Assembly: GCF_006546625.1 (NCBI RefSeq)
Contig: NZ_VIAR01000012.1
Location: 1 to 64,000, forward strand
Length of the DNA stretch: 64,000 bases
Direction of reading: 5' to 3'
From: Haloflavibacter putidus
GTDB lineage: Bacteria; Bacteroidota; Bacteroidia; Flavobacteriales; Flavobacteriaceae
A program made the translations under genes and the position numbers. Positions within the stretch are counted from its first letter, which is position 1. Each line of letters starts with the position of its first letter. Under the pieces are notes generated by a model that ran no database searches, was not told the origin of the DNA, and worked only from the letters and a program-made list of their open reading frames with translations. This document shows, in pieces, positions 1-64,000 of the stretch.

Positions 1-4
1 TCAT
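1..4 (-). other. Probable start codon of a minus-strand gene cut by the left edge
   Basis: Read on the minus strand, the window ends in a purine-rich AAAAGG followed directly by ATG at positions 4-2. A good promoter lies just upstream (39-70, minus strand), so a minus-strand gene probably begins here and continues outside the window. Only four bases are visible, so the product cannot be named. The 5' untranslated part would contain a small CCCG/CGGG hairpin at 25-36. Confidence 0.35.
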
Positions 5-38
5 CCTTTTAATGAACTAATATGCCCGAAAGCGGGTG

Positions 39-70
39 CAAATATACAACCCTTTTTCTTTCCTAAACAA
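39..70 (-). promoter_or_regulatory. Bacteroidota-type promoter reading off the left edge
   Basis: On the minus strand TATATTTG (46-39) fits the TAnnTTTG -7 box, and a TTG (70-68) lies 21 bp further upstream, the usual -33 spacing. Transcription would start near position 32 and enter the gene cut by the left edge. The call rests on motif and spacing only. Confidence 0.5.
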
Positions 71-157
71 ACCTTTTTTGAAATAAATTTAAACTTTTCT
101 TAATTGCTATCTAAAATGCCTGAAAATCAAAGTGAAAGATTTTGAGTTATTATTTTC

Positions 158-847
158 TTATTTCCACTTTTTCATAGCTTCTAGAAAAGAGATATCTATT
201 TTAGCATCATGACTTTCAAGCTCTTCAGTACGAAAAGCTCTACGTAATATATGTTCTATCATATAATCCTCCTTTACTTGAATAGGATCAAATTCTTCCT
301 TTAAAGAAATATTAAAAAGACTAGCAGTGGTATTATACCAAAATGCATTCCATCCACTTTTTAAATCTTTCACTACATCAAATGTTGTTTCCCCGGTTTG
401 TCGATACATTAATTTGACTAAAATTTGTCCTTCGGTTTTGGTGAGTTTTTTTAATTCTTCCTTAAACTCATCCTCCATATAATTCTGTACTATTTTAGTA
501 TAACGCTTTTTATCTGATTTGGTTTTTATATTACCGAGTCTTTTCCGTAAAGCCTGTAATCTGTCTGAAGCTAAAACTGCATACGGCCATACTTTAAAAG
601 TTTTTCGTTTTAAAATTAAATACTGGTGTCGCTCTCTACGATCTTTAAAATTATACCTGCCTATTAGTACAACTTCATCTAAATCTATAGCAGCCATATC
701 TTGAAGCGAGTCTTTCTCTAACAACAAATAGTCTACTTTTTTAGTAGCCGGAAGCTCTTTTTTAGAAAAAACTGCTTTAGAAGATATGGTTTGTGCAAAT
801 GTGCCGTGCAGCGCAAAGAAACTTAGTATGTAAATTAAATATTTCAA
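158..847 (-). CDS. DUF4294 family secreted protein
   Basis: Protein of 229 residues with a clear N-terminal signal peptide (about residues 1-18, ending FALHGTFA before Gln), so it is probably periplasmic or exported. The rest is charged, mostly helical sequence matching my recollection of DUF4294, a Bacteroidota-restricted family without a known function. A Tyr/Arg-rich segment (about 60-110) and a run of Lys/Glu residues (about 125-145) stand out. No catalytic motif is recognised. It is divergent from the M42 peptidase gene, with 109 bp between start codons. The family call is from memory of family sequences; the function is unknown. Confidence 0.75.
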   Translation of the reverse strand: MKYLIYILSFFALHGTFAQTISSKAVFSKKELPATKKVDYLLLEKDSLQDMAAIDLDEVVLIGRYNFKDRRERHQYLILKRKTFKVWPYAVLASDRLQALRKRLGNIKTKSDKKRYTKIVQNYMEDEFKEELKKLTKTEGQILVKLMYRQTGETTFDVVKDLKSGWNAFWYNTTASLFNISLKEEFDPIQVKEDYMIEHILRRAFRTEELESHDAKIDISFLEAMKKWK

Positions 848-956
848 TTAGAAAATAAGTTTAATTATTGAAAGCTAAAACCATTCCAAAAATTGTTATT
901 ACAAGCCGCATTATACATATTATTATTACTTTCGTGAAAAATTAGAATTAATTATT

Positions 957-2048
957 ATGTCAAAAGAAACATTATTAAACGACAATTCCTTAAAATTTTT
1001 AGAGCAATACCTCAATAACGCTTCGCCTACAGGCTATGAATGGGAGGGGCAAAAGTTATGGATGGACTATCTAAAACCATATGTAGATGAATTTATTACA
1101 GATACCTATGGTACTGCTGTTGGTGTTATTAATCCCGATGCAAAATTTAAGGTGGTTATAGAAGGACACGCAGACGAAATTTCTTGGTACGTAAATTATA
1201 TTACAGACGATGGTTTAATTTATGTTCTACGCAATGGCGGTAGCGATCATCAAATTGCTGCTTCTAAGCGTGTAAATATTCATACCAAAAATGGCATTGT
1301 AAAAGGTGTTTTTGGTTGGCCGGCCATTCATACCCGCGATAAAAGTGATGAACAATCTCCTAAAATAGAAAATATTTGTATTGATGTTGGTTGCAGCAAT
1401 AAAGAAGAAGTAGAAAAACTGGGCGTTCACGTGGGTTGCGTAATCACCTATCCGGATGAATTTTTCGTGCTTAACGAAAATAAATTTGTTTGTCGTGCTT
1501 TAGATAACAGAATGGGCGGATTTATGATTGCTGAAGTTGCCCGTCTTTTAAAAGAAAACAAAAAAGAACTAGATTTTGGTCTTTATATTACCAACTCTGT
1601 ACAAGAAGAAGTTGGTTTACGCGGTGCCGAAATGATTACCCAACGCATAAAACCTAACGTGGCCATTGTTACAGATGTAACCCACGACACCACAACGCCA
1701 ATGATAGAAAAGAAAAAAGAAGGCGATACCAAAATTGGTGCAGGTCCGGTTATAAGTTATGCGCCGGCAGTACAAAACAAATTGCGCGAAATGATTATAG
1801 AAACCGCCGAAAAGAACAAAATTCCTTTTCAACGTTTGGCAGCCAGCAGAATGACCGGAACAGATACCGATGCTTTTGCGTATAGTAACGGCGGCGTGGC
1901 TTCTGCTTTAATTTCTTTACCGCTTCGTTATATGCATACAACAGTAGAAATGGTACATCGCGAAGATGTAGAAAATGTAATTAGAATGATTTACGAAAGT
2001 TTATTGCAGATTAAAAACGGCGATACTTTTAGTTATTTTGACAAATAA
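957..2048 (+). CDS. M42 family metallopeptidase (glutamyl aminopeptidase-like)
   Basis: Cytosolic zinc or cobalt aminopeptidase of 363 residues, the normal length for M42 enzymes (FrvX/YsdC/PepA type). Metal-site residues are visible in the expected order: His71 and Asp73 (EGHADEIS), bridging Asp183 (RALDNRMGG), catalytic Glu217-Glu218 (SVQEEVGLRGA), Asp240 (VTDVTHD) and His327 near the C terminus (MHTTVEMVHRED). M42 enzymes form tetrahedral dodecamers that trim short peptides; here the substrate is not known. The gene ends at a strong terminator shared with the convergent ChaN-like gene. Confidence 0.9.
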   Translation: MSKETLLNDNSLKFLEQYLNNASPTGYEWEGQKLWMDYLKPYVDEFITDTYGTAVGVINPDAKFKVVIEGHADEISWYVNYITDDGLIYVLRNGGSDHQIAASKRVNIHTKNGIVKGVFGWPAIHTRDKSDEQSPKIENICIDVGCSNKEEVEKLGVHVGCVITYPDEFFVLNENKFVCRALDNRMGGFMIAEVARLLKENKKELDFGLYITNSVQEEVGLRGAEMITQRIKPNVAIVTDVTHDTTTPMIEKKKEGDTKIGAGPVISYAPAVQNKLREMIIETAEKNKIPFQRLAASRMTGTDTDAFAYSNGGVASALISLPLRYMHTTVEMVHREDVENVIRMIYESLLQIKNGDTFSYFDK

Positions 2049-2063
2049 ACTTTAATCCCCTCC

Positions 2064-2095
2064 AAAAAACCCTTCCGTTAAAAGAAGGGTTTTTT
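2064..2095. terminator. Bidirectional intrinsic terminator
   Basis: A perfect 12-bp stem (2064-2075 with 2084-2095) around an 8-nt loop, with A6 on one flank and T6 on the other, so it can end transcripts from both strands. It lies between the convergent M42 peptidase and ChaN-like genes and overlaps neither stop codon. Confidence 0.85.
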
Positions 2096-2098
2096 ATT

Positions 2099-2950
2099 TT
2101 AATAAGTTCTGGTCATTTCTTTATCTACCACCAAAATAAAATCTGCTTGTAATTTATATTCTTCTTCCAACTTAGAAACATCTTTTTGCATTACCGTAGA
2201 AATAGTCGCAATCTTTACCTCTTTATCTGCTTGCTTTAAGTACCAATAAATACCTTCAAAATTATTGCTGTGATAAGCGCCGTTAAAATGTAAAAATTGT
2301 TGTCCCTCTGCCCTATTTTTCATAATAAAATACGCCATTGTTGCATCTTTTATTGCTTGCGCTTTCGGGAAATTAGGGTTTTTATGATCTTCCATCATTG
2401 TAAGCATTTTTTTATAACCAGGCAAATCCGGGTCGTAGTCAATAGGCAAAGGTGCTATCCAATTTTTTTCATTTTTCGGTAAAGTGTCCAAAACTTCAAA
2501 ACCGTTTCTATATACTTGGCTCGCGTAACGCCGCGGAATGTTTGTCGCTACAAATTTTAAATTTTCAGATTTTGCAAAATCTACCAATGGCTTATAGTCG
2601 GTTTTATGGTTTACCCATAAACGCGCTAAGCTATCTAAGCTTTTTTGGTTAATTTTATTGTTTAAATAATCATTGAGTGCTTCTTGGTTATCGGTTTCTA
2701 GCATTTCTGCGCCTAAAACCAAATCATTTTCATGGTTTAATTCTTTTGCTAATTTTAATTGCATCCAGTGTGCGATAGGATTGTCGTGCAATTCGCCAAA
2801 CAAGATAATATCTTTTTTCTTTACGGATTTGACCAGTCTTTTAAAATTCACTTTTCTACCTTTCTTATTATATAATTGGTAGGCTTCTATTTTTTGTGCT
2901 GAAAGTTGCAGGGTAAAAAGCACTAAAATTGCACTTAAGATAAATTTCAT
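2099..2950 (-). CDS. ChaN family haem-binding / iron-regulated protein
   Basis: Protein of 283 residues with a signal peptide (about 1-18, ending LQLSAQ). The body matches the ChaN-like haem-binding family (PF04187): FGELHDNPIAH at about residues 51-61, LVLGAEMLETDNQ, and the C-terminal FNGAYHSNNFEG. Characterised members bind haem at the cell envelope. No lipobox cysteine is visible, so unlike Campylobacter ChaN it may be soluble in the periplasm. Haem binding here is inferred from the family. It stands alone between the shared terminator and the divergent FMN reductase gene. Confidence 0.82.
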   Translation of the reverse strand: MKFILSAILVLFTLQLSAQKIEAYQLYNKKGRKVNFKRLVKSVKKKDIILFGELHDNPIAHWMQLKLAKELNHENDLVLGAEMLETDNQEALNDYLNNKINQKSLDSLARLWVNHKTDYKPLVDFAKSENLKFVATNIPRRYASQVYRNGFEVLDTLPKNEKNWIAPLPIDYDPDLPGYKKMLTMMEDHKNPNFPKAQAIKDATMAYFIMKNRAEGQQFLHFNGAYHSNNFEGIYWYLKQADKEVKIATISTVMQKDVSKLEEEYKLQADFILVVDKEMTRTY

Positions 2951-3076
2951 AATTTCTTATTTAGGTTCCGAAAATACTTATTTTTTAGATACTGTATGCT
3001 TCCAGCAAAAAACAATTCCGCGAAAGCGTAAAAACCTTTTGAAGACATATAAAAATTAGTACCTTTAAAATAAAAA

Positions 3077-3586
3077 ATGAAAATCTTTGGTGTTTCGGCT
3101 TCTGCCAATACATCCAGCAGCAATTTTTATCTCTTAAAAGCTATTGAAAAGACGTGCAAAGAAGATGAGATGGAAGTTTTTGAAGGGTTACAGGAATTCG
3201 CTCTATTTAGTCCGGCGCGATTGGAAAAAGGAGTTCAAAAGAATATTCTGGAATTTAAAAAGAAAGTTTTGGCTGCCGACTTAATCCTAATTTCGACTCC
3301 GGAATACACGCACAACATCCCTGCAGCGCTCAAAAACATGTTAGAATGGTGTACGGCATCTGGAGAATTTGCCGAAAAAGCAGTTTTACCCATTACTTTT
3401 ACGCCAAACGAGCCGCGCGGAGAAAACGCTATGCGTTCTTTGTTGCAATCTTTGCAAACCATGAAAGCCAAAATTGAAACCCAACTCCCACTCTATAAAA
3501 CCGATGTAAAAATCCTGCATCATCAAATTGAACTGCCAAAAGAAATTCAGGAAATTATAGAAACGGCTATTGGTTTATACCGGTAA
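3077..3586 (+). CDS. NAD(P)H-dependent FMN reductase family protein
   Basis: Small flavodoxin-fold oxidoreductase of 169 residues (PF03358). The N-terminal beta strand runs into an FMN-phosphate loop (SASANTSSSNFYLL), and the family signature STPEYTHNIPAALKNMLEW lies at about residues 74-92. Such enzymes reduce quinones, azo dyes or chromate, or supply FMNH2; the natural substrate cannot be told from sequence. Cytosolic, no membrane segments. It is a single gene ahead of the MFS carrier with a 94-bp gap. Confidence 0.85.
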   Translation: MKIFGVSASANTSSSNFYLLKAIEKTCKEDEMEVFEGLQEFALFSPARLEKGVQKNILEFKKKVLAADLILISTPEYTHNIPAALKNMLEWCTASGEFAEKAVLPITFTPNEPRGENAMRSLLQSLQTMKAKIETQLPLYKTDVKILHHQIELPKEIQEIIETAIGLYR

Positions 3587-3650
3587 TTTTGTCAAGAACT
3601 TTTACGGTTTAATTCTTGGTTAAAAAAAACAGTCAGCCAAATATTAAGCT

Positions 3651-3658
3651 TAATTTTG
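3651..3658 (+). promoter_or_regulatory. Putative -7 promoter box for the MFS gene
   Basis: TAATTTTG fits the TAnnTTTG box 23 bp before the ATG at 3681. No good -33 TTG lies at the usual distance, so this is a weak call. It helps choose the ATG over the upstream in-frame TTG at 3672, which would lie at or before the expected transcription start. Confidence 0.35.
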
Positions 3659-3680
3659 CAGCTTTTAAGTTTTGGCATAT

Positions 3681-4856
3681 ATGGGGAAAAACCTAAAAAC
3701 TTCTAAAATATTTCTAATAACAGGTATTTTAGGGATAGCGGTAAATTTGCGTCCGGCGCTCTCGGATATTGGACCTTTGGCAGATTTTATTAAAAAAGAT
3801 TTTGAACTTTCTGGAGCTTTGGTAGGTATGTTAACCACTTTGCCACTATTGGCTTTTGGCGTAATTTCTATGCTTACGCCTTTATTTACCAAACGTTTTG
3901 GGATAGGAAAAACGCTTTTGGGCGCAATGCTCTTACTCACCTTTGGTATTCTTATACGCTCTATATTTGGTATTGTCGGTTTATATCTGGGAACGCTTTT
4001 TATAGGAATTGGCATTGCATTTGGCAACGTACTAATCCCTGCGCTTACCAAACAAAATTTCCCCGACAGAGCCGGAATGATTACCAGTCTTTACTCTAGT
4101 ATGATGGCAATTGGCGCCGCAATTGCTGCAGGAATTAGTGTTCCTTTAGCGGTAGAATATAATTTTGGCTGGCGAGGTTCTTTGGGAGTTTGGGCAGCAG
4201 TTTCTGCTTTTGCTTTTGTTTTGTGGGCGTTCCAAATAAAAAATATTAAAAAAACCAAGTCACGTCGAGCGTTTAAGGAGGCATTAAAAAAATTAAGCGG
4301 CACGAGATTGGTCTGGCAAATGGCTTTATATATGGGCTTGCAGTCTATGGCTTTTTATGTTATACTGGCTTGGTTACCGGCCATTTTGATAGAAGACGGT
4401 TACGATACTGCTTACTCCGGCTGGATGCTTTCTTTATCGCAAGCCACGGGAATTTTAGGTTCGGTGGTAATTCCGCTTTGGGCGGGAAAACGCACCGACC
4501 AACGCTTGATAATTTGGGTTTTGGTAGCCTTAGAAATCATTGCGCTTATAGGTCTGTTGTTTCCGGGAATGGGCTTGGTACCAGTTTGGGTTTCGCTTGT
4601 TGGTTTTGTATTGGGCGGCACTTTTGGACTTGCGCTTTTGCTTATTGTTTTGCGTGCTTCAGACACAGAAACCTCTGCAGAACTTTCTGGTATTGTACAG
4701 TCTATTGGTTATTTAATTGCTGCTACCGGACCGTTTTTAGTAGGACTTATTCACGATTTTAGTAAAGAATGGAATTATGCCTTGTTCTTTTTAATAGGAA
4801 TTTCTTTACTGAAACTTAGTGTAGGATTGGGTGCCGGCAAGCCTCAAGAGATTTAA
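3681..4856 (+). CDS. MFS transporter, CynX/NimT family
   Basis: Major facilitator of 391 residues with about 12 hydrophobic segments. The N-terminal GIAVNLRPALSDIGPL is typical of the CynX/NimT group (cyanate and 2-nitroimidazole carriers), which keeps a conserved Arg-Pro in the first helix. The substrate here is not predictable. A longer reading starting with TTG at 3672 exists, but the ATG at 3681 fits the promoter candidate and family N termini better. It is a single gene on the inner membrane with no obvious functional partner. Confidence 0.85.
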   Translation: MGKNLKTSKIFLITGILGIAVNLRPALSDIGPLADFIKKDFELSGALVGMLTTLPLLAFGVISMLTPLFTKRFGIGKTLLGAMLLLTFGILIRSIFGIVGLYLGTLFIGIGIAFGNVLIPALTKQNFPDRAGMITSLYSSMMAIGAAIAAGISVPLAVEYNFGWRGSLGVWAAVSAFAFVLWAFQIKNIKKTKSRRAFKEALKKLSGTRLVWQMALYMGLQSMAFYVILAWLPAILIEDGYDTAYSGWMLSLSQATGILGSVVIPLWAGKRTDQRLIIWVLVALEIIALIGLLFPGMGLVPVWVSLVGFVLGGTFGLALLLIVLRASDTETSAELSGIVQSIGYLIAATGPFLVGLIHDFSKEWNYALFFLIGISLLKLSVGLGAGKPQEI

Positions 4857-4951
4857 AATTTTCAGAAGAAAAATTGATTTTTATCAGAATACAAAATTAG
4901 CAGTACTAAAAATAATCTTCTATTTTTATCACCTGACAATCCTCTTTTTTT

Positions 4952-7603
4952 ATGTGGCATACCCAATCTATACAACAAATACTCGAAAAATTAAAAACCG
5001 ATATAGATAATGGTTTAACTTCCAAAGAAATTGAAACACGTTTAGAAAAATACGGACTCAATAAATGGCGGGAAAAAAAAGCAAAGAATATTTGGTCTTT
5101 ATTTTTAGGTCAGCTTAAAGACGCTCTTATTTATGTGCTTATTGGAGCTGTGGTTATCACCTTATTTATGGGCGAATATATAGATTCTATCATTATTTTA
5201 CTCGTAATCTTAATCAACGCCAGTTTAGGTGTAATTCAAGAAATAAAAGCCGGTAAAGCTATTGCCGCACTTCAAAAACTGGCTTCACCAAAAGCCTTGG
5301 TAAAACGTAATGGTAGTATAGAAGAAATAAATACAGAAGCTTTAGTACCCGGAGATATCGTAATTCTAGAAACGGGAAGGTTAGTACCTGCAGATTTACG
5401 TTTATTGGAAACTATTAATATGCAAATTGAAGAATCTGCCTTAACGGGAGAATCTGTACGGGTACATAAAGATGCCCAAAGTATTTTAAAGAAACAAAAC
5501 AGTGCCTTGGGAGACCGTATAAACATGGCATATATGTCTACTATGGTTACTTACGGAAGAGGCCTAGGAGTGGTTATTGCTACGGGGGAAGAAACCGAGG
5601 TAGGTAAAATTGCCGAAGATATTAATACCACAGAAAGCAAAACACCGTTAGAAAAACGTTTGGACGAATTGGGAAAACTCTTGGGGAAACTAGCCTTAGG
5701 AGTTTGTGTGCTTATTTTTGTAATAGGCTATATACAAGGTAGAGAAGTTACAGAACTTTTTCTAACCGCAGTATCTTTAGCCGTAGCCTCAATTCCAGAA
5801 GGCTTAGCCGCCATTGTAGCCGTTGTACTTTCTATTGGTGTTACCAAAATGTCTAAACGCAATGCTATTATCAAACGTTTGCCTGCTGTAGAAACTTTGG
5901 GTTCTGTAAATATTATTTGTACGGATAAAACTGGTACGCTTACACAAAATAAAATGAAGGTAAGTGCTTTCTATACATTACATACGGGCACGATTAAGTT
6001 GCAAGATTACGCACAGCAACCTTCCGTAAATCTATTAGCAAAAGCTATGGTTTTATGCTCAGATGCAACCCTAAATGCAGAGAAAAGCAGCGGCGATCCC
6101 ACAGAAATTGCATTGCTTAAATTTGCAGACGATTTAAAACTAAATAGAGAATCGTGGAACCAAAACCATAAGCGTCTAGAAGAACTTCCGTTTGATGCAA
6201 CCAGAAAAATGATGTCGGTTGCAATAAAAAATTCCGAAGAAACAAATATTTATACCAAAGGTGCAATAGACCGTTTATTGCCTAAATGCACACAAATACT
6301 TTTAGGGGATGAAATAGTACCTTTAAAAAAACAACATAATTTAGCTATTGCAGAAAGCATACAAAAAATGTCTTCTCAAGCATTAAGAACTTTGGCGGTA
6401 GCCTATAAACCAATTACAACAATCCCGAAGGAAGAAAACTGGGAAGAAAATTTAATATTTATAGGTTTGGTTGGCATGATAGATCCGCCACGGGTAGAAG
6501 TAAAACCAGCTATAGCAAAAGCTGCCACTGCCGGAATTACGACCATCATGATTACCGGAGACCATAAAGAAACAGCGTTGGCTATTGCCAAAAAACTAGG
6601 AATAGCACAAGATAAAAGCCAGGCAATTACCGGGCAAGAATTAGACTCTCTCAACGAAAAAGAATTAAATAATAATATTGTTAAATACCGTGTGTTTGCA
6701 AGAGTATCACCGCAACACAAAGTAGCTATTGTAAGAGCTCTGCAAAAAGCCGGGAATATTGTATCTATGACAGGAGATGGTGTTAACGACGCTCCATCTT
6801 TAAGCAATGCAGATATAGGTGTCGCTATGGGCATCACCGGCACCGATGTTTCTAAAGGAGCATCAGATATGATTTTAGGCGATGACAATTTTGCTACCAT
6901 TGTTACCGCAGTAGAAAAAGGTCGTAATATTTATAATAACATCAAGAAATCGGTTATTTTTTTACTTACCAGCAATATAGGAGAAGTAGTTACCATGCTG
7001 GTATGTATTTTAGCGGGTATGCCCACTCCTTTAATCGCTACACAATTATTGTGGATCAATTTGTTAACAGATTCACTTCCTGCAATTGCTTTGGGAATGG
7101 ATCCGGATACCAAAGACGTAATGCAACATAAACCCAGACCATCAACAGAAAGTTTTTTTGCACATAAACAAGGTTGGCGTGCAATATTTGGAGGTTTACT
7201 TATTGGCGCCCTAACCATTGCTGCCTACTGGTTTGGTTTTTACGAACACGGCTATTCCCCTTTTGATGCCTCTATCCCAGAAGAAGTTTTAAGCTATGCC
7301 AGAACTATGGCATTTATGAGTATTATTTCTGCACAGTTATTCTATTCGTTAGCTTTTAGACATTATCGTCTATCTATTTTTCAACTAGGTCTCTTTAGTA
7401 ACAAACCTTTAATACTTGCTATAGTTGTAGGATTTTTATTACAACTATTGGTTCTAGAAATCCCTTTACTACGAGATGCTTTTAAATTGCAAATGTTAGA
7501 CGGCCCGGGTTGGCTAATGGCGTTAGGAATGGGATTAATTCCTTTACTTTTAAACGAAATTTTAAAAGCGTATTCTCGAATCAAAAAACCAAATAAATTA
7601 TGA
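4952..7603 (+). CDS. P2-type calcium-transporting ATPase
   Basis: Inner-membrane cation pump of 883 residues, full length for bacterial P2A ATPases. Visible parts in order: N-terminal cation-ATPase domain (about 1-70, WHTQSIQQILEKL), TGES actuator motif (ALTGESVRV), phosphorylation site CTDKTGTLTQNKMK at about residue 327, TGDHKETA, hinge MTGDGVNDAPSL, and a C-terminal domain with LLWINLLTDSLPAIALGM. SIPEGLAAIVAV in TM4 carries the PEGL Ca2+-site motif, favouring Ca2+ (or Mn2+) export. Its stop overlaps the start of the SMR gene (ATGA), so the two are translationally coupled. Confidence 0.88.
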   Translation: MWHTQSIQQILEKLKTDIDNGLTSKEIETRLEKYGLNKWREKKAKNIWSLFLGQLKDALIYVLIGAVVITLFMGEYIDSIIILLVILINASLGVIQEIKAGKAIAALQKLASPKALVKRNGSIEEINTEALVPGDIVILETGRLVPADLRLLETINMQIEESALTGESVRVHKDAQSILKKQNSALGDRINMAYMSTMVTYGRGLGVVIATGEETEVGKIAEDINTTESKTPLEKRLDELGKLLGKLALGVCVLIFVIGYIQGREVTELFLTAVSLAVASIPEGLAAIVAVVLSIGVTKMSKRNAIIKRLPAVETLGSVNIICTDKTGTLTQNKMKVSAFYTLHTGTIKLQDYAQQPSVNLLAKAMVLCSDATLNAEKSSGDPTEIALLKFADDLKLNRESWNQNHKRLEELPFDATRKMMSVAIKNSEETNIYTKGAIDRLLPKCTQILLGDEIVPLKKQHNLAIAESIQKMSSQALRTLAVAYKPITTIPKEENWEENLIFIGLVGMIDPPRVEVKPAIAKAATAGITTIMITGDHKETALAIAKKLGIAQDKSQAITGQELDSLNEKELNNNIVKYRVFARVSPQHKVAIVRALQKAGNIVSMTGDGVNDAPSLSNADIGVAMGITGTDVSKGASDMILGDDNFATIVTAVEKGRNIYNNIKKSVIFLLTSNIGEVVTMLVCILAGMPTPLIATQLLWINLLTDSLPAIALGMDPDTKDVMQHKPRPSTESFFAHKQGWRAIFGGLLIGALTIAAYWFGFYEHGYSPFDASIPEEVLSYARTMAFMSIISAQLFYSLAFRHYRLSIFQLGLFSNKPLILAIVVGFLLQLLVLEIPLLRDAFKLQMLDGPGWLMALGMGLIPLLLNEILKAYSRIKKPNKL

Positions 7604-7929
7604 AATGGATTTTTTTATTGATAGCAATTCTATTTGAAACCATTGCTACTACTGCTCTAAAGTATTCTAATGGCTTTACGGAATGGAAACCTACTGTGTT
7701 GATGCTTATTGGTTACCTCTGCTCGTTTTATTTTTTATCGGTTACGTTAAAAGAAATTCCTATGGGAATTGCTTATGCTATTTGGAGCGCAGTAGGAATA
7801 ATCTTAATTTCGGGGATTGGCTATTTTAGGTTTCAACAAAATTTAGATTTGCCGGCAATTTTGGGAATTGTTTTAATCGTTATTGGAGTTTTGGTTATTC
7901 AGTTGTTTTCCAAAACTCTTTCAGTATAA
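7600..7929 (+). CDS. SMR family small multidrug/cation exporter
   Basis: Protein of 109 residues with four hydrophobic helices, the standard architecture of EmrE/QacE/SugE proteins that work as dual-topology dimers. The essential membrane Glu is present in helix 1 (AILFETIATTALK, Glu13), and GIAYAIWSAVGI matches the family signature in helix 3. It overlaps the Ca2+-ATPase stop codon by 4 bp, so the two are co-translated; whether they share a physiological role is unclear. Substrate unknown (quaternary ammonium or guanidinium compounds in relatives). Confidence 0.88.
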   Translation: MKWIFLLIAILFETIATTALKYSNGFTEWKPTVLMLIGYLCSFYFLSVTLKEIPMGIAYAIWSAVGIILISGIGYFRFQQNLDLPAILGIVLIVIGVLVIQLFSKTLSV

Positions 7930-7939
7930 AATTAGTGTA

Positions 7940-8971
7940 ATGCATATTTACGACGTTTTAGTAATTGGGAGCGGTCAAGCTGGACTATCTGTCGGGTATT
8001 TTTTAAAACGAACAGCTTTAGATTGGCTTATTTTAGACGAGAATAGCAAACCCGGCGGTGCTTGGCTACAAACTTGGGATAATCTAAAACTTTTCTCCCC
8101 TACCGACTATAATTCACTTTCTGGTTGGCCTATGCCTGAAACTGAAGAAGAATACCCTACAAAAAATGAATTTATAGCTTACTTAAAAGCTTACGAAAAT
8201 CGCTACAAATTTCCTATTAAGCGGCCGGTAAAAGTACTAGAAGTAGAAAAGGAAAATGACTTGTTTAAAATTACTACCAATGGTAAAACCTACTTTTCTA
8301 AAAACTTAGTAAGCGCTACTGGAACGGCAAATAACCCTTTCACGCCTAATTATCCTAATCAAGATTTGTTTAAAGGAAGGCAATTGCATTCCGTAAATTA
8401 TAGGAATTCTAAAAAATTTAGTAATCAAAAAGTTCTGGTAGTTGGTGGCGGAAATTCCGGGGCACAAATTTTGGCAGAAATAAGCAAAGTTGCCAACCCT
8501 ACTTGGGTTACAAAAAAAGAACCTGTTTTTTTACCCGATGAGATAGACGGACGCTATTTGTTTAAAGAAGCAAACGAAATTTATAGGGGCAAGAAAAGTA
8601 AACAAATTAGCCTAGATAATATAGTAATGGTAGAAAGCGTAAAAAAAGCGCGAGATCGTGGCGATTTAAAAAGTGTTAGGCCATTTATCTCTTTTTACGA
8701 AAAGGGGGTGGTTTGGCCGGATGGAACACCAGAAAATTTTGATGCCGTGATTTGGTGTACCGGTTTTAAGCCAAATTCAAAGCATTTAAAAAACTTCAAC
8801 TTGCTTCAAAATGGCAAAATAAAAACTAAAAAGACACGAAGTCTTCTAGAACCAAACTTGTGGCTGGTAGGTTATGGCAATTGGACAGGATTTGCCTCGG
8901 CTACTATCTATGGCGTGGGCAAAACAGCCAGAGAAACAGTGAAAGAGATAAAACAAGAATTCGGAGTTTAA
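7940..8971 (+). CDS. FAD/NAD(P)-dependent monooxygenase-like oxidoreductase
   Basis: Flavoprotein of 343 residues with two Rossmann dinucleotide motifs: FAD-binding VLVIGSGQAGLS near the N terminus and NADPH-binding VLVVGGGNSGAQ in the middle. The pattern resembles the flavin-containing monooxygenase/CzcO family; CzcO members are often annotated next to cation exporters. I start it at ATG 7940: an in-frame TTG at 7883 would bury 19 extra residues in the SMR gene and displace the FAD motif from the N terminus. It lies 10 bp after the SMR gene and ends at a strong terminator, closing the ATPase-SMR-flavoprotein operon. Confidence 0.82.
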   Translation: MHIYDVLVIGSGQAGLSVGYFLKRTALDWLILDENSKPGGAWLQTWDNLKLFSPTDYNSLSGWPMPETEEEYPTKNEFIAYLKAYENRYKFPIKRPVKVLEVEKENDLFKITTNGKTYFSKNLVSATGTANNPFTPNYPNQDLFKGRQLHSVNYRNSKKFSNQKVLVVGGGNSGAQILAEISKVANPTWVTKKEPVFLPDEIDGRYLFKEANEIYRGKKSKQISLDNIVMVESVKKARDRGDLKSVRPFISFYEKGVVWPDGTPENFDAVIWCTGFKPNSKHLKNFNLLQNGKIKTKKTRSLLEPNLWLVGYGNWTGFASATIYGVGKTARETVKEIKQEFGV

Positions 8972-9009
8972 AAAAAGTCTCCAAAAGCTAGTAGTTTTGG
9001 AGACTTTTT
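8972..9009 (+). terminator. Strong intrinsic terminator after the flavoprotein gene
   Basis: A perfect 15-bp stem, 8972-8986 (AAAAAGTCTCCAAAA) with 8995-9009, around an 8-nt loop. It sits one base after the stop codon and has the A-tract/T-tract flanks that allow use from either strand. Confidence 0.85.
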
Positions 9010-9017
9010 AATTAAAT

Positions 9018-9445
9018 CTAAAACAAGATTATTTCTTTATAATCTTTTCTGGTAATATCGGAGCCAAAAACCTCGCCGGTAGCACAACAATTTTTGATAG
9101 TAAAAACAGAACCTTCACCGTAAAAACCTGCTACTCTACCTAAAATAAAGCTTATAGTACAGCCAGAATAAGAATTTTCTACCAGATTTTCTGTATTTTT
9201 ATTAAAACCAAAAGTAGAATACTAAAGCGCCACCTGCTAAATAATATCCGCTAACGCTTTCTTCCAAAAAGCATTCACTTATAGCAGAATTACTTAAAAT
9301 ACTTCCGGTTATACCGCCAATTTGATTAATACCTTGTACACCTTCTTTAAAAAATCATTTAGAAATAGATGCATTTACAGCAACGTCTCTAATGCCACCA
9401 CCGTTATAGCCACTTATAATAATAAGAAATTGAATTTCATTATTT
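9018..9445 (-). pseudogene. Degenerate remnant of a GLUG-repeat surface protein
   Basis: No intact ORF exists here, but the minus strand shows GLUG-like repeat segments spread over two frames: ISGYNGGGIRDVAVNASI, then a stop, then INQIGGITGSILSNSAIS, then stops, then NSYSGCTISFILGRVAGFYG, which shifts frame into TIKNCCATGEVFGSD and a TAG at 9020-9018. GLUG motifs (PF07581) build right-handed beta-helix adhesins in Bacteroidota. At least two internal stops, one frameshift and no start codon show it is dead. The upstream part (9446-9548) shows nothing recognisable. Confidence 0.6.
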
Positions 9446-9548
9446 TAAATAATAAAGAGGCAAACAACAAGATTATTTGTTTAAGTTATATTAATGCATT
9501 TGGTCTAACTATTTATTCTGCTTAATTTTAAAAAATATTCTAAAAAAT

Positions 9549-9857
9549 ATGACTCTTTCTTCCAGATATAAATTTCCTCAAATAACCGTAATTGTTTTTA
9601 GTGTTTTGCATGTTGTCGTGGGTTTACTCAGCTATGTAATATATTTTAATGAAAGTACGGAAGCCTGTGCAAGACAACTATTACCTTTTCAGTTGTTGGC
9701 TTTTGCCGGGCAATTACTATTGAATTACGTGAACTACCGTTCTGAAAATAAAATCGTGATTTTAACTACGCTTTTCATCGCAAGTATAATTTTATTTGGG
9801 GTTATTTCTGCTTTTTTTTCTTTACCTACTTTATGCTCTATTTACCCAACACCGTAA
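9549..9857 (+). CDS. Small membrane protein, probably frameshifted
   Basis: An ORF of 102 residues with about three hydrophobic segments and no recognised family. The last segment breaks off after a run of eight T (9812-9819) with a non-hydrophobic tail SLPTLCSIYPTP. Dropping one T joins the reading to another frame that continues the hydrophobic helix (FFLYLLYALF), a basic flank (TQHRKKATNENK) and more residues up to a stop at 9978. This suggests an indel in the homopolymer, real or from sequencing. The intact protein would have about 142 residues. Function unknown. Confidence 0.5.
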   Translation: MTLSSRYKFPQITVIVFSVLHVVVGLLSYVIYFNESTEACARQLLPFQLLAFAGQLLLNYVNYRSENKIVILTTLFIASIILFGVISAFFSLPTLCSIYPTP

Positions 9858-9923
9858 AAAAGCTACCAATGAAAATAAGCAGTTATTTTTTAAAACTGTG
9901 TTAGAATTATCTAATGCCTGTAT

Positions 9924-9951
9924 TTGCATTTTCTCAAAAAGTTTATCTTTG
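9924..9951 (+). promoter_or_regulatory. Promoter of the CPA2 antiporter gene
   Basis: TTG at 9924-9926 and TATCTTTG at 9944-9951 are 17 bp apart, matching the Bacteroidota -33/-7 pattern. Transcription would start about 65 bp before the ATG at 10023. The box lies inside the possible extension of the upstream frameshifted gene. Confidence 0.5.
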
Positions 9952-10022
9952 ACATCAATTGCTAAAAGTTTTCAATAGCATTAACCATAACAGCTTCATC
10001 TGTACTTAAATTATAAAACTAT

Positions 10023-12005
10023 ATGCACTTTCCACTTTTACAAGACATTCTTATTCTTTTAGGCTTTTCGGTGGTAATTGTGTTTTTACTTCAGCGTTTA
10101 AAGCTACCTTCTATCTTAGGATTTTTGATTACGGGAATCGTAATTGGGCCTTATGGTTTGGGATTAATTGCCGCAGAAGAGCAAATTGAAGTGCTTTCTG
10201 AAATTGGTATAATTCTCTTACTTTTTGTAATTGGTATGGAACTGTCTATCAAACAATTAGCTTCCATTAAAAAAACGGTTTTTATAGGCGGTAGTCTACA
10301 AGTAGGAATTACTATTTTGGTTACCGGAGCGGCTTATTTCTTATTGGGAAACAGCCTAGCCGAAGCCACTTTTGTGGGTTTTTTGTTTTCTTTATCTAGT
10401 ACGGCAATCGTACTAAGCGTTTTTCAAGACCGTAACGAAATCAATACACCACAAGGTAAAAACGCCTTGGCAATACTTATATTTCAAGATATAATCGTTG
10501 TACCAATGATGTTGTTTACGCCAATTATTGCCGGCGAATCCAGTAATGTTACCCAAAGTGTTTTAATGCTCTTGCTCAAATCTGCAGTGGTTGTCATTAT
10601 CACAATTGTAAGCGCTAAATATTTAGTGCCAAAACTAATGCACGCCATTGCCAAAACACGTAGTAAAGATTTGTTTTTGCTCACCACCATAACTATTTGT
10701 TTTGCAGTTGCATTTTTAACTTCGGCGGCAGGTTTATCTTTGGCCCTGGGGGCGTTTTTAGCCGGATTAATTATTTCAGAATCAGAATACAGCCATCAAG
10801 CAACCAGTATAATTTTACCTTTTAGGGAGTTGTTTACCAGTTTCTTTTTTATCTCTATAGGAATGTTACTAAATCTAAGCTTTTTTGGTGAGCATGTATT
10901 GTTCATTTTATTAATTGTCTTTGGCGTACTTATCGTAAAATCTACCATTATTGCAATAGCCATCCGCATTTTAAAATATAGCCCTAAAACCGCTTTAATT
11001 ACCGGATTTTCTCTGTTTCAAGTAGGGGAATTTGCTTTTATCTTATCTAAAGTTGGTATAGAATACGGCTTGCTTAGCAACGCTACCAACCAATATTTCT
11101 TGGCAGTTTCTATTGTTTCTATGCTCATTACACCCTTTGTAATTATGTTTGCAGAGTCTATAACAGATAAGTTTTTGCACAGCAAGATAATGCAAAAGAT
11201 AAGCAAAGTTCCGCAGGCTGTAGAAACCGCCCACATAGAAGACGATAGCTTAAAAAACCACTTGGTAATAATTGGTTTTGGTATAAACGGCTCTAATTTG
11301 GCACGAGCGGCACATTACAGTAACATTCCGTATGTGGTGGTAGAATTCAATGCAGAAACTGTGCAACGCGAAAAAGCCAAAGGTATTCCTATAATTTTTG
11401 GAGATGCCACCAAAGAGCATATTTTATCTACCATCAATTTAGATAAAGCCCGTGCGGTAGTGATTGCAATTTCAGACGATAAAGCTACCAAAACCGTAGT
11501 TGGTAACGTGCGTTTATTTTCAAAATCTATTTTTTTACTGGTTAGAACGCGTTATGTTAAAGAAATTTCAGAATTGTTGGCGCTTGGCGCGGATGAAGTA
11601 ATTCCGGAAGAATTTGAAACTTCCGTAGAAATATTCTCGCGCGTGCTGCATAATTTTTTAGTACCCGAAGACGACATACAACACTTTACGGAAATTATTC
11701 GGGCAGACAACTATGAATTGTTCCAAAACACAACAAAATTACCAAAAACCTTTAAGCCCAGAACCAAGTTTCCAGACTTTAATATTACTTGTTTACGTGT
11801 AAATAAAGACAGCGGTAAATTAATTGGCGAGAGCTTAGAAGACTTAAGCTTGCGCGCAAAATATGGTGTAAACATTTTGGCCATTAAGCGTAAAGGAGAT
11901 ACTTTAGACCATATAGAACCAACCGAAAAACTACATCAAAATGATTTGCTATTCCTTAACGGAAAACCCGAAAATATTGAAAAATTTCATAGATTAATTC
12001 AATAA
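10023..12005 (+). CDS. CPA2 family monovalent cation:proton antiporter (KefB/KefC type)
   Basis: Protein of 660 residues. Residues about 1-380 form the multi-helix Na+/H+ exchanger domain, with family motifs near the N terminus (ITGIVIGPYGLGL) and ALAILIFQDIIVVPMM. A RCK/TrkA-N Rossmann domain starts near residue 415 (LVIIGFGINGSNLARAA), followed by a TrkA-C domain up to the end (about 565-655). Such proteins exchange K+ or Na+ for H+ across the inner membrane, gated by nucleotide or thiol ligands at the RCK domain. The specific ion cannot be told. Monocistronic, with its own promoter. Confidence 0.88.
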   Translation: MHFPLLQDILILLGFSVVIVFLLQRLKLPSILGFLITGIVIGPYGLGLIAAEEQIEVLSEIGIILLLFVIGMELSIKQLASIKKTVFIGGSLQVGITILVTGAAYFLLGNSLAEATFVGFLFSLSSTAIVLSVFQDRNEINTPQGKNALAILIFQDIIVVPMMLFTPIIAGESSNVTQSVLMLLLKSAVVVIITIVSAKYLVPKLMHAIAKTRSKDLFLLTTITICFAVAFLTSAAGLSLALGAFLAGLIISESEYSHQATSIILPFRELFTSFFFISIGMLLNLSFFGEHVLFILLIVFGVLIVKSTIIAIAIRILKYSPKTALITGFSLFQVGEFAFILSKVGIEYGLLSNATNQYFLAVSIVSMLITPFVIMFAESITDKFLHSKIMQKISKVPQAVETAHIEDDSLKNHLVIIGFGINGSNLARAAHYSNIPYVVVEFNAETVQREKAKGIPIIFGDATKEHILSTINLDKARAVVIAISDDKATKTVVGNVRLFSKSIFLLVRTRYVKEISELLALGADEVIPEEFETSVEIFSRVLHNFLVPEDDIQHFTEIIRADNYELFQNTTKLPKTFKPRTKFPDFNITCLRVNKDSGKLIGESLEDLSLRAKYGVNILAIKRKGDTLDHIEPTEKLHQNDLLFLNGKPENIEKFHRLIQ

Positions 12006-12070
12006 ATGCACACTTTAATCGATAAAATAACAAACATTAACTAATATATTTAAAAATTTAGCAATTAAAT

Positions 12071-12100
12071 TTGCTCAAGCTAGAAAATAGTTTAGCTTTG
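12071..12100 (+). promoter_or_regulatory. Promoter of the asnA leader transcript
   Basis: TTG at 12071-12073 and TAGCTTTG at 12093-12100 are 19 bp apart, a near-ideal Bacteroidota promoter. Transcription is expected to start around 12105-12107, at or next to the ATG (12106) of the first leader ORF, which could make that ORF leaderless. No second promoter is evident before asnA, so the transcript must cross both terminators below. Confidence 0.65.
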
Positions 12101-12105
12101 TAGGT

Positions 12106-12183
12106 ATGATAATTAAATTTTTTCATAATGCCGCTTATTTTAATTCAGTTAATTTTAATTTAACTGAAAAGAGAAAGGCGTGA
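12106..12183 (+). CDS. Candidate leader peptide 1 of the asnA attenuator (25 residues)
   Basis: A 25-codon ORF directly after the promoter, rich in Asn and Phe in its middle (HNAAYFNSVNFN has five Asn... counting from the His: N at positions 2, 7, 10 and 12), ending in a basic tail and TGA. Its last codons contain GAAAGGC (12173-12179), which is complementary to the left arm of terminator 1 (12209-12215) and could form an antiterminator when the ribosome stalls upstream. A shorter overlapping ORF (12128-12163, 11 codons, Ile/Leu rich) is an alternative. The Asn link is weaker here than for leader 2. Confidence 0.45.
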   Translation: MIIKFFHNAAYFNSVNFNLTEKRKA

Positions 12184-12203
12184 AGTTTTAAGATTAATAT
12201 TTT

Positions 12204-12238
12204 AAAAAGCCTTTCTTTAACCGGAAAGGCTTTTTTTA
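12204..12238 (+). terminator. Terminator 1 of the asnA leader (attenuator)
   Basis: A 12-bp stem (12204-12215 with 12224-12235) around an 8-nt loop, followed by a T-run. It lies between the leader-1 ORF and the leader-2 ORF with no promoter visible after it, so it should act as a conditional terminator. The segment GAAAGGC at 12173-12179 can compete for its left arm. Confidence 0.75.
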
Positions 12239-12252
12239 TTTAGATAAGTACA

Positions 12253-12297
12253 ATGCAAAAATCAATTAATAATAACAACAATAATAATTCTACCTAA
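12253..12297 (+). CDS. Asparagine leader peptide of asnA (14 residues, seven Asn in a row)
   Basis: Short ORF ATG to TAA coding for MQKSINNNNNNNST. Codons 6-12 (12268-12288) are seven consecutive Asn codons (five AAT, two AAC). The next gene is asnA, which makes asparagine, so a ribosome stalling on these codons when Asn-tRNA is scarce is the expected control signal. A terminator follows 31 bp after the stop codon. The segment 12302-12309, just after the stop, can pair with the left arm of that terminator. This is the classic layout of a leader-peptide attenuator. No transcript or peptide data are available; the call is from sequence alone. Confidence 0.8.
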   Translation: MQKSINNNNNNNST

Positions 12298-12301
12298 AAA
12301 C

Positions 12302-12358
12302 GGTAGCAGATTGTTGTATCCTAATTCAGCCTGCTAACCAAGTTAGCAGGCTTTTTTT
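12302..12358 (+). promoter_or_regulatory. Attenuator of asnA: antiterminator and terminator 2
   Basis: Terminator: perfect 11-bp stem AGCCTGCTAAC (12328-12338) with 12342-12352, loop CAA, then a T-run to 12358, only 21 bp before the asnA ATG. Antiterminator: GGTAGCAG (12302-12309) pairs with CTGCTAACC (12331-12339) with a single bulged A, which destroys the terminator stem. A ribosome stalled on the Asn codons would leave 12302-12309 free and asnA on; one that reaches the TAA at 12295 would cover it and let the terminator form. Confidence 0.75.
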
Positions 12359-12379
12359 ATAACCTAAAATTTAAAAACG

Positions 12380-13381
12380 ATGAAAACTGACATTCTTACC
12401 ACCGAAAAACAACTCTTGTTTAGCAAGAAGACCTTTAGAAAACAATTGCAAAAACACTTAAACTTAACCCAAGTTTCTGCACCAATCGCCGTGTTGGAAG
12501 GCACCGGTATTAACGACGATTTAAACGGACACGAGCGCTGTGTAAACTTTCCGGTAAAAGCCTTGCAAGACCGTAAAGCTGTTGTAGTAAACTCGCTTGC
12601 AAAATGGAAACGCTGCCGTTTAAAAGAGTTAGAAATGCAACCAAACTCCGGCATTATAACAGATATGCGCGCCATTAGACCAGACGAAGATTACAGCCCC
12701 ATACATTCTATTTACGTAGACCAATGGGATTGGGAAAAAGTAATTACTCCTGAAGAAAGAACACTCGCTTCTCTAAAACATACGGTAAAAGCAATTTTTA
12801 AAGCTTTACGGAAAACCGAAGAAAAACTTCACAAAAAACATGGCATAGATAAAAAACTTCCAAAAGAAATAACCTTTATCCACGCCGAAGATTTACTAAA
12901 AATGTATCCGGATTCAAGTCCGAAAGAACGGGAAAACAAAATAACCAAAAAATTTGGCGCCGTCTTTTTAATTGGTATTGGTGGCGCTTTAAGCAACGGA
13001 GAACCACACGATGGCCGGGCGCCAGATTATGACGACTGGTCTACCCCAACCCTTAACGGCTATTCCGGTTTAAATGGCGATATTTTACTTTGGAACCCAA
13101 TCTTAAAACACGCCTTTGAAATCTCTTCTATGGGAATTCGTGTGAGTCCGGAAACTTTAATGCAACAACTTAAAATTAGAAATCAATTGGAAAAACAACA
13201 CTTTTATTACCACCAATTATTATTGAAAAAAGTATTACCAGCCTCTATTGGAGGCGGAATTGGCCAATCTAGAATTTGCATGTTCTTATTAAACAAAAAA
13301 CATATAGGAGAAATTCAAAGCAGTATTTGGGATACCGGAATTATGGAACAATGCCAAAAAGAAAAAATTGATTTGTTATAA
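12380..13381 (+). CDS. asnA: Aspartate--ammonia ligase
   Basis: AsnA of 333 residues, the usual length of this class-II-synthetase-like enzyme. It makes L-asparagine from aspartate, ammonia and ATP via an aspartyl-adenylate, in the cytosol. Visible family segments include LNLTQVSAPIAVLEGTGIND near the N terminus, FPVKALQDRKAVVVNSLAKW, VDQWDWEKVI, and the C-terminal SIGGGIGQSRICMFLL (class II motif 3 with the ATP-site Arg). Expression appears to be controlled by two tandem leader-peptide attenuators in the 374 bp upstream. It is monocistronic; no terminator with a T-run is visible directly downstream. Confidence 0.95.
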   Translation: MKTDILTTEKQLLFSKKTFRKQLQKHLNLTQVSAPIAVLEGTGINDDLNGHERCVNFPVKALQDRKAVVVNSLAKWKRCRLKELEMQPNSGIITDMRAIRPDEDYSPIHSIYVDQWDWEKVITPEERTLASLKHTVKAIFKALRKTEEKLHKKHGIDKKLPKEITFIHAEDLLKMYPDSSPKERENKITKKFGAVFLIGIGGALSNGEPHDGRAPDYDDWSTPTLNGYSGLNGDILLWNPILKHAFEISSMGIRVSPETLMQQLKIRNQLEKQHFYYHQLLLKKVLPASIGGGIGQSRICMFLLNKKHIGEIQSSIWDTGIMEQCQKEKIDLL

Positions 13382-13501
13382 AATACACATACACAAACCA
13401 TTACAAAAAGTGTAAGCCTAGGCTATTGCAAAGTCAAATTACAATAGCAGTTAAAGCGTTTATCATCACAATTTAATCGGTAAAAAAATCAAGAATTTGT
13501 T

Positions 13502-13532
13502 TTGGTAGTTAAAAGCCTAGCCATTACATTTG
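13502..13532 (+). promoter_or_regulatory. Promoter of the TonB-receptor operon
   Basis: TTG at 13502-13504 and TACATTTG at 13525-13532 are 20 bp apart, fitting the Bacteroidota consensus, with the start codon 27 bp downstream of the -7 box. An inverted repeat GCTATTG/CAATAGC (13422-13428, 13442-13448) lies further upstream and might be regulatory. No convincing Fur box was recognised. Confidence 0.6.
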
Positions 13533-13559
13533 CAGCCTATTTTTATTCGGTCTAAATAA

Positions 13560-15932
13560 ATGAAGCGTCTTTTAACAAGTGTATTGGTTTTTATTCTCGT
13601 AGCTGTTTTTCCGCTTTACGGACAAAATAAAACCGGCAGTATTAGCGGTAAAGTAACCGATTATAATGACAACTTGCTGCCTTTTATCAGCATACAGCTA
13701 GAAGGCACTAAAAAAGGTGTATCTACCAATTTTGATGGCGAATTTAAACTGGAGAATTTAGCGCCAAAATCGTATACACTTTTGGTTTCGGGTTTGGGTT
13801 TTTCTTCCGTAAAGCAAAAGCTAAGCCTAAAGGCCGGAGAAGAATTAAAAGTAAATTTTCGACTGCAAGAAAGTATTGCAGAAATAGAAGAAGTCTTGCT
13901 GCTTGGTCAAAATAAAGTTGGCAAATTACGCCAATCCGCCAAAGCAGTTTCGGTAATAGAGACCAAAGAAGTTAAACTACAAACTGCAGATTTAGGCGAA
14001 ATACTTACCAGAACTTCCGGTGTAAACGTTAGACGCAGTGGTGGCTTAGGTTCTAATACGCGGTTTTCGTTAAACGGACTTACAGACGATCAAATTCGGT
14101 TTATGGTAGATGGCATTCCGTTAGATTTTATGGGGTATAGTTCTGGTATTGCCAATGTTCCGGTAAACTTGGTAGATCAGGTAGAAGTCTATAAAGGTGT
14201 GGTTCCTGTCTCTTTGGGCGCAGACGCGCTTGGTGGCGTTGTAAATTTGGTTTCTCAAAAAGATTCTATTCAAAATACCGGTGCTATTTCTTACCAAACG
14301 GGAGCTTTTGGTACGCATCGTTTGGCGGTAAACGGAGAAACAAAATTAAATGAAAACGGACTTTTCTTCCGCGGAAGCTCTTTCTACGACTATGCAAAAA
14401 ACAATTATGAAGTAGATGTAGAAATTGCCGGCGAAGGTGGAAAATTAAAAGAAGTTCGTGTACCACGTTTTCACGATGCTTATAAGGGCGCAGGATTGCG
14501 AGGTACTTTTGGCGTACGAAATAGAAGCTGGGTTAACGAGTTGTCTGTAGAAGTTTTTGCCAATATCTACCAAAAAGACATTCAGAACAACAACATTATG
14601 TCTATTGTTTATGGTGAGGTTACCAGCGAAGAAGACAATTATGGTGCATTGCTTCGTTACAGAAAAAATCTTTCCGAAAAATTAAAATTGAAAACTGCCG
14701 CTGGGTATACCCAACGCAAAATAACTTTTATAGACACTAGCAAATATATTTACAACTGGTATGGCGAAAAGGTAAGAAATAATAATGGCGATATTATAAA
14801 AAGTACGCCCGGAGAAGTTGGTAACGCAACTAATCTACTTACAAAAGACGATAACCTTTACGGAAGATTTAACTTAAACTACCAACTAGCACCGCAACAT
14901 AATTTGCATTTTTCTTCTGCCCCAACCTATATTTCAAGAACCATAAAAGAAAGATGGCTTGCCGAAGGACAATCACAAAAAACACCAGATAAAGAACAAA
15001 GTATTTTTAGTTGGGTAAACGGACTGGAATATATCTGGCAATCTTCTAATAAGAAAATAGAAAACATTCTTTTTGCAAAAGATTATCTATATAGTGTAGA
15101 AGCCACCGAAAAAACCAGTGGTTTACCTATTAACAGGGACCAAAACACGCATAATTTTGGCTTTGGAAATAGTTTCCGGTTTAAAATAAATTCGCAATGG
15201 CTTTTAAAAGCTTCTTACGAATGGGCAACGCGTTTACCACGACCTACACAAATTTTTGGTAACGGTAGATTAGTGGTTCCAAACCTAGCTTTAAAACCGG
15301 AGAGAAGTCATAATGCCAATTTAGAAATAAATTACGGCAATAATCCAACTGCTTCTTCTAATTGGAATATAAAATTCAACGCTTTTCTTCGTAGTACAGA
15401 CCAGCTTATTTTGTTGTTAGGTAACAATGAAGTTTTTAGCTATCAAAATGTTTTTGCCGCCAGATCTTTGGGCGCAGAAGTTTCTGCTTTTTGGGAAACC
15501 GCCAATAATAAATTACGTTTAGAAGCCAACGCTACTTGGCAAGATTTTACCAACCAATCTTCGGAAGGTGAGTTTGGCAGGTATAATGGAGATCGGATTC
15601 CTAACCGACCTTATCTTTTTGGCAATACAAAAGTAAATTACCGCTTTTTTAAATTATTTGATGCAAAAGACAAATTAACTGCTTTTTGGACCACGCATTA
15701 TGTATATGAGTTTTATCGCGGCTGGGAAAGTGTTGGTTTAATACAGTTTAAAGATCAAATACCGGCACAATTTGTTCACAATCTGGGAGTAACTTATGAA
15801 TTACCCATCAAATCTGTAAAAACCGCTCTTACTGCAGAAATTCAAAATTTGGCAGACACAGATGTGTATGACTTTTTTGGCGTACAGCGTCCGGGAAGGG
15901 CTTTCTATATTAAATTAACTACACAATTTTAA
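13560..15932 (+). CDS. TonB-dependent outer-membrane receptor (probable iron/siderophore uptake)
   Basis: Protein of 790 residues. A signal peptide (about 1-21, VAVFPLYGQ) is followed by a carboxypeptidase-regulatory-like beta domain (about 25-112, GSISGKVTDYNDNLLPFISI), then the plug (about 125-240, VKLQTADLGEILTRTSGVNV) and a 22-strand-type barrel ending in aromatic Phe. The domain order matches the non-SusC TonB receptors of Bacteroidota. Its neighbours, a DUF4374 lipoprotein and a PepSY membrane protein, point to iron-chelate uptake; that substrate assignment is inferred from context. Confidence 0.87.
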   Translation: MKRLLTSVLVFILVAVFPLYGQNKTGSISGKVTDYNDNLLPFISIQLEGTKKGVSTNFDGEFKLENLAPKSYTLLVSGLGFSSVKQKLSLKAGEELKVNFRLQESIAEIEEVLLLGQNKVGKLRQSAKAVSVIETKEVKLQTADLGEILTRTSGVNVRRSGGLGSNTRFSLNGLTDDQIRFMVDGIPLDFMGYSSGIANVPVNLVDQVEVYKGVVPVSLGADALGGVVNLVSQKDSIQNTGAISYQTGAFGTHRLAVNGETKLNENGLFFRGSSFYDYAKNNYEVDVEIAGEGGKLKEVRVPRFHDAYKGAGLRGTFGVRNRSWVNELSVEVFANIYQKDIQNNNIMSIVYGEVTSEEDNYGALLRYRKNLSEKLKLKTAAGYTQRKITFIDTSKYIYNWYGEKVRNNNGDIIKSTPGEVGNATNLLTKDDNLYGRFNLNYQLAPQHNLHFSSAPTYISRTIKERWLAEGQSQKTPDKEQSIFSWVNGLEYIWQSSNKKIENILFAKDYLYSVEATEKTSGLPINRDQNTHNFGFGNSFRFKINSQWLLKASYEWATRLPRPTQIFGNGRLVVPNLALKPERSHNANLEINYGNNPTASSNWNIKFNAFLRSTDQLILLLGNNEVFSYQNVFAARSLGAEVSAFWETANNKLRLEANATWQDFTNQSSEGEFGRYNGDRIPNRPYLFGNTKVNYRFFKLFDAKDKLTAFWTTHYVYEFYRGWESVGLIQFKDQIPAQFVHNLGVTYELPIKSVKTALTAEIQNLADTDVYDFFGVQRPGRAFYIKLTTQF

Positions 15933-15949
15933 ATTAAAACAAACACAAA

Positions 15950-17221
15950 ATGAAAAATCAACAGAAAAAAACAAGAATGTTTAACAAGCTTAACGGAATA
16001 CGTCTTATGGCGCTGGCTTTATTTGCATTTACTTTCTTTTCTTGTAGCAGCGACGACGATGCTGTGAGCAATAATAATAATCCGCAAGAAGATTTATATG
16101 CTGTTTACTGGCGGGTAAATACACCAGATGGTAGAACAAATTATGTTTCTTTAGTAAACGAAATTATGAGTGGCGCCGTAGATGCTTCACAAGCTTTAGA
16201 GGTTTCTGGTAAATCTAGATTTTTTGCTCCAGAAAATGCAGATTATTTTGTAATTGGAGACGGAGAAAATATGACTTTTACCCGTTATAACATTAACCAA
16301 GAAAACCAAACAATAGAACCAGGAGAAAGTTTTTCTTTAACCAACCAAGGAGTTACTTCTTTGCAAAAAAGAAATGTTTTTTTAAGTGAAACAAAAGCTT
16401 ATTATATAGATAATACGCAAGGACAAATTGTTATCTGGAATCCGGAAGAAATGGTCATTACCGGCTCTTTTGACCTTCCGGCAGAATTTGCAGATGGCTA
16501 CCAAGGTTTTAGCACACAATTAGGTTTTGGAGATTACCAAGTAAATGGCAACCAAATGCTTATTCCTGTAGGCTGGGTAAATTTTGCCAACAATACCCAC
16601 TTAGATAAAACCGGTTTGGCTGTGGTAGATGTTGAAAACGACCAAGTGCTTTCTTATAACGAAGACACTCGCTGTGCTTTGGCAGTAGAAACTGCTTTTA
16701 TGCCTAATGGCGATGTTTATTATGGCGTAAGCGAGCGTTACCACTTTAGCACAGAAGCAAGAGAAAACGAAGACTGCGGCTGTATTTTAAAAGTGGCTGC
16801 CGGCGCAAACGATTTTGATCAAGATTACGATCCTAATTTTATGAATCAAATAGAAGGCAAAAAAGTAGGAATAGGTCTTACCAACTCGCCAAAAATGAAC
16901 CACGGTTACGTAAAAGTACTAGATACAAGCATTTTACCTTGGTCGCCAGATGTTGAAGCCATAAATTATTACGGTTTGGTTTGGGAAACCTATGAAATTA
17001 ATCTTCCTGAAAATGAAATTATAAGAAAAGTAGACAGACCATTAGCCCCTTCTTATTCCGAAAATCTTTACACTTTTGACGGCATTCAGTATGGCGCTAT
17101 AAAAGTAAGCGATGACGAGCAGTATAAAGTTATAGAATACAACACAGACGGTTCTTACGTAGAAGGTTTAGACGTGCCCGGTTATATTTCTAATATGCAA
17201 CGTTTGCATAAAGCAATATAA
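15950..17221 (+). CDS. DUF4374 family lipoprotein
   Basis: Protein of 423 residues with a lipoprotein signal: hydrophobic LMALALFAFTFFSC then SSDDD, Cys32 being the lipidation site. The start could instead be the ATG at 15977, which gives a shorter, more typical signal sequence. The body resembles DUF4374, a probable beta-propeller family found mainly next to TonB receptors and PepSY proteins in Bacteroidota. It follows the receptor by 17 bp and is surely co-transcribed. It may sit on the cell surface or in the periplasm and help bind the iron chelate, but no function has been shown to my knowledge. Confidence 0.78.
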   Translation: MKNQQKKTRMFNKLNGIRLMALALFAFTFFSCSSDDDAVSNNNNPQEDLYAVYWRVNTPDGRTNYVSLVNEIMSGAVDASQALEVSGKSRFFAPENADYFVIGDGENMTFTRYNINQENQTIEPGESFSLTNQGVTSLQKRNVFLSETKAYYIDNTQGQIVIWNPEEMVITGSFDLPAEFADGYQGFSTQLGFGDYQVNGNQMLIPVGWVNFANNTHLDKTGLAVVDVENDQVLSYNEDTRCALAVETAFMPNGDVYYGVSERYHFSTEARENEDCGCILKVAAGANDFDQDYDPNFMNQIEGKKVGIGLTNSPKMNHGYVKVLDTSILPWSPDVEAINYYGLVWETYEINLPENEIIRKVDRPLAPSYSENLYTFDGIQYGAIKVSDDEQYKVIEYNTDGSYVEGLDVPGYISNMQRLHKAI

Positions 17222-17285
17222 TTTTGCATTTCTCAAAGCAATAATAAACGCAGATTTTACACTAAATATTCTGCGTAAAATAATG

Positions 17286-17326
17286 ACAAGGTTGTCTAAA
17301 AGGTCTAATTATTTAGACAGCCTTGT
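17286..17326 (+). terminator. Hairpin after the DUF4374 gene
   Basis: A 15-bp stem with one G-U pair (17286-17300 with 17312-17326) around an 11-nt loop, 64 bp after the stop codon. It lacks a clear T-run (TCCTTAAAT follows), so it may stabilise the message or terminate only partly, leaving some read-through into the PepSY gene. Confidence 0.5.
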
Positions 17327-17349
17327 TCCTTAAATAAGAATACAATTTA

Positions 17350-17359
17350 CTTTACGGAA
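17350..17359 (+). repeat. Copy of the recurrent 10-mer CTTTACGGAA
   Basis: This intergenic copy stands for a word found 16 times exactly in the window. Plus-strand CTTTACGGAA starts at 7674, 11684, 12804, 14856, 17350, 21186, 28821, 31141, 37661, 43329 and 43778; its complement TTCCGTAAAG starts at 543, 13805, 23440, 33003 and 48654. Copies inside genes fall in all three codon phases (Leu-Arg-Lys, Phe-Thr-Glu, Leu-Tyr-Gly, and others), so the DNA word itself seems to be favoured. Function unknown. Confidence 0.65.
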
Positions 17360-17428
17360 ATTAAAAATCACCATAGCACAAAAGTCTTCTAAAAGCTGTA
17401 ATACACTACTCTAACTTTAGGAAAAATT

Positions 17429-18532
17429 ATGTTGAAACGAAAACTTTTATCTATTCATAAATGGCTGGGATTATTGGCCGGAATATTTATTTTGGTTATG
17501 AGTCTAAGTGGCGCAGCCATTGTTTTTGACGATGAGATTGAAGCCTTTTTAAATCGCGATGTTGTTTATTTAGAAAACACTTCACAAGCTGTTTCTTTAG
17601 ATAACGCTTACGCGGAAGTTAGAAAAAAATACGAAAATTGGGACGCTCGTATAAAACACATTCCCAACACGGCCAACAGAGCTATAGAAATAGAAATTAG
17701 AAGACCGGACCAAAGGCGCTATCTCTATTTAAATCCGGTAAACGGAAAAATTTTGCGCGATTTAGACAGCAACAAAACCTTTTCACACTGGATGCTTAAA
17801 TTGCATTACCAATTACACGCAGGTTTTATTGGAGAAATTATAGCTTTTATAGCAGGTTTTATGCTGCTTGGCTCGTTAATTACGGGCTTTTGGTTTTACC
17901 GAAAATCTGTTTGGAAAACCTTGACTTTTAAAATGCGTCCGCGTTTTAGCAAAATGAAAACCTTATCTTCAGAATTACACCGTACAATTGGTGTTTGGGC
18001 ACTTATTTTTAATTTTCTAACTGCTTTAACCGGTTTTATTTTATTGTTGATTATTGTAGACTCTCACGCAGGAAAATTAGGTAAAGCAGAGCCTATTCCC
18101 AATCCGCCCAAAATAGAAGTTTCCTTAAACAAAATTGTTGCAAAAGCAAAAGAAAGCTATCCCGGTTTTAAACCTTCTTATATTAGCATGCCTAAACAAC
18201 CGGATAGTAAAATAAGATTATATGGCAATACAGACACAGATTTACCAATTCATTACGAATTTTCTAATTACGTACAGTACAATCCCAAAACTGGCGAAGA
18301 AACCAAATCTTTTTTTGTTAAAAACCAAGCTTGGCATTTACATCTTTTAAGTTTTACTTACCCCTTACATTTTGGAAATTGGGGTGGTATTTTTATAAAA
18401 CTTCTTTACACATTTTTTGGTCTTGCCCCAGCATTTTTATCTATTACCGGTTTTATAATTTGGCAACAACGCATCAAACGTCAAAAAGCCCTTAAAACCA
18501 AGCAACAAAAAAGAAAATTGAAATATTCGTAG
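17429..18532 (+). CDS. PepSY-associated TM helix protein (probable iron reductase/uptake)
   Basis: Inner-membrane protein of 367 residues with four hydrophobic segments: about 12-34 (LGLLAGIFILVMSLSGAAI), about 142-165, about 195-215 and about 330-350, with periplasmic PepSY-like regions between them. The N-terminal KLLSIHKWLGLLAG and LHYQLHAGFIGE carry the conserved histidines of the PepSY_TM family, which may hold haem. Members are typically found beside siderophore receptors and are thought to reduce iron in the periplasm. Here it follows the TonB receptor and DUF4374 gene after a 207-bp gap with a hairpin, so it may have its own promoter. Confidence 0.8.
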   Translation: MLKRKLLSIHKWLGLLAGIFILVMSLSGAAIVFDDEIEAFLNRDVVYLENTSQAVSLDNAYAEVRKKYENWDARIKHIPNTANRAIEIEIRRPDQRRYLYLNPVNGKILRDLDSNKTFSHWMLKLHYQLHAGFIGEIIAFIAGFMLLGSLITGFWFYRKSVWKTLTFKMRPRFSKMKTLSSELHRTIGVWALIFNFLTALTGFILLLIIVDSHAGKLGKAEPIPNPPKIEVSLNKIVAKAKESYPGFKPSYISMPKQPDSKIRLYGNTDTDLPIHYEFSNYVQYNPKTGEETKSFFVKNQAWHLHLLSFTYPLHFGNWGGIFIKLLYTFFGLAPAFLSITGFIIWQQRIKRQKALKTKQQKRKLKYS

Positions 18533-18740
18533 ACTGGTCAATTGCTTAAATAATTGATTGGTTAACTAGTGAATTCGGCACACCAAAATCTTTATTAAAA
18601 TCCCGCATGCAGCTTAAAGCGTTCCCTCATTTTCTATTTTTATATTCTCTATTTTTCTTCATTTTCTTATAACAATCCAAAAGAATAAAAATTTTTCCGT
18701 AAAAACATTTTCAAAAGCTTCTTAATTACCTAAAAGCCTG

Positions 18741-18748
18741 TATTTTTG
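18741..18748 (+). promoter_or_regulatory. Putative -7 box of the light-signalling operon
   Basis: TATTTTTG fits TAnnTTTG, 69 bp before the ATG at 18818. No TTG lies at the proper -33 distance. The remainder of the 285-bp gap (18533-18817) is AT-rich and shows no gene. Confidence 0.35.
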
Positions 18749-18817
18749 AGCTTCTACGGAATACCACATTTTTTATATTAAATAATTTAGTAATTTTACC
18801 GTTTAGGCAAAAAAAGA

Positions 18818-21800
18818 ATGAAAAATAATACCATCCCAAAAAATAAGCTTGCTAACGTAAAAGTTAAAAGAGAAGATTCTAAGATTATAGCGGTGGGCGC
18901 GAGTGCCGGCGGTTTAGAAGCTTTAAAAGTATTTTTTAGCAACCTTTCTAAAACAGACATAAATACTTATGTCGTAATTCAGCATTTATCGCCAGATTAT
19001 AAAAGTATGATGGGGCAATTGCTCAAAAAATTTGCGCATTTACCCATAAAACAAGTGCGGCAAAACACCTCGATAAAGCAGGGTGAAATTTATTTGATTC
19101 CATCTAAAAGTAATGCGGTTATAAAAGACGGCAAATTTGAGCTCATAGATAAAGAGAAAAAAAACCGTATTAATTTGCCAATAGATTTATTTTTTATGTC
19201 TTTGGCCAATTATAAACAAGAAAATGCCATAGGCATAATCTTAAGCGGAACCGGCAGCGATGGTACCAGAGGTGTAAAAGCTATAAAAGAAAAAGGCGGG
19301 ATGATTATGGTGCAAGACCCGCAGCAGGCAAAATTTGATGGTATGCCTAAATCTGCTTTGCAAACGGGATTGGTAGATTATACGCTTGCCGCGGAAAATA
19401 TGGGCAACGAAATTGAAGAGTACATTAACTCTCCTCTTATTATTAAAATTGACCAAGATAAAGTTGAATACGACAAAGACCTATTTGACGATATTTTGGA
19501 GTTGGTTAACAAACAAACCGACGCCGATTTTGCCCATTACAAATATTCTACATTAGCGCGAAGGTTAGCGCGGCGTATAAAAGTATGTAAAGCAAAAACA
19601 TTAGAAGAATATTATAATGTATTAAAAGAAACGCCAAAAGAAGTTGAATGCTTATTTAAAGAGTTTCTTATTGGGGTTACCAGTTTTTTTAGAGATCAAA
19701 AAGTTTGGCAATGTTTGCATCAAGAAGTTTTACCGCAAATCATACAGAGTAAACGCAATTTTCAAAAATTAAAAATCTGGAATGTTGCCTGTAGTACTGG
19801 AGAAGAAGCTTATTCTTTGGCTATAAGTATTTATGAAGAAATGCAAAACCAAGAAAAAAACTTGGAAGTAAAAATCTTTGCTACAGACATTTCTAAAGAT
19901 CATTTAGAAATTGGAAGTCAAGGTGTATATTCTGAAAGTGTTATAAGCGACATTCCGCCAGATTTACTAGAAAAATATTTCGTTTTAAAAAACGATAAAT
20001 ACCAAGTAGTAGATAAGATTAGAAAAATGGTCATTTTCTCTAAACATAATCTACTTAAAAATCCGCCTTTTAGCAATATGGACATTATTATGTGTCGTAA
20101 TTTGCTTATTTATTTCCAACTTTTCAATCAGCAAAAAGCTTTAAATGCTTTGCATTACGGGTTAAAAGATAAAGGATTTTTAATCTTGGGCACCAGCGAA
20201 AGCGTACACACACATCACGACCATTTTGAAGAGATAAACAGACGCTACAAAATTTATCAAAATAAATTTCCGAAAAAAAGATTAGACAGCAGCAATATGC
20301 ATTCTCCCAGAAAACAAGAAGTCACCAATAGAGAACCCGTCAAGAAAAAAACACTTACAAAAAGCAACAAAAACACGTTTTCTAAACATTCCTATCAAAC
20401 TGCCTTAACAGAAAACATCTTAGAACATTTTGGCGGAGCAAGTGTTTTGGTAGATGTAGAGTTTACTATTTTAGAAGCTTTTGGCGAGTTTAGAAAATAT
20501 GCAGATTTACCGGTAAAAGGCTTTAGCACCAATTTACTGGATATGATGGATAAAGACTTGCGCCAAGTTGTAAAAACTACGGGTAAAAAGGCCATTAAAG
20601 AAAACACCACTTTACAATACGACAATTTCAATTTACAAAAAGACGATCAAACTATAGGTTTAAAACTAATTTGTAAACCTTTTAAAGTAGAAAAATTTGG
20701 TAATGAAACCGGTCTAATTCTAAATTTTATAGAAACCGATATAAATTTAGACAAGGTTAAAAAAATTGAAAATTTAAAGCCGGGCACGCACTCGCAAGAG
20801 TATATAGAAGAACTGGAGCGCGAACTCAAAAAAACAAAAGAAGAATTACAAGAATCTTTAGAAGAAATAGAAAGCAGTAACCAAGAGTTACAAACAGCCA
20901 ACGAAGAGCTTTTGGCATCTAATGAAGAACTGCAAAGCACCAACGAAGAATTGCAAAGCGTTAACGAAGAAATAAATACCGTTAATGCAGAAAATGTGCA
21001 AAAGATGGAAGACTTATCGCAACTTAATGCAGATATGAATAACCTGCTAGAGAGCACCAATATTGGTACCATCTTTTTGGACGATAAACTTCAGATAAGA
21101 AAGTTTACTCCCGCCATCAAACGACATTTTAGTCTGTTAAAATCAGATTTAGGAAGACCAATTAACGATTTTACAGCCAATTTTACTTTACGGAAAGGAA
21201 AAGATTTGGTTTCGCGCTGTGAGCGTGTTTTAAAAACCGGCAAAAGTTTAGAACGACATATTGTGGCAAAAGACGGCGTTAATTTCTTGCAACGTATTTC
21301 GCCATTTTTAAACTCTAGAGAAGAGATGGTTGGGGTAGTAATCACATTTATTAACATCGAGTCGTTACAAAAAGCAAAAAGAAAATTAGAAGCTAGCGAA
21401 AAACGCTTTAAATCTTTTTATGAAGAAGATCCGGTTATGCACTTTAGTGTAGAACCAATTTCTAATCAGATTACCCATTGCAATATAGAAGCTGCAGAGA
21501 AACTGGGTTATGAAGAAAAAGAAGAATTGATAGGAAAGTCTATTTTAGATCTTTATAAAGATAACTCTCAATTACAAACCATTAAAAGGCATAAAGAATT
21601 TAAAAAAGAAGGGGTTCTAAAAAATATAGAGCAATTATTACTTACCAAAGAAGCCGAAGAAATTTCGGTAATTATGCATATTACCGCAGAGGTAGACGAA
21701 GATGACAATATTATAAACCATCGTTTTACTTGTGTAGACATTTCCGCACAGAAAAAATCGCAAAAAGAATTAGAAGAGCAAAAAGCAGATTTAGTTAGAG

Positions 21801-22474
21801 TTAATCGCGATTTAGAACAATTTGTAAGTATCTGTTCACACGATTTGCAAGAACCGCTTTCTACCATAAAATTTGGTAGCGATATTCTTGGTAAAATTTA
21901 TGGCGATAAGCTAGATAAAAAAGGAAAAGATTACATCTCTTATATAGATCAAGCTTCCAACCGTTTGTCTGAGCAAATTAAAGCCTTGTTAGAACATTCT
22001 CGTATTGGTAGAAATACCAATAAGAAGCTAGTAAATACGCGAGAGTTGGTAGAAGTGGTGAAATACGATTTAAGCAAACGTATAAAAGATACCAAAGCAC
22101 GTGTAAGCGTTGGTAAATTACCAAAAATTAAAGCATACGAAGTAGAATTGCGTTTATTGTTTCAGAATTTAATGAGCAATGCTTTAAAGTATATTTCTAA
22201 AGACCGCAAACCGGAAATAAGAATTTCTGCTTATCCCGAGGGAGATTATTGGGTGTTTACTATTATGGATAACGGCATAGGAATCTCGGAAGAAGATCAA
22301 AAAAGTATTTTTACTATTTTTAATCGTGTACCATCTGCAGAAAAAGATTATGATGGCACCGGAGTTGGTTTGGCACACGTAGAAAAAATTGTAACCTTAC
22401 ACGAAGGCTCGCTTTGGGTAGATTCTCAAGTTGGAGTTGGAAGCACATTTTATTTTAAAATAAAAGCTAAATGA
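18818..22474 (+). CDS. Hybrid CheB methylesterase / CheR methyltransferase / PAS histidine kinase
   Basis: A 1218-residue multidomain signalling protein. Residues about 20-205 are a CheB methylesterase with the triad Ser29 (VGASAGG), His56 (IQHLSPD) and Asp148 (SGTGSDGTRG). About 225-490 is CheR, with VACSTGEEAYSLA as SAM motif and MCRNLLIYF. About 655-740 is a long Glu/Asn-rich coiled coil, followed by two PAS regions and a HisKA-HATPase module (phospho-His1008 in SHDLQEP, N box Asn1121, DNGIGI, GTGVGLAHVEKI). No receiver domain is present. It overlaps the phytochrome gene by 4 bp, so the two kinases probably act in one light-linked pathway. No chemoreceptor genes are nearby, so the methylation target is unknown. 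Confidence 0.88.
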   Translation: MKNNTIPKNKLANVKVKREDSKIIAVGASAGGLEALKVFFSNLSKTDINTYVVIQHLSPDYKSMMGQLLKKFAHLPIKQVRQNTSIKQGEIYLIPSKSNAVIKDGKFELIDKEKKNRINLPIDLFFMSLANYKQENAIGIILSGTGSDGTRGVKAIKEKGGMIMVQDPQQAKFDGMPKSALQTGLVDYTLAAENMGNEIEEYINSPLIIKIDQDKVEYDKDLFDDILELVNKQTDADFAHYKYSTLARRLARRIKVCKAKTLEEYYNVLKETPKEVECLFKEFLIGVTSFFRDQKVWQCLHQEVLPQIIQSKRNFQKLKIWNVACSTGEEAYSLAISIYEEMQNQEKNLEVKIFATDISKDHLEIGSQGVYSESVISDIPPDLLEKYFVLKNDKYQVVDKIRKMVIFSKHNLLKNPPFSNMDIIMCRNLLIYFQLFNQQKALNALHYGLKDKGFLILGTSESVHTHHDHFEEINRRYKIYQNKFPKKRLDSSNMHSPRKQEVTNREPVKKKTLTKSNKNTFSKHSYQTALTENILEHFGGASVLVDVEFTILEAFGEFRKYADLPVKGFSTNLLDMMDKDLRQVVKTTGKKAIKENTTLQYDNFNLQKDDQTIGLKLICKPFKVEKFGNETGLILNFIETDINLDKVKKIENLKPGTHSQEYIEELERELKKTKEELQESLEEIESSNQELQTANEELLASNEELQSTNEELQSVNEEINTVNAENVQKMEDLSQLNADMNNLLESTNIGTIFLDDKLQIRKFTPAIKRHFSLLKSDLGRPINDFTANFTLRKGKDLVSRCERVLKTGKSLERHIVAKDGVNFLQRISPFLNSREEMVGVVITFINIESLQKAKRKLEASEKRFKSFYEEDPVMHFSVEPISNQITHCNIEAAEKLGYEEKEELIGKSILDLYKDNSQLQTIKRHKEFKKEGVLKNIEQLLLTKEAEEISVIMHITAEVDEDDNIINHRFTCVDISAQKKSQKELEEQKADLVRVNRDLEQFVSICSHDLQEPLSTIKFGSDILGKIYGDKLDKKGKDYISYIDQASNRLSEQIKALLEHSRIGRNTNKKLVNTRELVEVVKYDLSKRIKDTKARVSVGKLPKIKAYEVELRLLFQNLMSNALKYISKDRKPEIRISAYPEGDYWVFTIMDNGIGISEEDQKSIFTIFNRVPSAEKDYDGTGVGLAHVEKIVTLHEGSLWVDSQVGVGSTFYFKIKAK

Positions 22475-24687
22475 GGTTAAAACAATACCAAGAAAATGTA
22501 AACCTTACCAATTGCGATAAAGAGCCCATTCAAATTATTCCGTTTACGCAAGATTATGGTTTTGTGCTAGTTTGCGAACCTGCTACTTTACAAATACTGC
22601 AAGTTAGCGAAAATGTCGAGCGTTTTCTTGGTCTAAAAAAAGACGCTATTTTAAACCAGAACTTAGCTCAAATTTTACCAAAAGATGGGTTACAGCAATT
22701 TCAAAATATAAAAGAAAAACCCACCAACTTTTCTGTAGAAAAAGTAAACATTGGCAACGCAGCTTGGTTTATGCTCCCTACCCTACACAATAAGCATTTG
22801 CTTATAGATTTTGAGCCTTGGGAAGAAATAGCAGAACCGCTTTTGCTTCAAAAAGAATTATCGCAACTAATAAATTTTTTAGACAACGCCCAAAGCATAC
22901 CAGAAATGGCAGCGCAAACCGTAAAAATGGTACGCGAAAGCTTTGGTTATGATCGGGTAATGCTATACGAATTTGATGCCGAATGGAATGGCGAAGTAAT
23001 TGCAGAAGAAAAACAAAAGGAAATGAAAAGCTGGCTTGGTTTGCGCTATCCTGCAAGCGATATTCCTAAACCGGCCAGAGAAATTTTTTTACAACAAGGC
23101 GTAAGAATGATTGCAGATGTGCAATACAAGGCAGCAGATTTGGTTCCTAAAATTTCTCCGTTAACGCAAAAACCGCTCAATATTGCCAAATCAGAGCTTC
23201 GTGGCGTCTCTCCTATACATATTCAATACCTAAAAAATATGGAGGTTGGCGCATCGTTAACCGCTGCAATTATTGTAGATGGCGATTTATGGGGTTTATT
23301 GGCTTGCCATCATAATTACGCCAAAAAAATAAATTATTACCAACGCCAAACGTGCAAATTTTTAACCCAAGTCTTTTCTAACAAACTTTCTTTAGAAAAC
23401 AGTAAAACTTACTTCAACAAATTAGAAAAGAGCGATAATTTCCGTAAAGAATTAGTAACACAAATGCGGCATAGCAAAAACTTACCGGAAGCTTTAACTG
23501 CTTTTAAAACCAAATTTACCAATTTGGTATCTTGCTCCGGTGGCGCATTAATTCTTGATAATACCATTAAATTACTAGGCAAAACCCCTACTGAAAAAGA
23601 GATAATTAAGCTAAAAGAAGAATTTTTAAAAAATAGACCGGAAAATGTTTATTTTCAGAGAAATCTTGGCGCTACTTTTCCTTCCGCAAAAGCTTATGCT
23701 CAAAACGCTTCGGGTATTTTGAGTTTACGTTTAGACCAAAGCGATAAAAATTTTGTACTTTGGTTTCGTCCCGAAGAAGCACAAGAAGTAAGCTGGGGCG
23801 GAAAACCAGAAATAATTAACAATACCAAAGACGATCTTACCTCGATGAGTCCCCGTACTTCTTTTGAAAAGTGGACTACAAAACAATCTGGTATTTCTAA
23901 AGCCTGGAAAAGTTATGATATAAAAGCAGCAGAAAATCTTTTAGAAAATATTTCGGCATTTAGATTGGCACAAAAAAAAGATAAAGTTTCGCGATTAAAC
24001 AACCAATTATCTTTGGCCAATAAAGAACTGGAAACCTTTAGCTACACGGTTTCTCACGATTTACGTGCTCCCTTGCGGGGAATTAAAAGTTACCTGAAAA
24101 TTTTACAAGAGGATTTGGCAGAAGGCAAAACAGAAGAGCTACCGCAAATTGTAGAGACAATGACTACAGCAACTGCCGAAATGGATACGTTGATAGAAAA
24201 CTTATTAAATTATGCTAAAAATGCAGCAGGAAATATTCGGCCAACCAAAATAGCTTTGGTTACTTTAATAGAAAATATTTTAAAAAAGAATAACGTAGCT
24301 AAAAACTATCCGCAAACCAAAATAGAGATAATTCCCAATTTGCCCAACATTTTTGGAGATGCACAAATGATAGAGCAACTTTTTACCAATTTACTGGAAA
24401 ATGCTTTAAAATATAGCGCCGAAAAACAAGACGCACACATTAAAATAGGTTTTGAAAAACGACAGCAAAATACCGTTTTTTATGTTAAAGATAATGGTAT
24501 TGGTTTTAAAGAAGAAGATGCTAAAAAATTGTTTGAACCCTTTATACGTCTAGCTCCCAAAAACATAGAAGGTTCTGGCATTGGCCTAGCCACCGTAAAA
24601 AAAGTAATAGAAAAACATCAAGGAAAAATTTGGGCAGAGAGTGAACCCGGCAAAGGTTCGGTTTTTTATTTTATCTTAGCAGTCTGA
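22471..24687 (+). CDS. Bacteriophytochrome histidine kinase
   Basis: Red/far-red photosensor kinase of 738 residues. PAS-like N-terminal region with Cys15 (LTNCDKEPIQIIP), the position used for covalent biliverdin attachment in bacteriophytochromes. GAF domain with RYPASDIP (conserved PxSDIP) and the chromophore-pocket segment SPIHIQYLKNM. PHY domain with tongue elements WGGKPE and SPRTSFEKW. HisKA with phospho-His near 529 (SYTVSHDLRAPLRG) and HATPase (DNGIGF, GSGIGLATVKK). All residues for a working photoreceptor seem present. It is coupled (ATGA overlap) to the upstream CheB/CheR kinase and followed by a response regulator and a haem oxygenase. Confidence 0.93.
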   Translation: MRLKQYQENVNLTNCDKEPIQIIPFTQDYGFVLVCEPATLQILQVSENVERFLGLKKDAILNQNLAQILPKDGLQQFQNIKEKPTNFSVEKVNIGNAAWFMLPTLHNKHLLIDFEPWEEIAEPLLLQKELSQLINFLDNAQSIPEMAAQTVKMVRESFGYDRVMLYEFDAEWNGEVIAEEKQKEMKSWLGLRYPASDIPKPAREIFLQQGVRMIADVQYKAADLVPKISPLTQKPLNIAKSELRGVSPIHIQYLKNMEVGASLTAAIIVDGDLWGLLACHHNYAKKINYYQRQTCKFLTQVFSNKLSLENSKTYFNKLEKSDNFRKELVTQMRHSKNLPEALTAFKTKFTNLVSCSGGALILDNTIKLLGKTPTEKEIIKLKEEFLKNRPENVYFQRNLGATFPSAKAYAQNASGILSLRLDQSDKNFVLWFRPEEAQEVSWGGKPEIINNTKDDLTSMSPRTSFEKWTTKQSGISKAWKSYDIKAAENLLENISAFRLAQKKDKVSRLNNQLSLANKELETFSYTVSHDLRAPLRGIKSYLKILQEDLAEGKTEELPQIVETMTTATAEMDTLIENLLNYAKNAAGNIRPTKIALVTLIENILKKNNVAKNYPQTKIEIIPNLPNIFGDAQMIEQLFTNLLENALKYSAEKQDAHIKIGFEKRQQNTVFYVKDNGIGFKEEDAKKLFEPFIRLAPKNIEGSGIGLATVKKVIEKHQGKIWAESEPGKGSVFYFILAV

Positions 24688-24703
24688 GATAAGCTTTTTA
24701 AAA

Positions 24704-25273
24704 ATGATAAAAATACCTTTACGGATTGTTTTGGTAGAAGACTACCAAATAGATGCAGATTTAATTACCAGGCACATAAAAAAGGTAGTTACAAATCCTA
24801 CAATAAAAGTAACCGATAATCTAGCCGATTTTAAAGAACTACTAACTTCTTTTGTGCCAGATATCGTGTTATCAGATTATAATTTGCCAACGTGCACAGG
24901 TTTGGATATTTTAGAATACACCAAAGAAAACGATAAAAACTTACCATTCATCTTTATTACGGGAACTTTAGAAGACGAAGAACTGGCCGCCAACACTATT
25001 TTATCTGGTGCAGATGGTTTTATCTTAAAGAAACACTTGCCAAACTTGCACGAAAAAATACGACCTCTGTTTAAAAAGTTTGTCTTTAACATGAATAAAC
25101 AAGAGGCTTTGCGCGAGCAAATTAGAAGAAATAAAATGACGGTAAACCGCATTAAACGGTATTTAGATAACCTTAGGAGCGACTCTACGGAGCAGCAAGA
25201 AAACCTTCAAAAAATACGAGAAAATATAGACTCTTTACAAGACGATAAACATGCTAACGACCTTAAAGAATGA
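24704..25273 (+). CDS. Single-domain response regulator of the phytochrome operon
   Basis: Receiver-domain protein of 189 residues. The acidic pocket VEDYQID, phospho-acceptor Asp58 (VLSDYNLP), switch Thr (FITGTLEDEE) and Lys (GFILKKHL) are present in order. Beyond about residue 125 there is no DNA-binding or enzyme domain, only a charged coiled-coil-like tail. It probably takes phosphate from the neighbouring kinases and works by protein contact. The 3' end overlaps the haem oxygenase start by 23 bp in another frame. Confidence 0.88.
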   Translation: MIKIPLRIVLVEDYQIDADLITRHIKKVVTNPTIKVTDNLADFKELLTSFVPDIVLSDYNLPTCTGLDILEYTKENDKNLPFIFITGTLEDEELAANTILSGADGFILKKHLPNLHEKIRPLFKKFVFNMNKQEALREQIRRNKMTVNRIKRYLDNLRSDSTEQQENLQKIRENIDSLQDDKHANDLKE

Positions 25274-25829
25274 AACCAGAGATCTTCATACCGCGACAGA
25301 AAATGAAAATCTAGCCAACAAAATTATAGATAAAAGTATTAGCAAAGAAGAATTTCATCTTTTGCTACTTCAAAACTACGTAGCTTACGCCCTTACCGAA
25401 AATGCTATTGCAGATAATTTAGATGATTTTCAGCCGGAAAAAGCCGCGGTTCTTCAAAAAGATTTAAAAAATCTAAGCATCCAATCTCCCAACTTAAATA
25501 ATTATACTTACTCTTTTTCTTGTAAAAACTCTGCGGAAGCTTTGGGAGCGCAATATGTTGTAGAGGGTTCTGCTTTAGGCGGAATGGTAATTGCTAAACA
25601 TTTAAAAAAATGCCCTCCCCTAGCAAATTTACCTACCCAAAATTTCTTTAGCGGAAAGCGGGAAAATTTAGCAGATTGGAAAAAGTTTCAAAATAAAATG
25701 GAAGAATACAGCTTTACCGCTTCTCAAAAAGAACAAATGCTGGAAAAAGCGAAAGAAACTTTTAATTTTTTCAGGAAGGTATTTCAAGATAAAAATCTTA
25801 AAAAGTACATACCTACAAAAAGCTTTTAA
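25251..25829 (+). CDS. bphO: Biliverdin-producing haem oxygenase
   Basis: Protein of 192 residues of the bacterial haem oxygenase fold. The proximal haem ligand is likely His13 (ETRDLHTATE) and the distal helix has the Gly-rich GSALGGMVIAKHL. The enzyme cleaves haem to biliverdin, Fe2+ and CO; biliverdin is the phytochrome chromophore. Position directly after the phytochrome kinase and response regulator, with a 23-bp overlap, makes the bphO role very likely. Sequence identity to known HOs looks low, as is usual for this group, so the call depends partly on context. Confidence 0.85.
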   Translation: MLTTLKNETRDLHTATENENLANKIIDKSISKEEFHLLLLQNYVAYALTENAIADNLDDFQPEKAAVLQKDLKNLSIQSPNLNNYTYSFSCKNSAEALGAQYVVEGSALGGMVIAKHLKKCPPLANLPTQNFFSGKRENLADWKKFQNKMEEYSFTASQKEQMLEKAKETFNFFRKVFQDKNLKKYIPTKSF

Positions 25830-25979
25830 AGCAAAATAAAACGATTAGATAAAGCAACAAAAATGTTAATTTATTAAAAACCAAAAGCTTATAGTAACAA
25901 ATTCCTGTTAATTATTTTCCGCTGGCTTTCTTTTTTTATACTTTAAGGCTAAATTAAGTATAACCAAAAAAATTAAATT

Positions 25980-26180
25980 ATGGCAGTATTAAAAGTAGTA
26001 GAGATTTTAGCAAACTCAGAAAAAAGTTGGGAAGATGCAACTCAAAAAGCAGTAAAACATGCTTCTAAAACCGTAAAGAATATCAAATCGGTTTATATTA
26101 ACGAGCAGACCGCTACGGTAAATGGAGACAATATAGCCGAATTTCGGGTAAACGTAAAAATAACATTTGAAGTGAATTAA
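25980..26180 (+). CDS. Dodecin family flavin-binding protein
   Basis: A complete small dodecin of 66 residues (typical size 65-75). The pattern KVVEILANSEKSWEDATQKAV, AvHASKTVKNIKSVYI and a C-terminal ITFEVN beta strand is characteristic. Dodecins form hollow 12-subunit shells that bind riboflavin, FMN or CoA as storage or scavenging proteins. The Trp of the flavin stack (Trp21 in KSWEDA; family position near residue 36-38 in archaeal members differs) is present near the N-terminal helix; ligand not predictable. Single gene with its own terminator. Confidence 0.9.
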   Translation: MAVLKVVEILANSEKSWEDATQKAVKHASKTVKNIKSVYINEQTATVNGDNIAEFRVNVKITFEVN

Positions 26181-26205
26181 AAACCTTCAAAATCTATAAT
26201 TGAAC

Positions 26206-26250
26206 AACCGTTTAAGAAATCTTTGTTAGAGAATCTTAAACGGTTTTTTT
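26206..26250 (+). terminator. Intrinsic terminator after the dodecin gene
   Basis: A 12-bp stem AACCGTTTAAGA (26206-26217) with 26234-26245, a 16-nt loop and a T-run, 25 bp after the dodecin stop codon. Confidence 0.8.
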
Positions 26251-26332
26251 GTTTAAATTATTTCTCTTTCTATACTTTTGATTTTAGTAGGTTAGCATAA
26301 TTTTTTAAGTAATTTAGCAAAATTATCAAAAC

Positions 26333-26655
26333 ATATTTTCTAAAAAACTTTGTGCTTTATTTACTCTTTTACTGTTTTTCAACTCTTCTTTATATGGACA
26401 ACCTTTAGAAGAATTTATAGAGACAGAAATAATCAATAGTCCGCGTTTAGAAGGCTTGAAATTACAATATCGTGAATCGCAAGAAGAATAAAGGAAGTAA
26501 AAAGTCTTCCCAAGACATATTTTGAAGCAGGTTATTTTTTGAACGAGCCCGAAATTAGAACCGGAACCCCAGAGGCAAAATTTCCCGTAAAGCAATGCTT
26601 ACAGCTTAAATTTCAATTAAAGAAAATAGAAGCCGTTAACGATTCTTATATATAA
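26333..26655 (+). pseudogene. Truncated, frameshifted TolC-family outer-membrane efflux protein
   Basis: Codons from ATA at 26333 (a likely lost ATG) read FSKKLCALFTLLLFFNSS, a signal peptide, then PLEEFIETEIINSPRLEGLK, typical of a TolC/OEP N terminus, to a TAA near 26490. A shift of frame continues with KEVKSLPKTYFEAGYFLNEP and EIRTGTPEAKFPVKQ, which matches the flavobacterial TolC region before the MLPWFG motif, but it soon hits a stop at 26653. The missing start codon, frameshift and lack of the remaining roughly 300 residues show a dead gene. It was probably the outer-membrane partner of a heavy-metal efflux pump. Bases 26656-26795 hold no further feature. Confidence 0.65.
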
Positions 26656-26795
26656 ACAGCGGTTATAGAATATGTAACAAGTTAAACTATTAGTGTATAG
26701 AAAAGAGCTTATATTAATAGAATATGCATCATATAAATTTCAATTAATCAAAAAAACACTAACTTTAAATTAATTAATATTAAAACCATTTCAAA

Positions 26796-27350
26796 ATGAA
26801 AACCAAATTCAAAACCTTAGGAATTATTGCAATTGCAGCACTGAGTTTTACCGCGTGTAAAAACGAATCTAAAAGCGATATGCAAAAAGAAGAGGTAAAA
26901 CAAGAAAATACTGTAAAAAATGATCAGAACCAAGATCGTAGAATTGATTTTAGACACGAAAAAGAAGCCGAAGTTTTTTATACCTACCTGGATATTAAAA
27001 ATGCATTGGTAAAAACAAACGCCGAAGAAACCCAACGTATAGCAAAAGACTTTGCAGATAACCACGAAGAAAAAAGTGAATTTCATGAGCCACAAATTTA
27101 TACACTTATGGCCAAAATTGGCGAACTGGAAGATGTAGAAGAACAACGAGAGCTTTTTAATGAATTAAGTCAAAAAATTGAACCTTTTCTACAAGCGGCT
27201 CTAAAAGAAGGAGAGATTTTTAAACAATATTGCCCAATGGCTTTTAATGATGAGGGTGCGTTTTGGTTCTCTGTAAACGAAGAAATTTTTAATCCTTATT
27301 TTGGAGATAAAATGTTGCATTGCGGTTCTGTACAAGCAATTATTAAATAA
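26796..27350 (+). CDS. DUF3347 family lipoprotein (copper-linked)
   Basis: Protein of 184 residues with a lipobox (AALSFTAC, Cys21) and a charged linker to about residue 50. The remainder matches DUF3347: YTYLDIKNALVKTNAEE at the start and QYCPMAFNDEGAFW with NPYFGDKMLHCG at the end. The Cys-Pro-Met and Met/Cys motif pair looks like a Cu(I)-binding site. DUF3347 proteins are commonly found near copper efflux genes in Bacteroidota; the biochemical role is not established. It is placed first in the copper-handling group, ahead of a permease, and followed by a terminator. Confidence 0.82.
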   Translation: MKTKFKTLGIIAIAALSFTACKNESKSDMQKEEVKQENTVKNDQNQDRRIDFRHEKEAEVFYTYLDIKNALVKTNAEETQRIAKDFADNHEEKSEFHEPQIYTLMAKIGELEDVEEQRELFNELSQKIEPFLQAALKEGEIFKQYCPMAFNDEGAFWFSVNEEIFNPYFGDKMLHCGSVQAIIK

Positions 27351-27363
27351 AATCACTTTAAAA

Positions 27364-27406
27364 AATCTAAAGACTCTTGCTCCGGGTCTTTAGATTAGCT
27401 TTTTTT
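27364..27406 (+). terminator. Intrinsic terminator after the DUF3347 gene
   Basis: An 11-bp perfect stem (27364-27374 with 27386-27396) around an 11-nt loop, followed by AGC and a T7 run. It separates the lipoprotein gene from the permease operon. Confidence 0.8.
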
Positions 27407-27434
27407 ACTTCTATAAAAATTAAAAACGAGACGT

Positions 27435-28661
27435 ATGAACTCTTTTTTAACACAATGGGGAGAAGCTGCATTTACCGCAGTAGGTTTTTTCTGGATGGCG
27501 CTTTGGGCATTTATATTAGGTTACATCATTAGTAGTATGATTCAGATTTTTGTTACCGAAAAACGCATGCAAAAAACCATGGGAGAAAAAGATGGTAAAA
27601 GCGTACTGTTGGGCACTTTCTTTGGTTTTATAAGCAGTTCTTGCAGTTTTGCCGCCTTGGCTTCTGCCAAATCTTTATTTAAAAAAGGAGCAAGTTTTGT
27701 AGGTTCTATCGCTTTTTTATTGGCTTCAACCAATTTGGTAATAGAACTCGGAATTATAATCTCTATTTTCTTAGGCTGGCAATTTGTAGTAGGAGAATAT
27801 GTGGGAGGTATTTTATTAATTTTAATTTGCTGGCTATTAATCCGACTTATAAATCCTAAGAAATTAATACAACAAGCTCGCGAAAATCTCGAACAAGAAG
27901 AGGACGAGACAATAGATAATTCTACCAACTGGAAAAAGCAAATTAAAAAAGAAAGCAGCTGGGCAAAAGTTGCAAAAAAATATAAAATGGAATGGCAAAT
28001 GGTTTGGAAAGACGTAACGGTAGGCTTTACAATAGCCGGTATAGTTGCGGCTTTTATTCCAGATTCTTTTTTTCAAACCTTATTTATAAACAGTGGTTCG
28101 GGTAATACCGATTTTTCTTTTTTCGAAATTTTAGAACATATTATAGTTGGTCCCGTGGTGGCATTTATAACCTTTATTGGTTCTATGGGCAATATTCCAC
28201 TCGCGGCTTTATTATTTGGTAAAGGCGTAAGTTTTGCCGGGGTAATTGCTTTTATTTTTAGCGATTTGGTAGTATTTCCGGTTTTGCGCATCAACGCCAA
28301 ATATTACGGCTGGAAAATGTCTTTGTTTATATTATTTTTACTCTTTACGGCCCTAATAGGAAGCTCCTTAATTTTACATTATGGTTTTGATGCCTTAAAT
28401 CTAATTCCAGATCCCTCGCAAACCAACGTAAAAAATCAGGAGTTTTTTAAATTAGATTACACCTTCTTTTTAAACATTGGTTTTTTACTGCTTTCCTCCT
28501 ATTTGGTTTACTTAGGTTTTTTTAGAAAAAAAGATGTAGATTTTAAAATGAGCGAGATGGCGCCAAAAAGTAAATTATTAGAAAGCATCTTAAAATATGC
28601 AGCTTTTATTTGCTATATATGGTTAGCAGGTGGTCTTGTGGTTAAATTTTTTGTACTTTAA
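27435..28661 (+). CDS. PF03773 (DUF318/ArsP-like) permease
   Basis: Inner-membrane protein of 408 residues with about 8-10 hydrophobic segments in two homologous halves, split by a charged loop (about 130-190). The first half has GFISSSCSFAALASAKSLF, the second FIGSMGNIPLAALLFGKG, matching the two signature regions of this permease family. ArsP in the family exports trivalent organoarsenicals; other members are uncharacterised. Here it is followed after only 11 bp by an HMA-AraC regulator and then a Cu-ATPase, which suggests a metal substrate, but this is inference. Confidence 0.8.
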   Translation: MNSFLTQWGEAAFTAVGFFWMALWAFILGYIISSMIQIFVTEKRMQKTMGEKDGKSVLLGTFFGFISSSCSFAALASAKSLFKKGASFVGSIAFLLASTNLVIELGIIISIFLGWQFVVGEYVGGILLILICWLLIRLINPKKLIQQARENLEQEEDETIDNSTNWKKQIKKESSWAKVAKKYKMEWQMVWKDVTVGFTIAGIVAAFIPDSFFQTLFINSGSGNTDFSFFEILEHIIVGPVVAFITFIGSMGNIPLAALLFGKGVSFAGVIAFIFSDLVVFPVLRINAKYYGWKMSLFILFLLFTALIGSSLILHYGFDALNLIPDPSQTNVKNQEFFKLDYTFFLNIGFLLLSSYLVYLGFFRKKDVDFKMSEMAPKSKLLESILKYAAFICYIWLAGGLVVKFFVL

Positions 28662-28672
28662 GCCAAACAGCT

Positions 28673-29233
28673 ATGCAACAAGAATTTTACATAAAAAATA
28701 TGGTTTGTGACCGGTGTAAAATCGCGGTAGAAAGTATTTTGAAAAACCTAAATGCAAAACCCTTAAAAACAGAATTAGGCAAAGTTACAACAGAAATTTC
28801 AGAAGATTTTTCTATAAATACTTTACGGAAAAACCTAAACGAAGGCGGCTTTGAGCTTTTAGAAAACAACAGTTTACAACTTTCAGAAAAAGTAAAAGCA
28901 AACCTTATCAATTTACTGGAAGAAGAAAAAAATACAAAAAATATCAGTTCTTTTCTTTCACAAAAAATGAGTAAAGATTATGCGTTTATAAGCAAAACCT
29001 TTAGAAAAACAGAAGGGCAAACCGTAGAACAATTTTTTATTCGGTTAAAAATAGAAAAAGCAAAAGAACTTATACAAATGAACCAGCTATCTTTTTCAGA
29101 AATAGCTTATCAACTTGGGTATAACTCCATTAGCCACTTATCCAGCCAGTTTAAATCGGTAACCAAAACCACGATGAGCGAGTATAAAAACAACAAAAAC
29201 TGGAACAGAAAACCTTTAGATAAAATTCTGTAA
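28673..29233 (+). CDS. AraC family regulator with N-terminal metal-binding (HMA-like) domain
   Basis: Protein of 186 residues combining two unlike parts. Residues about 1-70 look like an HMA/copper-chaperone fold, with MVCDRCK supplying the CxxC metal pair. Residues about 95-180 form an AraC-type double helix-turn-helix (SFSEIAYQLGYNSISHLSSQ). The fusion suggests that Cu(I) or a similar ion bound at Cys12/Cys15 controls DNA binding. It lies in the same operon as the PF03773 permease and just before the CopA-type ATPase, the obvious regulatory targets. Similar fusions occur in other Bacteroidota as far as I recall, but I know of no characterised one. Confidence 0.8.
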   Translation: MQQEFYIKNMVCDRCKIAVESILKNLNAKPLKTELGKVTTEISEDFSINTLRKNLNEGGFELLENNSLQLSEKVKANLINLLEEEKNTKNISSFLSQKMSKDYAFISKTFRKTEGQTVEQFFIRLKIEKAKELIQMNQLSFSEIAYQLGYNSISHLSSQFKSVTKTTMSEYKNNKNWNRKPLDKIL

Positions 29234-29302
29234 ACCTTTTCTGTAATTATGAAAAGTTTTCTCGATAATAGCAGTTAACTTGCCTTAAAATACAGAAAAA
29301 AG

Positions 29303-32023
29303 ATGATTTATATATATACAGTAAGCGGAATGACTTGCCAAGGTTGCCGCGCGCACGTAGAAGAAATTTTACAACAAGTTAAAGAAGTAAAAAACGCTCA
29401 AGTAAATTTAGAGAAACAAGAAGCCACCATAGAGATCAAGCAAGAAGAAAAACCGGAAGATTTATTGCAATCTTTACAAAATGCGCTAGAAAAAGATGGC
29501 AGCGGTTATGAAATTTCGCTTCCGCGGAAGCAAGGGGAAGCACAAGAAAAAACCTATTCTGTACACGGAATGACTTGCCAGGGTTGTCGCGCGCACGTAG
29601 AAGAAACGCTACAAAATATAGAAGGCGTAGAAAATGCAAGTGTAAACTTAGAAGACAAAAAAGCAAAAATTACCACTAGCAAACCCGTAACTTTAAAACA
29701 ATTACAAAAAGCATTTAAAAAAGATGCTGATAGTTATCAAATAACTAAGCTTGGCGAAAAAGCACCAGAAAAGAAAAAACCAAAAAGTACGGGCACAGGC
29801 GTTTACTATTGCCCAATGCATTGCGAAGGCGATAAAACCTACGACCAACCGGGAGATTGCCCCGTTTGCGGAATGGATTTGGTAGAAGAAACACCAACAA
29901 GACAACAAACAATTTATACCTGTCCAATGCACCCCGAAATAGAAGCAGACGAACCGGGAAGTTGCCCAAAATGCGGAATGGATTTGGTACCAAAAGAACC
30001 CGACCTTTCTAGCGAAGAAAAGAATTTTATTGCGCTTAAAAAGAAATTATGGATTTCTATTGCCTTTAGTTTTCCTATTTTCTTGATTTCTATGTCAGAA
30101 ATGCTCCCCAACAATCCGCTTTACAATTGGCTGGATTTAAAGTATTGGAACTGGATTCAATTTTTCTTATCCATACCAGTTGTATTTTACGCCTGTTGGA
30201 TGTTTTTTGAACGCGCCTACAAATCTATAAAAACCTGGAACCTCAATATGTTTACGCTTATAGGCATTGGCGCAGGCGTAGCGTGGATTTTTAGTGTGGT
30301 GGGTTTGTTGTTTCCAGATATTTTTCCGCCGCAATTCCAATCAGAAAGCGGGGTTGTTCACGTTTATTTTGAAGCTGCTTCGGTAATACTTACTTTGGTT
30401 TTAATGGGACAGGTTATGGAAGCTCGCGCGCATAGCAAAACCAATTCTGCAGTAAAAGAATTAATAAAACTTGCTCCCAACGAAGCCACCAAAATAGAAA
30501 ATGGCGAAGAAGTAAAAATAAGTATTGATAAAATTGAAGAAGGCGATTTACTTCGAGTAAAACCCGGGGAAAAAATTCCCGTAGACGGAAAAATAACGGA
30601 GGGAAAAACCAGTATAGACGAGTCTATGATTACCGGAGAGCCAATTCCGGCAGAAAAACAAGAAGGCGATAAAGTTAGCTCGGGTACCATAAACGGGCAA
30701 CAAACTTTTGTAATGAAAGCAGAAAAAATAGGTAGCGAAACCTTACTGTCGCAAATTATAGAAATGGTAAACCAAGCCAGCCGTAGTCAAGCCCCAATAC
30801 AACGTTTGGCAGATAAGATTGCCAGTTATTTTGTACCAATTGTGGTAATAATTTCTATCCTAACATTTATTGTTTGGGCTTTGGTTGGCCCAAATCCCGC
30901 CTTGGTTTACGCCTTTGTAAATGCAGTAGCAGTGCTAATTATTGCGTGCCCGTGTGCTTTAGGTTTAGCAACGCCTATGTCTGTAATGGTTGGCGTTGGT
31001 AAAGGCGCGCAAAACGGGGTTTTAATTAAAAATGCCGCAGCTTTAGAGGGTTTTGTAGATATAGACACGCTAATTGTAGATAAAACCGGCACAATAACAC
31101 AAGGCAAACCCGCAGTAGAAAAAATTGGTGTTGCCAATAACTTTACGGAAGAAGAAATTCTTGAAAAAATTATAGCCTTAAACCAATATAGCGAACATCC
31201 TTTAGCGCAAGCCAGTTTAAATTATGCCAAAGAAAAAGAAATAAAAGCCGGCAAAGCAAACAACTTTAACAGCATTACCGGTAAAGGCGTAAGCGGAGAA
31301 ATAGAAGATAAAAAATTCTTTTTGGGAAACAAACGTCTTTTAGAAGACAATAAAATAAGCATCTCAAAAGCTCTACAAGAAAATGTAGAAAGAGAGCAAG
31401 CCAAAGGCAAAACGGTTTCTTACATAGCCACTCAAGAAAACGCTATCGGCTTTATGGTAATTAGCGACCCAATTAAAAAAACCAGTAAAAAAGCAGTAAA
31501 AGCGCTTCAAGAAAAAGGAATTGAAGTAATAATGCTTACCGGAGATAACAAAGAAACCGCTCAAGCTGTAGCCAAAGAAATTGGTTTAAGCAGTTTTAAA
31601 GCAGGAATGTTACCAGAAGATAAACAAAAAGAAGTAAAAAAACTGCAAGAAAAAGGCAAGAAAGTAGCTATGGCCGGAGATGGTATTAACGATGCTCCCG
31701 CCCTAGCCCAAAGCGATATTGGCATTGCAATGGGAACCGGAACAGATGTTGCTATAGAAAGTGCAAAAATAACTTTGGTAAAAGGAGATTTGCACGGTAT
31801 TGTAAAAGCAAGAAGATTGAGCGAGAAAGTAATGAAAAACATCAAAGAAAATTTGTTTTTTGCCTTGGTATATAACAGTCTTGGCGTGCCGGTTGCTGCC
31901 GGAATTCTGTTTCCCTTTTTCGGGATTTTACTTTCGCCTATGATTGCCGCCTTGGCTATGAGTTTTAGTTCTGTTTCTGTAATTGCAAATGCGTTACGTT
32001 TACGAAATGCCAAAATAAGTTAA
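29303..32023 (+). CDS. Copper-translocating P1B-type ATPase (CopA-like) with tandem HMA and heavy-metal-binding domains
   Basis: Cu(I) exporter of 906 residues. Two HMA domains (about 1-72 and 81-152) both carry [13 protein letters not shown]; the two are nearly identical at DNA level with a 240-bp period, indicating a recent internal duplication. Two heavy-metal-binding zinc-ribbon-like motifs follow ([15 protein letters not shown] and [15 protein letters not shown], about 168-228). Then come TM helices, TGEP, CPC ([12 protein letters not shown]), DKTGTIT near residue 594, HP (SEHPLAQA) and [13 protein letters not shown] marks P1B-1 Cu+/Ag+ pumps. The gene follows the HMA-AraC regulator by 69 bp. 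Confidence 0.92.
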
Positions 32024-32144
32024 GTAAATAAAAAGTATATGCTAAATGCTTTCGCTCTACGGCGGAATTTTTTCCGATAAGGAAAACAAAACATATAGCT
32101 AAAATAACCTGTAAACAGATTTAAAAACCTCTTTACTAAAGTTT

Positions 32145-32232
32145 GATTGCTATTTGGCAAACATCTTTTTACTGAAATAATTGCAGTTGAAAAGTAATCT
32201 GTATCAAATGGGTACAATGCCAAATAGCAATC
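32145..32232. repeat. 15-bp perfect inverted repeat with 58-bp spacer in intergenic DNA
   Basis: GATTGCTATTTGGCA at 32145-32159 is exactly complementary to 32218-32232. The spacer has no ORF of note. The repeat lies in the 328-bp gap (32024-32351) between the Cu-ATPase and HD-domain genes; apart from it and a small hairpin at 32070-32086 nothing else is seen in the gap. It could be a MITE-like element, the ends of a lost insertion, or a structured RNA. No target-site duplication could be recognised. Confidence 0.6.
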
Positions 32233-32351
32233 TTATATTATGCGTTTTAAATTAAAACTTGCCATTTTATAATAAATTAGTTACATTCAAGTTATTCTTA
32301 AAAATTTTTGCTTATTGAATACGATTACTTCGACTGTTTCAAAACTGATTT

Positions 32352-32963
32352 ATGAACTCTATTATAGCACAGGCTAAAACGCATTGTTTACAACTTTTAA
32401 AAGAAAGTAGGTGCAAACATTTAGCGTTTCATAATACCCAACATACTATAGATGTTTTTTCGGGAGCAAAAAAAATTGGGCAATACGAAGGTTTGACTTC
32501 AAAAGAACTAGAAATTGTACAATTAGCTGCTTTATTTCACGATACAGGAAATGTAGATTGTTTTCAAGGGCACGAAAATGTTAGCGCACAAAAAGCTTTT
32601 GACTATTTGTCTGAAAAAGGTTTAGGGCAAGAACGGGTACAAGAAATTGTAGCTTGTATTCTAGCTACAAAAATGCCCCAGAACCCACAAAATAAATTGC
32701 AAAAAGTTTTGTGCGATGCAGATTTAGCACATTTAGGCGCTAAAGATTTCCTACAAAAAAATAAACAATTACGAAAAGAATGGAGCAACCAGTTAAACCT
32801 TTCCTTTTCTACAATAGAATGGTTAGAGCTTAATTGTAATTTTTTAAAAACACATCGTTATTTTACTTCCTACGGAAAGAAAATTTTAGAGCCACAAAAG
32901 AAAAGAAACTTTGTAAAAATCAAACAACAAATGCTCAATCCAACCAAAGAATTTCCGGTTTAA
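32352..32963 (+). CDS. HD-domain metal-dependent phosphohydrolase-like protein
   Basis: Protein of 203 residues with the HD signature: His28-region FHNTQHTI, the His-Asp pair in LAALFHDTGNV, and a later DADLAHLG Asp, together making the metal site of HD hydrolases. The C-terminal third is Lys-rich and unfamiliar. Such enzymes hydrolyse nucleotides or phosphodiesters; no substrate can be inferred here. It is a separate transcription unit ending at a hairpin terminator, lying within the metal-resistance region without an evident link to it. Confidence 0.75.
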   Translation: MNSIIAQAKTHCLQLLKESRCKHLAFHNTQHTIDVFSGAKKIGQYEGLTSKELEIVQLAALFHDTGNVDCFQGHENVSAQKAFDYLSEKGLGQERVQEIVACILATKMPQNPQNKLQKVLCDADLAHLGAKDFLQKNKQLRKEWSNQLNLSFSTIEWLELNCNFLKTHRYFTSYGKKILEPQKKRNFVKIKQQMLNPTKEFPV

Positions 32964-32994
32964 AGCAATTATATTTTACTGCATTACGGCAACC

Positions 32995-33022
32995 TTTACT
33001 TCTTCCGTAAAGTAAAATTTTT
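32995..33022 (+). terminator. Probable terminator after the HD-domain gene
   Basis: A 7-bp stem TTTACTT (32995-33001) with 33010-33016 and an 8-nt loop, then ATTTTT. The loop and right arm contain a copy of the recurrent word TTCCGTAAAG (33003-33012). Confidence 0.5.
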
Positions 33023-33143
33023 GATTTTTCTTGATACAGAAGAAAATGAGCAAAAAGTTTAAAATTTCACATCAAATTCTATTTTAAAAGGTTTTATAGT
33101 TCAATTATCTTAGCTTGAAGCGATTAAATTTTATAAAAAATCT

Positions 33144-33151
33144 TATCTTTG
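33144..33151 (+). promoter_or_regulatory. Putative -7 box of the CzcA efflux operon
   Basis: TATCTTTG fits TAnnTTTG exactly, 6 bp before the first ATG of the DUF6660-like gene. The nearest TTG upstream is 26 bp away, longer than usual. If this box is used, the transcript starts very close to the ATG at 33158 or translation begins at the next ATG (33167). Confidence 0.45.
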
Positions 33152-33157
33152 AAGCTT

Positions 33158-33478
33158 ATGAAATTTATGGTGTTTATTTTATCGGTGTATTTGATGGGAT
33201 TAAATTTTATCCCGTGCGACGATCTTGCGCCTACTGCTCAACACCAAGAAATAAGCATAGCAGAACATACAGACTCTCACCAGCATTCTCAAAACCATGA
33301 GCAACAGGATTTATGCTCGCCTTTTTGCCAGTGTCATTGTTGCCATATTCATATTTTAGATTTCAATTTTTCTGAAGTAGTTATTTTTCACCCCAATATT
33401 CCTATTCTAGACATTGGTTATGCCAACCGTTATGGTTTAGAAATACAGCATTCTCTCTTACAACCTCCGCAAGTTTAA
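33158..33478 (+). CDS. DUF6660-like small exported His/Cys-rich protein
   Basis: Protein of 106 residues with a hydrophobic N terminus (MKFMVFILSVYLMGLNFIPC) and a central His/Cys-rich section: AEHTDSHQHSQNHEQQD then CSPFCQCHCCHIHI. The design suits periplasmic or membrane-attached metal binding. Small proteins of this type precede CusA/CzcA genes in many Flavobacteriia; DUF6660 is my best family match. I start at ATG 33158 rather than the TTG nine bases earlier, which lies inside the -7 box. It is 77 bp upstream of the CzcA fusion gene and probably in the same operon. Confidence 0.7.
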   Translation: MKFMVFILSVYLMGLNFIPCDDLAPTAQHQEISIAEHTDSHQHSQNHEQQDLCSPFCQCHCCHIHILDFNFSEVVIFHPNIPILDIGYANRYGLEIQHSLLQPPQV

Positions 33479-33555
33479 AATACTATAAGCAAACAATTTG
33501 TTGCTTAAAATAAGTTTCAAACACAAATTCTTATTATTATTTTAAACATTTTTAT

Positions 33556-36500
33556 ATGATTAATCGCATTATAGATTTTTCTATCCGCAATAAGTTCTTA
33601 ATAGGTTTATTTATGGTTGGCTGGATAGGAATGGGCATTTGGAGTATGCAAAAAGTACCCATAGATGCCACACCAGATATTACCAATAACCAGGTACAAG
33701 TAATTACGCAAGCGCCCAATTTAAGCACAGAAGACATAGAGCAATTTGTCACCTATCCCGTAGAAGTGGCAATGAGTAATTTACCAGATGTAAAAGAAAT
33801 ACGCTCTGTTTCTAGGTTTGGCCTATCTGTAGTTACCATAGTTTTTAAAGATGAAGCAGGAACCTATTTACCCAGACAATTGGTTTCGGAAAAGTTAACC
33901 AAGGTTCGCGAAGAGATTCCCGAAGGTTTTGGGAGTCCTATGATGGGACCTATTTCTACCGGTTTAGGAGAAATTTACCAATATACCTTAGAAGTAGAAG
34001 AAGAATATCAAGACAAATATACTATTACCGAGTTGCGCAGTATGCAAGACTGGATAATACGCAGACAAATGTCTTTGGTGCCCGGCGTAGTTGAGGTTAA
34101 CGCTTTTGGCGGAAAAATAAAACAGTACGAGGTAGCAATAAATCCGTCGCAATTAAAAGCTATGAACATTACGACTGCGGAAGTTTTGCGTACTTTAAAA
34201 GAAAACAACCAAAATACCGGTGGTGCCTACATAGAAAAAAATCACCAAGCCAATTTTATTCGAGGGGAAGGTTTGGCCAGCAATCCTACAGATATCGAAA
34301 AAATGCTTATAAAAACACGCAACGGTATTCCGGTAACCATTAAAGACGTAGCAGAAGTAAAAATTGGCCACGCCGTGAGGTATGGCGCGCTTACCAAAGA
34401 TGGAAAAGGAGAAACCGTCGGCGGAATGATTTTGATGCTAAAAGGCGCCAACTCCAACGAAGTTATAGAACGTGTAAAGAAAAGAATGGAGCAAATTCAA
34501 AAATCTTTACCAGATGGCGTTTATGTAGAACCATTTTTAGACCGTAGCGATTTGATTGCAAATACTACAAGCACGGTTAAAAATAATTTATTAGAAGGCG
34601 GTTTAATAGTAATATTCGTGTTGGTTTTACTTTTAGGAAATTGGCGCGGCGGTTTAATTGTTGCATCTACCATTCCGCTTGCTTTGTTATTTGCTTTTAT
34701 TTTAATGAATGTTTTTGATGTTTGGGCCAACTTGATGAGTTTGGGAGCAATAGACTTTGGTATAATTGTAGACGGCGCGGTTATTATTGTAGAAAGTACC
34801 GTTTTTTACCTTTTTGCATATACACAAAAAAATAAAAGACCAAATAGAGAAAAGCGGAATGAGATAACGGCAAAGTCTTCTAAAAAAATGATGAATGCTG
34901 CTTTTTTCGGACAGTTAATCATTGTGTTGGTTTTTATACCAATCTTAGCTTTAGAAGGCATAGAAGGCAAAATGTTTCAGCCAATGGCGCTAACTTTTAT
35001 TTTTGCTATGCTTGGGGCAATGATACTTTGTCTTACCTATGTGCCAATGATGTCTGCTTTATTAATTACTGTAAAAAGTGGTAAATCTAAAAAAACAAAT
35101 TGGGGAGACCGTTTTGTAAAATGGGTAGAAAAAAATTATGCTAAAGCTCTTACCAAAAGTTTAAAACACGGGAAAGCAATTTTGGCAAGTGCGGTTGTAA
35201 TTTTTGGGTTGGCAGTGTTTACGTTTATGCAATTAGGTGGTGAATTTATTCCGCAATTAGACGAAGGCGATATCGCTTTTCATATCATGCCAAAATCCGG
35301 TAGTTCTTTAAGCGAAACCATTGCTACCACCACAAAAGCAGAACAAATAATCTTAAGTAAATATCCGGAAGTTAAATCGGTAATAAGTAGAATTGGAGTG
35401 GCAGAAGTACCCACAGACCCCATGCCAATGGATATCGCAGACACCTTTATAATCTATAAAGATAACTTTGAATGGACTTCCGCAAAGAACAAAGTAGATT
35501 TTCTGGAAAAAGTAAAAAAAGATTTAAGTGTGCTTCCCGGTGTTTCTTATGAATTTACGCAACCTATTGAAATGCGTTTTAACGAATTACTTACCGGTGT
35601 GCGCGAAGATGTAGCCATAAAACTCTTTGGTGACGATTTAGAACTTCTTGCTGCAAAAGCAGAAGAAATGGGAAAAATAATTTCGACAGTAGATGGTGTT
35701 GGAGATCTTAAGGTAGAAGCCACTGCAGGTTTACCGCAAATAAGCATAGAGTATAACCGTAATAAACTAGCGCAATATGGGTTGCAAATAAGCAAATTAA
35801 ACCAGCTTGTACAAACCGCTTTTGCAGGCTCTAAAGCAGGAGTTATCTTTGAAGGTGAACGCAAGTTTGATTTGGTAGTAAGGTTACAAGAAAACCAGCG
35901 AAAAGATATCAAAAACGTAGAAAACCTATTTGTAAACTTGCCCAACGGCAATCAAATACCTTTACGCGAAGTTGCTAATATTCATTATGAACCCGGACCA
36001 ATGCAAATAAGTCGGGATAACACCAACAGACGCACGTATGTGGGTATAAATATTAGAAATCGCGATGTAGAATCTGTAGTGAAAGACATTCAGCAAAAAT
36101 TAGATGCAGAATTAGATTTACCACCGGGATATTATATAAGATACGGTGGTGCTTTTGAAAATTTGGAACGCGCAAGTAACAGGTTACAAACCGTTGTTCC
36201 TATTGCGTTAGTTTTAATTTTTATTTTAATTTATTTGGCATTACGCTCGTTTACACAAACCTTAATGATTTATTTAGCAATTCCTATGGCTACCATTGGT
36301 GGCGTATTTTCGTTGTATTTGCGCGATATGCCTTTTAGTATTTCTGCCGGAGTTGGCTTTATAGTTTTATTTGGCGTTGCCGTATTAAACGGCTTAGTGC
36401 TTATAAGTGGTTTAAACGAGTTAAAACAAGAAAAGCAAATGAGTTTAAAAAATCGTATTCTTCAAGGTACCAAAAGACGAGTACGGCCAATAATGCTTAC

Positions 36501-37902
36501 TGCTCTTACAGATATATTAGGGTTTTTACCAATGGCAATTTCTACCTCTTCTGGAGCAGAAGTACAACGCCCATTGGCTACAGTTGTAATTGGCGGCTTG
36601 ATTACTTCTACCCTACTTACTTTGTTTGTTTTACCAATTTTATATAAATGGCTAGAAAAACAAAGAGAAAAAAGAGCAGATAGAATTCCTAAAAACACCG
36701 TTCTCGCAGGACTTGTGGTTTTAGTAAGCTTTCTGCCATTTGCTACGCAAGCACAAGAAATACCAACGCAGCAATTAAGTATGGAAGAAGCCGTAGAAAA
36801 AGCCGTAGAAAACTATCCGCTTTTAAAAAATAAAGAGCTCGCCATAAACCAAAGCCAAGCAGCCAAAAAAGAAGTTTGGGATTTGGGTACTACAAAAGTT
36901 TTTACCGGCGGAGAAGAATTGACTGATGGTAAAGGCACGTATACCATAATAGGTTTAGGGCAAGAAAAAATAGATTTATTTGGCATTGCAGCAAAAAATA
37001 AATTGGCAAAAGCGCAAATTGCCTTGGCAAAACAGCAAAAAAACCTCAGCGAGTTAGAATTACAAAAAAGCGTACAATTGGCTTGGAGTAATGTTTACGT
37101 GGCAAAAAAGAAATACCATTTAATAAGTAGGTTAGATTCTGTTTATCAAAAATTTAAGCAAGCCATAGATTTACAATACAATGTAGAAGCAATTTCTAAA
37201 CTCAAGTATATTTCGGCCAACAATCAAGCTCTACAAATTGCTTTGCAAAAGCGACAAGCACAAGACGATTATACCATAGCTTTAGAGAATTTTAATGTTT
37301 GGTTATTTGAAGATCAATTATATGATGTATCGCAAAATTTAGATATAAATCAGATTTTAATACAAGAAAATAAAACATTAAAAGAGCATCCGGCTTTACA
37401 AACTGCTCAATTGCAAATAGACGCAGCAAAAGCAGATTATAAAGCGGCAAAAGCAGATTTACTTCCTAAGTTTAACTTGCAATACGGTATTCAAGAAATT
37501 AGGGGTGCGTCTGGTTATTATTCTTACCAAGCTGGTATTTCGCTTCCTTTGCTTTCGGGAGCAGAGCGTAGACGCATAAAAACAAGTAAAATAGAACAAC
37601 AAATAACAAGCAACAAAGCCAGTTTAAGCAAAAAAAGATTACAGACTAATTACACAAATGCTTTACGGAATTTTAAAAAGTGGAAAGAATCTTGGCAGTT
37701 TTACAAAGAAGAAGCCTTGCCACTTACCACACAACAACAAAGTGGCGCTTTGCTAGCTTTTAGAGAAGGAGCAATAGATTATACCGGATTTATTCAGTTA
37801 ATCGAACAAGCTAATAAAACCGAATTAGCCGCAATCAAAACGCTTCAAAATTACTTGGAAGCTTATATAAACCTAGCATATTTTCAACCTGAACAAAATT
37901 AA
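33556..37902 (+). CDS. CzcA/CusA heavy-metal RND transporter fused to a TolC-like outer-membrane domain
   Basis: A 1448-residue fusion. Residues about 1-1045 are a full HME-RND pump: N-terminal helix, two large periplasmic loops, and TM4 with GAIDFGIIVDGAVIIVE, whose Asp/Asp/Glu residues mark divalent or monovalent metal exporters. Residues about 1080-1448 follow a second signal-like hydrophobic stretch (VLVSFLPFATQAQ) and form a TolC-type outer-membrane factor (LSMEEAVEKAVENYPLLKN). The fusion is recurrent in Bacteroidota. The junction must be processed or threaded across the periplasm, since the parts sit in different membranes. The adaptor gene starts 2 bp later. Metal specificity (Cu/Ag or Zn/Co/Cd) is undecided. 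Confidence 0.9.
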   Translation: MINRIIDFSIRNKFLIGLFMVGWIGMGIWSMQKVPIDATPDITNNQVQVITQAPNLSTEDIEQFVTYPVEVAMSNLPDVKEIRSVSRFGLSVVTIVFKDEAGTYLPRQLVSEKLTKVREEIPEGFGSPMMGPISTGLGEIYQYTLEVEEEYQDKYTITELRSMQDWIIRRQMSLVPGVVEVNAFGGKIKQYEVAINPSQLKAMNITTAEVLRTLKENNQNTGGAYIEKNHQANFIRGEGLASNPTDIEKMLIKTRNGIPVTIKDVAEVKIGHAVRYGALTKDGKGETVGGMILMLKGANSNEVIERVKKRMEQIQKSLPDGVYVEPFLDRSDLIANTTSTVKNNLLEGGLIVIFVLVLLLGNWRGGLIVASTIPLALLFAFILMNVFDVWANLMSLGAIDFGIIVDGAVIIVESTVFYLFAYTQKNKRPNREKRNEITAKSSKKMMNAAFFGQLIIVLVFIPILALEGIEGKMFQPMALTFIFAMLGAMILCLTYVPMMSALLITVKSGKSKKTNWGDRFVKWVEKNYAKALTKSLKHGKAILASAVVIFGLAVFTFMQLGGEFIPQLDEGDIAFHIMPKSGSSLSETIATTTKAEQIILSKYPEVKSVISRIGVAEVPTDPMPMDIADTFIIYKDNFEWTSAKNKVDFLEKVKKDLSVLPGVSYEFTQPIEMRFNELLTGVREDVAIKLFGDDLELLAAKAEEMGKIISTVDGVGDLKVEATAGLPQISIEYNRNKLAQYGLQISKLNQLVQTAFAGSKAGVIFEGERKFDLVVRLQENQRKDIKNVENLFVNLPNGNQIPLREVANIHYEPGPMQISRDNTNRRTYVGINIRNRDVESVVKDIQQKLDAELDLPPGYYIRYGGAFENLERASNRLQTVVPIALVLIFILIYLALRSFTQTLMIYLAIPMATIGGVFSLYLRDMPFSISAGVGFIVLFGVAVLNGLVLISGLNELKQEKQMSLKNRILQGTKRRVRPIMLTALTDILGFLPMAISTSSGAEVQRPLATVVIGGLITSTLLTLFVLPILYKWLEKQREKRADRIPKNTVLAGLVVLVSFLPFATQAQEIPTQQLSMEEAVEKAVENYPLLKNKELAINQSQAAKKEVWDLGTTKVFTGGEELTDGKGTYTIIGLGQEKIDLFGIAAKNKLAKAQIALAKQQKNLSELELQKSVQLAWSNVYVAKKKYHLISRLDSVYQKFKQAIDLQYNVEAISKLKYISANNQALQIALQKRQAQDDYTIALENFNVWLFEDQLYDVSQNLDINQILIQENKTLKEHPALQTAQLQIDAAKADYKAAKADLLPKFNLQYGIQEIRGASGYYSYQAGISLPLLSGAERRRIKTSKIEQQITSNKASLSKKRLQTNYTNALRNFKKWKESWQFYKEEALPLTTQQQSGALLAFREGAIDYTGFIQLIEQANKTELAAIKTLQNYLEAYINLAYFQPEQN

Positions 37903-37904
37903 AA

Positions 37905-39077
37905 ATGATGAAATTCAATATATATATAGTATTACTTTGCGGAATTTTAGTTAGCTGCGGAAACAATTCCGAAACAGAAAAAGATTCTAATAACCAGCAA
38001 GAAACCAAGCACGAAGACAGTAATGAAATACACCTATCTTTTAAACAAGCCGAAGCTTTAAATTTAAAAGTAGATACTTTACAAACTAGAAACATGAGTG
38101 GCTTTATTGAAGCAAATGGCACCTTAGAAGTGCCACCACAAAACGAAGCAAGTATAACCTCTATTGTTGGTGCAAACGTAAAAGAAATAAAAGTAATTGA
38201 AGGAGAAGAAGTAAAAAAAGGACAAATTGTTGCCTTTTTATCGCACCCAAATATTATAGAGCTGCAAACAAGATATTTGGAAGCCTTTAACGAGCAAGAA
38301 TTTTTACAAAAAGAATACCAGCGACAAAAAAAGCTATACGATGCCGGCGTAGGTTCTGGTATGAATTATCAAAAAGCAGAAGCCAATTATAAAGCCAGAA
38401 AAGGTCTATTAAATGGATTGGCTGCAAAATTACGTTTACTTAATTTAAATCCCGGAAAAATTCAGCAAGGTAATATTCAAGAACGGGTTGCATTAACAAG
38501 TCCTATAAACGGTTTTGTGCAAAAAGTAGAAGTAAAAACCGGCCAATATGTAGAACCTCAAACCAATTTGTTCGAAATTATGAATACCGAACATATTCAC
38601 GCAGACTTTTTAGTGTACGAAAAAGATGCACATAAAGTAAAAAAAGGACAAGAAATACTTTTTAATGTGCAATCTTTGGGAGATAAAGAATTACGAGCCA
38701 ATATTTATTCGGTTTCTAAAGCTTTTGAAAAAGATGTAAACGCAGTGCACGTGCACGCAGAAATCAAAGATTATAAAGACCAATTAATTCCGGGAATGTA
38801 CATAGAAGGTAGAATTCTTACCGAAGATTCGCGCACGCTTGCCCTTCCAGAAGAAGCAGTGGTAAAAGATACTGACAAGCATATAATTTTTAGAGCCGTA
38901 AAAGCTGAGAAAGAATGGGTTTTTACTCCAATTCAAGTAAAACCCGGTATAAAACATCAAAATTGGCAAAGTATTCAACTTTTAGAAGAAGTTCCTAACA
39001 ACGCAGAATTTGCATACAATAACGCCTATTTTATTTTAGCCGAATCTAAAAAAGGAGAAGGCGGTCATTCGCATTAA
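37905..39077 (+). CDS. Efflux RND periplasmic adaptor (CusB/CzcB family) lipoprotein
   Basis: Membrane-fusion protein of 390 residues. A short lipoprotein signal (VLLCGILVSC, Cys about 19) anchors it to a membrane. The barrel-sandwich (lipoyl-like) halves (ITSIVGANVKEIKVIEGEEV and TSPINGFVQKVEVKTGQYVE) flank an alpha-helical hairpin (about 110-170); a beta-barrel and a membrane-proximal domain follow. It connects the CzcA pump with its outer-membrane channel. The C terminus ends in KKGEGGHSH, a small His tail that may touch metal. It begins 2 bp after the pump gene and is 31 bp before the P1B-4 ATPase gene. Confidence 0.88.
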   Translation: MMKFNIYIVLLCGILVSCGNNSETEKDSNNQQETKHEDSNEIHLSFKQAEALNLKVDTLQTRNMSGFIEANGTLEVPPQNEASITSIVGANVKEIKVIEGEEVKKGQIVAFLSHPNIIELQTRYLEAFNEQEFLQKEYQRQKKLYDAGVGSGMNYQKAEANYKARKGLLNGLAAKLRLLNLNPGKIQQGNIQERVALTSPINGFVQKVEVKTGQYVEPQTNLFEIMNTEHIHADFLVYEKDAHKVKKGQEILFNVQSLGDKELRANIYSVSKAFEKDVNAVHVHAEIKDYKDQLIPGMYIEGRILTEDSRTLALPEEAVVKDTDKHIIFRAVKAEKEWVFTPIQVKPGIKHQNWQSIQLLEEVPNNAEFAYNNAYFILAESKKGEGGHSH

Positions 39078-39108
39078 AAGCATTGCTTTTGATAAATAGT
39101 TTGTTCCT

Positions 39109-41088
39109 ATGTCTACAAAAAAACAAGAAAAAGAAAGTCATCTTCACGGCGGAATTTTTGGTGAATACACAGAAATTTATTTTTCCGCTTTAAGCGGAAT
39201 TTTTCTGGCAAGCGGCTTTGCTATAGCTCAATTTACAAATCTAGAACCCGGCTACTCTTTAATTTGCTATATAATTTCTTATTTCTTTGGCGGCTATTTC
39301 GCCTTGTTAGAAGCTGTAGAAAAAATAAAGCAAGGTGGATTCGAAATAGATTTTCTTATGCTGGTAGCCGCTATTGGCGCAGCATATTTAGACAAATGGG
39401 CAGAAGGTGCATTGCTACTATTTTTATTTAGTTTAGGACACGCTCTAGAACATTATGCTTTAGGGAAAGCGCAAAAATCTATTGCAGCTTTAAGCGATTT
39501 AGCTCCCAATACGGCTTTACTGAAAAAAGATGGAAAAGTAAAAGAAACACCTATAGAAAACTTAAAGGTTGACGATGTTATTTTGGTGCGCCCGCATACC
39601 AAAATTGCGGCAGACGGCTTGGTAATAGAAGGAGAAAGTAGCGTAGACCAATCTCCTATAACCGGCGAAAGTATGCCGGTAGAAAAGAAACCGTTTTCTA
39701 CAAAGCAAGAAGAAGATCTTCATAATAAAAAAACAACCAGCGAGCATCACGTTTTTTCGGGAACTATAAACGGGAATCACAGTTTAGAAATAAGAATTAC
39801 CAAAGAAGCACAAGATTCTACCATCAACAGGTTAATAAGGATGGTAGAAGAAGCGCAAGAACAGAAATCGCCCACGCAATTACTTACCAAAAAATTTGAA
39901 ATCTATTACGTACCGGCAGTAATCATACTGGTTTTACTTCTAAATTTTGCTTTTTTAATAGTGGACGAAACCTGGAGCGAAAGCCTTTACCGCTCGTTAG
40001 TTGTTTTGGTAGCTGCAAGTCCGTGTGCTTTGGCAATATCTACTCCGGCTGCTGTGCTTAGCGGCGTGGCGAGAGCTGCCAATCGCGGAGTTTTAATTAA
40101 AGGCGGTAAACCATTGGAGGATTTAGGAAATTTAACCGCCATAGCTTTTGATAAAACAGGCACGCTAACAGAGGGAAAGCCCAAACTTACAGACGTAATT
40201 TGCCTAAATAACTATACCGAAGCAAAATTATTGAAAACGGCAATTAGCATAGAAAAATTAAGCGATCACCCTTTGGCTAGAGCTGTGGTTAGAGATGCAA
40301 CCAAAAAACTAAATCTAGAAGAAACCTCTTTAGAAATTACTAATTTAGAAGCTGTGCAAGGAAAAGGGCTTAAAGCCACGGTTGAAAATGAAAGTGTATA
40401 TATAGGCAATTTGAGCTTATATGAAAATTTAAAAAACCCCGTTCCAGAAAGTGTTAAAAAGCAAGTAAGCGCGTTAGAAAGAAACGGTAAAACCACCATG
40501 TTAATCAAGCGCGGTAAAGAATTTATAGGCATTTTAGGCTTAATGGATACACCTAGAAAAACGGCCAAATCTACTTTGCTAAAGCTCAAAAGCATTGGCA
40601 TTAGAAAGATGATTATGCTTACCGGCGATAATCAAAATGTGGCAGATGCAGTTGCTAAAGAAATAGGAATTGCCAATGCGCAAGGAAGTTTACTGCCAGA
40701 AGAAAAAGTGGCCGCTGTAAAAGAACTGGCTAAAAAAGAAAAAAAACTTGCTATGGTTGGAGACGGCGTAAACGATGCACCGGCTATGGCCAACAGCACG
40801 GTAGGAATTGCTATGGGAGCCGCTGGGAGCGATGTTGCTTTAGAAACAGCAGATATTGCATTAATGGCAGATAAATTAGAAATACTGCCATTTGCAATTG
40901 GCTTAAGCCGAAAAACAAAAAGAATTATTAAACAAAACCTTTGGATTAGCTTGGGAATGGTAGCCGTGTTGATTCCCGTAAGTATTTTAAATCTGGCCTC
41001 TATTGGTATTGCGGTTGCTTTTCATGAAGGCTCTACCCTTTTGGTGGTTCTCAATGCATTACGCTTGTTAGGCTATAAAAAAGAATAG
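39109..41088 (+). CDS. P1B-4-type metal-transporting ATPase (Co/Zn/Cd/Fe group)
   Basis: Metal pump of 659 residues without an N-terminal HMA domain; instead the N terminus is short and His-containing (KESHLHGG). Motifs: TGES (SPITGESMPVE), SPC in TM4 (VAASPCALAIST, about residue 304), DKTGTLTEGK near 350, HP (SDHPLARA), GDGVNDAPAM, and HEGSTLLVVLNALRLL in the last helix. SPC together with HEGST is the signature of the P1B-4 subgroup (CoaT/CtpD-like), in which Co2+, Fe2+ or Zn2+ are exported. Last gene of the efflux operon after the CusB-like adaptor. Generic annotation would call it Cd/Zn/Co ATPase. Confidence 0.88.
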   Translation: MSTKKQEKESHLHGGIFGEYTEIYFSALSGIFLASGFAIAQFTNLEPGYSLICYIISYFFGGYFALLEAVEKIKQGGFEIDFLMLVAAIGAAYLDKWAEGALLLFLFSLGHALEHYALGKAQKSIAALSDLAPNTALLKKDGKVKETPIENLKVDDVILVRPHTKIAADGLVIEGESSVDQSPITGESMPVEKKPFSTKQEEDLHNKKTTSEHHVFSGTINGNHSLEIRITKEAQDSTINRLIRMVEEAQEQKSPTQLLTKKFEIYYVPAVIILVLLLNFAFLIVDETWSESLYRSLVVLVAASPCALAISTPAAVLSGVARAANRGVLIKGGKPLEDLGNLTAIAFDKTGTLTEGKPKLTDVICLNNYTEAKLLKTAISIEKLSDHPLARAVVRDATKKLNLEETSLEITNLEAVQGKGLKATVENESVYIGNLSLYENLKNPVPESVKKQVSALERNGKTTMLIKRGKEFIGILGLMDTPRKTAKSTLLKLKSIGIRKMIMLTGDNQNVADAVAKEIGIANAQGSLLPEEKVAAVKELAKKEKKLAMVGDGVNDAPAMANSTVGIAMGAAGSDVALETADIALMADKLEILPFAIGLSRKTKRIIKQNLWISLGMVAVLIPVSILNLASIGIAVAFHEGSTLLVVLNALRLLGYKKE

Positions 41089-41134
41089 CTCGCAACTTTT
41101 AAAAATTAAGTAAAAAGTATTCAAAATCGTGATA

Positions 41135-41235
41135 AAATAGTGTCTAATTTTCTACTTCTTAAATCTAAATAGAAATAAGTTTAAAAAATGTAATCGTTTA
41201 TAAGTATATTATTTATTTGATTTTCGACACTATTT
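41135..41235. repeat. Weak 10-bp inverted repeat between efflux operon and next gene
   Basis: AAATAGTGTC (41135-41144) and its exact complement (41226-41235) are separated by 81 bp in the 226-bp gap after the P1B-4 ATPase gene. No ORF or other feature lies in the gap. It may be chance in AT-rich DNA or the trace of an insertion boundary. Confidence 0.3.
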
Positions 41236-41285
41236 CAGTACTTTAAAGAAGAGATTTATTGCAACCTGCTTAATTTGTAATTGTA

Positions 41286-41293
41286 TATATTTG
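41286..41293 (+). promoter_or_regulatory. Putative -7 box before the sulfotransferase-like gene
   Basis: TATATTTG fits TAnnTTTG, 21 bp before the ATG at 41315. The nearest suitable TTG (41259-41261) is 24 bp upstream, slightly long. It supports the ATG at 41315 over an in-frame TTG at 41291, which lies in the box. Confidence 0.4.
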
Positions 41294-41314
41294 CTTTTAA
41301 AATTCAGTAAAAAA

Positions 41315-41929
41315 ATGCGCGTATTTGTAGTAGGTACCGGCCGCTGCGGCTCTTATAGTTTTATAAATGCTTGTAAATATATCAGCAATTTTTCTGCTAC
41401 GCACGAAAGTAGAACGCAAGAATTAGGAAAACAACGTTTCGCTTACGCGGAAAATCATATCGAGGCAGATAATAGGTTAAGCTGGCATTTGGCAGAACTA
41501 CATAAACATTTTCCTGAAGATGTTTTATATGTGCATTTAAAGCGCGATAAAAATGCAACGGCCAAAAGTTTTTCTAAACGCTTTTTTAGACCAAAAAGTA
41601 TGATAGATGCCTATGCTGAAGGAATAAAAATGAATCCGCCAGAATTGCTTACCCAAGATGAACGTTTACTAATTTGTAAGGATTACGTAGAAACGGTTAC
41701 TACCAATATAGAAGATTTTATAAAAGACAAGCCGCATATTACGGTTCAGTTAGAAAATATTACGAACGATTTTGAATTGTTTTGGAATAAAATAGATGCC
41801 AAGGGAGATTTTTCTGCCGCTATAGAAAGTTTTGGTAAAAAAAACAATACCAGCAAAGAACACGCTTCTTCGCATTGGTTATACCGCTTAAAATTGTTTG
41901 TAAACCGTCAATTTAAACGCTTAGAATAA
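41315..41929 (+). CDS. Sulfotransferase-like P-loop protein
   Basis: Protein of 204 residues. The N terminus RVFVVGTGRCGSYSFINA has the P-loop-like PAPS-binding form of sulfotransferases (GTGRCGS), and VLYVHLKRDKNATAKSFSKR resembles the second PAPS-binding segment with its Arg. The fold is therefore likely sulfotransferase-like, although the protein is shorter than most and the catalytic His is not certain. Acceptor unknown. It stands alone between the metal efflux operon and uridine kinase. Confidence 0.65.
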   Translation: MRVFVVGTGRCGSYSFINACKYISNFSATHESRTQELGKQRFAYAENHIEADNRLSWHLAELHKHFPEDVLYVHLKRDKNATAKSFSKRFFRPKSMIDAYAEGIKMNPPELLTQDERLLICKDYVETVTTNIEDFIKDKPHITVQLENITNDFELFWNKIDAKGDFSAAIESFGKKNNTSKEHASSHWLYRLKLFVNRQFKRLE

Positions 41930-41980
41930 GATTCAGCAAAAAAATAATTTGTTAATTATTTTATAATTTTAAATTATGAT

Positions 41981-41988
41981 TAGTTTTG
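41981..41988 (+). promoter_or_regulatory. Putative -7 box of the udk gene
   Basis: TAGTTTTG fits TAnnTTTG, 16 bp before the udk ATG at 42005. No TTG lies at the normal -33 distance. It would drive udk, the DivIC-like gene and possibly the mutase genes, which follow with small gaps. Confidence 0.4.
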
Positions 41989-42004
41989 TAGAAAATTAGA
42001 ATTT

Positions 42005-42613
42005 ATGCTCACAATCGGGATAGCCGGCGGGACAGGCAGCGGAAAAACTACTGTTGTAAATACCATTGTAAACGAACTCCGACATAAAGAAGTTGAAGTA
42101 ATAACTCAAGATTCTTATTATCGCGATACCAGTGACCTGTCTTATGAAGCACGAACAAAAATTAATTTTGATCATCCGCAGTCTATAGATTTTGAGCTTT
42201 TGGTAGACCATCTCAAACAGCTAAAAAAAGGAAAATCTGTACCGCAACCCGTATATTCTTTTAAAGAGCACAACCGCACGGGAGATACCATAGAGACGCA
42301 TCCTAAAAAAGTAATGTTGGTAGAAGGAATTTTAATTCTTACCAATCCGGAACTTCGCAAATTATTCGATATAAAAATCTACGTGCATACAGATAGCGAT
42401 GAGCGTTTAATAAGACGTTTAAAACGCGATATTAACGAGCGTGGTCGTGATTTACAAGAAGTTTTAGACCGTTACCAAAACACGCTAAAACCCATGCACC
42501 AACAATTTATAGAACCTTCTAAAGAATTTGCAGATATTATTATTCCGTACAACCGCTACAACACCGTTGGGGTAGATATTGTTCAGTCAATAATCAAGCA
42601 GCGTTTAGACTAA
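42005..42613 (+). CDS. udk: Uridine kinase
   Basis: Cytosolic kinase of 202 residues that phosphorylates uridine and cytidine in pyrimidine salvage. The Walker A GIAGGTGSGKTTV is at the N terminus, followed by TQDSYYRD, the FDHPQSIDF substrate segment and VEGILILTNPELRKLFD with the lid IRRLKRDINERGRD. Length and order match bacterial Udk. First in a run of closely spaced genes: a DivIC/FtsB-like gene starts 18 bp after its stop. Confidence 0.93.
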   Translation: MLTIGIAGGTGSGKTTVVNTIVNELRHKEVEVITQDSYYRDTSDLSYEARTKINFDHPQSIDFELLVDHLKQLKKGKSVPQPVYSFKEHNRTGDTIETHPKKVMLVEGILILTNPELRKLFDIKIYVHTDSDERLIRRLKRDINERGRDLQEVLDRYQNTLKPMHQQFIEPSKEFADIIIPYNRYNTVGVDIVQSIIKQRLD

Positions 42614-42631
42614 TTTTGTATCTTCGCATAG

Positions 42632-42955
42632 ATGAGGTTTAAAGAGTTGCGTCAAAAACACTGGTTTAAAATTATAAGTAACAGATATGTGCTTATTTTA
42701 TTAGTCTTTACTGTCTGGATGGCTTTCTTTGACAGTAACTCCCTTATGGTACATAATGAACTAGATGAAGAATTGAACAAGCTGGAAAACAACAAAGAAT
42801 ATTACCAGGAAGAAATACGCCAAGATAAAGCTATAATACAGGGTTTGGATGATTCTTTCGAGCTCGAAAAATTTGCTCGTGAAACCTATTTTATGAAGCG
42901 CGACAACGAAGAAGTTTTTATTATAGAATTTCAAGACAGCAGCAAAACCAATTAA
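42632..42955 (+). CDS. Septum formation initiator family protein (DivIC/FtsB-like)
   Basis: Bitopic membrane protein of 107 residues: short cytoplasmic N terminus, one TM helix (about 17-37, VLILLVFTVWMAFFDSNSL), and a periplasmic coiled coil (about 42-75, NELDEELNKLENNKEYYQEE), then a C-terminal FARETYFMKRDNEEVF, the typical motif of this family. In other bacteria it bridges FtsL and FtsQ in the divisome. The order udk, divIC-like, methylmalonyl-CoA mutase is common in Flavobacteriia in my recollection. The mutase small-subunit gene starts 2 bp later. Confidence 0.85.
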   Translation: MRFKELRQKHWFKIISNRYVLILLVFTVWMAFFDSNSLMVHNELDEELNKLENNKEYYQEEIRQDKAIIQGLDDSFELEKFARETYFMKRDNEEVFIIEFQDSSKTN

Positions 42956-42957
42956 TT

Positions 42958-44340
42958 ATGCCCAAAACATTATTTGAAGGTTTTAACGAAGTTTCTGCCA
43001 AAGAGTGGAAACAAAAAATACAAGCCGACCTTAAAGGGGAAGATTACGAAAGCCTAATTTTTCATAGCAGAGAAGGTATAGATGTAAAACCTTTTTATCA
43101 TTTAGACGACGCCCAAGAAAGAGAAATCTCTGCCACTCCCGAAAAATGGCAAGTAACCGATAAATTTGAAATAGACGATACCGATAACGGAATTGAAACT
43201 ATTAAACACGGTTTATCTAAAGGCGCCGAAGCTTTATGGCTACAACTAACTTCTGAAAATATAGACCTCAAAAAACTTTTAAAAAGTTTTGATTTAGCAC
43301 AAATCCCGGTTTTTTTAGAAAGTAAAACCTTTACGGAAGAAAACCTGGGCGAATTAACCAGCATTTTAAAAAATAAGAAACACCAAGTTAGTTTAGGTAT
43401 AGATATAATAGGCCATTTGGCCGCTAGCGGAAATTGGCACAAAGACCTTAAAACAGATTTCGAGACTTTAGAAACTGCCTTAACCTTTCAACAGAACTTT
43501 CAGCAAATTATTAGTGTTAACACCAGTGTTTATCAAAATGCCGGGGCTACAATGGTGCAAGAATTAGCCTATAGCTTAGCGCACGTAAACGAATATTTAA
43601 ATTATTTACACCAAAACAAACCCGAAGCTTTAGAGAACTTTCAACCCGTTTTTAAAGTAGCTTGTGGCTCCAATTATTTTTTTGAAATTGCAAAGTTGCG
43701 AGCGCTGCGTAATTTATATGCCAGTATAGCTCAAGCCTACGATGCTCCCGAAGAAATAAAAATACTTGCTTTTCCTACTTTACGGAATAAAACGCTTTAC
43801 GATTATAACGTAAATTTACTGCGTACCACTACTGAGTGTATGAGCGCGATTTTAGGCAGCGCAGATTATGTTTGCAATATTGCCTACGATTCTTTTTACC
43901 ATAAAGAAAACGAGTTTGGCAGGCGTATAGCGCGTAACCAATTGCTTATTTTAAAAGAAGAAAGTTATTTTAATAAAGTAAGCAACATTAGCGATGGTAG
44001 TTATTATATAGAAGAATTAACCCAGAAATTGGGAGAGAAAGCTCTAAGTATTTTCAAAGACATAGAGAAAGGAGGCGGCTACTTAAAGCAACTAAAAGAA
44101 GGTATTATTCAGCGCAAAATTTCAGAAAGTGCCAAAAGAGAGGAGAATTCTTTTAACGAAACTAGGAAAATTCTGGTAGGAACCAACAAGTATAAAAACG
44201 AAGAGGATAATATGAAAAACGACCTAGAAATAGATCCTTTTCTTAAAGTAGAAAAAAGACGCACCTTGTTACAACCTATAATTCAAAAACGATTGGCAGA
44301 AAATTTAGAAAAACAGCGTTTAGCCAACGAGCACAATTAA
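42958..44340 (+). CDS. mutA: Methylmalonyl-CoA mutase small subunit
   Basis: Subunit of 460 residues homologous to the catalytic TIM barrel of the large subunit but without a C-terminal cobalamin-binding domain. It starts LFEGFNEVSAKEWKQKIQADLKG in two phrases and keeps the barrel segment VFKVACGSNYFFEIAKLRALR. It forms a heterodimer with the downstream large subunit that interconverts methylmalonyl-CoA and succinyl-CoA (propionate metabolism). The C terminus (about 400-460) is a charged helix. Gap to the large subunit is 75 bp. Confidence 0.92.
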   Translation: MPKTLFEGFNEVSAKEWKQKIQADLKGEDYESLIFHSREGIDVKPFYHLDDAQEREISATPEKWQVTDKFEIDDTDNGIETIKHGLSKGAEALWLQLTSENIDLKKLLKSFDLAQIPVFLESKTFTEENLGELTSILKNKKHQVSLGIDIIGHLAASGNWHKDLKTDFETLETALTFQQNFQQIISVNTSVYQNAGATMVQELAYSLAHVNEYLNYLHQNKPEALENFQPVFKVACGSNYFFEIAKLRALRNLYASIAQAYDAPEEIKILAFPTLRNKTLYDYNVNLLRTTTECMSAILGSADYVCNIAYDSFYHKENEFGRRIARNQLLILKEESYFNKVSNISDGSYYIEELTQKLGEKALSIFKDIEKGGGYLKQLKEGIIQRKISESAKREENSFNETRKILVGTNKYKNEEDNMKNDLEIDPFLKVEKRRTLLQPIIQKRLAENLEKQRLANEHN

Positions 44341-44415
44341 AACGCGTTTTTTGGCGCTCAATTTTACAGTATTAGTTTATAAATAACTAAACCTTAACCG
44401 CGAAGTTTATACATT

Positions 44416-46536
44416 ATGCAACGCAAAGACCTTCAAAATATAGATCTTAAAAAAGCTACTGCTCAATCCAAAACCAGCAGTACGTATACTACTACAGAAA
44501 AGATTAAAATTAAAAAAGTTTACAGTCCGGAAGACACAAAAAACCTTAAGCACCTCAACTTTGCTGCCGGCATTCCGCCCTATTTGCGCGGCCCCTACTC
44601 TACTATGTATGTTAGGAGACCTTGGACAATTAGGCAATATGCAGGTTTTTCTACCGCAGAAGAAAGTAATGCGTTTTACCGCCGCAATTTAGCTGCCGGA
44701 CAAAAAGGACTTTCGGTTGCTTTTGACTTACCAACACACCGAGGGTATGATAGTGATCACGACAGAGTGGTTGGCGATGTAGGTAAAGCCGGCGTTGCCA
44801 TAGACTCTGTAGAAGATATGAAGGTTTTATTTGATCAGATTCCTTTAGATAAAATGTCGGTTTCTATGACAATGAACGGCGCAGTTTTGCCCATTATGGC
44901 ATTTTATATTGTGGCGGCAGAAGAACAAGGCGTAAAACCGGAGCAGCTTTCGGGCACCATTCAAAACGATATTTTAAAAGAGTTTATGGTGCGTAATACC
45001 TATATCTATCCGCCAACGCCTTCGATGAAAATTATATCGGATATTTTTGAATATACTTCTAAAAATATGCCGCGGTTTAACAGCATTAGTATTTCGGGCT
45101 ACCACATGCAAGAAGCCGGTGCTACTTGCGATATTGAGCTGGCCTACACTTTGGCAGACGGCCTGGAATACATCCGTAAAGGTTTAGATGCCGGAATGGA
45201 TATAGATTCTTTTGCTCCGCGTCTTTCTTTCTTTTGGGCAATTGGTATGAACCACTTTATGGAAATTGCCAAAATGCGTGCCGGTAGAATGTTATGGGCA
45301 AAATTGGTAAAACAGTTTAACCCTAAAAATCCAAAATCTTTATCTTTACGAACACACTCGCAAACTAGTGGATGGAGCCTTACAGAACAAGATCCGTTTA
45401 ATAATGTAGCCAGAACTTGTATAGAAGCTGCCGCAGCTGCCTTTGGCGGAACGCAAAGTTTACATACCAACGCATTAGATGAAGCCATAGCTCTACCGTC
45501 TGACTTTTCTGCCAGAATTGCAAGAAACACCCAATTGTATTTACAAGATGAGACACAAATTACCAAAACAGTAGATCCGTGGGCTGGTAGTTATTATGTA
45601 GAAACCCTAACCAACGATATCGCAGAAAAGGCTTGGAAGTTAATTAAAGAAGTTGAAGAACTTGGCGGAATGACCAAAGCTATTGAAAAAGGCATTCCTA
45701 AAATGCGTATAGAAGAAGCCGCAGCCAGAAAACAAGCACTTATAGACAGCGAGCAAGATATTATTGTTGGTACCAACAAATACAGGCGAGAAAAAGAAGA
45801 CCCAATTGTTACCTTAGAAGTAGACAACCAAACCGTACGCAAGCAACAAATAGAGCGTTTAGAAAAATTACGAAAGGAACGTAAAGAAGAAAAAACACAA
45901 CAAGCGTTGGAAAAGCTTACAAAAGCAGCAAAAGAAAATAACGGTAATTTACTGGCATTAGCGGTTGATGCCGCGAGAGAAAGAGCAAGTATTGGAGAAA
46001 TTAGCAATGCTTTAGAAGAAGTTTACGGAAGACATAAAGCACAAGTAAAATCATTTAGTGGCGTGTATAGCAAAGAAATAAAAGACGATAAATCTTTCCA
46101 GAAAGCGCGGAAAATGGCCAATCAATTTGCAGAGCAAGATGGCAGAAGACCCCGCATAATGATTGCAAAAATGGGACAAGATGGTCACGACCGCGGAGCC
46201 AAAGTAGTAGCTACCGGTTATGCAGATGTTGGTTTTGATGTAGATATTGGGCCGTTATTTCAAACTCCGCAAGAAGCGGCAAAGCAAGCGGTAGAAAACG
46301 ATGTGCATATCTTGGGCGTTTCATCTTTAGCTGCTGGACATAAAACCTTAGTGCCACAAGTCTTAGAAGAATTAAAAAAGTTAGGTAGAGAAGACATTAT
46401 GGTTGTAGTTGGCGGTGTTATTCCTTCGGCAGATTATGACTTTTTGTTTGAGGCCGGCGCGGTTGCCGTTTTTGGTCCCGGTACAAAAATAAGCGATGCC
46501 GCTATACAAATTTTAGATATTTTGATAGAAGAATAA
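44416..46536 (+). CDS. scpA: Methylmalonyl-CoA mutase large (catalytic) subunit
   Basis: B12-dependent mutase of 706 residues. Residues about 25-540 form the substrate-binding TIM barrel ([20 protein letters not shown] and [12 protein letters not shown], the latter with active-site His/Tyr surroundings). The C-terminal about 570-700 domain binds adenosylcobalamin: [13 protein letters not shown] gives the DxHxxG motif whose His is the lower Co ligand, and [14 protein letters not shown] follows. With mutA it makes the alpha-beta enzyme. No cobalamin riboswitch was seen upstream. Symbols mutB and scpA are both used. Confidence 0.95.
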
Positions 46537-46606
46537 TTTTTGTAAACTTACTAAGCAAATTTAAATACCAAGTTTTTATACAGAACTTGGTCAAAAAATA
46601 ATTATC

Positions 46607-47350
46607 GTGCGGTCTAAATTACGCGACATTGTAGAAAATAACGCCAGTAAAAAAGGTAAAATATTTGATTATTTTATTCAGGCTTTAATTGTTCTATCAC
46701 TAGTTTCGTTTACAATAGAAACCTTACCCGGCAACTCAGCCGAACTAAAAATTCTTTTAAAAAGCTTTGAATATTTTTGTGTAATCGTATTTTCTATAGA
46801 ATATCTTTTACGTATTTATGTAGCTAGAAATCCGTTTAAATATATTTTTAGTTTTTACGGTTTGGTAGACTTTATCGCTATTTTTCCGTTTTATTTAAAC
46901 ACGTTTTACGATTTTAGAGCGTTACGAGCCTTTAGAATATTCCGGGTTTTTAGAGCTTTAAAGTTAGTGCGGTATAACAAAGCCTTAAACCGTTTTAATT
47001 TGGCAGCCAAAATAGTTAAAGAAGAAGTGATACTTTTTTTATTGGTAACCTTTATTTTTATTTTTCTCTCCTCGGCAGGAATTTATTTTTTTGAACATAA
47101 AGCCCAACCAGAAAATTTTTCTTCTATTTTACATAGTGGTTGGTGGGCAATTGTTACTTTAACCACCGTAGGTTATGGCGATGTTTATCCCATAACCGTG
47201 GGCGGAAAAGTATTTACATTTTTTATTTTACTTATTGGTGTAGGAATTGTAACCATTCCCGCAGGCCTAGTAGCAAGTGCTTTGTCTAAAGCGCGGGAAG
47301 TAGAAGACCAAGCTAGAAAAAACAAACAAGAAGCTGCTAAAAAATCTTAA
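46607..47350 (+). CDS. Voltage-gated-type potassium channel / ion transporter
   Basis: Protein of 247 residues with six hydrophobic segments, a full S1-S6 channel. The S4 region is Arg-rich and regularly spaced (RALRAFRIFRVFRALKLVRY), a typical voltage sensor; the pore holds the K+ selectivity filter TVGYGD. A charged helix (about 225-247) ends the protein. I see no upstream ATG in frame, so translation seems to start at GTG 46607; an 8-bp inverted repeat (46568-46591) lies before it. Convergent with the SCO gene. Confidence 0.85.
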   Translation: MRSKLRDIVENNASKKGKIFDYFIQALIVLSLVSFTIETLPGNSAELKILLKSFEYFCVIVFSIEYLLRIYVARNPFKYIFSFYGLVDFIAIFPFYLNTFYDFRALRAFRIFRVFRALKLVRYNKALNRFNLAAKIVKEEVILFLLVTFIFIFLSSAGIYFFEHKAQPENFSSILHSGWWAIVTLTTVGYGDVYPITVGGKVFTFFILLIGVGIVTIPAGLVASALSKAREVEDQARKNKQEAAKKS

Positions 47351-47363
47351 GCTGCAGCTTTTA

Positions 47364-47984
47364 TTAGTTAGCTAAATCTTCAATTGCTTTTACGGTTTTA
47401 GAATCGTCTTCTCCCAAACCTTCTTTTTGGTGTTGCATAACGCCTTGTTGGTCAAACACACTAATAATATTAGAGTGCGAAAAGTCTATAGGCGAAATAC
47501 TTTTGTAACTTACGGCCAAAACTGCAGCAAACTCACGAGTGTCTTCTTTTGTACCGCGTAGAAATATATACTCATCGCTATCCATTTCGTTTTCTTTCGC
47601 AAAAGCTTTAAGACGCTCTGGCGTATCTGTTTTTGGATCTATACTTACAAAAACATATTTGGTGTTTTGGTTGGCTTCGTCAGATACTTTTTTATGAATA
47701 TTACGCATATCTGCTACCAACCGGGGGCAAGCGGCTTTGCAGGATGTGTAAATCATAACCATTACCAAAACATCTCCTTTTAAATCTTCCAGCTGTATTT
47801 CTTCCCCATTTTGGTTTGTCCAAGCCGTAGGCAAGTTATAAATAGATAAACCGGGTAACTCGTCTGTGTTTTCTTCTACTTCAGGTTTTGGCGTGGTGTT
47901 CTCAGAAACATCTTTTTCTCCTTCGCTTTTACACGCAAATAGACTTAATAAAAGAACAATTAGTAAATAATTATAAGTTTTCAT
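47364..47984 (-). CDS. SCO1/SenC family copper-binding lipoprotein
   Basis: Thioredoxin-fold protein of 206 residues. The start at 47984 gives a lipoprotein signal LLIVLLLSLFAC; a longer reading would lack one and overlap the upstream gene more. The copper site appears as MIYTSCKAACPRLVADM (CxxxC) with the distal His in DFSHSNIISVF. SCO proteins deliver or keep reduced copper for CuA or other copper enzymes. It is the third gene after nirK and overlaps the SUMF1-like gene by 14 bp, so it probably helps mature the copper nitrite reductase. Confidence 0.87.
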   Translation of the reverse strand: MKTYNYLLIVLLLSLFACKSEGEKDVSENTTPKPEVEENTDELPGLSIYNLPTAWTNQNGEEIQLEDLKGDVLVMVMIYTSCKAACPRLVADMRNIHKKVSDEANQNTKYVFVSIDPKTDTPERLKAFAKENEMDSDEYIFLRGTKEDTREFAAVLAVSYKSISPIDFSHSNIISVFDQQGVMQHQKEGLGEDDSKTVKAIEDLAN

Positions 47985-48768
47985 TTTTTTCTTCTGTTGA
48001 TTTGTTAATCGTTTCTGCACATCTAAATCCTAAGGTTCGCATAGCATAATTTGCTTTTATGCTTCCGCGGAAAGCGTAACGCATAAAGGCCGCATAATTC
48101 ATTAAATCTGAAGAGCCGATGGCTGCACTACCGCAAAAAAGGTTGTTATCTTCATCTACATCTCGCCGAGATTCTCCAGAGATTAAAACCGAATTAAAGT
48201 CTGAGGTCCACTCCCATACTAAACCGTGCATATCGTAAACACCCCAATAGTTTTTGAACGTACTGCCTATCTCGTTATTAAACGTAGCGGGTTTTTCGTA
48301 CCAGCTTAAAATAAACTCGTTATAGGCATCTTTTATGCGGGCATCTGGCGTATTTTGATCTGCCATAGCCACATATTCCCATTCGTCTAAAGTTGGTAAA
48401 CGTTTACCTTGGCACTCGCAATATTTTTTTGCGGCAAAATAAGATACATTAGTAACCGGAGCGTTGGGTAGTTCTTCTTCTTTAAGCTGCAAGTCATTTT
48501 TCCAGTGTCTAAGGTAATTAGAGTCTGCAAATAAAGCTTTTACATTAGATTTTCTCCACTCCGGATACTCTTCTACAAAGGCTTTAAAATCTGCATTGGT
48601 AACCGGATAAACATCTATTGCGAACCGCTCTACATCTACTTGAACGGAGTCTCTTCCGTAAAGCGGAACGTAACTACCTTTTTCTATAACAGCCATGCTT
48701 TCCTTTTGAGCATGTGCCAAAAATGAAACAATTAAAACCAAACACCCTACTGCATTCTTGAAAAACAT
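47971..48768 (-). CDS. SUMF1/formylglycine-generating-enzyme-like protein linked to nirK
   Basis: Exported protein of 265 residues: signal peptide (about 1-20, LIVSFLAHAQ), then an FGE-sulfatase/SUMF1 fold (PF03781) with VYPVTNADFKAFVEE, GKRLPTLDEWEYVAMAD, DMHGLVWEWTSDF and the closing LGFRCAETI. The copper/catalytic Cys pair of true formylglycine enzymes is not clearly present. Position between nirK and an SCO gene, with overlap to the latter, suggests a part in nitrite reductase assembly or nitrosative stress; this is inferred from context only. Confidence 0.8.
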   Translation of the reverse strand: MFFKNAVGCLVLIVSFLAHAQKESMAVIEKGSYVPLYGRDSVQVDVERFAIDVYPVTNADFKAFVEEYPEWRKSNVKALFADSNYLRHWKNDLQLKEEELPNAPVTNVSYFAAKKYCECQGKRLPTLDEWEYVAMADQNTPDARIKDAYNEFILSWYEKPATFNNEIGSTFKNYWGVYDMHGLVWEWTSDFNSVLISGESRRDVDEDNNLFCGSAAIGSSDLMNYAAFMRYAFRGSIKANYAMRTLGFRCAETINKSTEEKNENL

Positions 48769-48818
48769 GGCTTTTATAATTTATAGTTATTACTTTATTT
48801 ACTTACTACTTTAATTTA

Positions 48819-50288
48819 TTATTTACGACGAGCTTTTACCATTTCTTCGGTAACCTCTGTTCCGTTGTTATCCCAGTTGTTATAAACATAGGTTAATACA
48901 GCTGCTGCTTCTCTATCGCTCAAGTTTTGAGCAGTCATCACACTGTTATAGGTGTCGCCATTAACGGTAATCTCACCAGTTTTACCGTGCAATACAATAT
49001 CTATAGCACGATTCACATCGGCATTTAAATAATCTGCATTAGCCAAAGGAGGGAAAGCATTAGGTATACCTTGTCCTTCTGACTGGTGGCAAGCAAAACA
49101 CGTTCTTCCGTAAACGGTTTTTCCTAATTCTAATTTCTGGTCTAACGATAATACCTTAGGTGGCTTAGATCTTTCTACCGCTTCTTCGTCTACCGGCATT
49201 TCTTGAATAGAACCACCTTCTGGTAAATAAACTCCTTCTTGAATAGTACCAGCATAAACTTTTTCGTTATCTCTTCCGGTTGCTTCTATTTGGGCCAATG
49301 CTCCTTTATTAAAGGCTCTAAATATGGAGTGATCTACCAAAATATATTCTCCTGGAGCATCTATTTTAAATTCTACAATTGCTGCTCCTCCGGCAGGAAT
49401 TAAAGTAGTTTGAACATTTTCATTTATTGCGCTACCTCCTTCAATATGTACTTTGTCAAAGATTTCGCCAATAACGTGGAAACTGGAAACCAAATTAGGC
49501 CCACCATTACCAACATATAATCGAACGGTTTCGCCAACCTTTGCCGGTAACGCATTTTCTCCGGTCATAGCGCCAACTTTCCCGTTAAATACTACATAAT
49601 CTGCATCTTCCTCAATTGCTTTTTTCATATCAAAAGCTTGCAATCCTGGTTCTCCAAAATCTCCTTTTGTATAAAAATCTCCTTGCATAATATAGTATTC
49701 CCTATCTACAGGCTCTAAACCTTCTTCTGGTTCTACCAAAATTAAACCGTACATACCGTTTGCTATGTGCATTCCAACAGGCGCAGTTGCACAATGGTAA
49801 ACGTAAAGACCGGGATTAAGTACTTTAAAAGAGAAAACAATTTCGTGTCCCGGAGCTACAAAAGAAGAAACTGCGCCACCACCCGGACCGTTTACCGCGT
49901 GTAAATCTATATTGTGTGGTAATTTATTATCTGGGTGATTTTTTAAGTGAAATTCTATCTCATCTCCAATTTTAGTTCTAATAAAACTACCGGGAACAGT
50001 GCCATCAAACGTCCAATATACATATTCTACTCCGTCTGTCATTGTGCCGGTTTCTTCCAAAATTTCCATATCCACGACCAAACGTTTTGCTTTCCTATCT
50101 GCCGTTGGTTTTGGTACATTTGGTGGAGCAGTTAATTCTGCCTGCATTTCTAAATCTACTTTTATGTCTTCTGGATTTGTATAAGACTTATCATTGGATT
50201 TATCCGATTTACAAGCTACTGTAAATGCGATAAAAGAAAAAAGCATAATAGCTTTAAAAGGTGTGCTGAAAATTTTTGGTGTGCCCAT
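48819..50288 (-). CDS. nirK: Copper-containing nitrite reductase with C-terminal cytochrome c domain
   Basis: Lipoprotein of 489 residues (lipobox IAFTVAC); ATG at 50288 preferred to a TTG three codons earlier. Two cupredoxin domains: type-2 copper His in HNIDLHAVNGPGGG, type-1 copper ligands in YHCATAPVGMHIANGMYG, and a second type-2 His in the VDHSIFRAF region. Residues about 385-489 are a fused cytochrome c with GRTCFACHQSEG (CxxCH) and the distal Met likely in SVMTAQNL. The enzyme reduces nitrite to NO in the periplasm, and the haem domain should feed electrons to the copper centre. Heads an operon with the SUMF1-like and SCO genes; no other denitrification genes are in the window. Confidence 0.94.
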   Translation of the reverse strand: MGTPKIFSTPFKAIMLFSFIAFTVACKSDKSNDKSYTNPEDIKVDLEMQAELTAPPNVPKPTADRKAKRLVVDMEILEETGTMTDGVEYVYWTFDGTVPGSFIRTKIGDEIEFHLKNHPDNKLPHNIDLHAVNGPGGGAVSSFVAPGHEIVFSFKVLNPGLYVYHCATAPVGMHIANGMYGLILVEPEEGLEPVDREYYIMQGDFYTKGDFGEPGLQAFDMKKAIEEDADYVVFNGKVGAMTGENALPAKVGETVRLYVGNGGPNLVSSFHVIGEIFDKVHIEGGSAINENVQTTLIPAGGAAIVEFKIDAPGEYILVDHSIFRAFNKGALAQIEATGRDNEKVYAGTIQEGVYLPEGGSIQEMPVDEEAVERSKPPKVLSLDQKLELGKTVYGRTCFACHQSEGQGIPNAFPPLANADYLNADVNRAIDIVLHGKTGEITVNGDTYNSVMTAQNLSDREAAAVLTYVYNNWDNNGTEVTEEMVKARRK

Positions 50289-50324
50289 ATTTAACAATTT
50301 ATTGGTTAATTTAAAATACTAGTA

Positions 50325-50366
50325 CAAATATAATAGGACAATATTGTCTGAATTATGAGGATTGTC
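50325..50366 (-). promoter_or_regulatory. nirK promoter with a palindromic operator candidate
   Basis: On the minus strand TATATTTG (50332-50325) fits the -7 box, 37 bp before the nirK ATG. Just upstream lies the 12-bp perfect palindrome GACAATATTGTC (50337-50348), and a second ATTGTC half-site is at 50361-50366, 18 bp from the first. The palindrome fills the space between -7 and -33, where a bound regulator would block RNA polymerase. No good -33 TTG is present. The regulator is unknown; an NO- or oxygen-responsive one is plausible. Confidence 0.6.
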
Positions 50367-50461
50367 ATATATGCTACATTTAATAACATTTTTTGATAGT
50401 AACTTACCTTCTCAAAATCCGTCGTTTTTAAAACAAAAATCCTACCTTTACTTTCAAAAAA

Positions 50462-51343
50462 ATGGAATATACAAAATCTTTATTGCAAAACAATGCCCTA
50501 AAATCTAAAAACATCGTGGTAACCGGGGGTGGTAGCGGCTTAGGCAAGGCTATGACGCGGTATTTTTTAGAATTAGGAGCCAAGGTGGTAATTACCTCTC
50601 GCAATTTAGAAAAATTGCAAAAAGCGGCTAAAGAACTAGAAGAAGCTACCGGCGGAAAATGTTTTCCCATTGCTTGTGACGTTAGAAATTACGACGAAGT
50701 TGAAAAAATGCGTGATCAAGCAATAGAGCAAATGGGTAGTGTAGATGTTTTATTGAATAATGCTGCGGGTAATTTTATTTTTCCCACAGAAAGACTATCG
50801 GCTAATGCTTTTGATACAATTATAGATATTGTTTTAAAAGGCAGTAAGAATTGCACCTTGGCATTTGGCAAACATTGGATAGACCAGAAAGAAGAAAACA
50901 AAACTGTGTTAAACATTGTAACCACCTATGCTTGGACGGGTTCTGCTTATGTAGTGCCTTCTGCCACAGCAAAAGCCGGGGTTTTGGCTTTAACCAGAAG
51001 TTTAGCGGTAGAATGGGCAAAATACGGGATACGTTTTAATGCTATTGCACCAGGGCCATTTCCTACCAAAGGCGCTTGGGATAGACTTTTACCGGGAGAT
51101 TTAAAAGATAAATTTGATTTGGCCAAAAAAGTTCCGTTACAACGGGTGGGAGAACACCAAGAACTGGCCAACTTAGCAGCCTATTTAATTTCTGACTTTG
51201 CCGCTTATATTAACGGAGAAGTAATTACCATAGACGGCGGCGAATGGTTAAAAGGCGCCGGACAGTTTAATATGCTCGAAGATTTACCAGAAGAAATGTG
51301 GGATGAGCTGGAAGAAATGGTTAAAAATAGAAGAAAAAAATAA
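50462..51343 (+). CDS. SDR family oxidoreductase, 2,4-dienoyl-CoA reductase-like
   Basis: Short-chain dehydrogenase of 293 residues. NADPH-binding VTGGGSGLGKAMTRYF sits near residue 20, then NNAAGNF. At the usual YxxxK site the sequence is VVPSATAKAG, with Ser in place of Tyr before the Lys. This matches the DECR1 form (VVPSASAKAG in mitochondrial 2,4-dienoyl-CoA reductase), as does AIAPGPFPTKGAW. The enzyme would reduce the 2,4-double bonds of polyunsaturated acyl-CoA in beta-oxidation. Divergent from nirK, with its own promoter likely. Confidence 0.82.
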   Translation: MEYTKSLLQNNALKSKNIVVTGGGSGLGKAMTRYFLELGAKVVITSRNLEKLQKAAKELEEATGGKCFPIACDVRNYDEVEKMRDQAIEQMGSVDVLLNNAAGNFIFPTERLSANAFDTIIDIVLKGSKNCTLAFGKHWIDQKEENKTVLNIVTTYAWTGSAYVVPSATAKAGVLALTRSLAVEWAKYGIRFNAIAPGPFPTKGAWDRLLPGDLKDKFDLAKKVPLQRVGEHQELANLAAYLISDFAAYINGEVITIDGGEWLKGAGQFNMLEDLPEEMWDELEEMVKNRRKK

Positions 51344-51364
51344 GTTGATAAAGCTGTTGATAAA
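51344..51364. repeat. Two direct repeats GTTGATAAA upstream of parA
   Basis: GTTGATAAA occurs at 51344-51352 and 51356-51364 with a 12-bp period, in the 81-bp gap before parA. The complement contains TTATCAAC(A/T), one mismatch from a DnaA box. They might be ParA or DnaA sites; no parS palindrome was found in the region. Confidence 0.35.
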
Positions 51365-51424
51365 TTGGGTTTTCAATTGGAATAATTAATTGTATTTTTA
51401 CTCTCAAAAATTTAATCAAGCTTA

Positions 51425-52189
51425 ATGGGTAAAATCATTGCAATTGCTAATCAAAAAGGGGGGGTAGGAAAAACAACTACTTCCGTAAACCTGGCCGCAT
51501 CCTTAGGGGTTTTAGAAAAGAAAGTTTTATTAATAGACGCAGATCCGCAGGCCAATGCAACGTCCGGGTTGGGAATTGATGTGGAAAATGTAGAATTTGG
51601 CACCTACCAATTACTGGAGCATACCCAAAAAGCAAAAGACGCTATTCTCTCTACAAATTCTCCCAATGTAGATATAATTCCTGCACATATAGATTTGGTA
51701 GCCATAGAAATTGAGTTGGTAGACCAAGATAAACGCGAGTCTATGTTGCGCAATGCTGTACAAGAATTAAGAGATTTGTACGATTATATTTTGATAGATT
51801 GCGCGCCGTCTTTAGGTTTGCTTACCTTAAATGCACTTACTGCCGCAGACTCGGTTGTAATACCTATACAATGCGAATATTTTGCGTTAGAAGGTTTAGG
51901 AAAACTTTTAAATACCATTAAAAGTGTGCAAAAGTTACATAACCAAAAATTAAATATAGAAGGTTTGTTGCTTACGATGTACGACTCTAGGTTACGCCTT
52001 TCTAACCAAGTAGTAGACGAAGTTAAAAAACACTTTGACCAAATGGTTTTTGAAACCATTATACAACGTAATGTAAGGTTAAGCGAAGCGCCAAGTTATG
52101 GAGAAAGCATTATTAATTATGATGCAGCAAGTAGAGGAGCTAGCAATTATCTAAGTTTGGCAGAAGAAATTATCAAGAAAAATAAGTAG
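51425..52189 (+). CDS. parA: Chromosome-partitioning ATPase ParA/Soj
   Basis: MinD/ParA-type ATPase of 254 residues. Deviant Walker A ANQKGGVGKTTTSVNLAA with both Lys residues, Walker A' region LIDADPQANATSGLG, and LIDCAPSLGLLTLNAL (Walker B). It drives origin segregation together with ParB by ATP-dependent DNA binding on the nucleoid. parB begins 5 bp after its stop, as in most bacteria with chromosomal par loci. Confidence 0.94.
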   Translation: MGKIIAIANQKGGVGKTTTSVNLAASLGVLEKKVLLIDADPQANATSGLGIDVENVEFGTYQLLEHTQKAKDAILSTNSPNVDIIPAHIDLVAIEIELVDQDKRESMLRNAVQELRDLYDYILIDCAPSLGLLTLNALTAADSVVIPIQCEYFALEGLGKLLNTIKSVQKLHNQKLNIEGLLLTMYDSRLRLSNQVVDEVKKHFDQMVFETIIQRNVRLSEAPSYGESIINYDAASRGASNYLSLAEEIIKKNK

Positions 52190-52194
52190 GAATT

Positions 52195-53097
52195 ATGGCG
52201 AAGGCAACAAAAAAACAAGCATTGGGTCGCGGATTATCGGCTTTACTGAAAGATCCCGACAACGACATACAATCTGCCAAAGATAAAAACGCCGATAAAG
52301 TAGTAGGCAATATTGTAGAACTAGAAATTGAAGCAATAGAAGTTAATCCGTTTCAGCCGCGTACCAGTTTTAATGAAGAAGCTTTACAAGAACTAGCTTC
52401 GTCTATAAAAGAACTTGGCGTTATACAACCAATTACCGTACGGAAAATAGATTTTAACAAGTATCAATTAGTATCGGGAGAGCGGCGTTACCGCGCTTCT
52501 AAGTTGGTTGGCCTTAAAACTATTCCGGCTTATATTCGTATTGCTAACGACCAAGAATCGTTAGAAATGGCTTTGGTAGAAAACATTCAGCGCCAAGATT
52601 TAGACCCTATAGAAATTGCTTTATCGTACCAACGCTTGTTAGACGAAATAGATTTGACCCAAGAACAAATGAGCGAACGTATAGGCAAAAATCGCTCTAC
52701 AATTGCTAATTATTTAAGACTTTTAAAACTAGACCCCATCATACAAACCGGTATGCGAGATGGATTTTTAAGTATGGGTCACGGTCGTGCACTTATTAAT
52801 ATAGAAAATTTAAAAGATCAACTTAACGTTTACGAAAAAGTTATTGCCAACGCACTTTCTGTTCGGGAAACCGAAAAACTAGTGCGCACTTTACAACAAA
52901 AAAAAGAGGCTCCTAAAAAAGAAACTTCTTCTACCAATACCAAAACTTTTAATAAAGCACAAAAAGATTTTTCTAAGTACTTTGGGGCCAAAGTAGATGT
53001 GAAAGTAAATAAAAAAGGAAATGGAAAAGTGATTATTCCGTTTTCTTCGGAAGAGGATTTTAGACGCTTAAAAAATTTGATTGAAGGTGAACAATAA
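52195..53097 (+). CDS. parB: Chromosome-partitioning protein ParB/Spo0J
   Basis: CTPase/DNA-binding protein of 300 residues. The N terminus ALGRGLSALL is the ParA-activating peptide; the ParB/sulfiredoxin nuclease-like domain (about 35-130) has VSGERRYRASKL and ALVENIQRQDLDPIE, which hold the CTP-binding GERR and ENIQR motifs; the HTH (about 145-200) reads MSERIGKNRSTIANYLRLL. A Lys-rich linker leads to the C-terminal dimer domain. It shares an operon with parA, and its last 11 bp overlap the DUF5683 gene. Confidence 0.94.
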   Translation: MAKATKKQALGRGLSALLKDPDNDIQSAKDKNADKVVGNIVELEIEAIEVNPFQPRTSFNEEALQELASSIKELGVIQPITVRKIDFNKYQLVSGERRYRASKLVGLKTIPAYIRIANDQESLEMALVENIQRQDLDPIEIALSYQRLLDEIDLTQEQMSERIGKNRSTIANYLRLLKLDPIIQTGMRDGFLSMGHGRALINIENLKDQLNVYEKVIANALSVRETEKLVRTLQQKKEAPKKETSSTNTKTFNKAQKDFSKYFGAKVDVKVNKKGNGKVIIPFSSEEDFRRLKNLIEGEQ

Positions 53098-53665
53098 GCT
53101 GCTACCATTTATTTTATCACTTGTTTTCTGTTGCTCTTTGCTTGCACAAGAACGGGACACGTTAACGGTTAAAAACCGAAACAGTATACCTTCCGAAAAA
53201 CTTCAGCAAAAAGAAGTCTACAACCCATTATCTCCTGCAAAAGCTGCATTTTATTCGGCTGTTTTACCCGGCTTAGGACAAGCTTATAATGGTAGTTACT
53301 GGAAAATACCTTTGGTATATGGCGCTTTGGGAGCAGGAGTTTACTTTATTGTAGACAATAATAACGAGTATCACCGTTACCGCGATGCTTATAAGCGCAG
53401 ATTGGCTGGTTACGAAGACGACGAATTTATGGGAGTTTTATCTACCAAATCTCTAATAGAAGCACAAAAGCAATTTAGGCGCAACAAAGAATTGTCTATG
53501 CTTATTACAGTAGGCATATATGTGCTTAATATTATTGAAGCAAATGTAGATGCACACTTAAGTCAGTTTAACGTAAGTGAAGATTTATCGTTTGAACCAA
53601 ATATGGAGTTTGACGAAATTTCCGGCAGCGCTAACTACGGTTTAGTATTTAAATTAAAATTATAA
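53087..53665 (+). CDS. DUF5683 family membrane/exported protein
   Basis: Protein of 192 residues that starts with GTG at 53087 (a TTG two codons earlier is an alternative), overlapping parB by 11 bp. Signal-like N terminus (LLPFILSLVFCCSLLAQ) and one or two further hydrophobic stretches, VLPGLGQAYNGSYWKIPLVYG and ITVGIYVLNIIEANVDAHL. The pattern is typical of DUF5683, a Bacteroidota family regularly found between parB and dapB. No function is known. The tight packing suggests co-expression with par and dapB genes. Confidence 0.8.
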   Translation: MNNKLLPFILSLVFCCSLLAQERDTLTVKNRNSIPSEKLQQKEVYNPLSPAKAAFYSAVLPGLGQAYNGSYWKIPLVYGALGAGVYFIVDNNNEYHRYRDAYKRRLAGYEDDEFMGVLSTKSLIEAQKQFRRNKELSMLITVGIYVLNIIEANVDAHLSQFNVSEDLSFEPNMEFDEISGSANYGLVFKLKL

Positions 53666-53670
53666 ATAAG

Positions 53671-54390
53671 ATGAATATTGCAATTCTGGGCTACGGCAAA
53701 ATGGGAAAAACAATAGAAAAGATTGCAATAGACCGAGGTCATACAATTGTTTGCCGTTTAGACAACACTCCCAAAAAAGAAGATTTGGCCAAAGCAGATT
53801 GCGCTATAGAGTTTAGCGTTCCAGAAGCAGCTTTTGCCAATCTAAAAGCCTGTTTTAAAAACGCAGTACCGGCGGTTTCTGGTACAACAGGTTGGCTAGA
53901 CAATTATGAAGAAGCCACAAAACTTTGTGAAGAGAATGAAACCGGCTTTATCTACGCTTCTAACTTTAGTTTAGGAGTTAATCTATTTTTTCATCTAAAT
54001 AAGCAACTTGCCAAAATGATGAAAAATTTTGAGCAATATAATCCGGGTATAGAAGAAACGCATCATACCCAAAAAGCAGATAAACCAAGCGGTACTGCTA
54101 TTAGCTTAGCGGAAGATATTATGGCAGAAACCAATCTCAAAAATTGGAAATTGTATGAAAAAATGCCACAAAAAACCCAAGAAAACTTACCGGTTGTGGC
54201 TAAACGCGAGCCAGATGTTTTTGGTGTTCATACGGTAGCTTACCACTCTCAATTAGACACAATAGAAATTAAACACGAAGCACATTCTCGAGAAGGCTTT
54301 GCTTTGGGCGCAGTTATTGCTGCCGAATATTTAAAGGACAAAAAAGGTATTTATACGATGAAAGACGTTTTGGGGTTGCAAGAACTCTAA
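53671..54390 (+). CDS. dapB: 4-hydroxy-tetrahydrodipicolinate reductase
   Basis: Enzyme of 239 residues for the second committed step of lysine/diaminopimelate synthesis. NAD(P)-binding ILGYGKMGKTIEKIA at the N terminus, then SGTTGW and SNFSLGVNLFF, and the catalytic and substrate segment EETHHTQKADKPSGTAI with the His-His pair and Lys. Cytosolic tetramer. Slightly shorter than Escherichia coli DapB (273), as is usual in Bacteroidota. It follows the DUF5683 gene by 5 bp. Confidence 0.94.
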   Translation: MNIAILGYGKMGKTIEKIAIDRGHTIVCRLDNTPKKEDLAKADCAIEFSVPEAAFANLKACFKNAVPAVSGTTGWLDNYEEATKLCEENETGFIYASNFSLGVNLFFHLNKQLAKMMKNFEQYNPGIEETHHTQKADKPSGTAISLAEDIMAETNLKNWKLYEKMPQKTQENLPVVAKREPDVFGVHTVAYHSQLDTIEIKHEAHSREGFALGAVIAAEYLKDKKGIYTMKDVLGLQEL

Positions 54391-54422
54391 GCCATAAAAC
54401 ATCACGATAAAAATAAATTAGC

Positions 54423-55997
54423 ATGACAATCACACAATGGATTATATTTTTCTTCCTAATTCAAGTTATTCATTTTTTAGGAACTTGGAAACTCTATAAA
54501 AAAGCAGGCAGAAAACCTTGGGAAGCAATAATTCCCGTATACAATGCGGTAGTTTTAATGAAAATTATAAACAGACCGTGGTGGTGGACAATCTTACTCT
54601 TTGTACCTATTGTAAACCTTATTATGTTTCCGGTTATTTGGGTAGAAACTGCTCGTAGTTTTGGCAAACATAAAGTTATAGATACCTGGTTAGCCGTTTT
54701 ATCGCTTGGGTTTTATTTATATTATTTAAATTATACTACAGAAGTAAATTATATAGAAGACAGAAGCTTAAAGCCTCGCACAGAAGTTGGCGAGTGGGTA
54801 AGCTCTATTTTATTTGCTGTGGTTGCTGCAACTATTGTACATACTTATTTTGTTCAGCCTTTTACTATTCCTACTTCCTCATTAGAAAAAACACTTTTAG
54901 TAGGCGATTTTCTTTTTGTAAGTAAATTAAATTATGGCGCGCGTACACCACAAACAACGGTAGCATTTCCAATGGTGCACGATACAATACCTATTATCAA
55001 TACAAAATCTTATACCAATTGGCCGCAACTCCCCTACTTTAGACTTCCCGGTTTTGAAGAGGTAGAACGCAACGATATTGTGGTATTTAATTGGCCGGTA
55101 GATACCGTACAGAAGTTTTTTGACAAATCTGGAAAAGGTTTTATAAAACCTATAGACAAAAAATCTAATTATGTAAAACGTGCTGTAGGTTTACCCGGCG
55201 ATTCTCTTTCTATTAAAGATGGTAAAATACACATAAACAACCAACAATTGGAACTTCCCGAAAGGGCAAAACCACAATATTCTTATATTGTAGAAGGCAA
55301 AGGCCAAGGTTTTGATTTAAGATATTTGTATAAAAGGTACGATATTACAGGAGCAGTTGGCTGGGCAAATAAAGAAAACCGACAGTATTATTTTAGCGCG
55401 TTGAGTGATGAAGCTGTAAAAAACTTTAAGAGCCACCCTAATGTAAAATCTATTACTCGGGTTATCAATCCAGAAGGAAATAGAGAAGCGCAAATTTTTC
55501 CTAGTAGTAAACTCGTTAATTGGAATGCAGATAATTTTGGATCTTTATACATTCCGCAGCAAGGAAAATCTGTTAAAATAACTATAGAAACCCTTCCATT
55601 CTACCGTCGAATAATTGAAGTTTATGAAGGTAGGGAAATGAATATTGACAATGAGATTAATGTTGAGGGAAATCAAGTACTACTTAACGGAAAATCTCTG
55701 GAACAATATACATTTAAACAAAATTATTACTTTATGATGGGAGATAACCGTCATAATAGTGAAGATAGCAGATATTGGGGTTATGTGCCGGAAAATCATA
55801 TTGTAGGAAAACCCGTTTTTATCTGGATGAGTTGGGATAGCAATGGCGAAGGCTTTTTTGATAAAATACGTTGGGAACGTCTGTTTACAACGGTTGGCGG
55901 CGAAGGCAAGCCGGTTTCCTATTTCTTTTATTTCCTTATTGCAGTAGTTATTGCTATTGCTTTTAGCTTCTTTAAAAAACGTAGAAAAAAAGAATAA
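54423..55997 (+). CDS. lepB: Signal peptidase I with N-terminal DUF5684-like membrane domain
   Basis: Protease of 524 residues, about 200 longer than typical LepB. Residues about 1-105 form an extra membrane domain (several helices, KLYKKAGRKPWEAIIPVYN) resembling DUF5684. Residues from about 125 are signal peptidase I: a TM helix, PTSSLEKTLLVGD with nucleophile Ser at about 152-153, KRAVGLPGDSL with general-base Lys252, and GDNRHNSEDSRYWG. A large insert (about 180-245 and 290-390) divides the catalytic boxes, a known Bacteroidota feature. Ends with a C-terminal TM helix and a KKRRKKE tail. It removes leader peptides on the periplasmic side. Confidence 0.88.
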   Translation: MTITQWIIFFFLIQVIHFLGTWKLYKKAGRKPWEAIIPVYNAVVLMKIINRPWWWTILLFVPIVNLIMFPVIWVETARSFGKHKVIDTWLAVLSLGFYLYYLNYTTEVNYIEDRSLKPRTEVGEWVSSILFAVVAATIVHTYFVQPFTIPTSSLEKTLLVGDFLFVSKLNYGARTPQTTVAFPMVHDTIPIINTKSYTNWPQLPYFRLPGFEEVERNDIVVFNWPVDTVQKFFDKSGKGFIKPIDKKSNYVKRAVGLPGDSLSIKDGKIHINNQQLELPERAKPQYSYIVEGKGQGFDLRYLYKRYDITGAVGWANKENRQYYFSALSDEAVKNFKSHPNVKSITRVINPEGNREAQIFPSSKLVNWNADNFGSLYIPQQGKSVKITIETLPFYRRIIEVYEGREMNIDNEINVEGNQVLLNGKSLEQYTFKQNYYFMMGDNRHNSEDSRYWGYVPENHIVGKPVFIWMSWDSNGEGFFDKIRWERLFTTVGGEGKPVSYFFYFLIAVVIAIAFSFFKKRRKKE

Positions 55998-56001
55998 AAT
56001 A

Positions 56002-56652
56002 ATGCACGAATCGGTTTTATTTCATCCTGCTTATTTTGGCTCTGTTTTGCAGTTTTCTGTTTTAAGTCAAAATAATAATTGGGTTTTGGAAGAACAAGAT
56101 AATTACCAAAAACAAACCTACCGCAACCGGCAATATATTTATGGAGCTAACGGCAAATTGCTTTTAAACATACCGGTAAAACACGGTAAATCTAAGCGCG
56201 GACACCAAAAATATAAAGAAGTAGAAATAGAAAATCAATTTACTTGGCAAGATAACCACTGGAAATCTTTACAAACGGCTTATCGTACTTCTCCTTTTTT
56301 CGAATTTTATGAAGATGATTTTGTACCGCTTTATAAAAAACAATTCAAATATCTATTCGATTTTAATTTGAATTGTATGGAAGTGGTTTGTGAGTGTTTA
56401 GAGTTGCCGTTTTCCTACAAAACAACAGAAAATTATCAATTACCCGGCGAAACCGCTACAACCGTAAAAGATTATCGTAAACTAGCAAATGCTAAAAAAG
56501 GATTCAACTTTTCGCAAGACGAATACAACCAGGTTTTTGAAGAAAAACACGGATTTTTAAAAAATTTATCGGTGGTAGATTTACTTTTTAACAAAGGTCC
56601 CGAAACACTTACTTACTTAGAACAACAAGATTTATCGGGTTTGCAGCTTTAG
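56002..56652 (+). CDS. WbqC-like family protein
   Basis: Protein of 216 residues in the WbqC family (PF08889), whose members occur in polysaccharide loci and in flavobacterial housekeeping clusters. Recognisable parts: HPAYFGSVLQFSVLSQ, QTYRNRQYIYGANGKL and TYRKL-like LRK motifs, plus the HWKSLQTAYRTSPFFEFYEDD region common to the family. No reaction is proven. The ATG at 56002, 4 bp after lepB, is preferred over an in-frame upstream start inside lepB. Its last 21 bp overlap the convergent endonuclease-family gene. Confidence 0.75.
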   Translation: MHESVLFHPAYFGSVLQFSVLSQNNNWVLEEQDNYQKQTYRNRQYIYGANGKLLLNIPVKHGKSKRGHQKYKEVEIENQFTWQDNHWKSLQTAYRTSPFFEFYEDDFVPLYKKQFKYLFDFNLNCMEVVCECLELPFSYKTTENYQLPGETATTVKDYRKLANAKKGFNFSQDEYNQVFEEKHGFLKNLSVVDLLFNKGPETLTYLEQQDLSGLQL

Positions 56653-57672
56653 ACGCGTCATTATAGGATAATGGTCGGAGAGTTGAATGTTGTAATTCTT
56701 AAAAGCTTTTATTTCAAAATCTGGTTCTACTAGCACTACATCAATCCGTAAAGGAATAAAATCAAAAACAAAGGTTTTACCAAAACCTTTTCCGGCTACT
56801 TTAAAAGCATCTAAAAAACCTTCGGAAATTTTTTGGTACACATAACTAAAGGCCGAATTGTTTAAATCTCCCGCAATTATGGTTTTATAGGGGGTTTGCT
56901 TTACCTCTTTTAATAAAGTTTCGGTTTGTAATTGTTGTTTCCTAAAACTTTGGCCAACACGGGTTATAAGCTTTTCGCTGTCTTCTTTTTGCAATTCGCT
57001 AACGCTCGGGTCTATTTTTAAGCTTTCTAAATGTATATTAAAAACACGAATCGTATCGGCTCCTACTTTTAAATCGGCATAAATTACGTTGTTGTACGTG
57101 TTCGGAAAATTTAAATCGCCTTTATTGATAATGGGAAATTTAGAAAATATAGCTTGCCCAAATTTTGAGTTAGCAGTTTTATGTTTTTTAAACGCTTTGT
57201 ACTGATAAGGATAATCTGAAAAATCTACCGCTTCTTTTTGGTAATAATCTTGAATACAAACAATATCTGGCGACTCTTTTTTTATGAAATTAATAATGCT
57301 TTGCGGAACAGTATCGTTTTTTATCCATTGAAAGCGGTTAAACTGCCTCACATTATAACTCATTAAACTAAAATCTTCGGGCGCGTTATCTTTATTTACT
57401 TCCGGTGAAAACCGATATAAAGAAAGCAAATGATTAAAACCGAGCAGTAACACTAAAAAAGAAAGCAAGAATTGTATTTTTAATTTGATAATCCAATACA
57501 ATAAAAAAGCAAGATTAATCACCAACAAAATAGGTATTCCTAAATTTAAAATAGAAAGAAAAGGAAAAGTTTCCGGCGGGATGTAAGGCAAAACATAGCC
57601 CAACAATAAAGCGGTAGCAAAAAGCGAATTGACTATAAAAACAAGTTTATCAAAAAATCGCAGCTTTCCCAT
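56632..57672 (-). CDS. Endonuclease/exonuclease/phosphatase family membrane protein
   Basis: Protein of 346 residues with three N-terminal TM helices (about 8-90) and a C-terminal EEP domain (about 100-346). Catalytic markers: FSLMSYNVRQFNR (Asn), DIVCIQDYY, FNIHLESL, IAGDLNNSAFS (Asp/Asn) and the final LSDHYPIMTRL (Asp-His pair). The EEP domain would face the periplasm or outside. Substrate not known: could be nucleic acid, inositol phosphate or lipid. It starts 5 bp after the rhomboid gene above and belongs to a minus-strand cluster ending here. Confidence 0.82.
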   Translation of the reverse strand: MGKLRFFDKLVFIVNSLFATALLLGYVLPYIPPETFPFLSILNLGIPILLVINLAFLLYWIIKLKIQFLLSFLVLLLGFNHLLSLYRFSPEVNKDNAPEDFSLMSYNVRQFNRFQWIKNDTVPQSIINFIKKESPDIVCIQDYYQKEAVDFSDYPYQYKAFKKHKTANSKFGQAIFSKFPIINKGDLNFPNTYNNVIYADLKVGADTIRVFNIHLESLKIDPSVSELQKEDSEKLITRVGQSFRKQQLQTETLLKEVKQTPYKTIIAGDLNNSAFSYVYQKISEGFLDAFKVAGKGFGKTFVFDFIPLRIDVVLVEPDFEIKAFKNYNIQLSDHYPIMTRLKLQTR

Positions 57673-57677
57673 TGCAA

Positions 57678-58586
57678 CTATTCTTTCCCGGCATTAAACA
57701 GGTATTCTTTTTCTGATTTGCTTAAACTTTCGTAACCGTTTTTGCTTATTTTATCTAAAATAGCATCTATTTTTTGCTGTTTTACATCTTTAGAATCTTT
57801 GGTATAAGCAGAAGATTTACTGCTTTTACTACATTGTTTTTTCTCCTTTTTATTTTTATAAACCGTTTTAAGCGGACTTTTTTTACTGGGCGTAAAAAGC
57901 CCCACAAACCAGTCCATTATTTTTTCCCACCACTCGCCAATATCGTTTCCTTTTGCCAATTGTTTGGTATATAAATAGCCTAAACCGGCGCCACCCAAAT
58001 GCGCCAAATGTCCGCCGGGATTTCCCATAGGAATTTGTATAACATCCAAAACCACCAAGAAAGCGGCTATCCACCAGAGTTTTATGTTTCCTATAATTAA
58101 TAAACGTACTTGCATATTTGGCGCTTGTGTTGCCACCCCTACCAAAATAGCCATTACCGCGGCAGATGCACCAATTAAATACGATCTTCCCAAACCTTGA
58201 AAAACCGGAAAGAGATTATAGCTAAGCATATAAATTAAAGCGCCAAAAATGGCTCCTAAAAAGTAATAATTCAGTAAACGCTTACTGGAAAAATACGTTA
58301 AAAACAGCCTACCCGAAAAATAAAGGATTATCATATTAGACAAAATATGCCAAATCCCGGCGTGTAAAAATGCGTAGGTAATAATAGTCCAGGGTTTAAA
58401 GGCTAACTCGGTTAATTCTTTAGGGAAAACCAACCAGTCTAATAAAAAATTAGCGGGCAGTTTAAACAAGAAGCTTATGGTTTCTAACAAAAATACCAGC
58501 ACAAAAGCAATTACATTAACTGCAATTAATTTTTCGACCACGCCGGCCATGCTGTATTTGTATTGTAAACGCTGTTTAAAATCCAT
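57678..58586 (-). CDS. Rhomboid family intramembrane serine protease (variant, with C-terminal tail)
   Basis: Membrane protein of 302 residues with six or so helices. Catalytic Ser in LIGASAAVMAIL, where the usual Gly after Ser (GxSG) is Ala, and catalytic His in HLAHLGGAGLGYLY. The C terminus beyond about 215 is a cytoplasmic Lys/Ser-rich tail with a DAILDKISKNGYESLS segment (DUF6576-like). ATG at 58586 overlaps the upstream rhomboid stop as TAATG, indicating translational coupling; a GTG nine bases earlier is the alternative. Probably active, substrate unknown. Confidence 0.82.
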   Translation of the reverse strand: MDFKQRLQYKYSMAGVVEKLIAVNVIAFVLVFLLETISFLFKLPANFLLDWLVFPKELTELAFKPWTIITYAFLHAGIWHILSNMIILYFSGRLFLTYFSSKRLLNYYFLGAIFGALIYMLSYNLFPVFQGLGRSYLIGASAAVMAILVGVATQAPNMQVRLLIIGNIKLWWIAAFLVVLDVIQIPMGNPGGHLAHLGGAGLGYLYTKQLAKGNDIGEWWEKIMDWFVGLFTPSKKSPLKTVYKNKKEKKQCSKSSKSSAYTKDSKDVKQQKIDAILDKISKNGYESLSKSEKEYLFNAGKE

Positions 58587-59338
58587 TAATTCCACCTGTT
58601 TTGGTTAAACTGATTTTTCTTCCAATACCACATGGTGATAAAACCAATTATTGCGCCGCCAATATGCGCCCAATAGGCCGTGTTAGAAGGTCCTAAAAGG
58701 GTTACTCCGGTTAAAGCCGAATATACATTTATCGCAAAATAACCACCAATTAAATACTTCGCTTTAATAGGAATTGGAATAAACATAATATACAACGGCA
58801 AATTAGGATAAATAATGGTAAAAGCCGCCAAAACCCCAAAAATTGCTCCAGATGCGCCAACCATTGGGTCTTTATAAGTACTAATCAACTGCTCCGTGGT
58901 TTCTCGCGGAATTACGTTATAAAAATTATATCTCCCATTAGAAGAGAGTTCAGATAACATGTTTTGCATTTCTTGCGGACTAAATCCGGCATCTATATAG
59001 GCCTGATAAGCAGATTGGAAGTTTACGTAACTAAACAATACTTGCAATCCGGCGGCCCCCAATCCTGCCGAAAAATAGAGAAACAAAAACCGGTTCTGCC
59101 CAATAGATTGCTCTAATAAACTACCAAACATATACAAGGCAAACATATTGAATATAATATGGCCGAAACCACCGTGCATAAACATATGCGTCACCACTTG
59201 CCAGATACCAAAATTGTCGTTTTCAGGAAACCAAAGGGCAAGCAATTTATAGGCATAACCTCCTAAAAACAAACTCCCAATAAAGAATAAAATATTAGCA
59301 ATTAATAATACTTTTACCGTTTCTGTTATTCTTCCCAT
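58586..59338 (-). CDS. Rhomboid family intramembrane serine protease
   Basis: Six-helix membrane protease of 250 residues. The catalytic dyad is visible: Ser in VGASGAIFGVLAAF and His in YWAHIGGAIIGFI; HMFMHGGFGHIIFNM supplies the loop-1 and helix-2 His/Asn residues. An insert of about 45 residues (about 115-160) lies between helices. It cuts transmembrane proteins within the membrane. Directly downstream of mutL (start adjacent to the mutL stop) and coupled to a second rhomboid, forming a paralogous pair. Confidence 0.9.
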   Translation of the reverse strand: MGRITETVKVLLIANILFFIGSLFLGGYAYKLLALWFPENDNFGIWQVVTHMFMHGGFGHIIFNMFALYMFGSLLEQSIGQNRFLFLYFSAGLGAAGLQVLFSYVNFQSAYQAYIDAGFSPQEMQNMLSELSSNGRYNFYNVIPRETTEQLISTYKDPMVGASGAIFGVLAAFTIIYPNLPLYIMFIPIPIKAKYLIGGYFAINVYSALTGVTLLGPSNTAYWAHIGGAIIGFITMWYWKKNQFNQNRWN

Positions 59339-61192
59339 TTACATAAATTTTTTCTCCAGGTCTTCTGCCGTTTGCGTTATAAAAACGCGTTTGTTAGTAG
59401 GCGTAACATCTGGTTCTTTACAAGCAAAAAGTCCGTTTACTATTGCCATTTGTTCTATTGTATCTAAAAGTGTACCTGCTTTTATTGCCATACTTTTTGC
59501 CAAAGATTTTGCCAAAATGTCTGTTTGTTTAAAGCCGCTGTCGGGTACTTCGTTTTCAAAATCTGCCAACAACTGTTCCAATAAAATAGAAACCTCGCTC
59601 TCTGCAATTAAAGTTGGTATGCCGCTTATTTCTATTTCTTCTTCTTCTATGGCAGAAAACACAAACCCGGTTTGCTCTAAAGAGGCCTGTAACTCTTTTA
59701 GCATTTTTATTTCCTGTTTGTTTAAAGATATCCTTAACGGAAAAAGTAATTGCTGACTAATAGCTGCTTCTACAGTAATATTTTTCAGTAAATCTTCATA
59801 TAAAATGCGGGTATGCGCACGATGTTGATCTATAACAACCATCCCGTTTTTTAACGCACTGATTATGTATTTTTTTTGTAACTGAAAAGTGCGGCCCGAG
59901 CTCGATTGCTTCTCAGAATCAAATAAACTTCCCGTAACCTCTTCACTTTCAAACTCTACTTTAGAAAAATTATCTTCTCCTGTGTTTTTTTCAAAATCTA
60001 CCGAAGTATACAAAGCTTCCCAACTTTTATTTTCTTTTTTGAAGTTAGGCGAAAAATTGCTTTTAGTTCTCGCAATTTTTTCCGTTTCAAACGGATTAAA
60101 ACCTCTGTCTACTTCAATTTCGGGCGTGTTTGCAGATTTTCTCTGAAAATCATACGGCGTATCTAAAGTAGCATCCCTGTCAAAATCTAAAACCGGCGCT
60201 ACATTAAACTGCCCTAAACTATGTTTTATTGCACTTCTTAAAATAGCATAAAGCGCGTGCTCATCGTCAAATTTAATTTCTGTTTTGGTAGGATGTATGT
60301 TTATATCTATACTTTTTGGATCTACTTCCAAAAATAAAAAATACGCCGGATAGTTTTTATCTGCCAATAAACCTTCAAAAGCTGCGCTAACCGCGTGGTT
60401 AAGGTACGGGCTTTTAATAAAGCGTTTATTTACAAAGAAAAATTGCTCTCCCCTACTGCGTTTGGCAAATTCGGGTTTACCAACAAAACCTTCAATTTTT
60501 ACCAAATCTGTTTCTTCTTTTACCGGCACCAGTTTTTCGTTGGTTTTACCGCCGAAGATATTTACAATGCGCTGGCGTTTGTTGCTAGACGGTAACTGAA
60601 AAAGTTCACTACCGTTATGATGCAGCGAAAATGCAATTTGCGAATGCGCCATTGCCACGCGCTGAAACTCGTCTATAATATGCCTGCTTTCTACCGCATC
60701 TGATTTTAAAAAATTTCTACGCGCCGGGATATTATAAAACAAATTCTTTACGTTAATAACCGTGCCTTTTGGGGTAACACAAGCCTCTTGCGATTCTACC
60801 TCGCTGCCTTTTACCTTTATTTGTGTACCAATCTCTTCTGTTTCTGGTTTGCTTTTTAAATCTACGTGTGCAATTGCAGCAATAGACGCCAAAGCCTCTC
60901 CCCGAAAACCTTTGGTTTGCAAAGCAAAAAGATCTTCGGCTAGTTTTATTTTAGAAGTAGCGTGCCGCTCAAAAGACATGCGAGCATCTGTAAAGCTCAT
61001 TCCGCAACCGTTATCAGAAACCTGAATCAAAGTTTTTCCGGCATCTTTAATTAATAAATTGATAGTAGTAGCACCGGCATCTACAGCATTCTCGAGCAGC
61101 TCTTTAACAACAGAAGCCGGACGTTGTACTACTTCTCCGGCTGCAATTTGATTGGCTACGTGATCTGGTAATAATTGAATGATATCTGACAT
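59339..61192 (-). CDS. mutL: DNA mismatch repair protein MutL
   Basis: Protein of 617 residues. The GHKL ATPase domain (about 1-330) shows ANQIAAGEVVQRPASVVKEL, the DNGCGM motif and TKGFRGEALASIAAI, in the MutL order. A variable Ser/Glu-rich linker (about 340-430) leads to the C-terminal dimer domain (about 430-617). The endonuclease motif DQHA(x)2E(x)4E is only partly present (VIDQHRAHTRILYEDLL: Asp-Gln-His-Arg-Ala, Glu later), suggesting an endonuclease-type MutL as in most bacteria lacking MutH. The start overlaps the upstream small gene as TAATG. Confidence 0.94.
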   Translation of the reverse strand: MSDIIQLLPDHVANQIAAGEVVQRPASVVKELLENAVDAGATTINLLIKDAGKTLIQVSDNGCGMSFTDARMSFERHATSKIKLAEDLFALQTKGFRGEALASIAAIAHVDLKSKPETEEIGTQIKVKGSEVESQEACVTPKGTVINVKNLFYNIPARRNFLKSDAVESRHIIDEFQRVAMAHSQIAFSLHHNGSELFQLPSSNKRQRIVNIFGGKTNEKLVPVKEETDLVKIEGFVGKPEFAKRSRGEQFFFVNKRFIKSPYLNHAVSAAFEGLLADKNYPAYFLFLEVDPKSIDINIHPTKTEIKFDDEHALYAILRSAIKHSLGQFNVAPVLDFDRDATLDTPYDFQRKSANTPEIEVDRGFNPFETEKIARTKSNFSPNFKKENKSWEALYTSVDFEKNTGEDNFSKVEFESEEVTGSLFDSEKQSSSGRTFQLQKKYIISALKNGMVVIDQHRAHTRILYEDLLKNITVEAAISQQLLFPLRISLNKQEIKMLKELQASLEQTGFVFSAIEEEEIEISGIPTLIAESEVSILLEQLLADFENEVPDSGFKQTDILAKSLAKSMAIKAGTLLDTIEQMAIVNGLFACKEPDVTPTNKRVFITQTAEDLEKKFM

Positions 61193-61479
61193 TATCTGGT
61201 TAAGAATATTGACAAATCAAAATCTATAATAAATAAAAATAAAAGCACCAAAACGGCAATTATTATTACCAAGCGTTTGTTGGTGTCTTTGTCTCCGGCA
61301 TCTTTTAAATCTGCCCAAGCCATTTTTGCTTTATTTACAATGCCTTTGGTATTGCCGGTGGCTTGCCGGTATTTATCGAATTTATTTTCTATAGAATACG
61401 GATTTCCCCGCCCTTTATCGTCATAATAACGCGGACTATAGCTAAATTTTTTATTCTTTTTTGATTTTAAAAGTCCCAT
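61192..61479 (-). CDS. Small membrane protein next to ribH/mutL
   Basis: Protein of 95 residues starting at ATG 61479. A basic N-terminal part (KSKKNKKFSYSPRYYDDKG) and a single TM helix near the C terminus (LVIIIAVLVLLFLFIIDFDL). Databases often label such flavobacterial proteins by their neighbour (riboflavin synthase beta subunit), but nothing in the sequence supports an enzyme. It overlaps the mutL start by 1-2 bases, so the two are co-translated. Function unknown. Confidence 0.7.
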   Translation of the reverse strand: MGLLKSKKNKKFSYSPRYYDDKGRGNPYSIENKFDKYRQATGNTKGIVNKAKMAWADLKDAGDKDTNKRLVIIIAVLVLLFLFIIDFDLSIFLTR

Positions 61480-61672
61480 AATTTTCCCTGATTTCAAATT
61501 TACTTAAAATCAATAACAATGCCGAAAGCTAGGTATTAAATTTATAAAAAATAATGGGTGGAAAGTGAGGATTGGAAATTTGAAATTTTAGAAATTGGCG
61601 AAGAGAATTCCTAATGTGTAGAGTTTCTTACTAAAAATTCCGCTTTTAGCGTGAAAAGTATGCGCAGCAAAT

Positions 61673-62176
61673 TTATTTATAAAACTTTGCGTCTTTTCGC
61701 AATTGTGCCATTTTAATTGCTGCTACTGCGGCTTCGGCACCTTTATTACCGTGCTTTCCGCCGGAACGATCTTTCGATTGTTGTATGGTATCATCGGTAA
61801 GTACGCAAAAAATAACGGGGATATCATTTTGAATATTTAAATCTTTAATACCTTGGGTTACACCTTCACAAACAAAATCAAAATGTTTGGTTTCCCCTTG
61901 AATTACGTTTCCTACAGCAATAATTGCATCTAGCATTTCAAAACTTTCCTGCATTTTTTTACAGCCGTAAATCAATTCAAAACTTCCTGGAACATTCCAA
62001 CGTACAATATTTTCTTTTAAAACGCCATTTTCTGTTAGCACATCAAAAGCACCTTGAAAAAGATTTTGGGTAATTGTTTCATTCCATTCAGAAACAACAA
62101 TCCCAATCCGAAAATTTTTCGCATTGGGAAGTTTTTCTTTATCGTATTCTGATAAGTTTTTTCCTGCAGTTGCCAT
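61673..62176 (-). CDS. ribH: 6,7-dimethyl-8-ribityllumazine synthase
   Basis: Riboflavin enzyme of 167 residues that condenses 5-amino-6-ribitylaminouracil with dihydroxybutanone phosphate. Motifs: IGIVVSEWNETI (Trp/substrate stack), WNVPGSFELIYGCKKM, AVGNVIQGETKHFDFV with the catalytic His in TKHFDF, and RSGGKHGNKGAEAAVAAI. Typical length for icosahedral lumazine synthases. The next 175 bp (61498-61672) to the small gene hold no gene. The TPR gene lies 6 bp upstream in the same operon. Confidence 0.95.
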   Translation of the reverse strand: MATAGKNLSEYDKEKLPNAKNFRIGIVVSEWNETITQNLFQGAFDVLTENGVLKENIVRWNVPGSFELIYGCKKMQESFEMLDAIIAVGNVIQGETKHFDFVCEGVTQGIKDLNIQNDIPVIFCVLTDDTIQQSKDRSGGKHGNKGAEAAVAAIKMAQLRKDAKFYK

Positions 62177-62182
62177 AGTTAT

Positions 62183-62950
62183 TTACTTTGCTTCTGCGCT
62201 ACCTATAAAAATTTTAGCTTTTTCTGCTTCCGGGGTATTGGCGTAATCTTCTTCCAATTTACGCAAATGTTCACGTGCGACTTCCGGCTTACCAATTTCT
62301 AAGGCTGTAGTTCCTGCTTTTAGCAAAAACTTAGGTGTTATAAACTCGTTATCGCGCATTTTGGCTGCTTGTTCATAATATTCTAAAGCCTCTTCCGGTT
62401 GTCCGTTTTGTACAAAAGCATCGCCCATAGCGCCTTTTGCCAAAGGTGCCAACACCTCATCTTCACTGCTAAATTGTTCTAAATGGTTGATGGCTTTTTT
62501 GTATTCTCCCATATTTAAATAGGCCATTCCCGCATAATAGTGTGCCAAATTACCAGCATTGGTACCAGAATATTCGTTAGAGATATCTTCAAAGCCAAAT
62601 TTACCTGCACCACCTGCAACGGCCAAATTGTATAAAGAATCTTGTTGCGCGCCTTCTGCTTGTATTGCACTTTCAAAATAAATTTGTGATTGCGCCATTT
62701 CGTTTGCAGCTTCTTCTTCTTGCGGCTGCACCACAAATTTGGTATAACCAATATAGGCCAACACGGCAATTACCACTACAGCAATAATACCAAATATTGG
62801 TTTTTGATTGCGCGCTACCCATTCCTCGGTCTTGCCTGCGCCTTCATCTAAATTGTTAAATACTTCTGCTGTTGTAGATTGCTCTTCTGTAGCAGTTTCT
62901 TGCTCTTTCTTATTCTTAGGTTTATACCCTCTCTTTTTGTAAGTTGCCAT
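62183..62950 (-). CDS. Tetratricopeptide-repeat membrane protein
   Basis: Protein of 255 residues: basic N terminus (MATYKKRGYKPKNKKEQE), TM helix about 58-80 (PIFGIIAVVVIAVLAYIGY), and a periplasmic-facing part with TPR-like repeats (AHYYAGMAYLNMGEYKKAI, AMGDAFVQNGQPEEALEYY and later VAREHLRKLEEDYANTPEAE). Similar in plan to the YfgM/BamD-like TPR proteins of Bacteroidota. ATG at 62950 is preferred over an upstream alternative that has no Bacteroidota-like start context. It heads the ribH operon; a -7-like TATTTTTG (62979-62972) precedes it. Confidence 0.8.
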   Translation of the reverse strand: MATYKKRGYKPKNKKEQETATEEQSTTAEVFNNLDEGAGKTEEWVARNQKPIFGIIAVVVIAVLAYIGYTKFVVQPQEEEAANEMAQSQIYFESAIQAEGAQQDSLYNLAVAGGAGKFGFEDISNEYSGTNAGNLAHYYAGMAYLNMGEYKKAINHLEQFSSEDEVLAPLAKGAMGDAFVQNGQPEEALEYYEQAAKMRDNEFITPKFLLKAGTTALEIGKPEVAREHLRKLEEDYANTPEAEKAKIFIGSAEAK

Positions 62951-62971
62951 AAATTTGCATAATTGGAAGGG

Positions 62972-62979
62972 CAAAAATA
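62972..62979 (-). promoter_or_regulatory. Putative -7 box of the TPR-ribH operon
   Basis: TATTTTTG on the minus strand fits TAnnTTTG, 22 bp before the TPR start codon. There is no TTG at the correct -33 spacing, so it is a weak call. The 149-bp gap to the divergent recF gene otherwise has no feature. Confidence 0.35.
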
Positions 62980-63099
62980 AAATTTTTATTCATATTTTAA
63001 AGCGAAAGTATTTGTTATTTTTTTGATATTTTGCCAACCAAGGTTTTAGAAATATATTTTTTTAAAAAAATCGTCTACAATTTTGAACCTCAAACCTTT

Positions 63100-64000
63100 A
63101 TGCATTTAAAAAAAATCTCCCTCTTAAATTATAAAAATTTCGAAAGTGCTTTTTTCGAGTTCGATTCTAAGATTAATTGTCTTGTGGGCAATAATGGAGT
63201 CGGGAAAACCAATATTTTAGACAGTATTTACCATTTAGCATTTGGTAAAAGTTATTTTAACCCGGTTACGAGTCAAAATATAAAACACGGAGAAGATTTT
63301 TTTGTTATTGATGGCACTTTTGAAAAATTAGAACGCGAAGAAAAAATAGTTGTAAGCGCCAAAAAGGGCCATAAAAAAATTATAAAGCGCAATGCCAAAG
63401 CCTACGAAAAATTCAGCGAGCATATAGGGCTTATTCCCGTTGTAATTATTTCTCCGGCAGATCGCGATTTGATTTTAGAAGGCAGCGAGACACGACGTAA
63501 GTTTATAGACGGTATTATTTCGCAAAACGATAAAGATTATTTAGACCATTTGTTGCGCTATAACAAAACGCTTTCGCAACGCAATGCCCTTTTAAAATAT
63601 TTTGCCGCCAACCATACTTTTAATAAAGACAGTCTTAGCATATACGACGAACAAATGAGTGCGTTGAGCAAAGTTATTTTTAAAAAGCGTGCCGAATTTA
63701 TGGAAGCCTTTATACCTATCTTTAAGGAACGTTATAAAAGCATTAGTAACGCACAAGAAGAGGTGAGTTTAAGCTATAAAAGCAAATTGTTTAAAGATGA
63801 TTTATTGGTTTTATTAGCCAATAATTTAGCTAAAGACCGTGTAATGACATACACCGGAGTAGGAACGCACAAAGACGATCTTAAATTGGAAATTGGCGGG
63901 CATCCGGTAAAAAAATTCGGGTCGCAAGGCCAACAAAAAACTTTTTTAATTGCTTTAAAACTGGCGCAATACGATTTTATAAAACAGCAGTCTAAAGTAA
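63100..64000 (+). CDS. recF: DNA replication/repair protein RecF (5' part, cut by the window edge)
   Basis: The ATG at 63100 opens a reading frame that runs to the right edge (about 300 codons; the family usually has about 360). The N terminus shows [19 protein letters not shown] and Walker [40 protein letters not shown] and [15 protein letters not shown] are conserved RecF segments, and [19 protein letters not shown] is the ABC-type signature (SxGQQK). RecF loads RecA at gaps with RecO and RecR. Divergent from the TPR gene. Confidence 0.93.

Follow-up and report, generated by a model that had tools for sequence, protein, structure and literature searches.

Transcription attenuators that read a leader peptide are known for the trp, his, leu, ilv, thr, and phe operons. 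For asparagine, Firmicute T-boxes read tRNA-Asn by binding the uncharged tRNA directly, and asnA of E. coli is controlled by the AsnC protein; these systems share a physiological input or a target gene with the leaders described below, and neither uses a leader peptide. In the Bacteroidetes, the Bacteroid-trp RNA is a cis element thought to be a Trp attenuator. It is classified as RF01692 (PMC2864571) and differs from the present leaders in its amino acid and its genes. Part of a survey of terminators (PMC2965389) describes leader peptides as known at that time from Proteobacteria and Actinobacteria only, to which its authors added bacilli. Within the same family as the genome studied here, and by the same general mechanism, leader-peptide attenuation was proposed before amino acid operons from transcript maps of Flavobacterium psychrophilum, with conserved 5′ elements at pheA and hisG (PMC9723704); asparagine, asnA, and asnB do not occur in the main text of that paper. 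A transcript map of B. thetaiotaomicron also mentions leader-like sORFs. Two short ORFs and two attenuators within one leader are described in an account of Salmonella mgtCBR, where the tandem attenuators, mgtM and mgtP, each have a signal of their own, ATP and proline (PMC3641672), whereas both asnA leaders carry Asn codons.

The locus analyzed here lies in the window, a 64,000-nucleotide stretch of a contig of Haloflavibacter putidus, where asnA is very probably preceded by two trp/his-type transcription attenuators in series, both predicted to read Asn codons. The sequence and its comparison with relatives show the two leaders, the two terminators, and conserved Asn coding, and for attenuator 1 also covarying, exclusive pairings; at this level, a ribosome-mediated, Asn-specific attenuation is strongly supported. 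The likeness to the trp, his, leu, ilv, thr, and phe attenuators lies in an ORF rich in codons for the product, alternative 1:2, 2:3, and 3:4 hairpins, and a T-run terminator before the gene. The differences are that the codons are for Asn, that the targets are asnA or gatCAB with a fused AspRS, that two attenuators for the same amino acid often stand serially, and that the phylum is Bacteroidota. Rfam includes the T-box, and a search of the window returned no family at gathering score, and no T-box match upstream of asnA. Searches of openly licensed PMC papers did not turn up a description of an asparagine leader attenuator. While the mechanism class is known, the novelty, as far as searched, appears to lie in which amino acid is read, in the target genes, in the serial placement, and in the use of the design a second time, before a transamidation operon.

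Table 1. Features of the asnA leader region and the regulated gene, in window positions.
Feature	Position	Strand	Basis
Candidate −7 element TAAATTTG	12066..12073	+	TAnnTTTG type, 32 nt 5′ of leader 1
Leader peptide 1, MIIKFFHNAAYFNSVNFNLTEKRKA, 4 Asn codons	12106..12183	+	ORF, comparison with relatives
Hairpin within leader 1	12144..12168	+	TTCAGTTAA 12144-12152 / TTAACTGAA 12160-12168; overlaps Asn codons
Segment 2 of attenuator 1, AGAGAAAGGC	12170..12179	+	antiterminator strand, partner 12209-12218
Terminator 1	12205..12234	+	12-bp stem then T-run
Leader peptide 2, MQKSINNNNNNNST, seven Asn codons in a row	12253..12297	+	ORF, conservation, shuffles
Predicted 1:2 protector hairpin, attenuator 2	12278..12317	+	12278-12285/12310-12317 and 12290-12294/12302-12306; fold, z −3.56
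Segment 2 of attenuator 2, GGTAGCAG	12302..12309	+	antiterminator partner of 12331-12339
Terminator 2	12328..12358	+	11-bp stem 12328-12338/12342-12352, T-run 12352-12358
asnA (regulated gene), aspartate--ammonia ligase, 333 aa	12380..13381	+	TIGR00669

The regulated gene matches its profile at 403.6 bits (cut-off 292.8) and is separated from an upstream kef-like gene by an AT-rich spacer of 374 nt (Table 1). An earlier note on this DNA had picked out half of the system, namely the attenuator next to asnA; this part stands, and the upstream attenuator, the protector hairpin, and the gat leaders described below had been missed. Translation confirms the noted leader with seven consecutive Asn codons (ATG 12253, TAA 12297; in order, two AAT, two AAC, and three AAT), and the fold confirms the noted 11-bp terminator at 12328-12352 with its T-run, the loop of which is 3 nt and in which the first T of the T-run falls within the stem. 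The complementarity to the left arm of this terminator that had been seen at 12302-12309 also holds, the partner being CTGCTAACC at 12331-12339, with one bulge. In the fold of 12250-12362 (−29.4 kcal/mol, z −6.08), the window's attenuator 2 is well formed, and Asn codons at 12278-12285 pair with 12310-12317 and CTACC (12290-12294) with GGTAG (12302-12306); in this predicted structure, the pairing is the classical 1:2 protector hairpin at its expected position. The antiterminator pairing taken alone is of modest significance (19 of 500 shuffles equally strong or stronger).

The low chance attributed to the Asn run was likewise upheld. In the 350 nt 5′ of asnA, none of 300 dinucleotide shuffles yielded an ATG ORF of equal Asn density, and six consecutive AAY codons occur at just two sites of the 2.92-Mb assembly: leader 2 and the inside of one long coding gene, DnaJ-like by reading of the sequence rather than by database search. 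No other short ORF of the assembly has an Asn run like that of leader 2. A reversed-pattern control for AAY runs gave counts identical to those of the forward pattern; it reads the same repeats and is therefore not independent.

In attenuator 1, the hairpin within leader 1 has nine perfect pairs and forms part of segment 1:2, and its counterpart in relatives partly covaries; the 1:2 fold, which overlaps the Asn codons, has a z of −2.47. In the antiterminator, segment 2 can pair over 10 bp with 12209-12218, which covers most of the left arm of terminator 1. Upstream of leader 1, a second candidate for a −7 element, TAGCTTTG, lies at 12093-12100, just 5 nt from the ATG; we take TAnnTTTG to be the −7 consensus of the Bacteroidota sigma-A type.

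The proposed mechanism would proceed as follows. RNA polymerase would start upstream of leader 1, where the consensus matches lie, and would arrive at asnA only by reading through both terminators, first 1 and then 2. With ample Asn-tRNA(Asn), a ribosome would reach the end of each leader and segment 2 would be masked or held in the 1:2 hairpin; with segment 2 occupied, the 3:4 terminator would form and transcription would end. When charged Asn-tRNA is scarce, a ribosome coupled to the polymerase would stall at the Asn codons and open the 1:2 hairpin, and the freed segment 2 would pair with segment 3, letting transcription continue into asnA.

To compare relatives, asnA loci were drawn from two sources: (i) a profile scan of relatives' contigs, of which the best 80 of 591 relatives were used, and (ii) searches of whole genomes, 299 from the family, 16 from the genus, 395 from the order, and 395 from the class, in which 23, 5, 10, and 23 genomes, respectively, had an asnA match (the groups overlap, and two of the 10 order matches are doubtful). 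We placed 134 loci, and 127 entered an Asn-density test after seven with less than 400 nt upstream were dropped. A locus passed when the densest Asn ORF in the 350 nt 5′ of asnA was reached by at most 3 of 300 dinucleotide shuffles. By this measure, 28 of 127 loci passed, including one duplicate (L104, on the same contig as L002) and one that appears to be chance (L042), and 99 failed. In a 60-shuffle version of the test, 27 loci were found for Asn against 0-3 loci for each of 18 other amino acids, Cys being left out.

Besides the window's family and order and further genomes of its class, passing loci occur in Hymenobacter and Solirubrum (L003, L004, L006, L009, and L010) and in two metagenome-assembled genomes (MAGs), labelled Bacteroidales (L011) and Bacteroidetes (L066). 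On an asnA tree holding 126 of the 134 rows, the attenuator label needs 8 changes against 23.9 in shuffles, and well-supported branches force at least three changes, which may be one gain and two losses. The earlier note had read the locus as an Asn-leader attenuator for asnA and had proposed aligning asnA upstream regions; that comparison revealed conserved Asn ORFs and covarying hairpins and favors the reading, as far as sequence goes.

Pairing in attenuator 1 was specific to each locus. Its segment-2/segment-3 duplex was matched by at most 15 of 500 shuffles in 21 of 22 loci (L107 being the exception, with 54), and such shuffle tests are inflated by the relatedness of the loci. When own and swapped partners were compared in 19 loci (near-copies L002, L009, and L086 excluded), none of 20,000 permutations was as good; the own partner was one of the top two of 19 in 15 loci and ranked lower in L003, L087, L107, and L113. 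In a 22-sequence alignment, pairing reached 91.9% in the antiterminator helix, where both partners had changed in 5 of 8 pairs, and 95.0% in the terminator helix, where this held for 8 of 10 pairs; the two helices share segment 3 and are therefore mutually exclusive. When partners were slid by one column, the share of paired cells over the whole structure fell from 83.4% to 56-59% in one case and from 86.3% to 52-66% in the other, a control in which the antiterminator and leader-hairpin columns are favored because they were picked by hand from the alignment. On the raw MAFFT alignment, RNAalifold predicted the terminator only and not the antiterminator. The leader 1 hairpin, at 70-79% paired, was weaker than the other helices, in part owing to gaps that put the window's version out of register.

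A 1:2 fold with z below −2 was obtained in 16 of 22 attenuator-1 loci and 8 of 14 attenuator-2 loci, the fold of L088 having used a start 3 nt too far upstream. The attenuator 2 antiterminator was matched by at most 25 of 500 shuffles in 3 of 14 loci, and swapped partners did as well as own partners in 258 of 20,000 permutations (10 loci; near-copies L002, L083, L105, and L086 excluded), a weaker result than for attenuator 1. RNAalifold gave no structure for attenuator 2 on the raw MAFFT alignment.

Both leaders and both terminators were found in 11 rows (L001, L002, L085, L086, L087, L088, L106, L109, L117, L120, and L011). A further locus, L066, has two Asn-rich ORFs and the first terminator; the hairpin that precedes its asnA has a T-run with an interruption and falls outside the terminator scan list. 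This locus was judged by eye and is absent from all pairing tests. Leader 1 stands alone in Hymenobacter, Solirubrum, L028, L084, L107, L113, L116, and L121, and the upstream attenuator was found in more relatives than the downstream one. Examples of first leaders are MTQNLNNNFFNNSNNNLFGNGKIMF (L106), MNLNTNNNPFNNNLNNFRLRKAYIV (L087), and MRQFNNSLNNQNRNNNLFRRWKAMV (L010, Hymenobacter), and of second leaders MPILNLNNNNNNYKSPPG (L085) and MYFLNNNNNNNLTASG (L083). In L003 and L113, the stretch AAAAAAACTCCCC...GGGAGG lies between terminator 1 and asnA and looks like an opposite-strand terminator or a remnant of attenuator 2.

The rival account that survives best, and one we regard as unlikely but worth weighing, is that attenuator 2 functions alone, leader 1 and terminator 1 being a decayed relic, or terminator 1 merely ending leaky transcription from the upstream gene. 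Because the window's leader 1 has four Asn codons against 5-10 in the other 21 loci compared, and because the Mesonia loci L082, L083, and L105 have leader 2 alone, attenuator 1 is possibly fading here. Against this stands attenuator 1 itself, which in the window keeps an intact leader hairpin, 10-bp antiterminator, and 12-bp terminator, and the closest named locus (L002, "uncultured Mesonia sp."), whose AsnA protein is 92% identical to that of the window, retains the same leader 1 in frame. The distribution of promoter-like sites also speaks for two attenuators in series: TAnnTTTG occurs within 70 nt 5′ of leader 1 in 11 of 22 loci against 1.47 expected by shuffles, and it is absent between terminator 1 and leader 2 in all 11 tandem rows (gaps of 8-30 nt), so leader 2 is probably carried on the transcript that runs past terminator 1.

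Several second leaders share a further motif, the Asn run being followed by [ST]PP or PPPG in L066, L085, L087, L088, L106, L117, and L120 and by SPPL in L011; L086, near L085, has SPSG. A Pro-Pro after the Asn run is a possible pause. As called, the second ORF passes through the terminator in L087 and L088 and stops at it in L106. These Pro motifs would suit an account in which the leaders act by another route, whether translational control of asnA, Rho, or a Pro-Pro stall for which the Asn codons merely time the ribosome, as would the lack of a clear 1:2 fold in L087, L088, L106, L117, L120, and L011 (z −0.74 to 1.43). We consider such a route improbable, given that each Pro-motif locus has a terminator-like hairpin and T-run before asnA (interrupted in L066), that L086 has SPSG, and that the window's leader 2 is without a Pro codon.

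In the host's own genome, AsnA is the sole asparagine synthetase over curated cut-offs. No AsnB above the curated cut-off was found there, the three TIGR01536 matches all being weak and two of them having glmS and purF as their best profiles, and a profile search did not find GatB; AsnRS is present. Without AsnB over the cut-off and without GatB, the host probably has AsnA as its asparagine source. An asparagine-synthase-like 585-aa frame of the same genome (L139, C11:419711-420550; TIGR01536 at about 94.3 bits against a cut-off of 267.1) is perhaps an amidotransferase of a different pathway.

Relatives with a gatC-gatA-gatB::aspS operon, which would serve tRNA-dependent asparagine formation, appear to carry a leader of the same design before that operon. 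A covariance model of attenuator 1 (R1), trained on asnA loci alone, was used to search 299 family genomes and 395 class genomes; its matches to the window and to the 21 remaining asnA leaders follow from how it was built. At E ≤0.01, R1 had matches in 145 of 299 family and 63 of 395 class genomes and is not specific alone. Among the 30 best family loci, six were asnA loci, all from the training set, and 24 were not; with 13 of the 30 class loci fetched, these 24 make up the 37 loci inspected. Two of those 13 were asnA, and several others resemble chance. All 24 non-asnA family loci have, by eye, an Asn-run leader (e.g., MRNNNNNNNFNNPNF) and a terminator, with a GatA-like frame 281-311 nt 3′ in 22 of them (by eye; GatA was profiled in G265 alone); the contigs of L192 and L196 reach no further than the small gene that follows the leader. 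GatB exceeded its cut-off in 23 of the 24 genomes and adjoins the leader on the same contig in 22; G170 has it on a different contig, and G124 has no GatB match. The GatB frames of these 23 genomes are 1115-1123 aa long (809 aa in G170) and also contain an aspartyl/asparaginyl-type synthetase domain. An asnA match was found in none of the 24 genomes, a result that is not significant alone, as about 1.8 would be expected from 23/299.

The run codons of the gat leaders are Asn in 153 of 168 cases (116 AAT and 37 AAC), and departures from the consensus number 2 at the first, 14 at the second, and 38 at the third codon position; changes falling mostly at third positions indicate that the peptide is kept rather than a DNA repeat. 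The antiterminator of the 24 gat leaders is paired in 100% of cells and near-invariant, so covariation is uninformative there. The gat leaders L205 and L206 were also considered as Phe_leader of Rfam and rejected (35.7 and 34.1 bits against a gathering score of 55).

At L205 (G265), the leader and terminator are followed first by an 88-aa GatC-like gene (PF02686, 23.2 bits; cut-off 23), then by GatA (TIGR00132, 432.4 bits, under the cut-off of 481.1), and finally by a 1112-aa GatB-AspRS protein. Across the gat loci, the 88-89-aa gene before gatA scores 21.9-23.6 bits with Pfam GatC against the cut-off of 23 and is likely, albeit marginally by profile, GatC. In the fusion, residues 13-477 match GatB at 398.1 bits (cut-off 338) and residues 521-1112 match bacterial AspRS at 655.2 bits (cut-off 373.85). 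GatB and a second bacterial-type AspRS are thus joined in one chain at L205:2296-5634, with matching frames in L206, L207, L208, L209, and L210, these chains being 1111-1116 aa long; the Flavobacteriaceae carrying these chains also have a stand-alone AspRS and AsnRS. In L209 (G006), the gatC-gatA-gatB::aspS operon lacks a convincing leader. An AspRS-GatC bifunctional protein (NCBIfam NF009460, PRK12820) is similar in fusing AspRS to an amidotransferase subunit; in the present operon, which lies behind an Asn leader, the subunit joined to AspRS is instead GatB, and the fusion scores 479 bits against that family's cut-off of 1379. In G265, the fused and the stand-alone AspRS share 38.4% identity. 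The six fused AspRS read have RDHG and the five stand-alone ones read, including that of Mesonia, have RDKG; His at this position is a mark of non-discriminating AspRS, which here serves as a lead rather than a test. Asparagine made on tRNA alongside AsnRS would resemble the situation in Deinococcus and Thermus.

Among 46 genomes profiled, GatB exceeded its cut-off in 26 and AsnRS in 45; the 26 comprise the 23 gat-leader genomes above, G006, and two asnA-leader genomes. For asnA-leader genomes, GatB was found in 0 of 10 of the same family and is present in G419 and G335, which belong to other families (frames of 491-495 aa). AsnB-type matches at the TIGR01536 cut-off occur in 8 of 24 gat-leader, 8 of 12 asnA-leader, 3 of 4 asnA-without-leader, and 6 of 6 other genomes, so transamidation cannot be claimed as the sole route for all 24 gat-leader genomes. 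Ordinary AsnB (557-573 aa, two-piece match) numbers 0, 1, 3, and 5 in these four groups, under a post hoc criterion beside which one-piece matches of like length stand in G213 (575 aa) and G169 (579 aa). Across Bacteroidota, it is probable that an Asn-tRNA-sensing leader is a common control, placed before asnA, often as two in series, where AsnA makes asparagine, or before gatC-gatA-gatB::aspS, where asparagine would be made on tRNA and the switch would read the operon's own product.

That all of this is chance, with an AT-rich spacer giving AAT/AAC runs and the hairpins being ordinary intergenic terminators, seems very improbable. The spacer is indeed AT-rich, and AAT repeats arise easily; against this stand the shuffle and amino acid controls, the uniqueness of the six-AAY run among the short ORFs of the assembly, the occurrence of the leaders in several Bacteroidota groups, the mostly synonymous changes of the gat leaders, and the locus-specific, covarying antiterminators. 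We give equally little credence to the view that about 12107-12237 is a separate small RNA gene outside asnA regulation, which a promoter-like site and an own terminator would fit, since relatives have an in-frame Asn-rich ORF there with its own terminator and antiterminator (the loci were chosen via asnA, so linkage to asnA is no evidence against this view).

If serial Asn attenuation is correct, asparagine would join the amino acids read by classical attenuation, and well-supported attenuators, including two for the same amino acid in series, would be added in a phylum that has seen little work on the mechanism. One mode of control would then serve two unrelated asparagine routes, one of which directly makes the sensed aminoacyl-tRNA. 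The leader may also aid annotation by flagging which asnA or gatCAB copy serves asparagine, and the GatB::AspRS fusion offers a testable single-chain transamidosome part.

Other leaders were seen in Bacteroidia, among the 13 class loci inspected: Phe-rich leaders with terminators before prephenate dehydratase (L148 and L151), Thr/Ile-rich leaders with terminators before aspartokinase/homoserine dehydrogenase (L150 and L158), and, before asd, a leader-like ORF of ambiguous content with a terminator (L149). Together, these five loci suggest a wider attenuator repertoire in the phylum.
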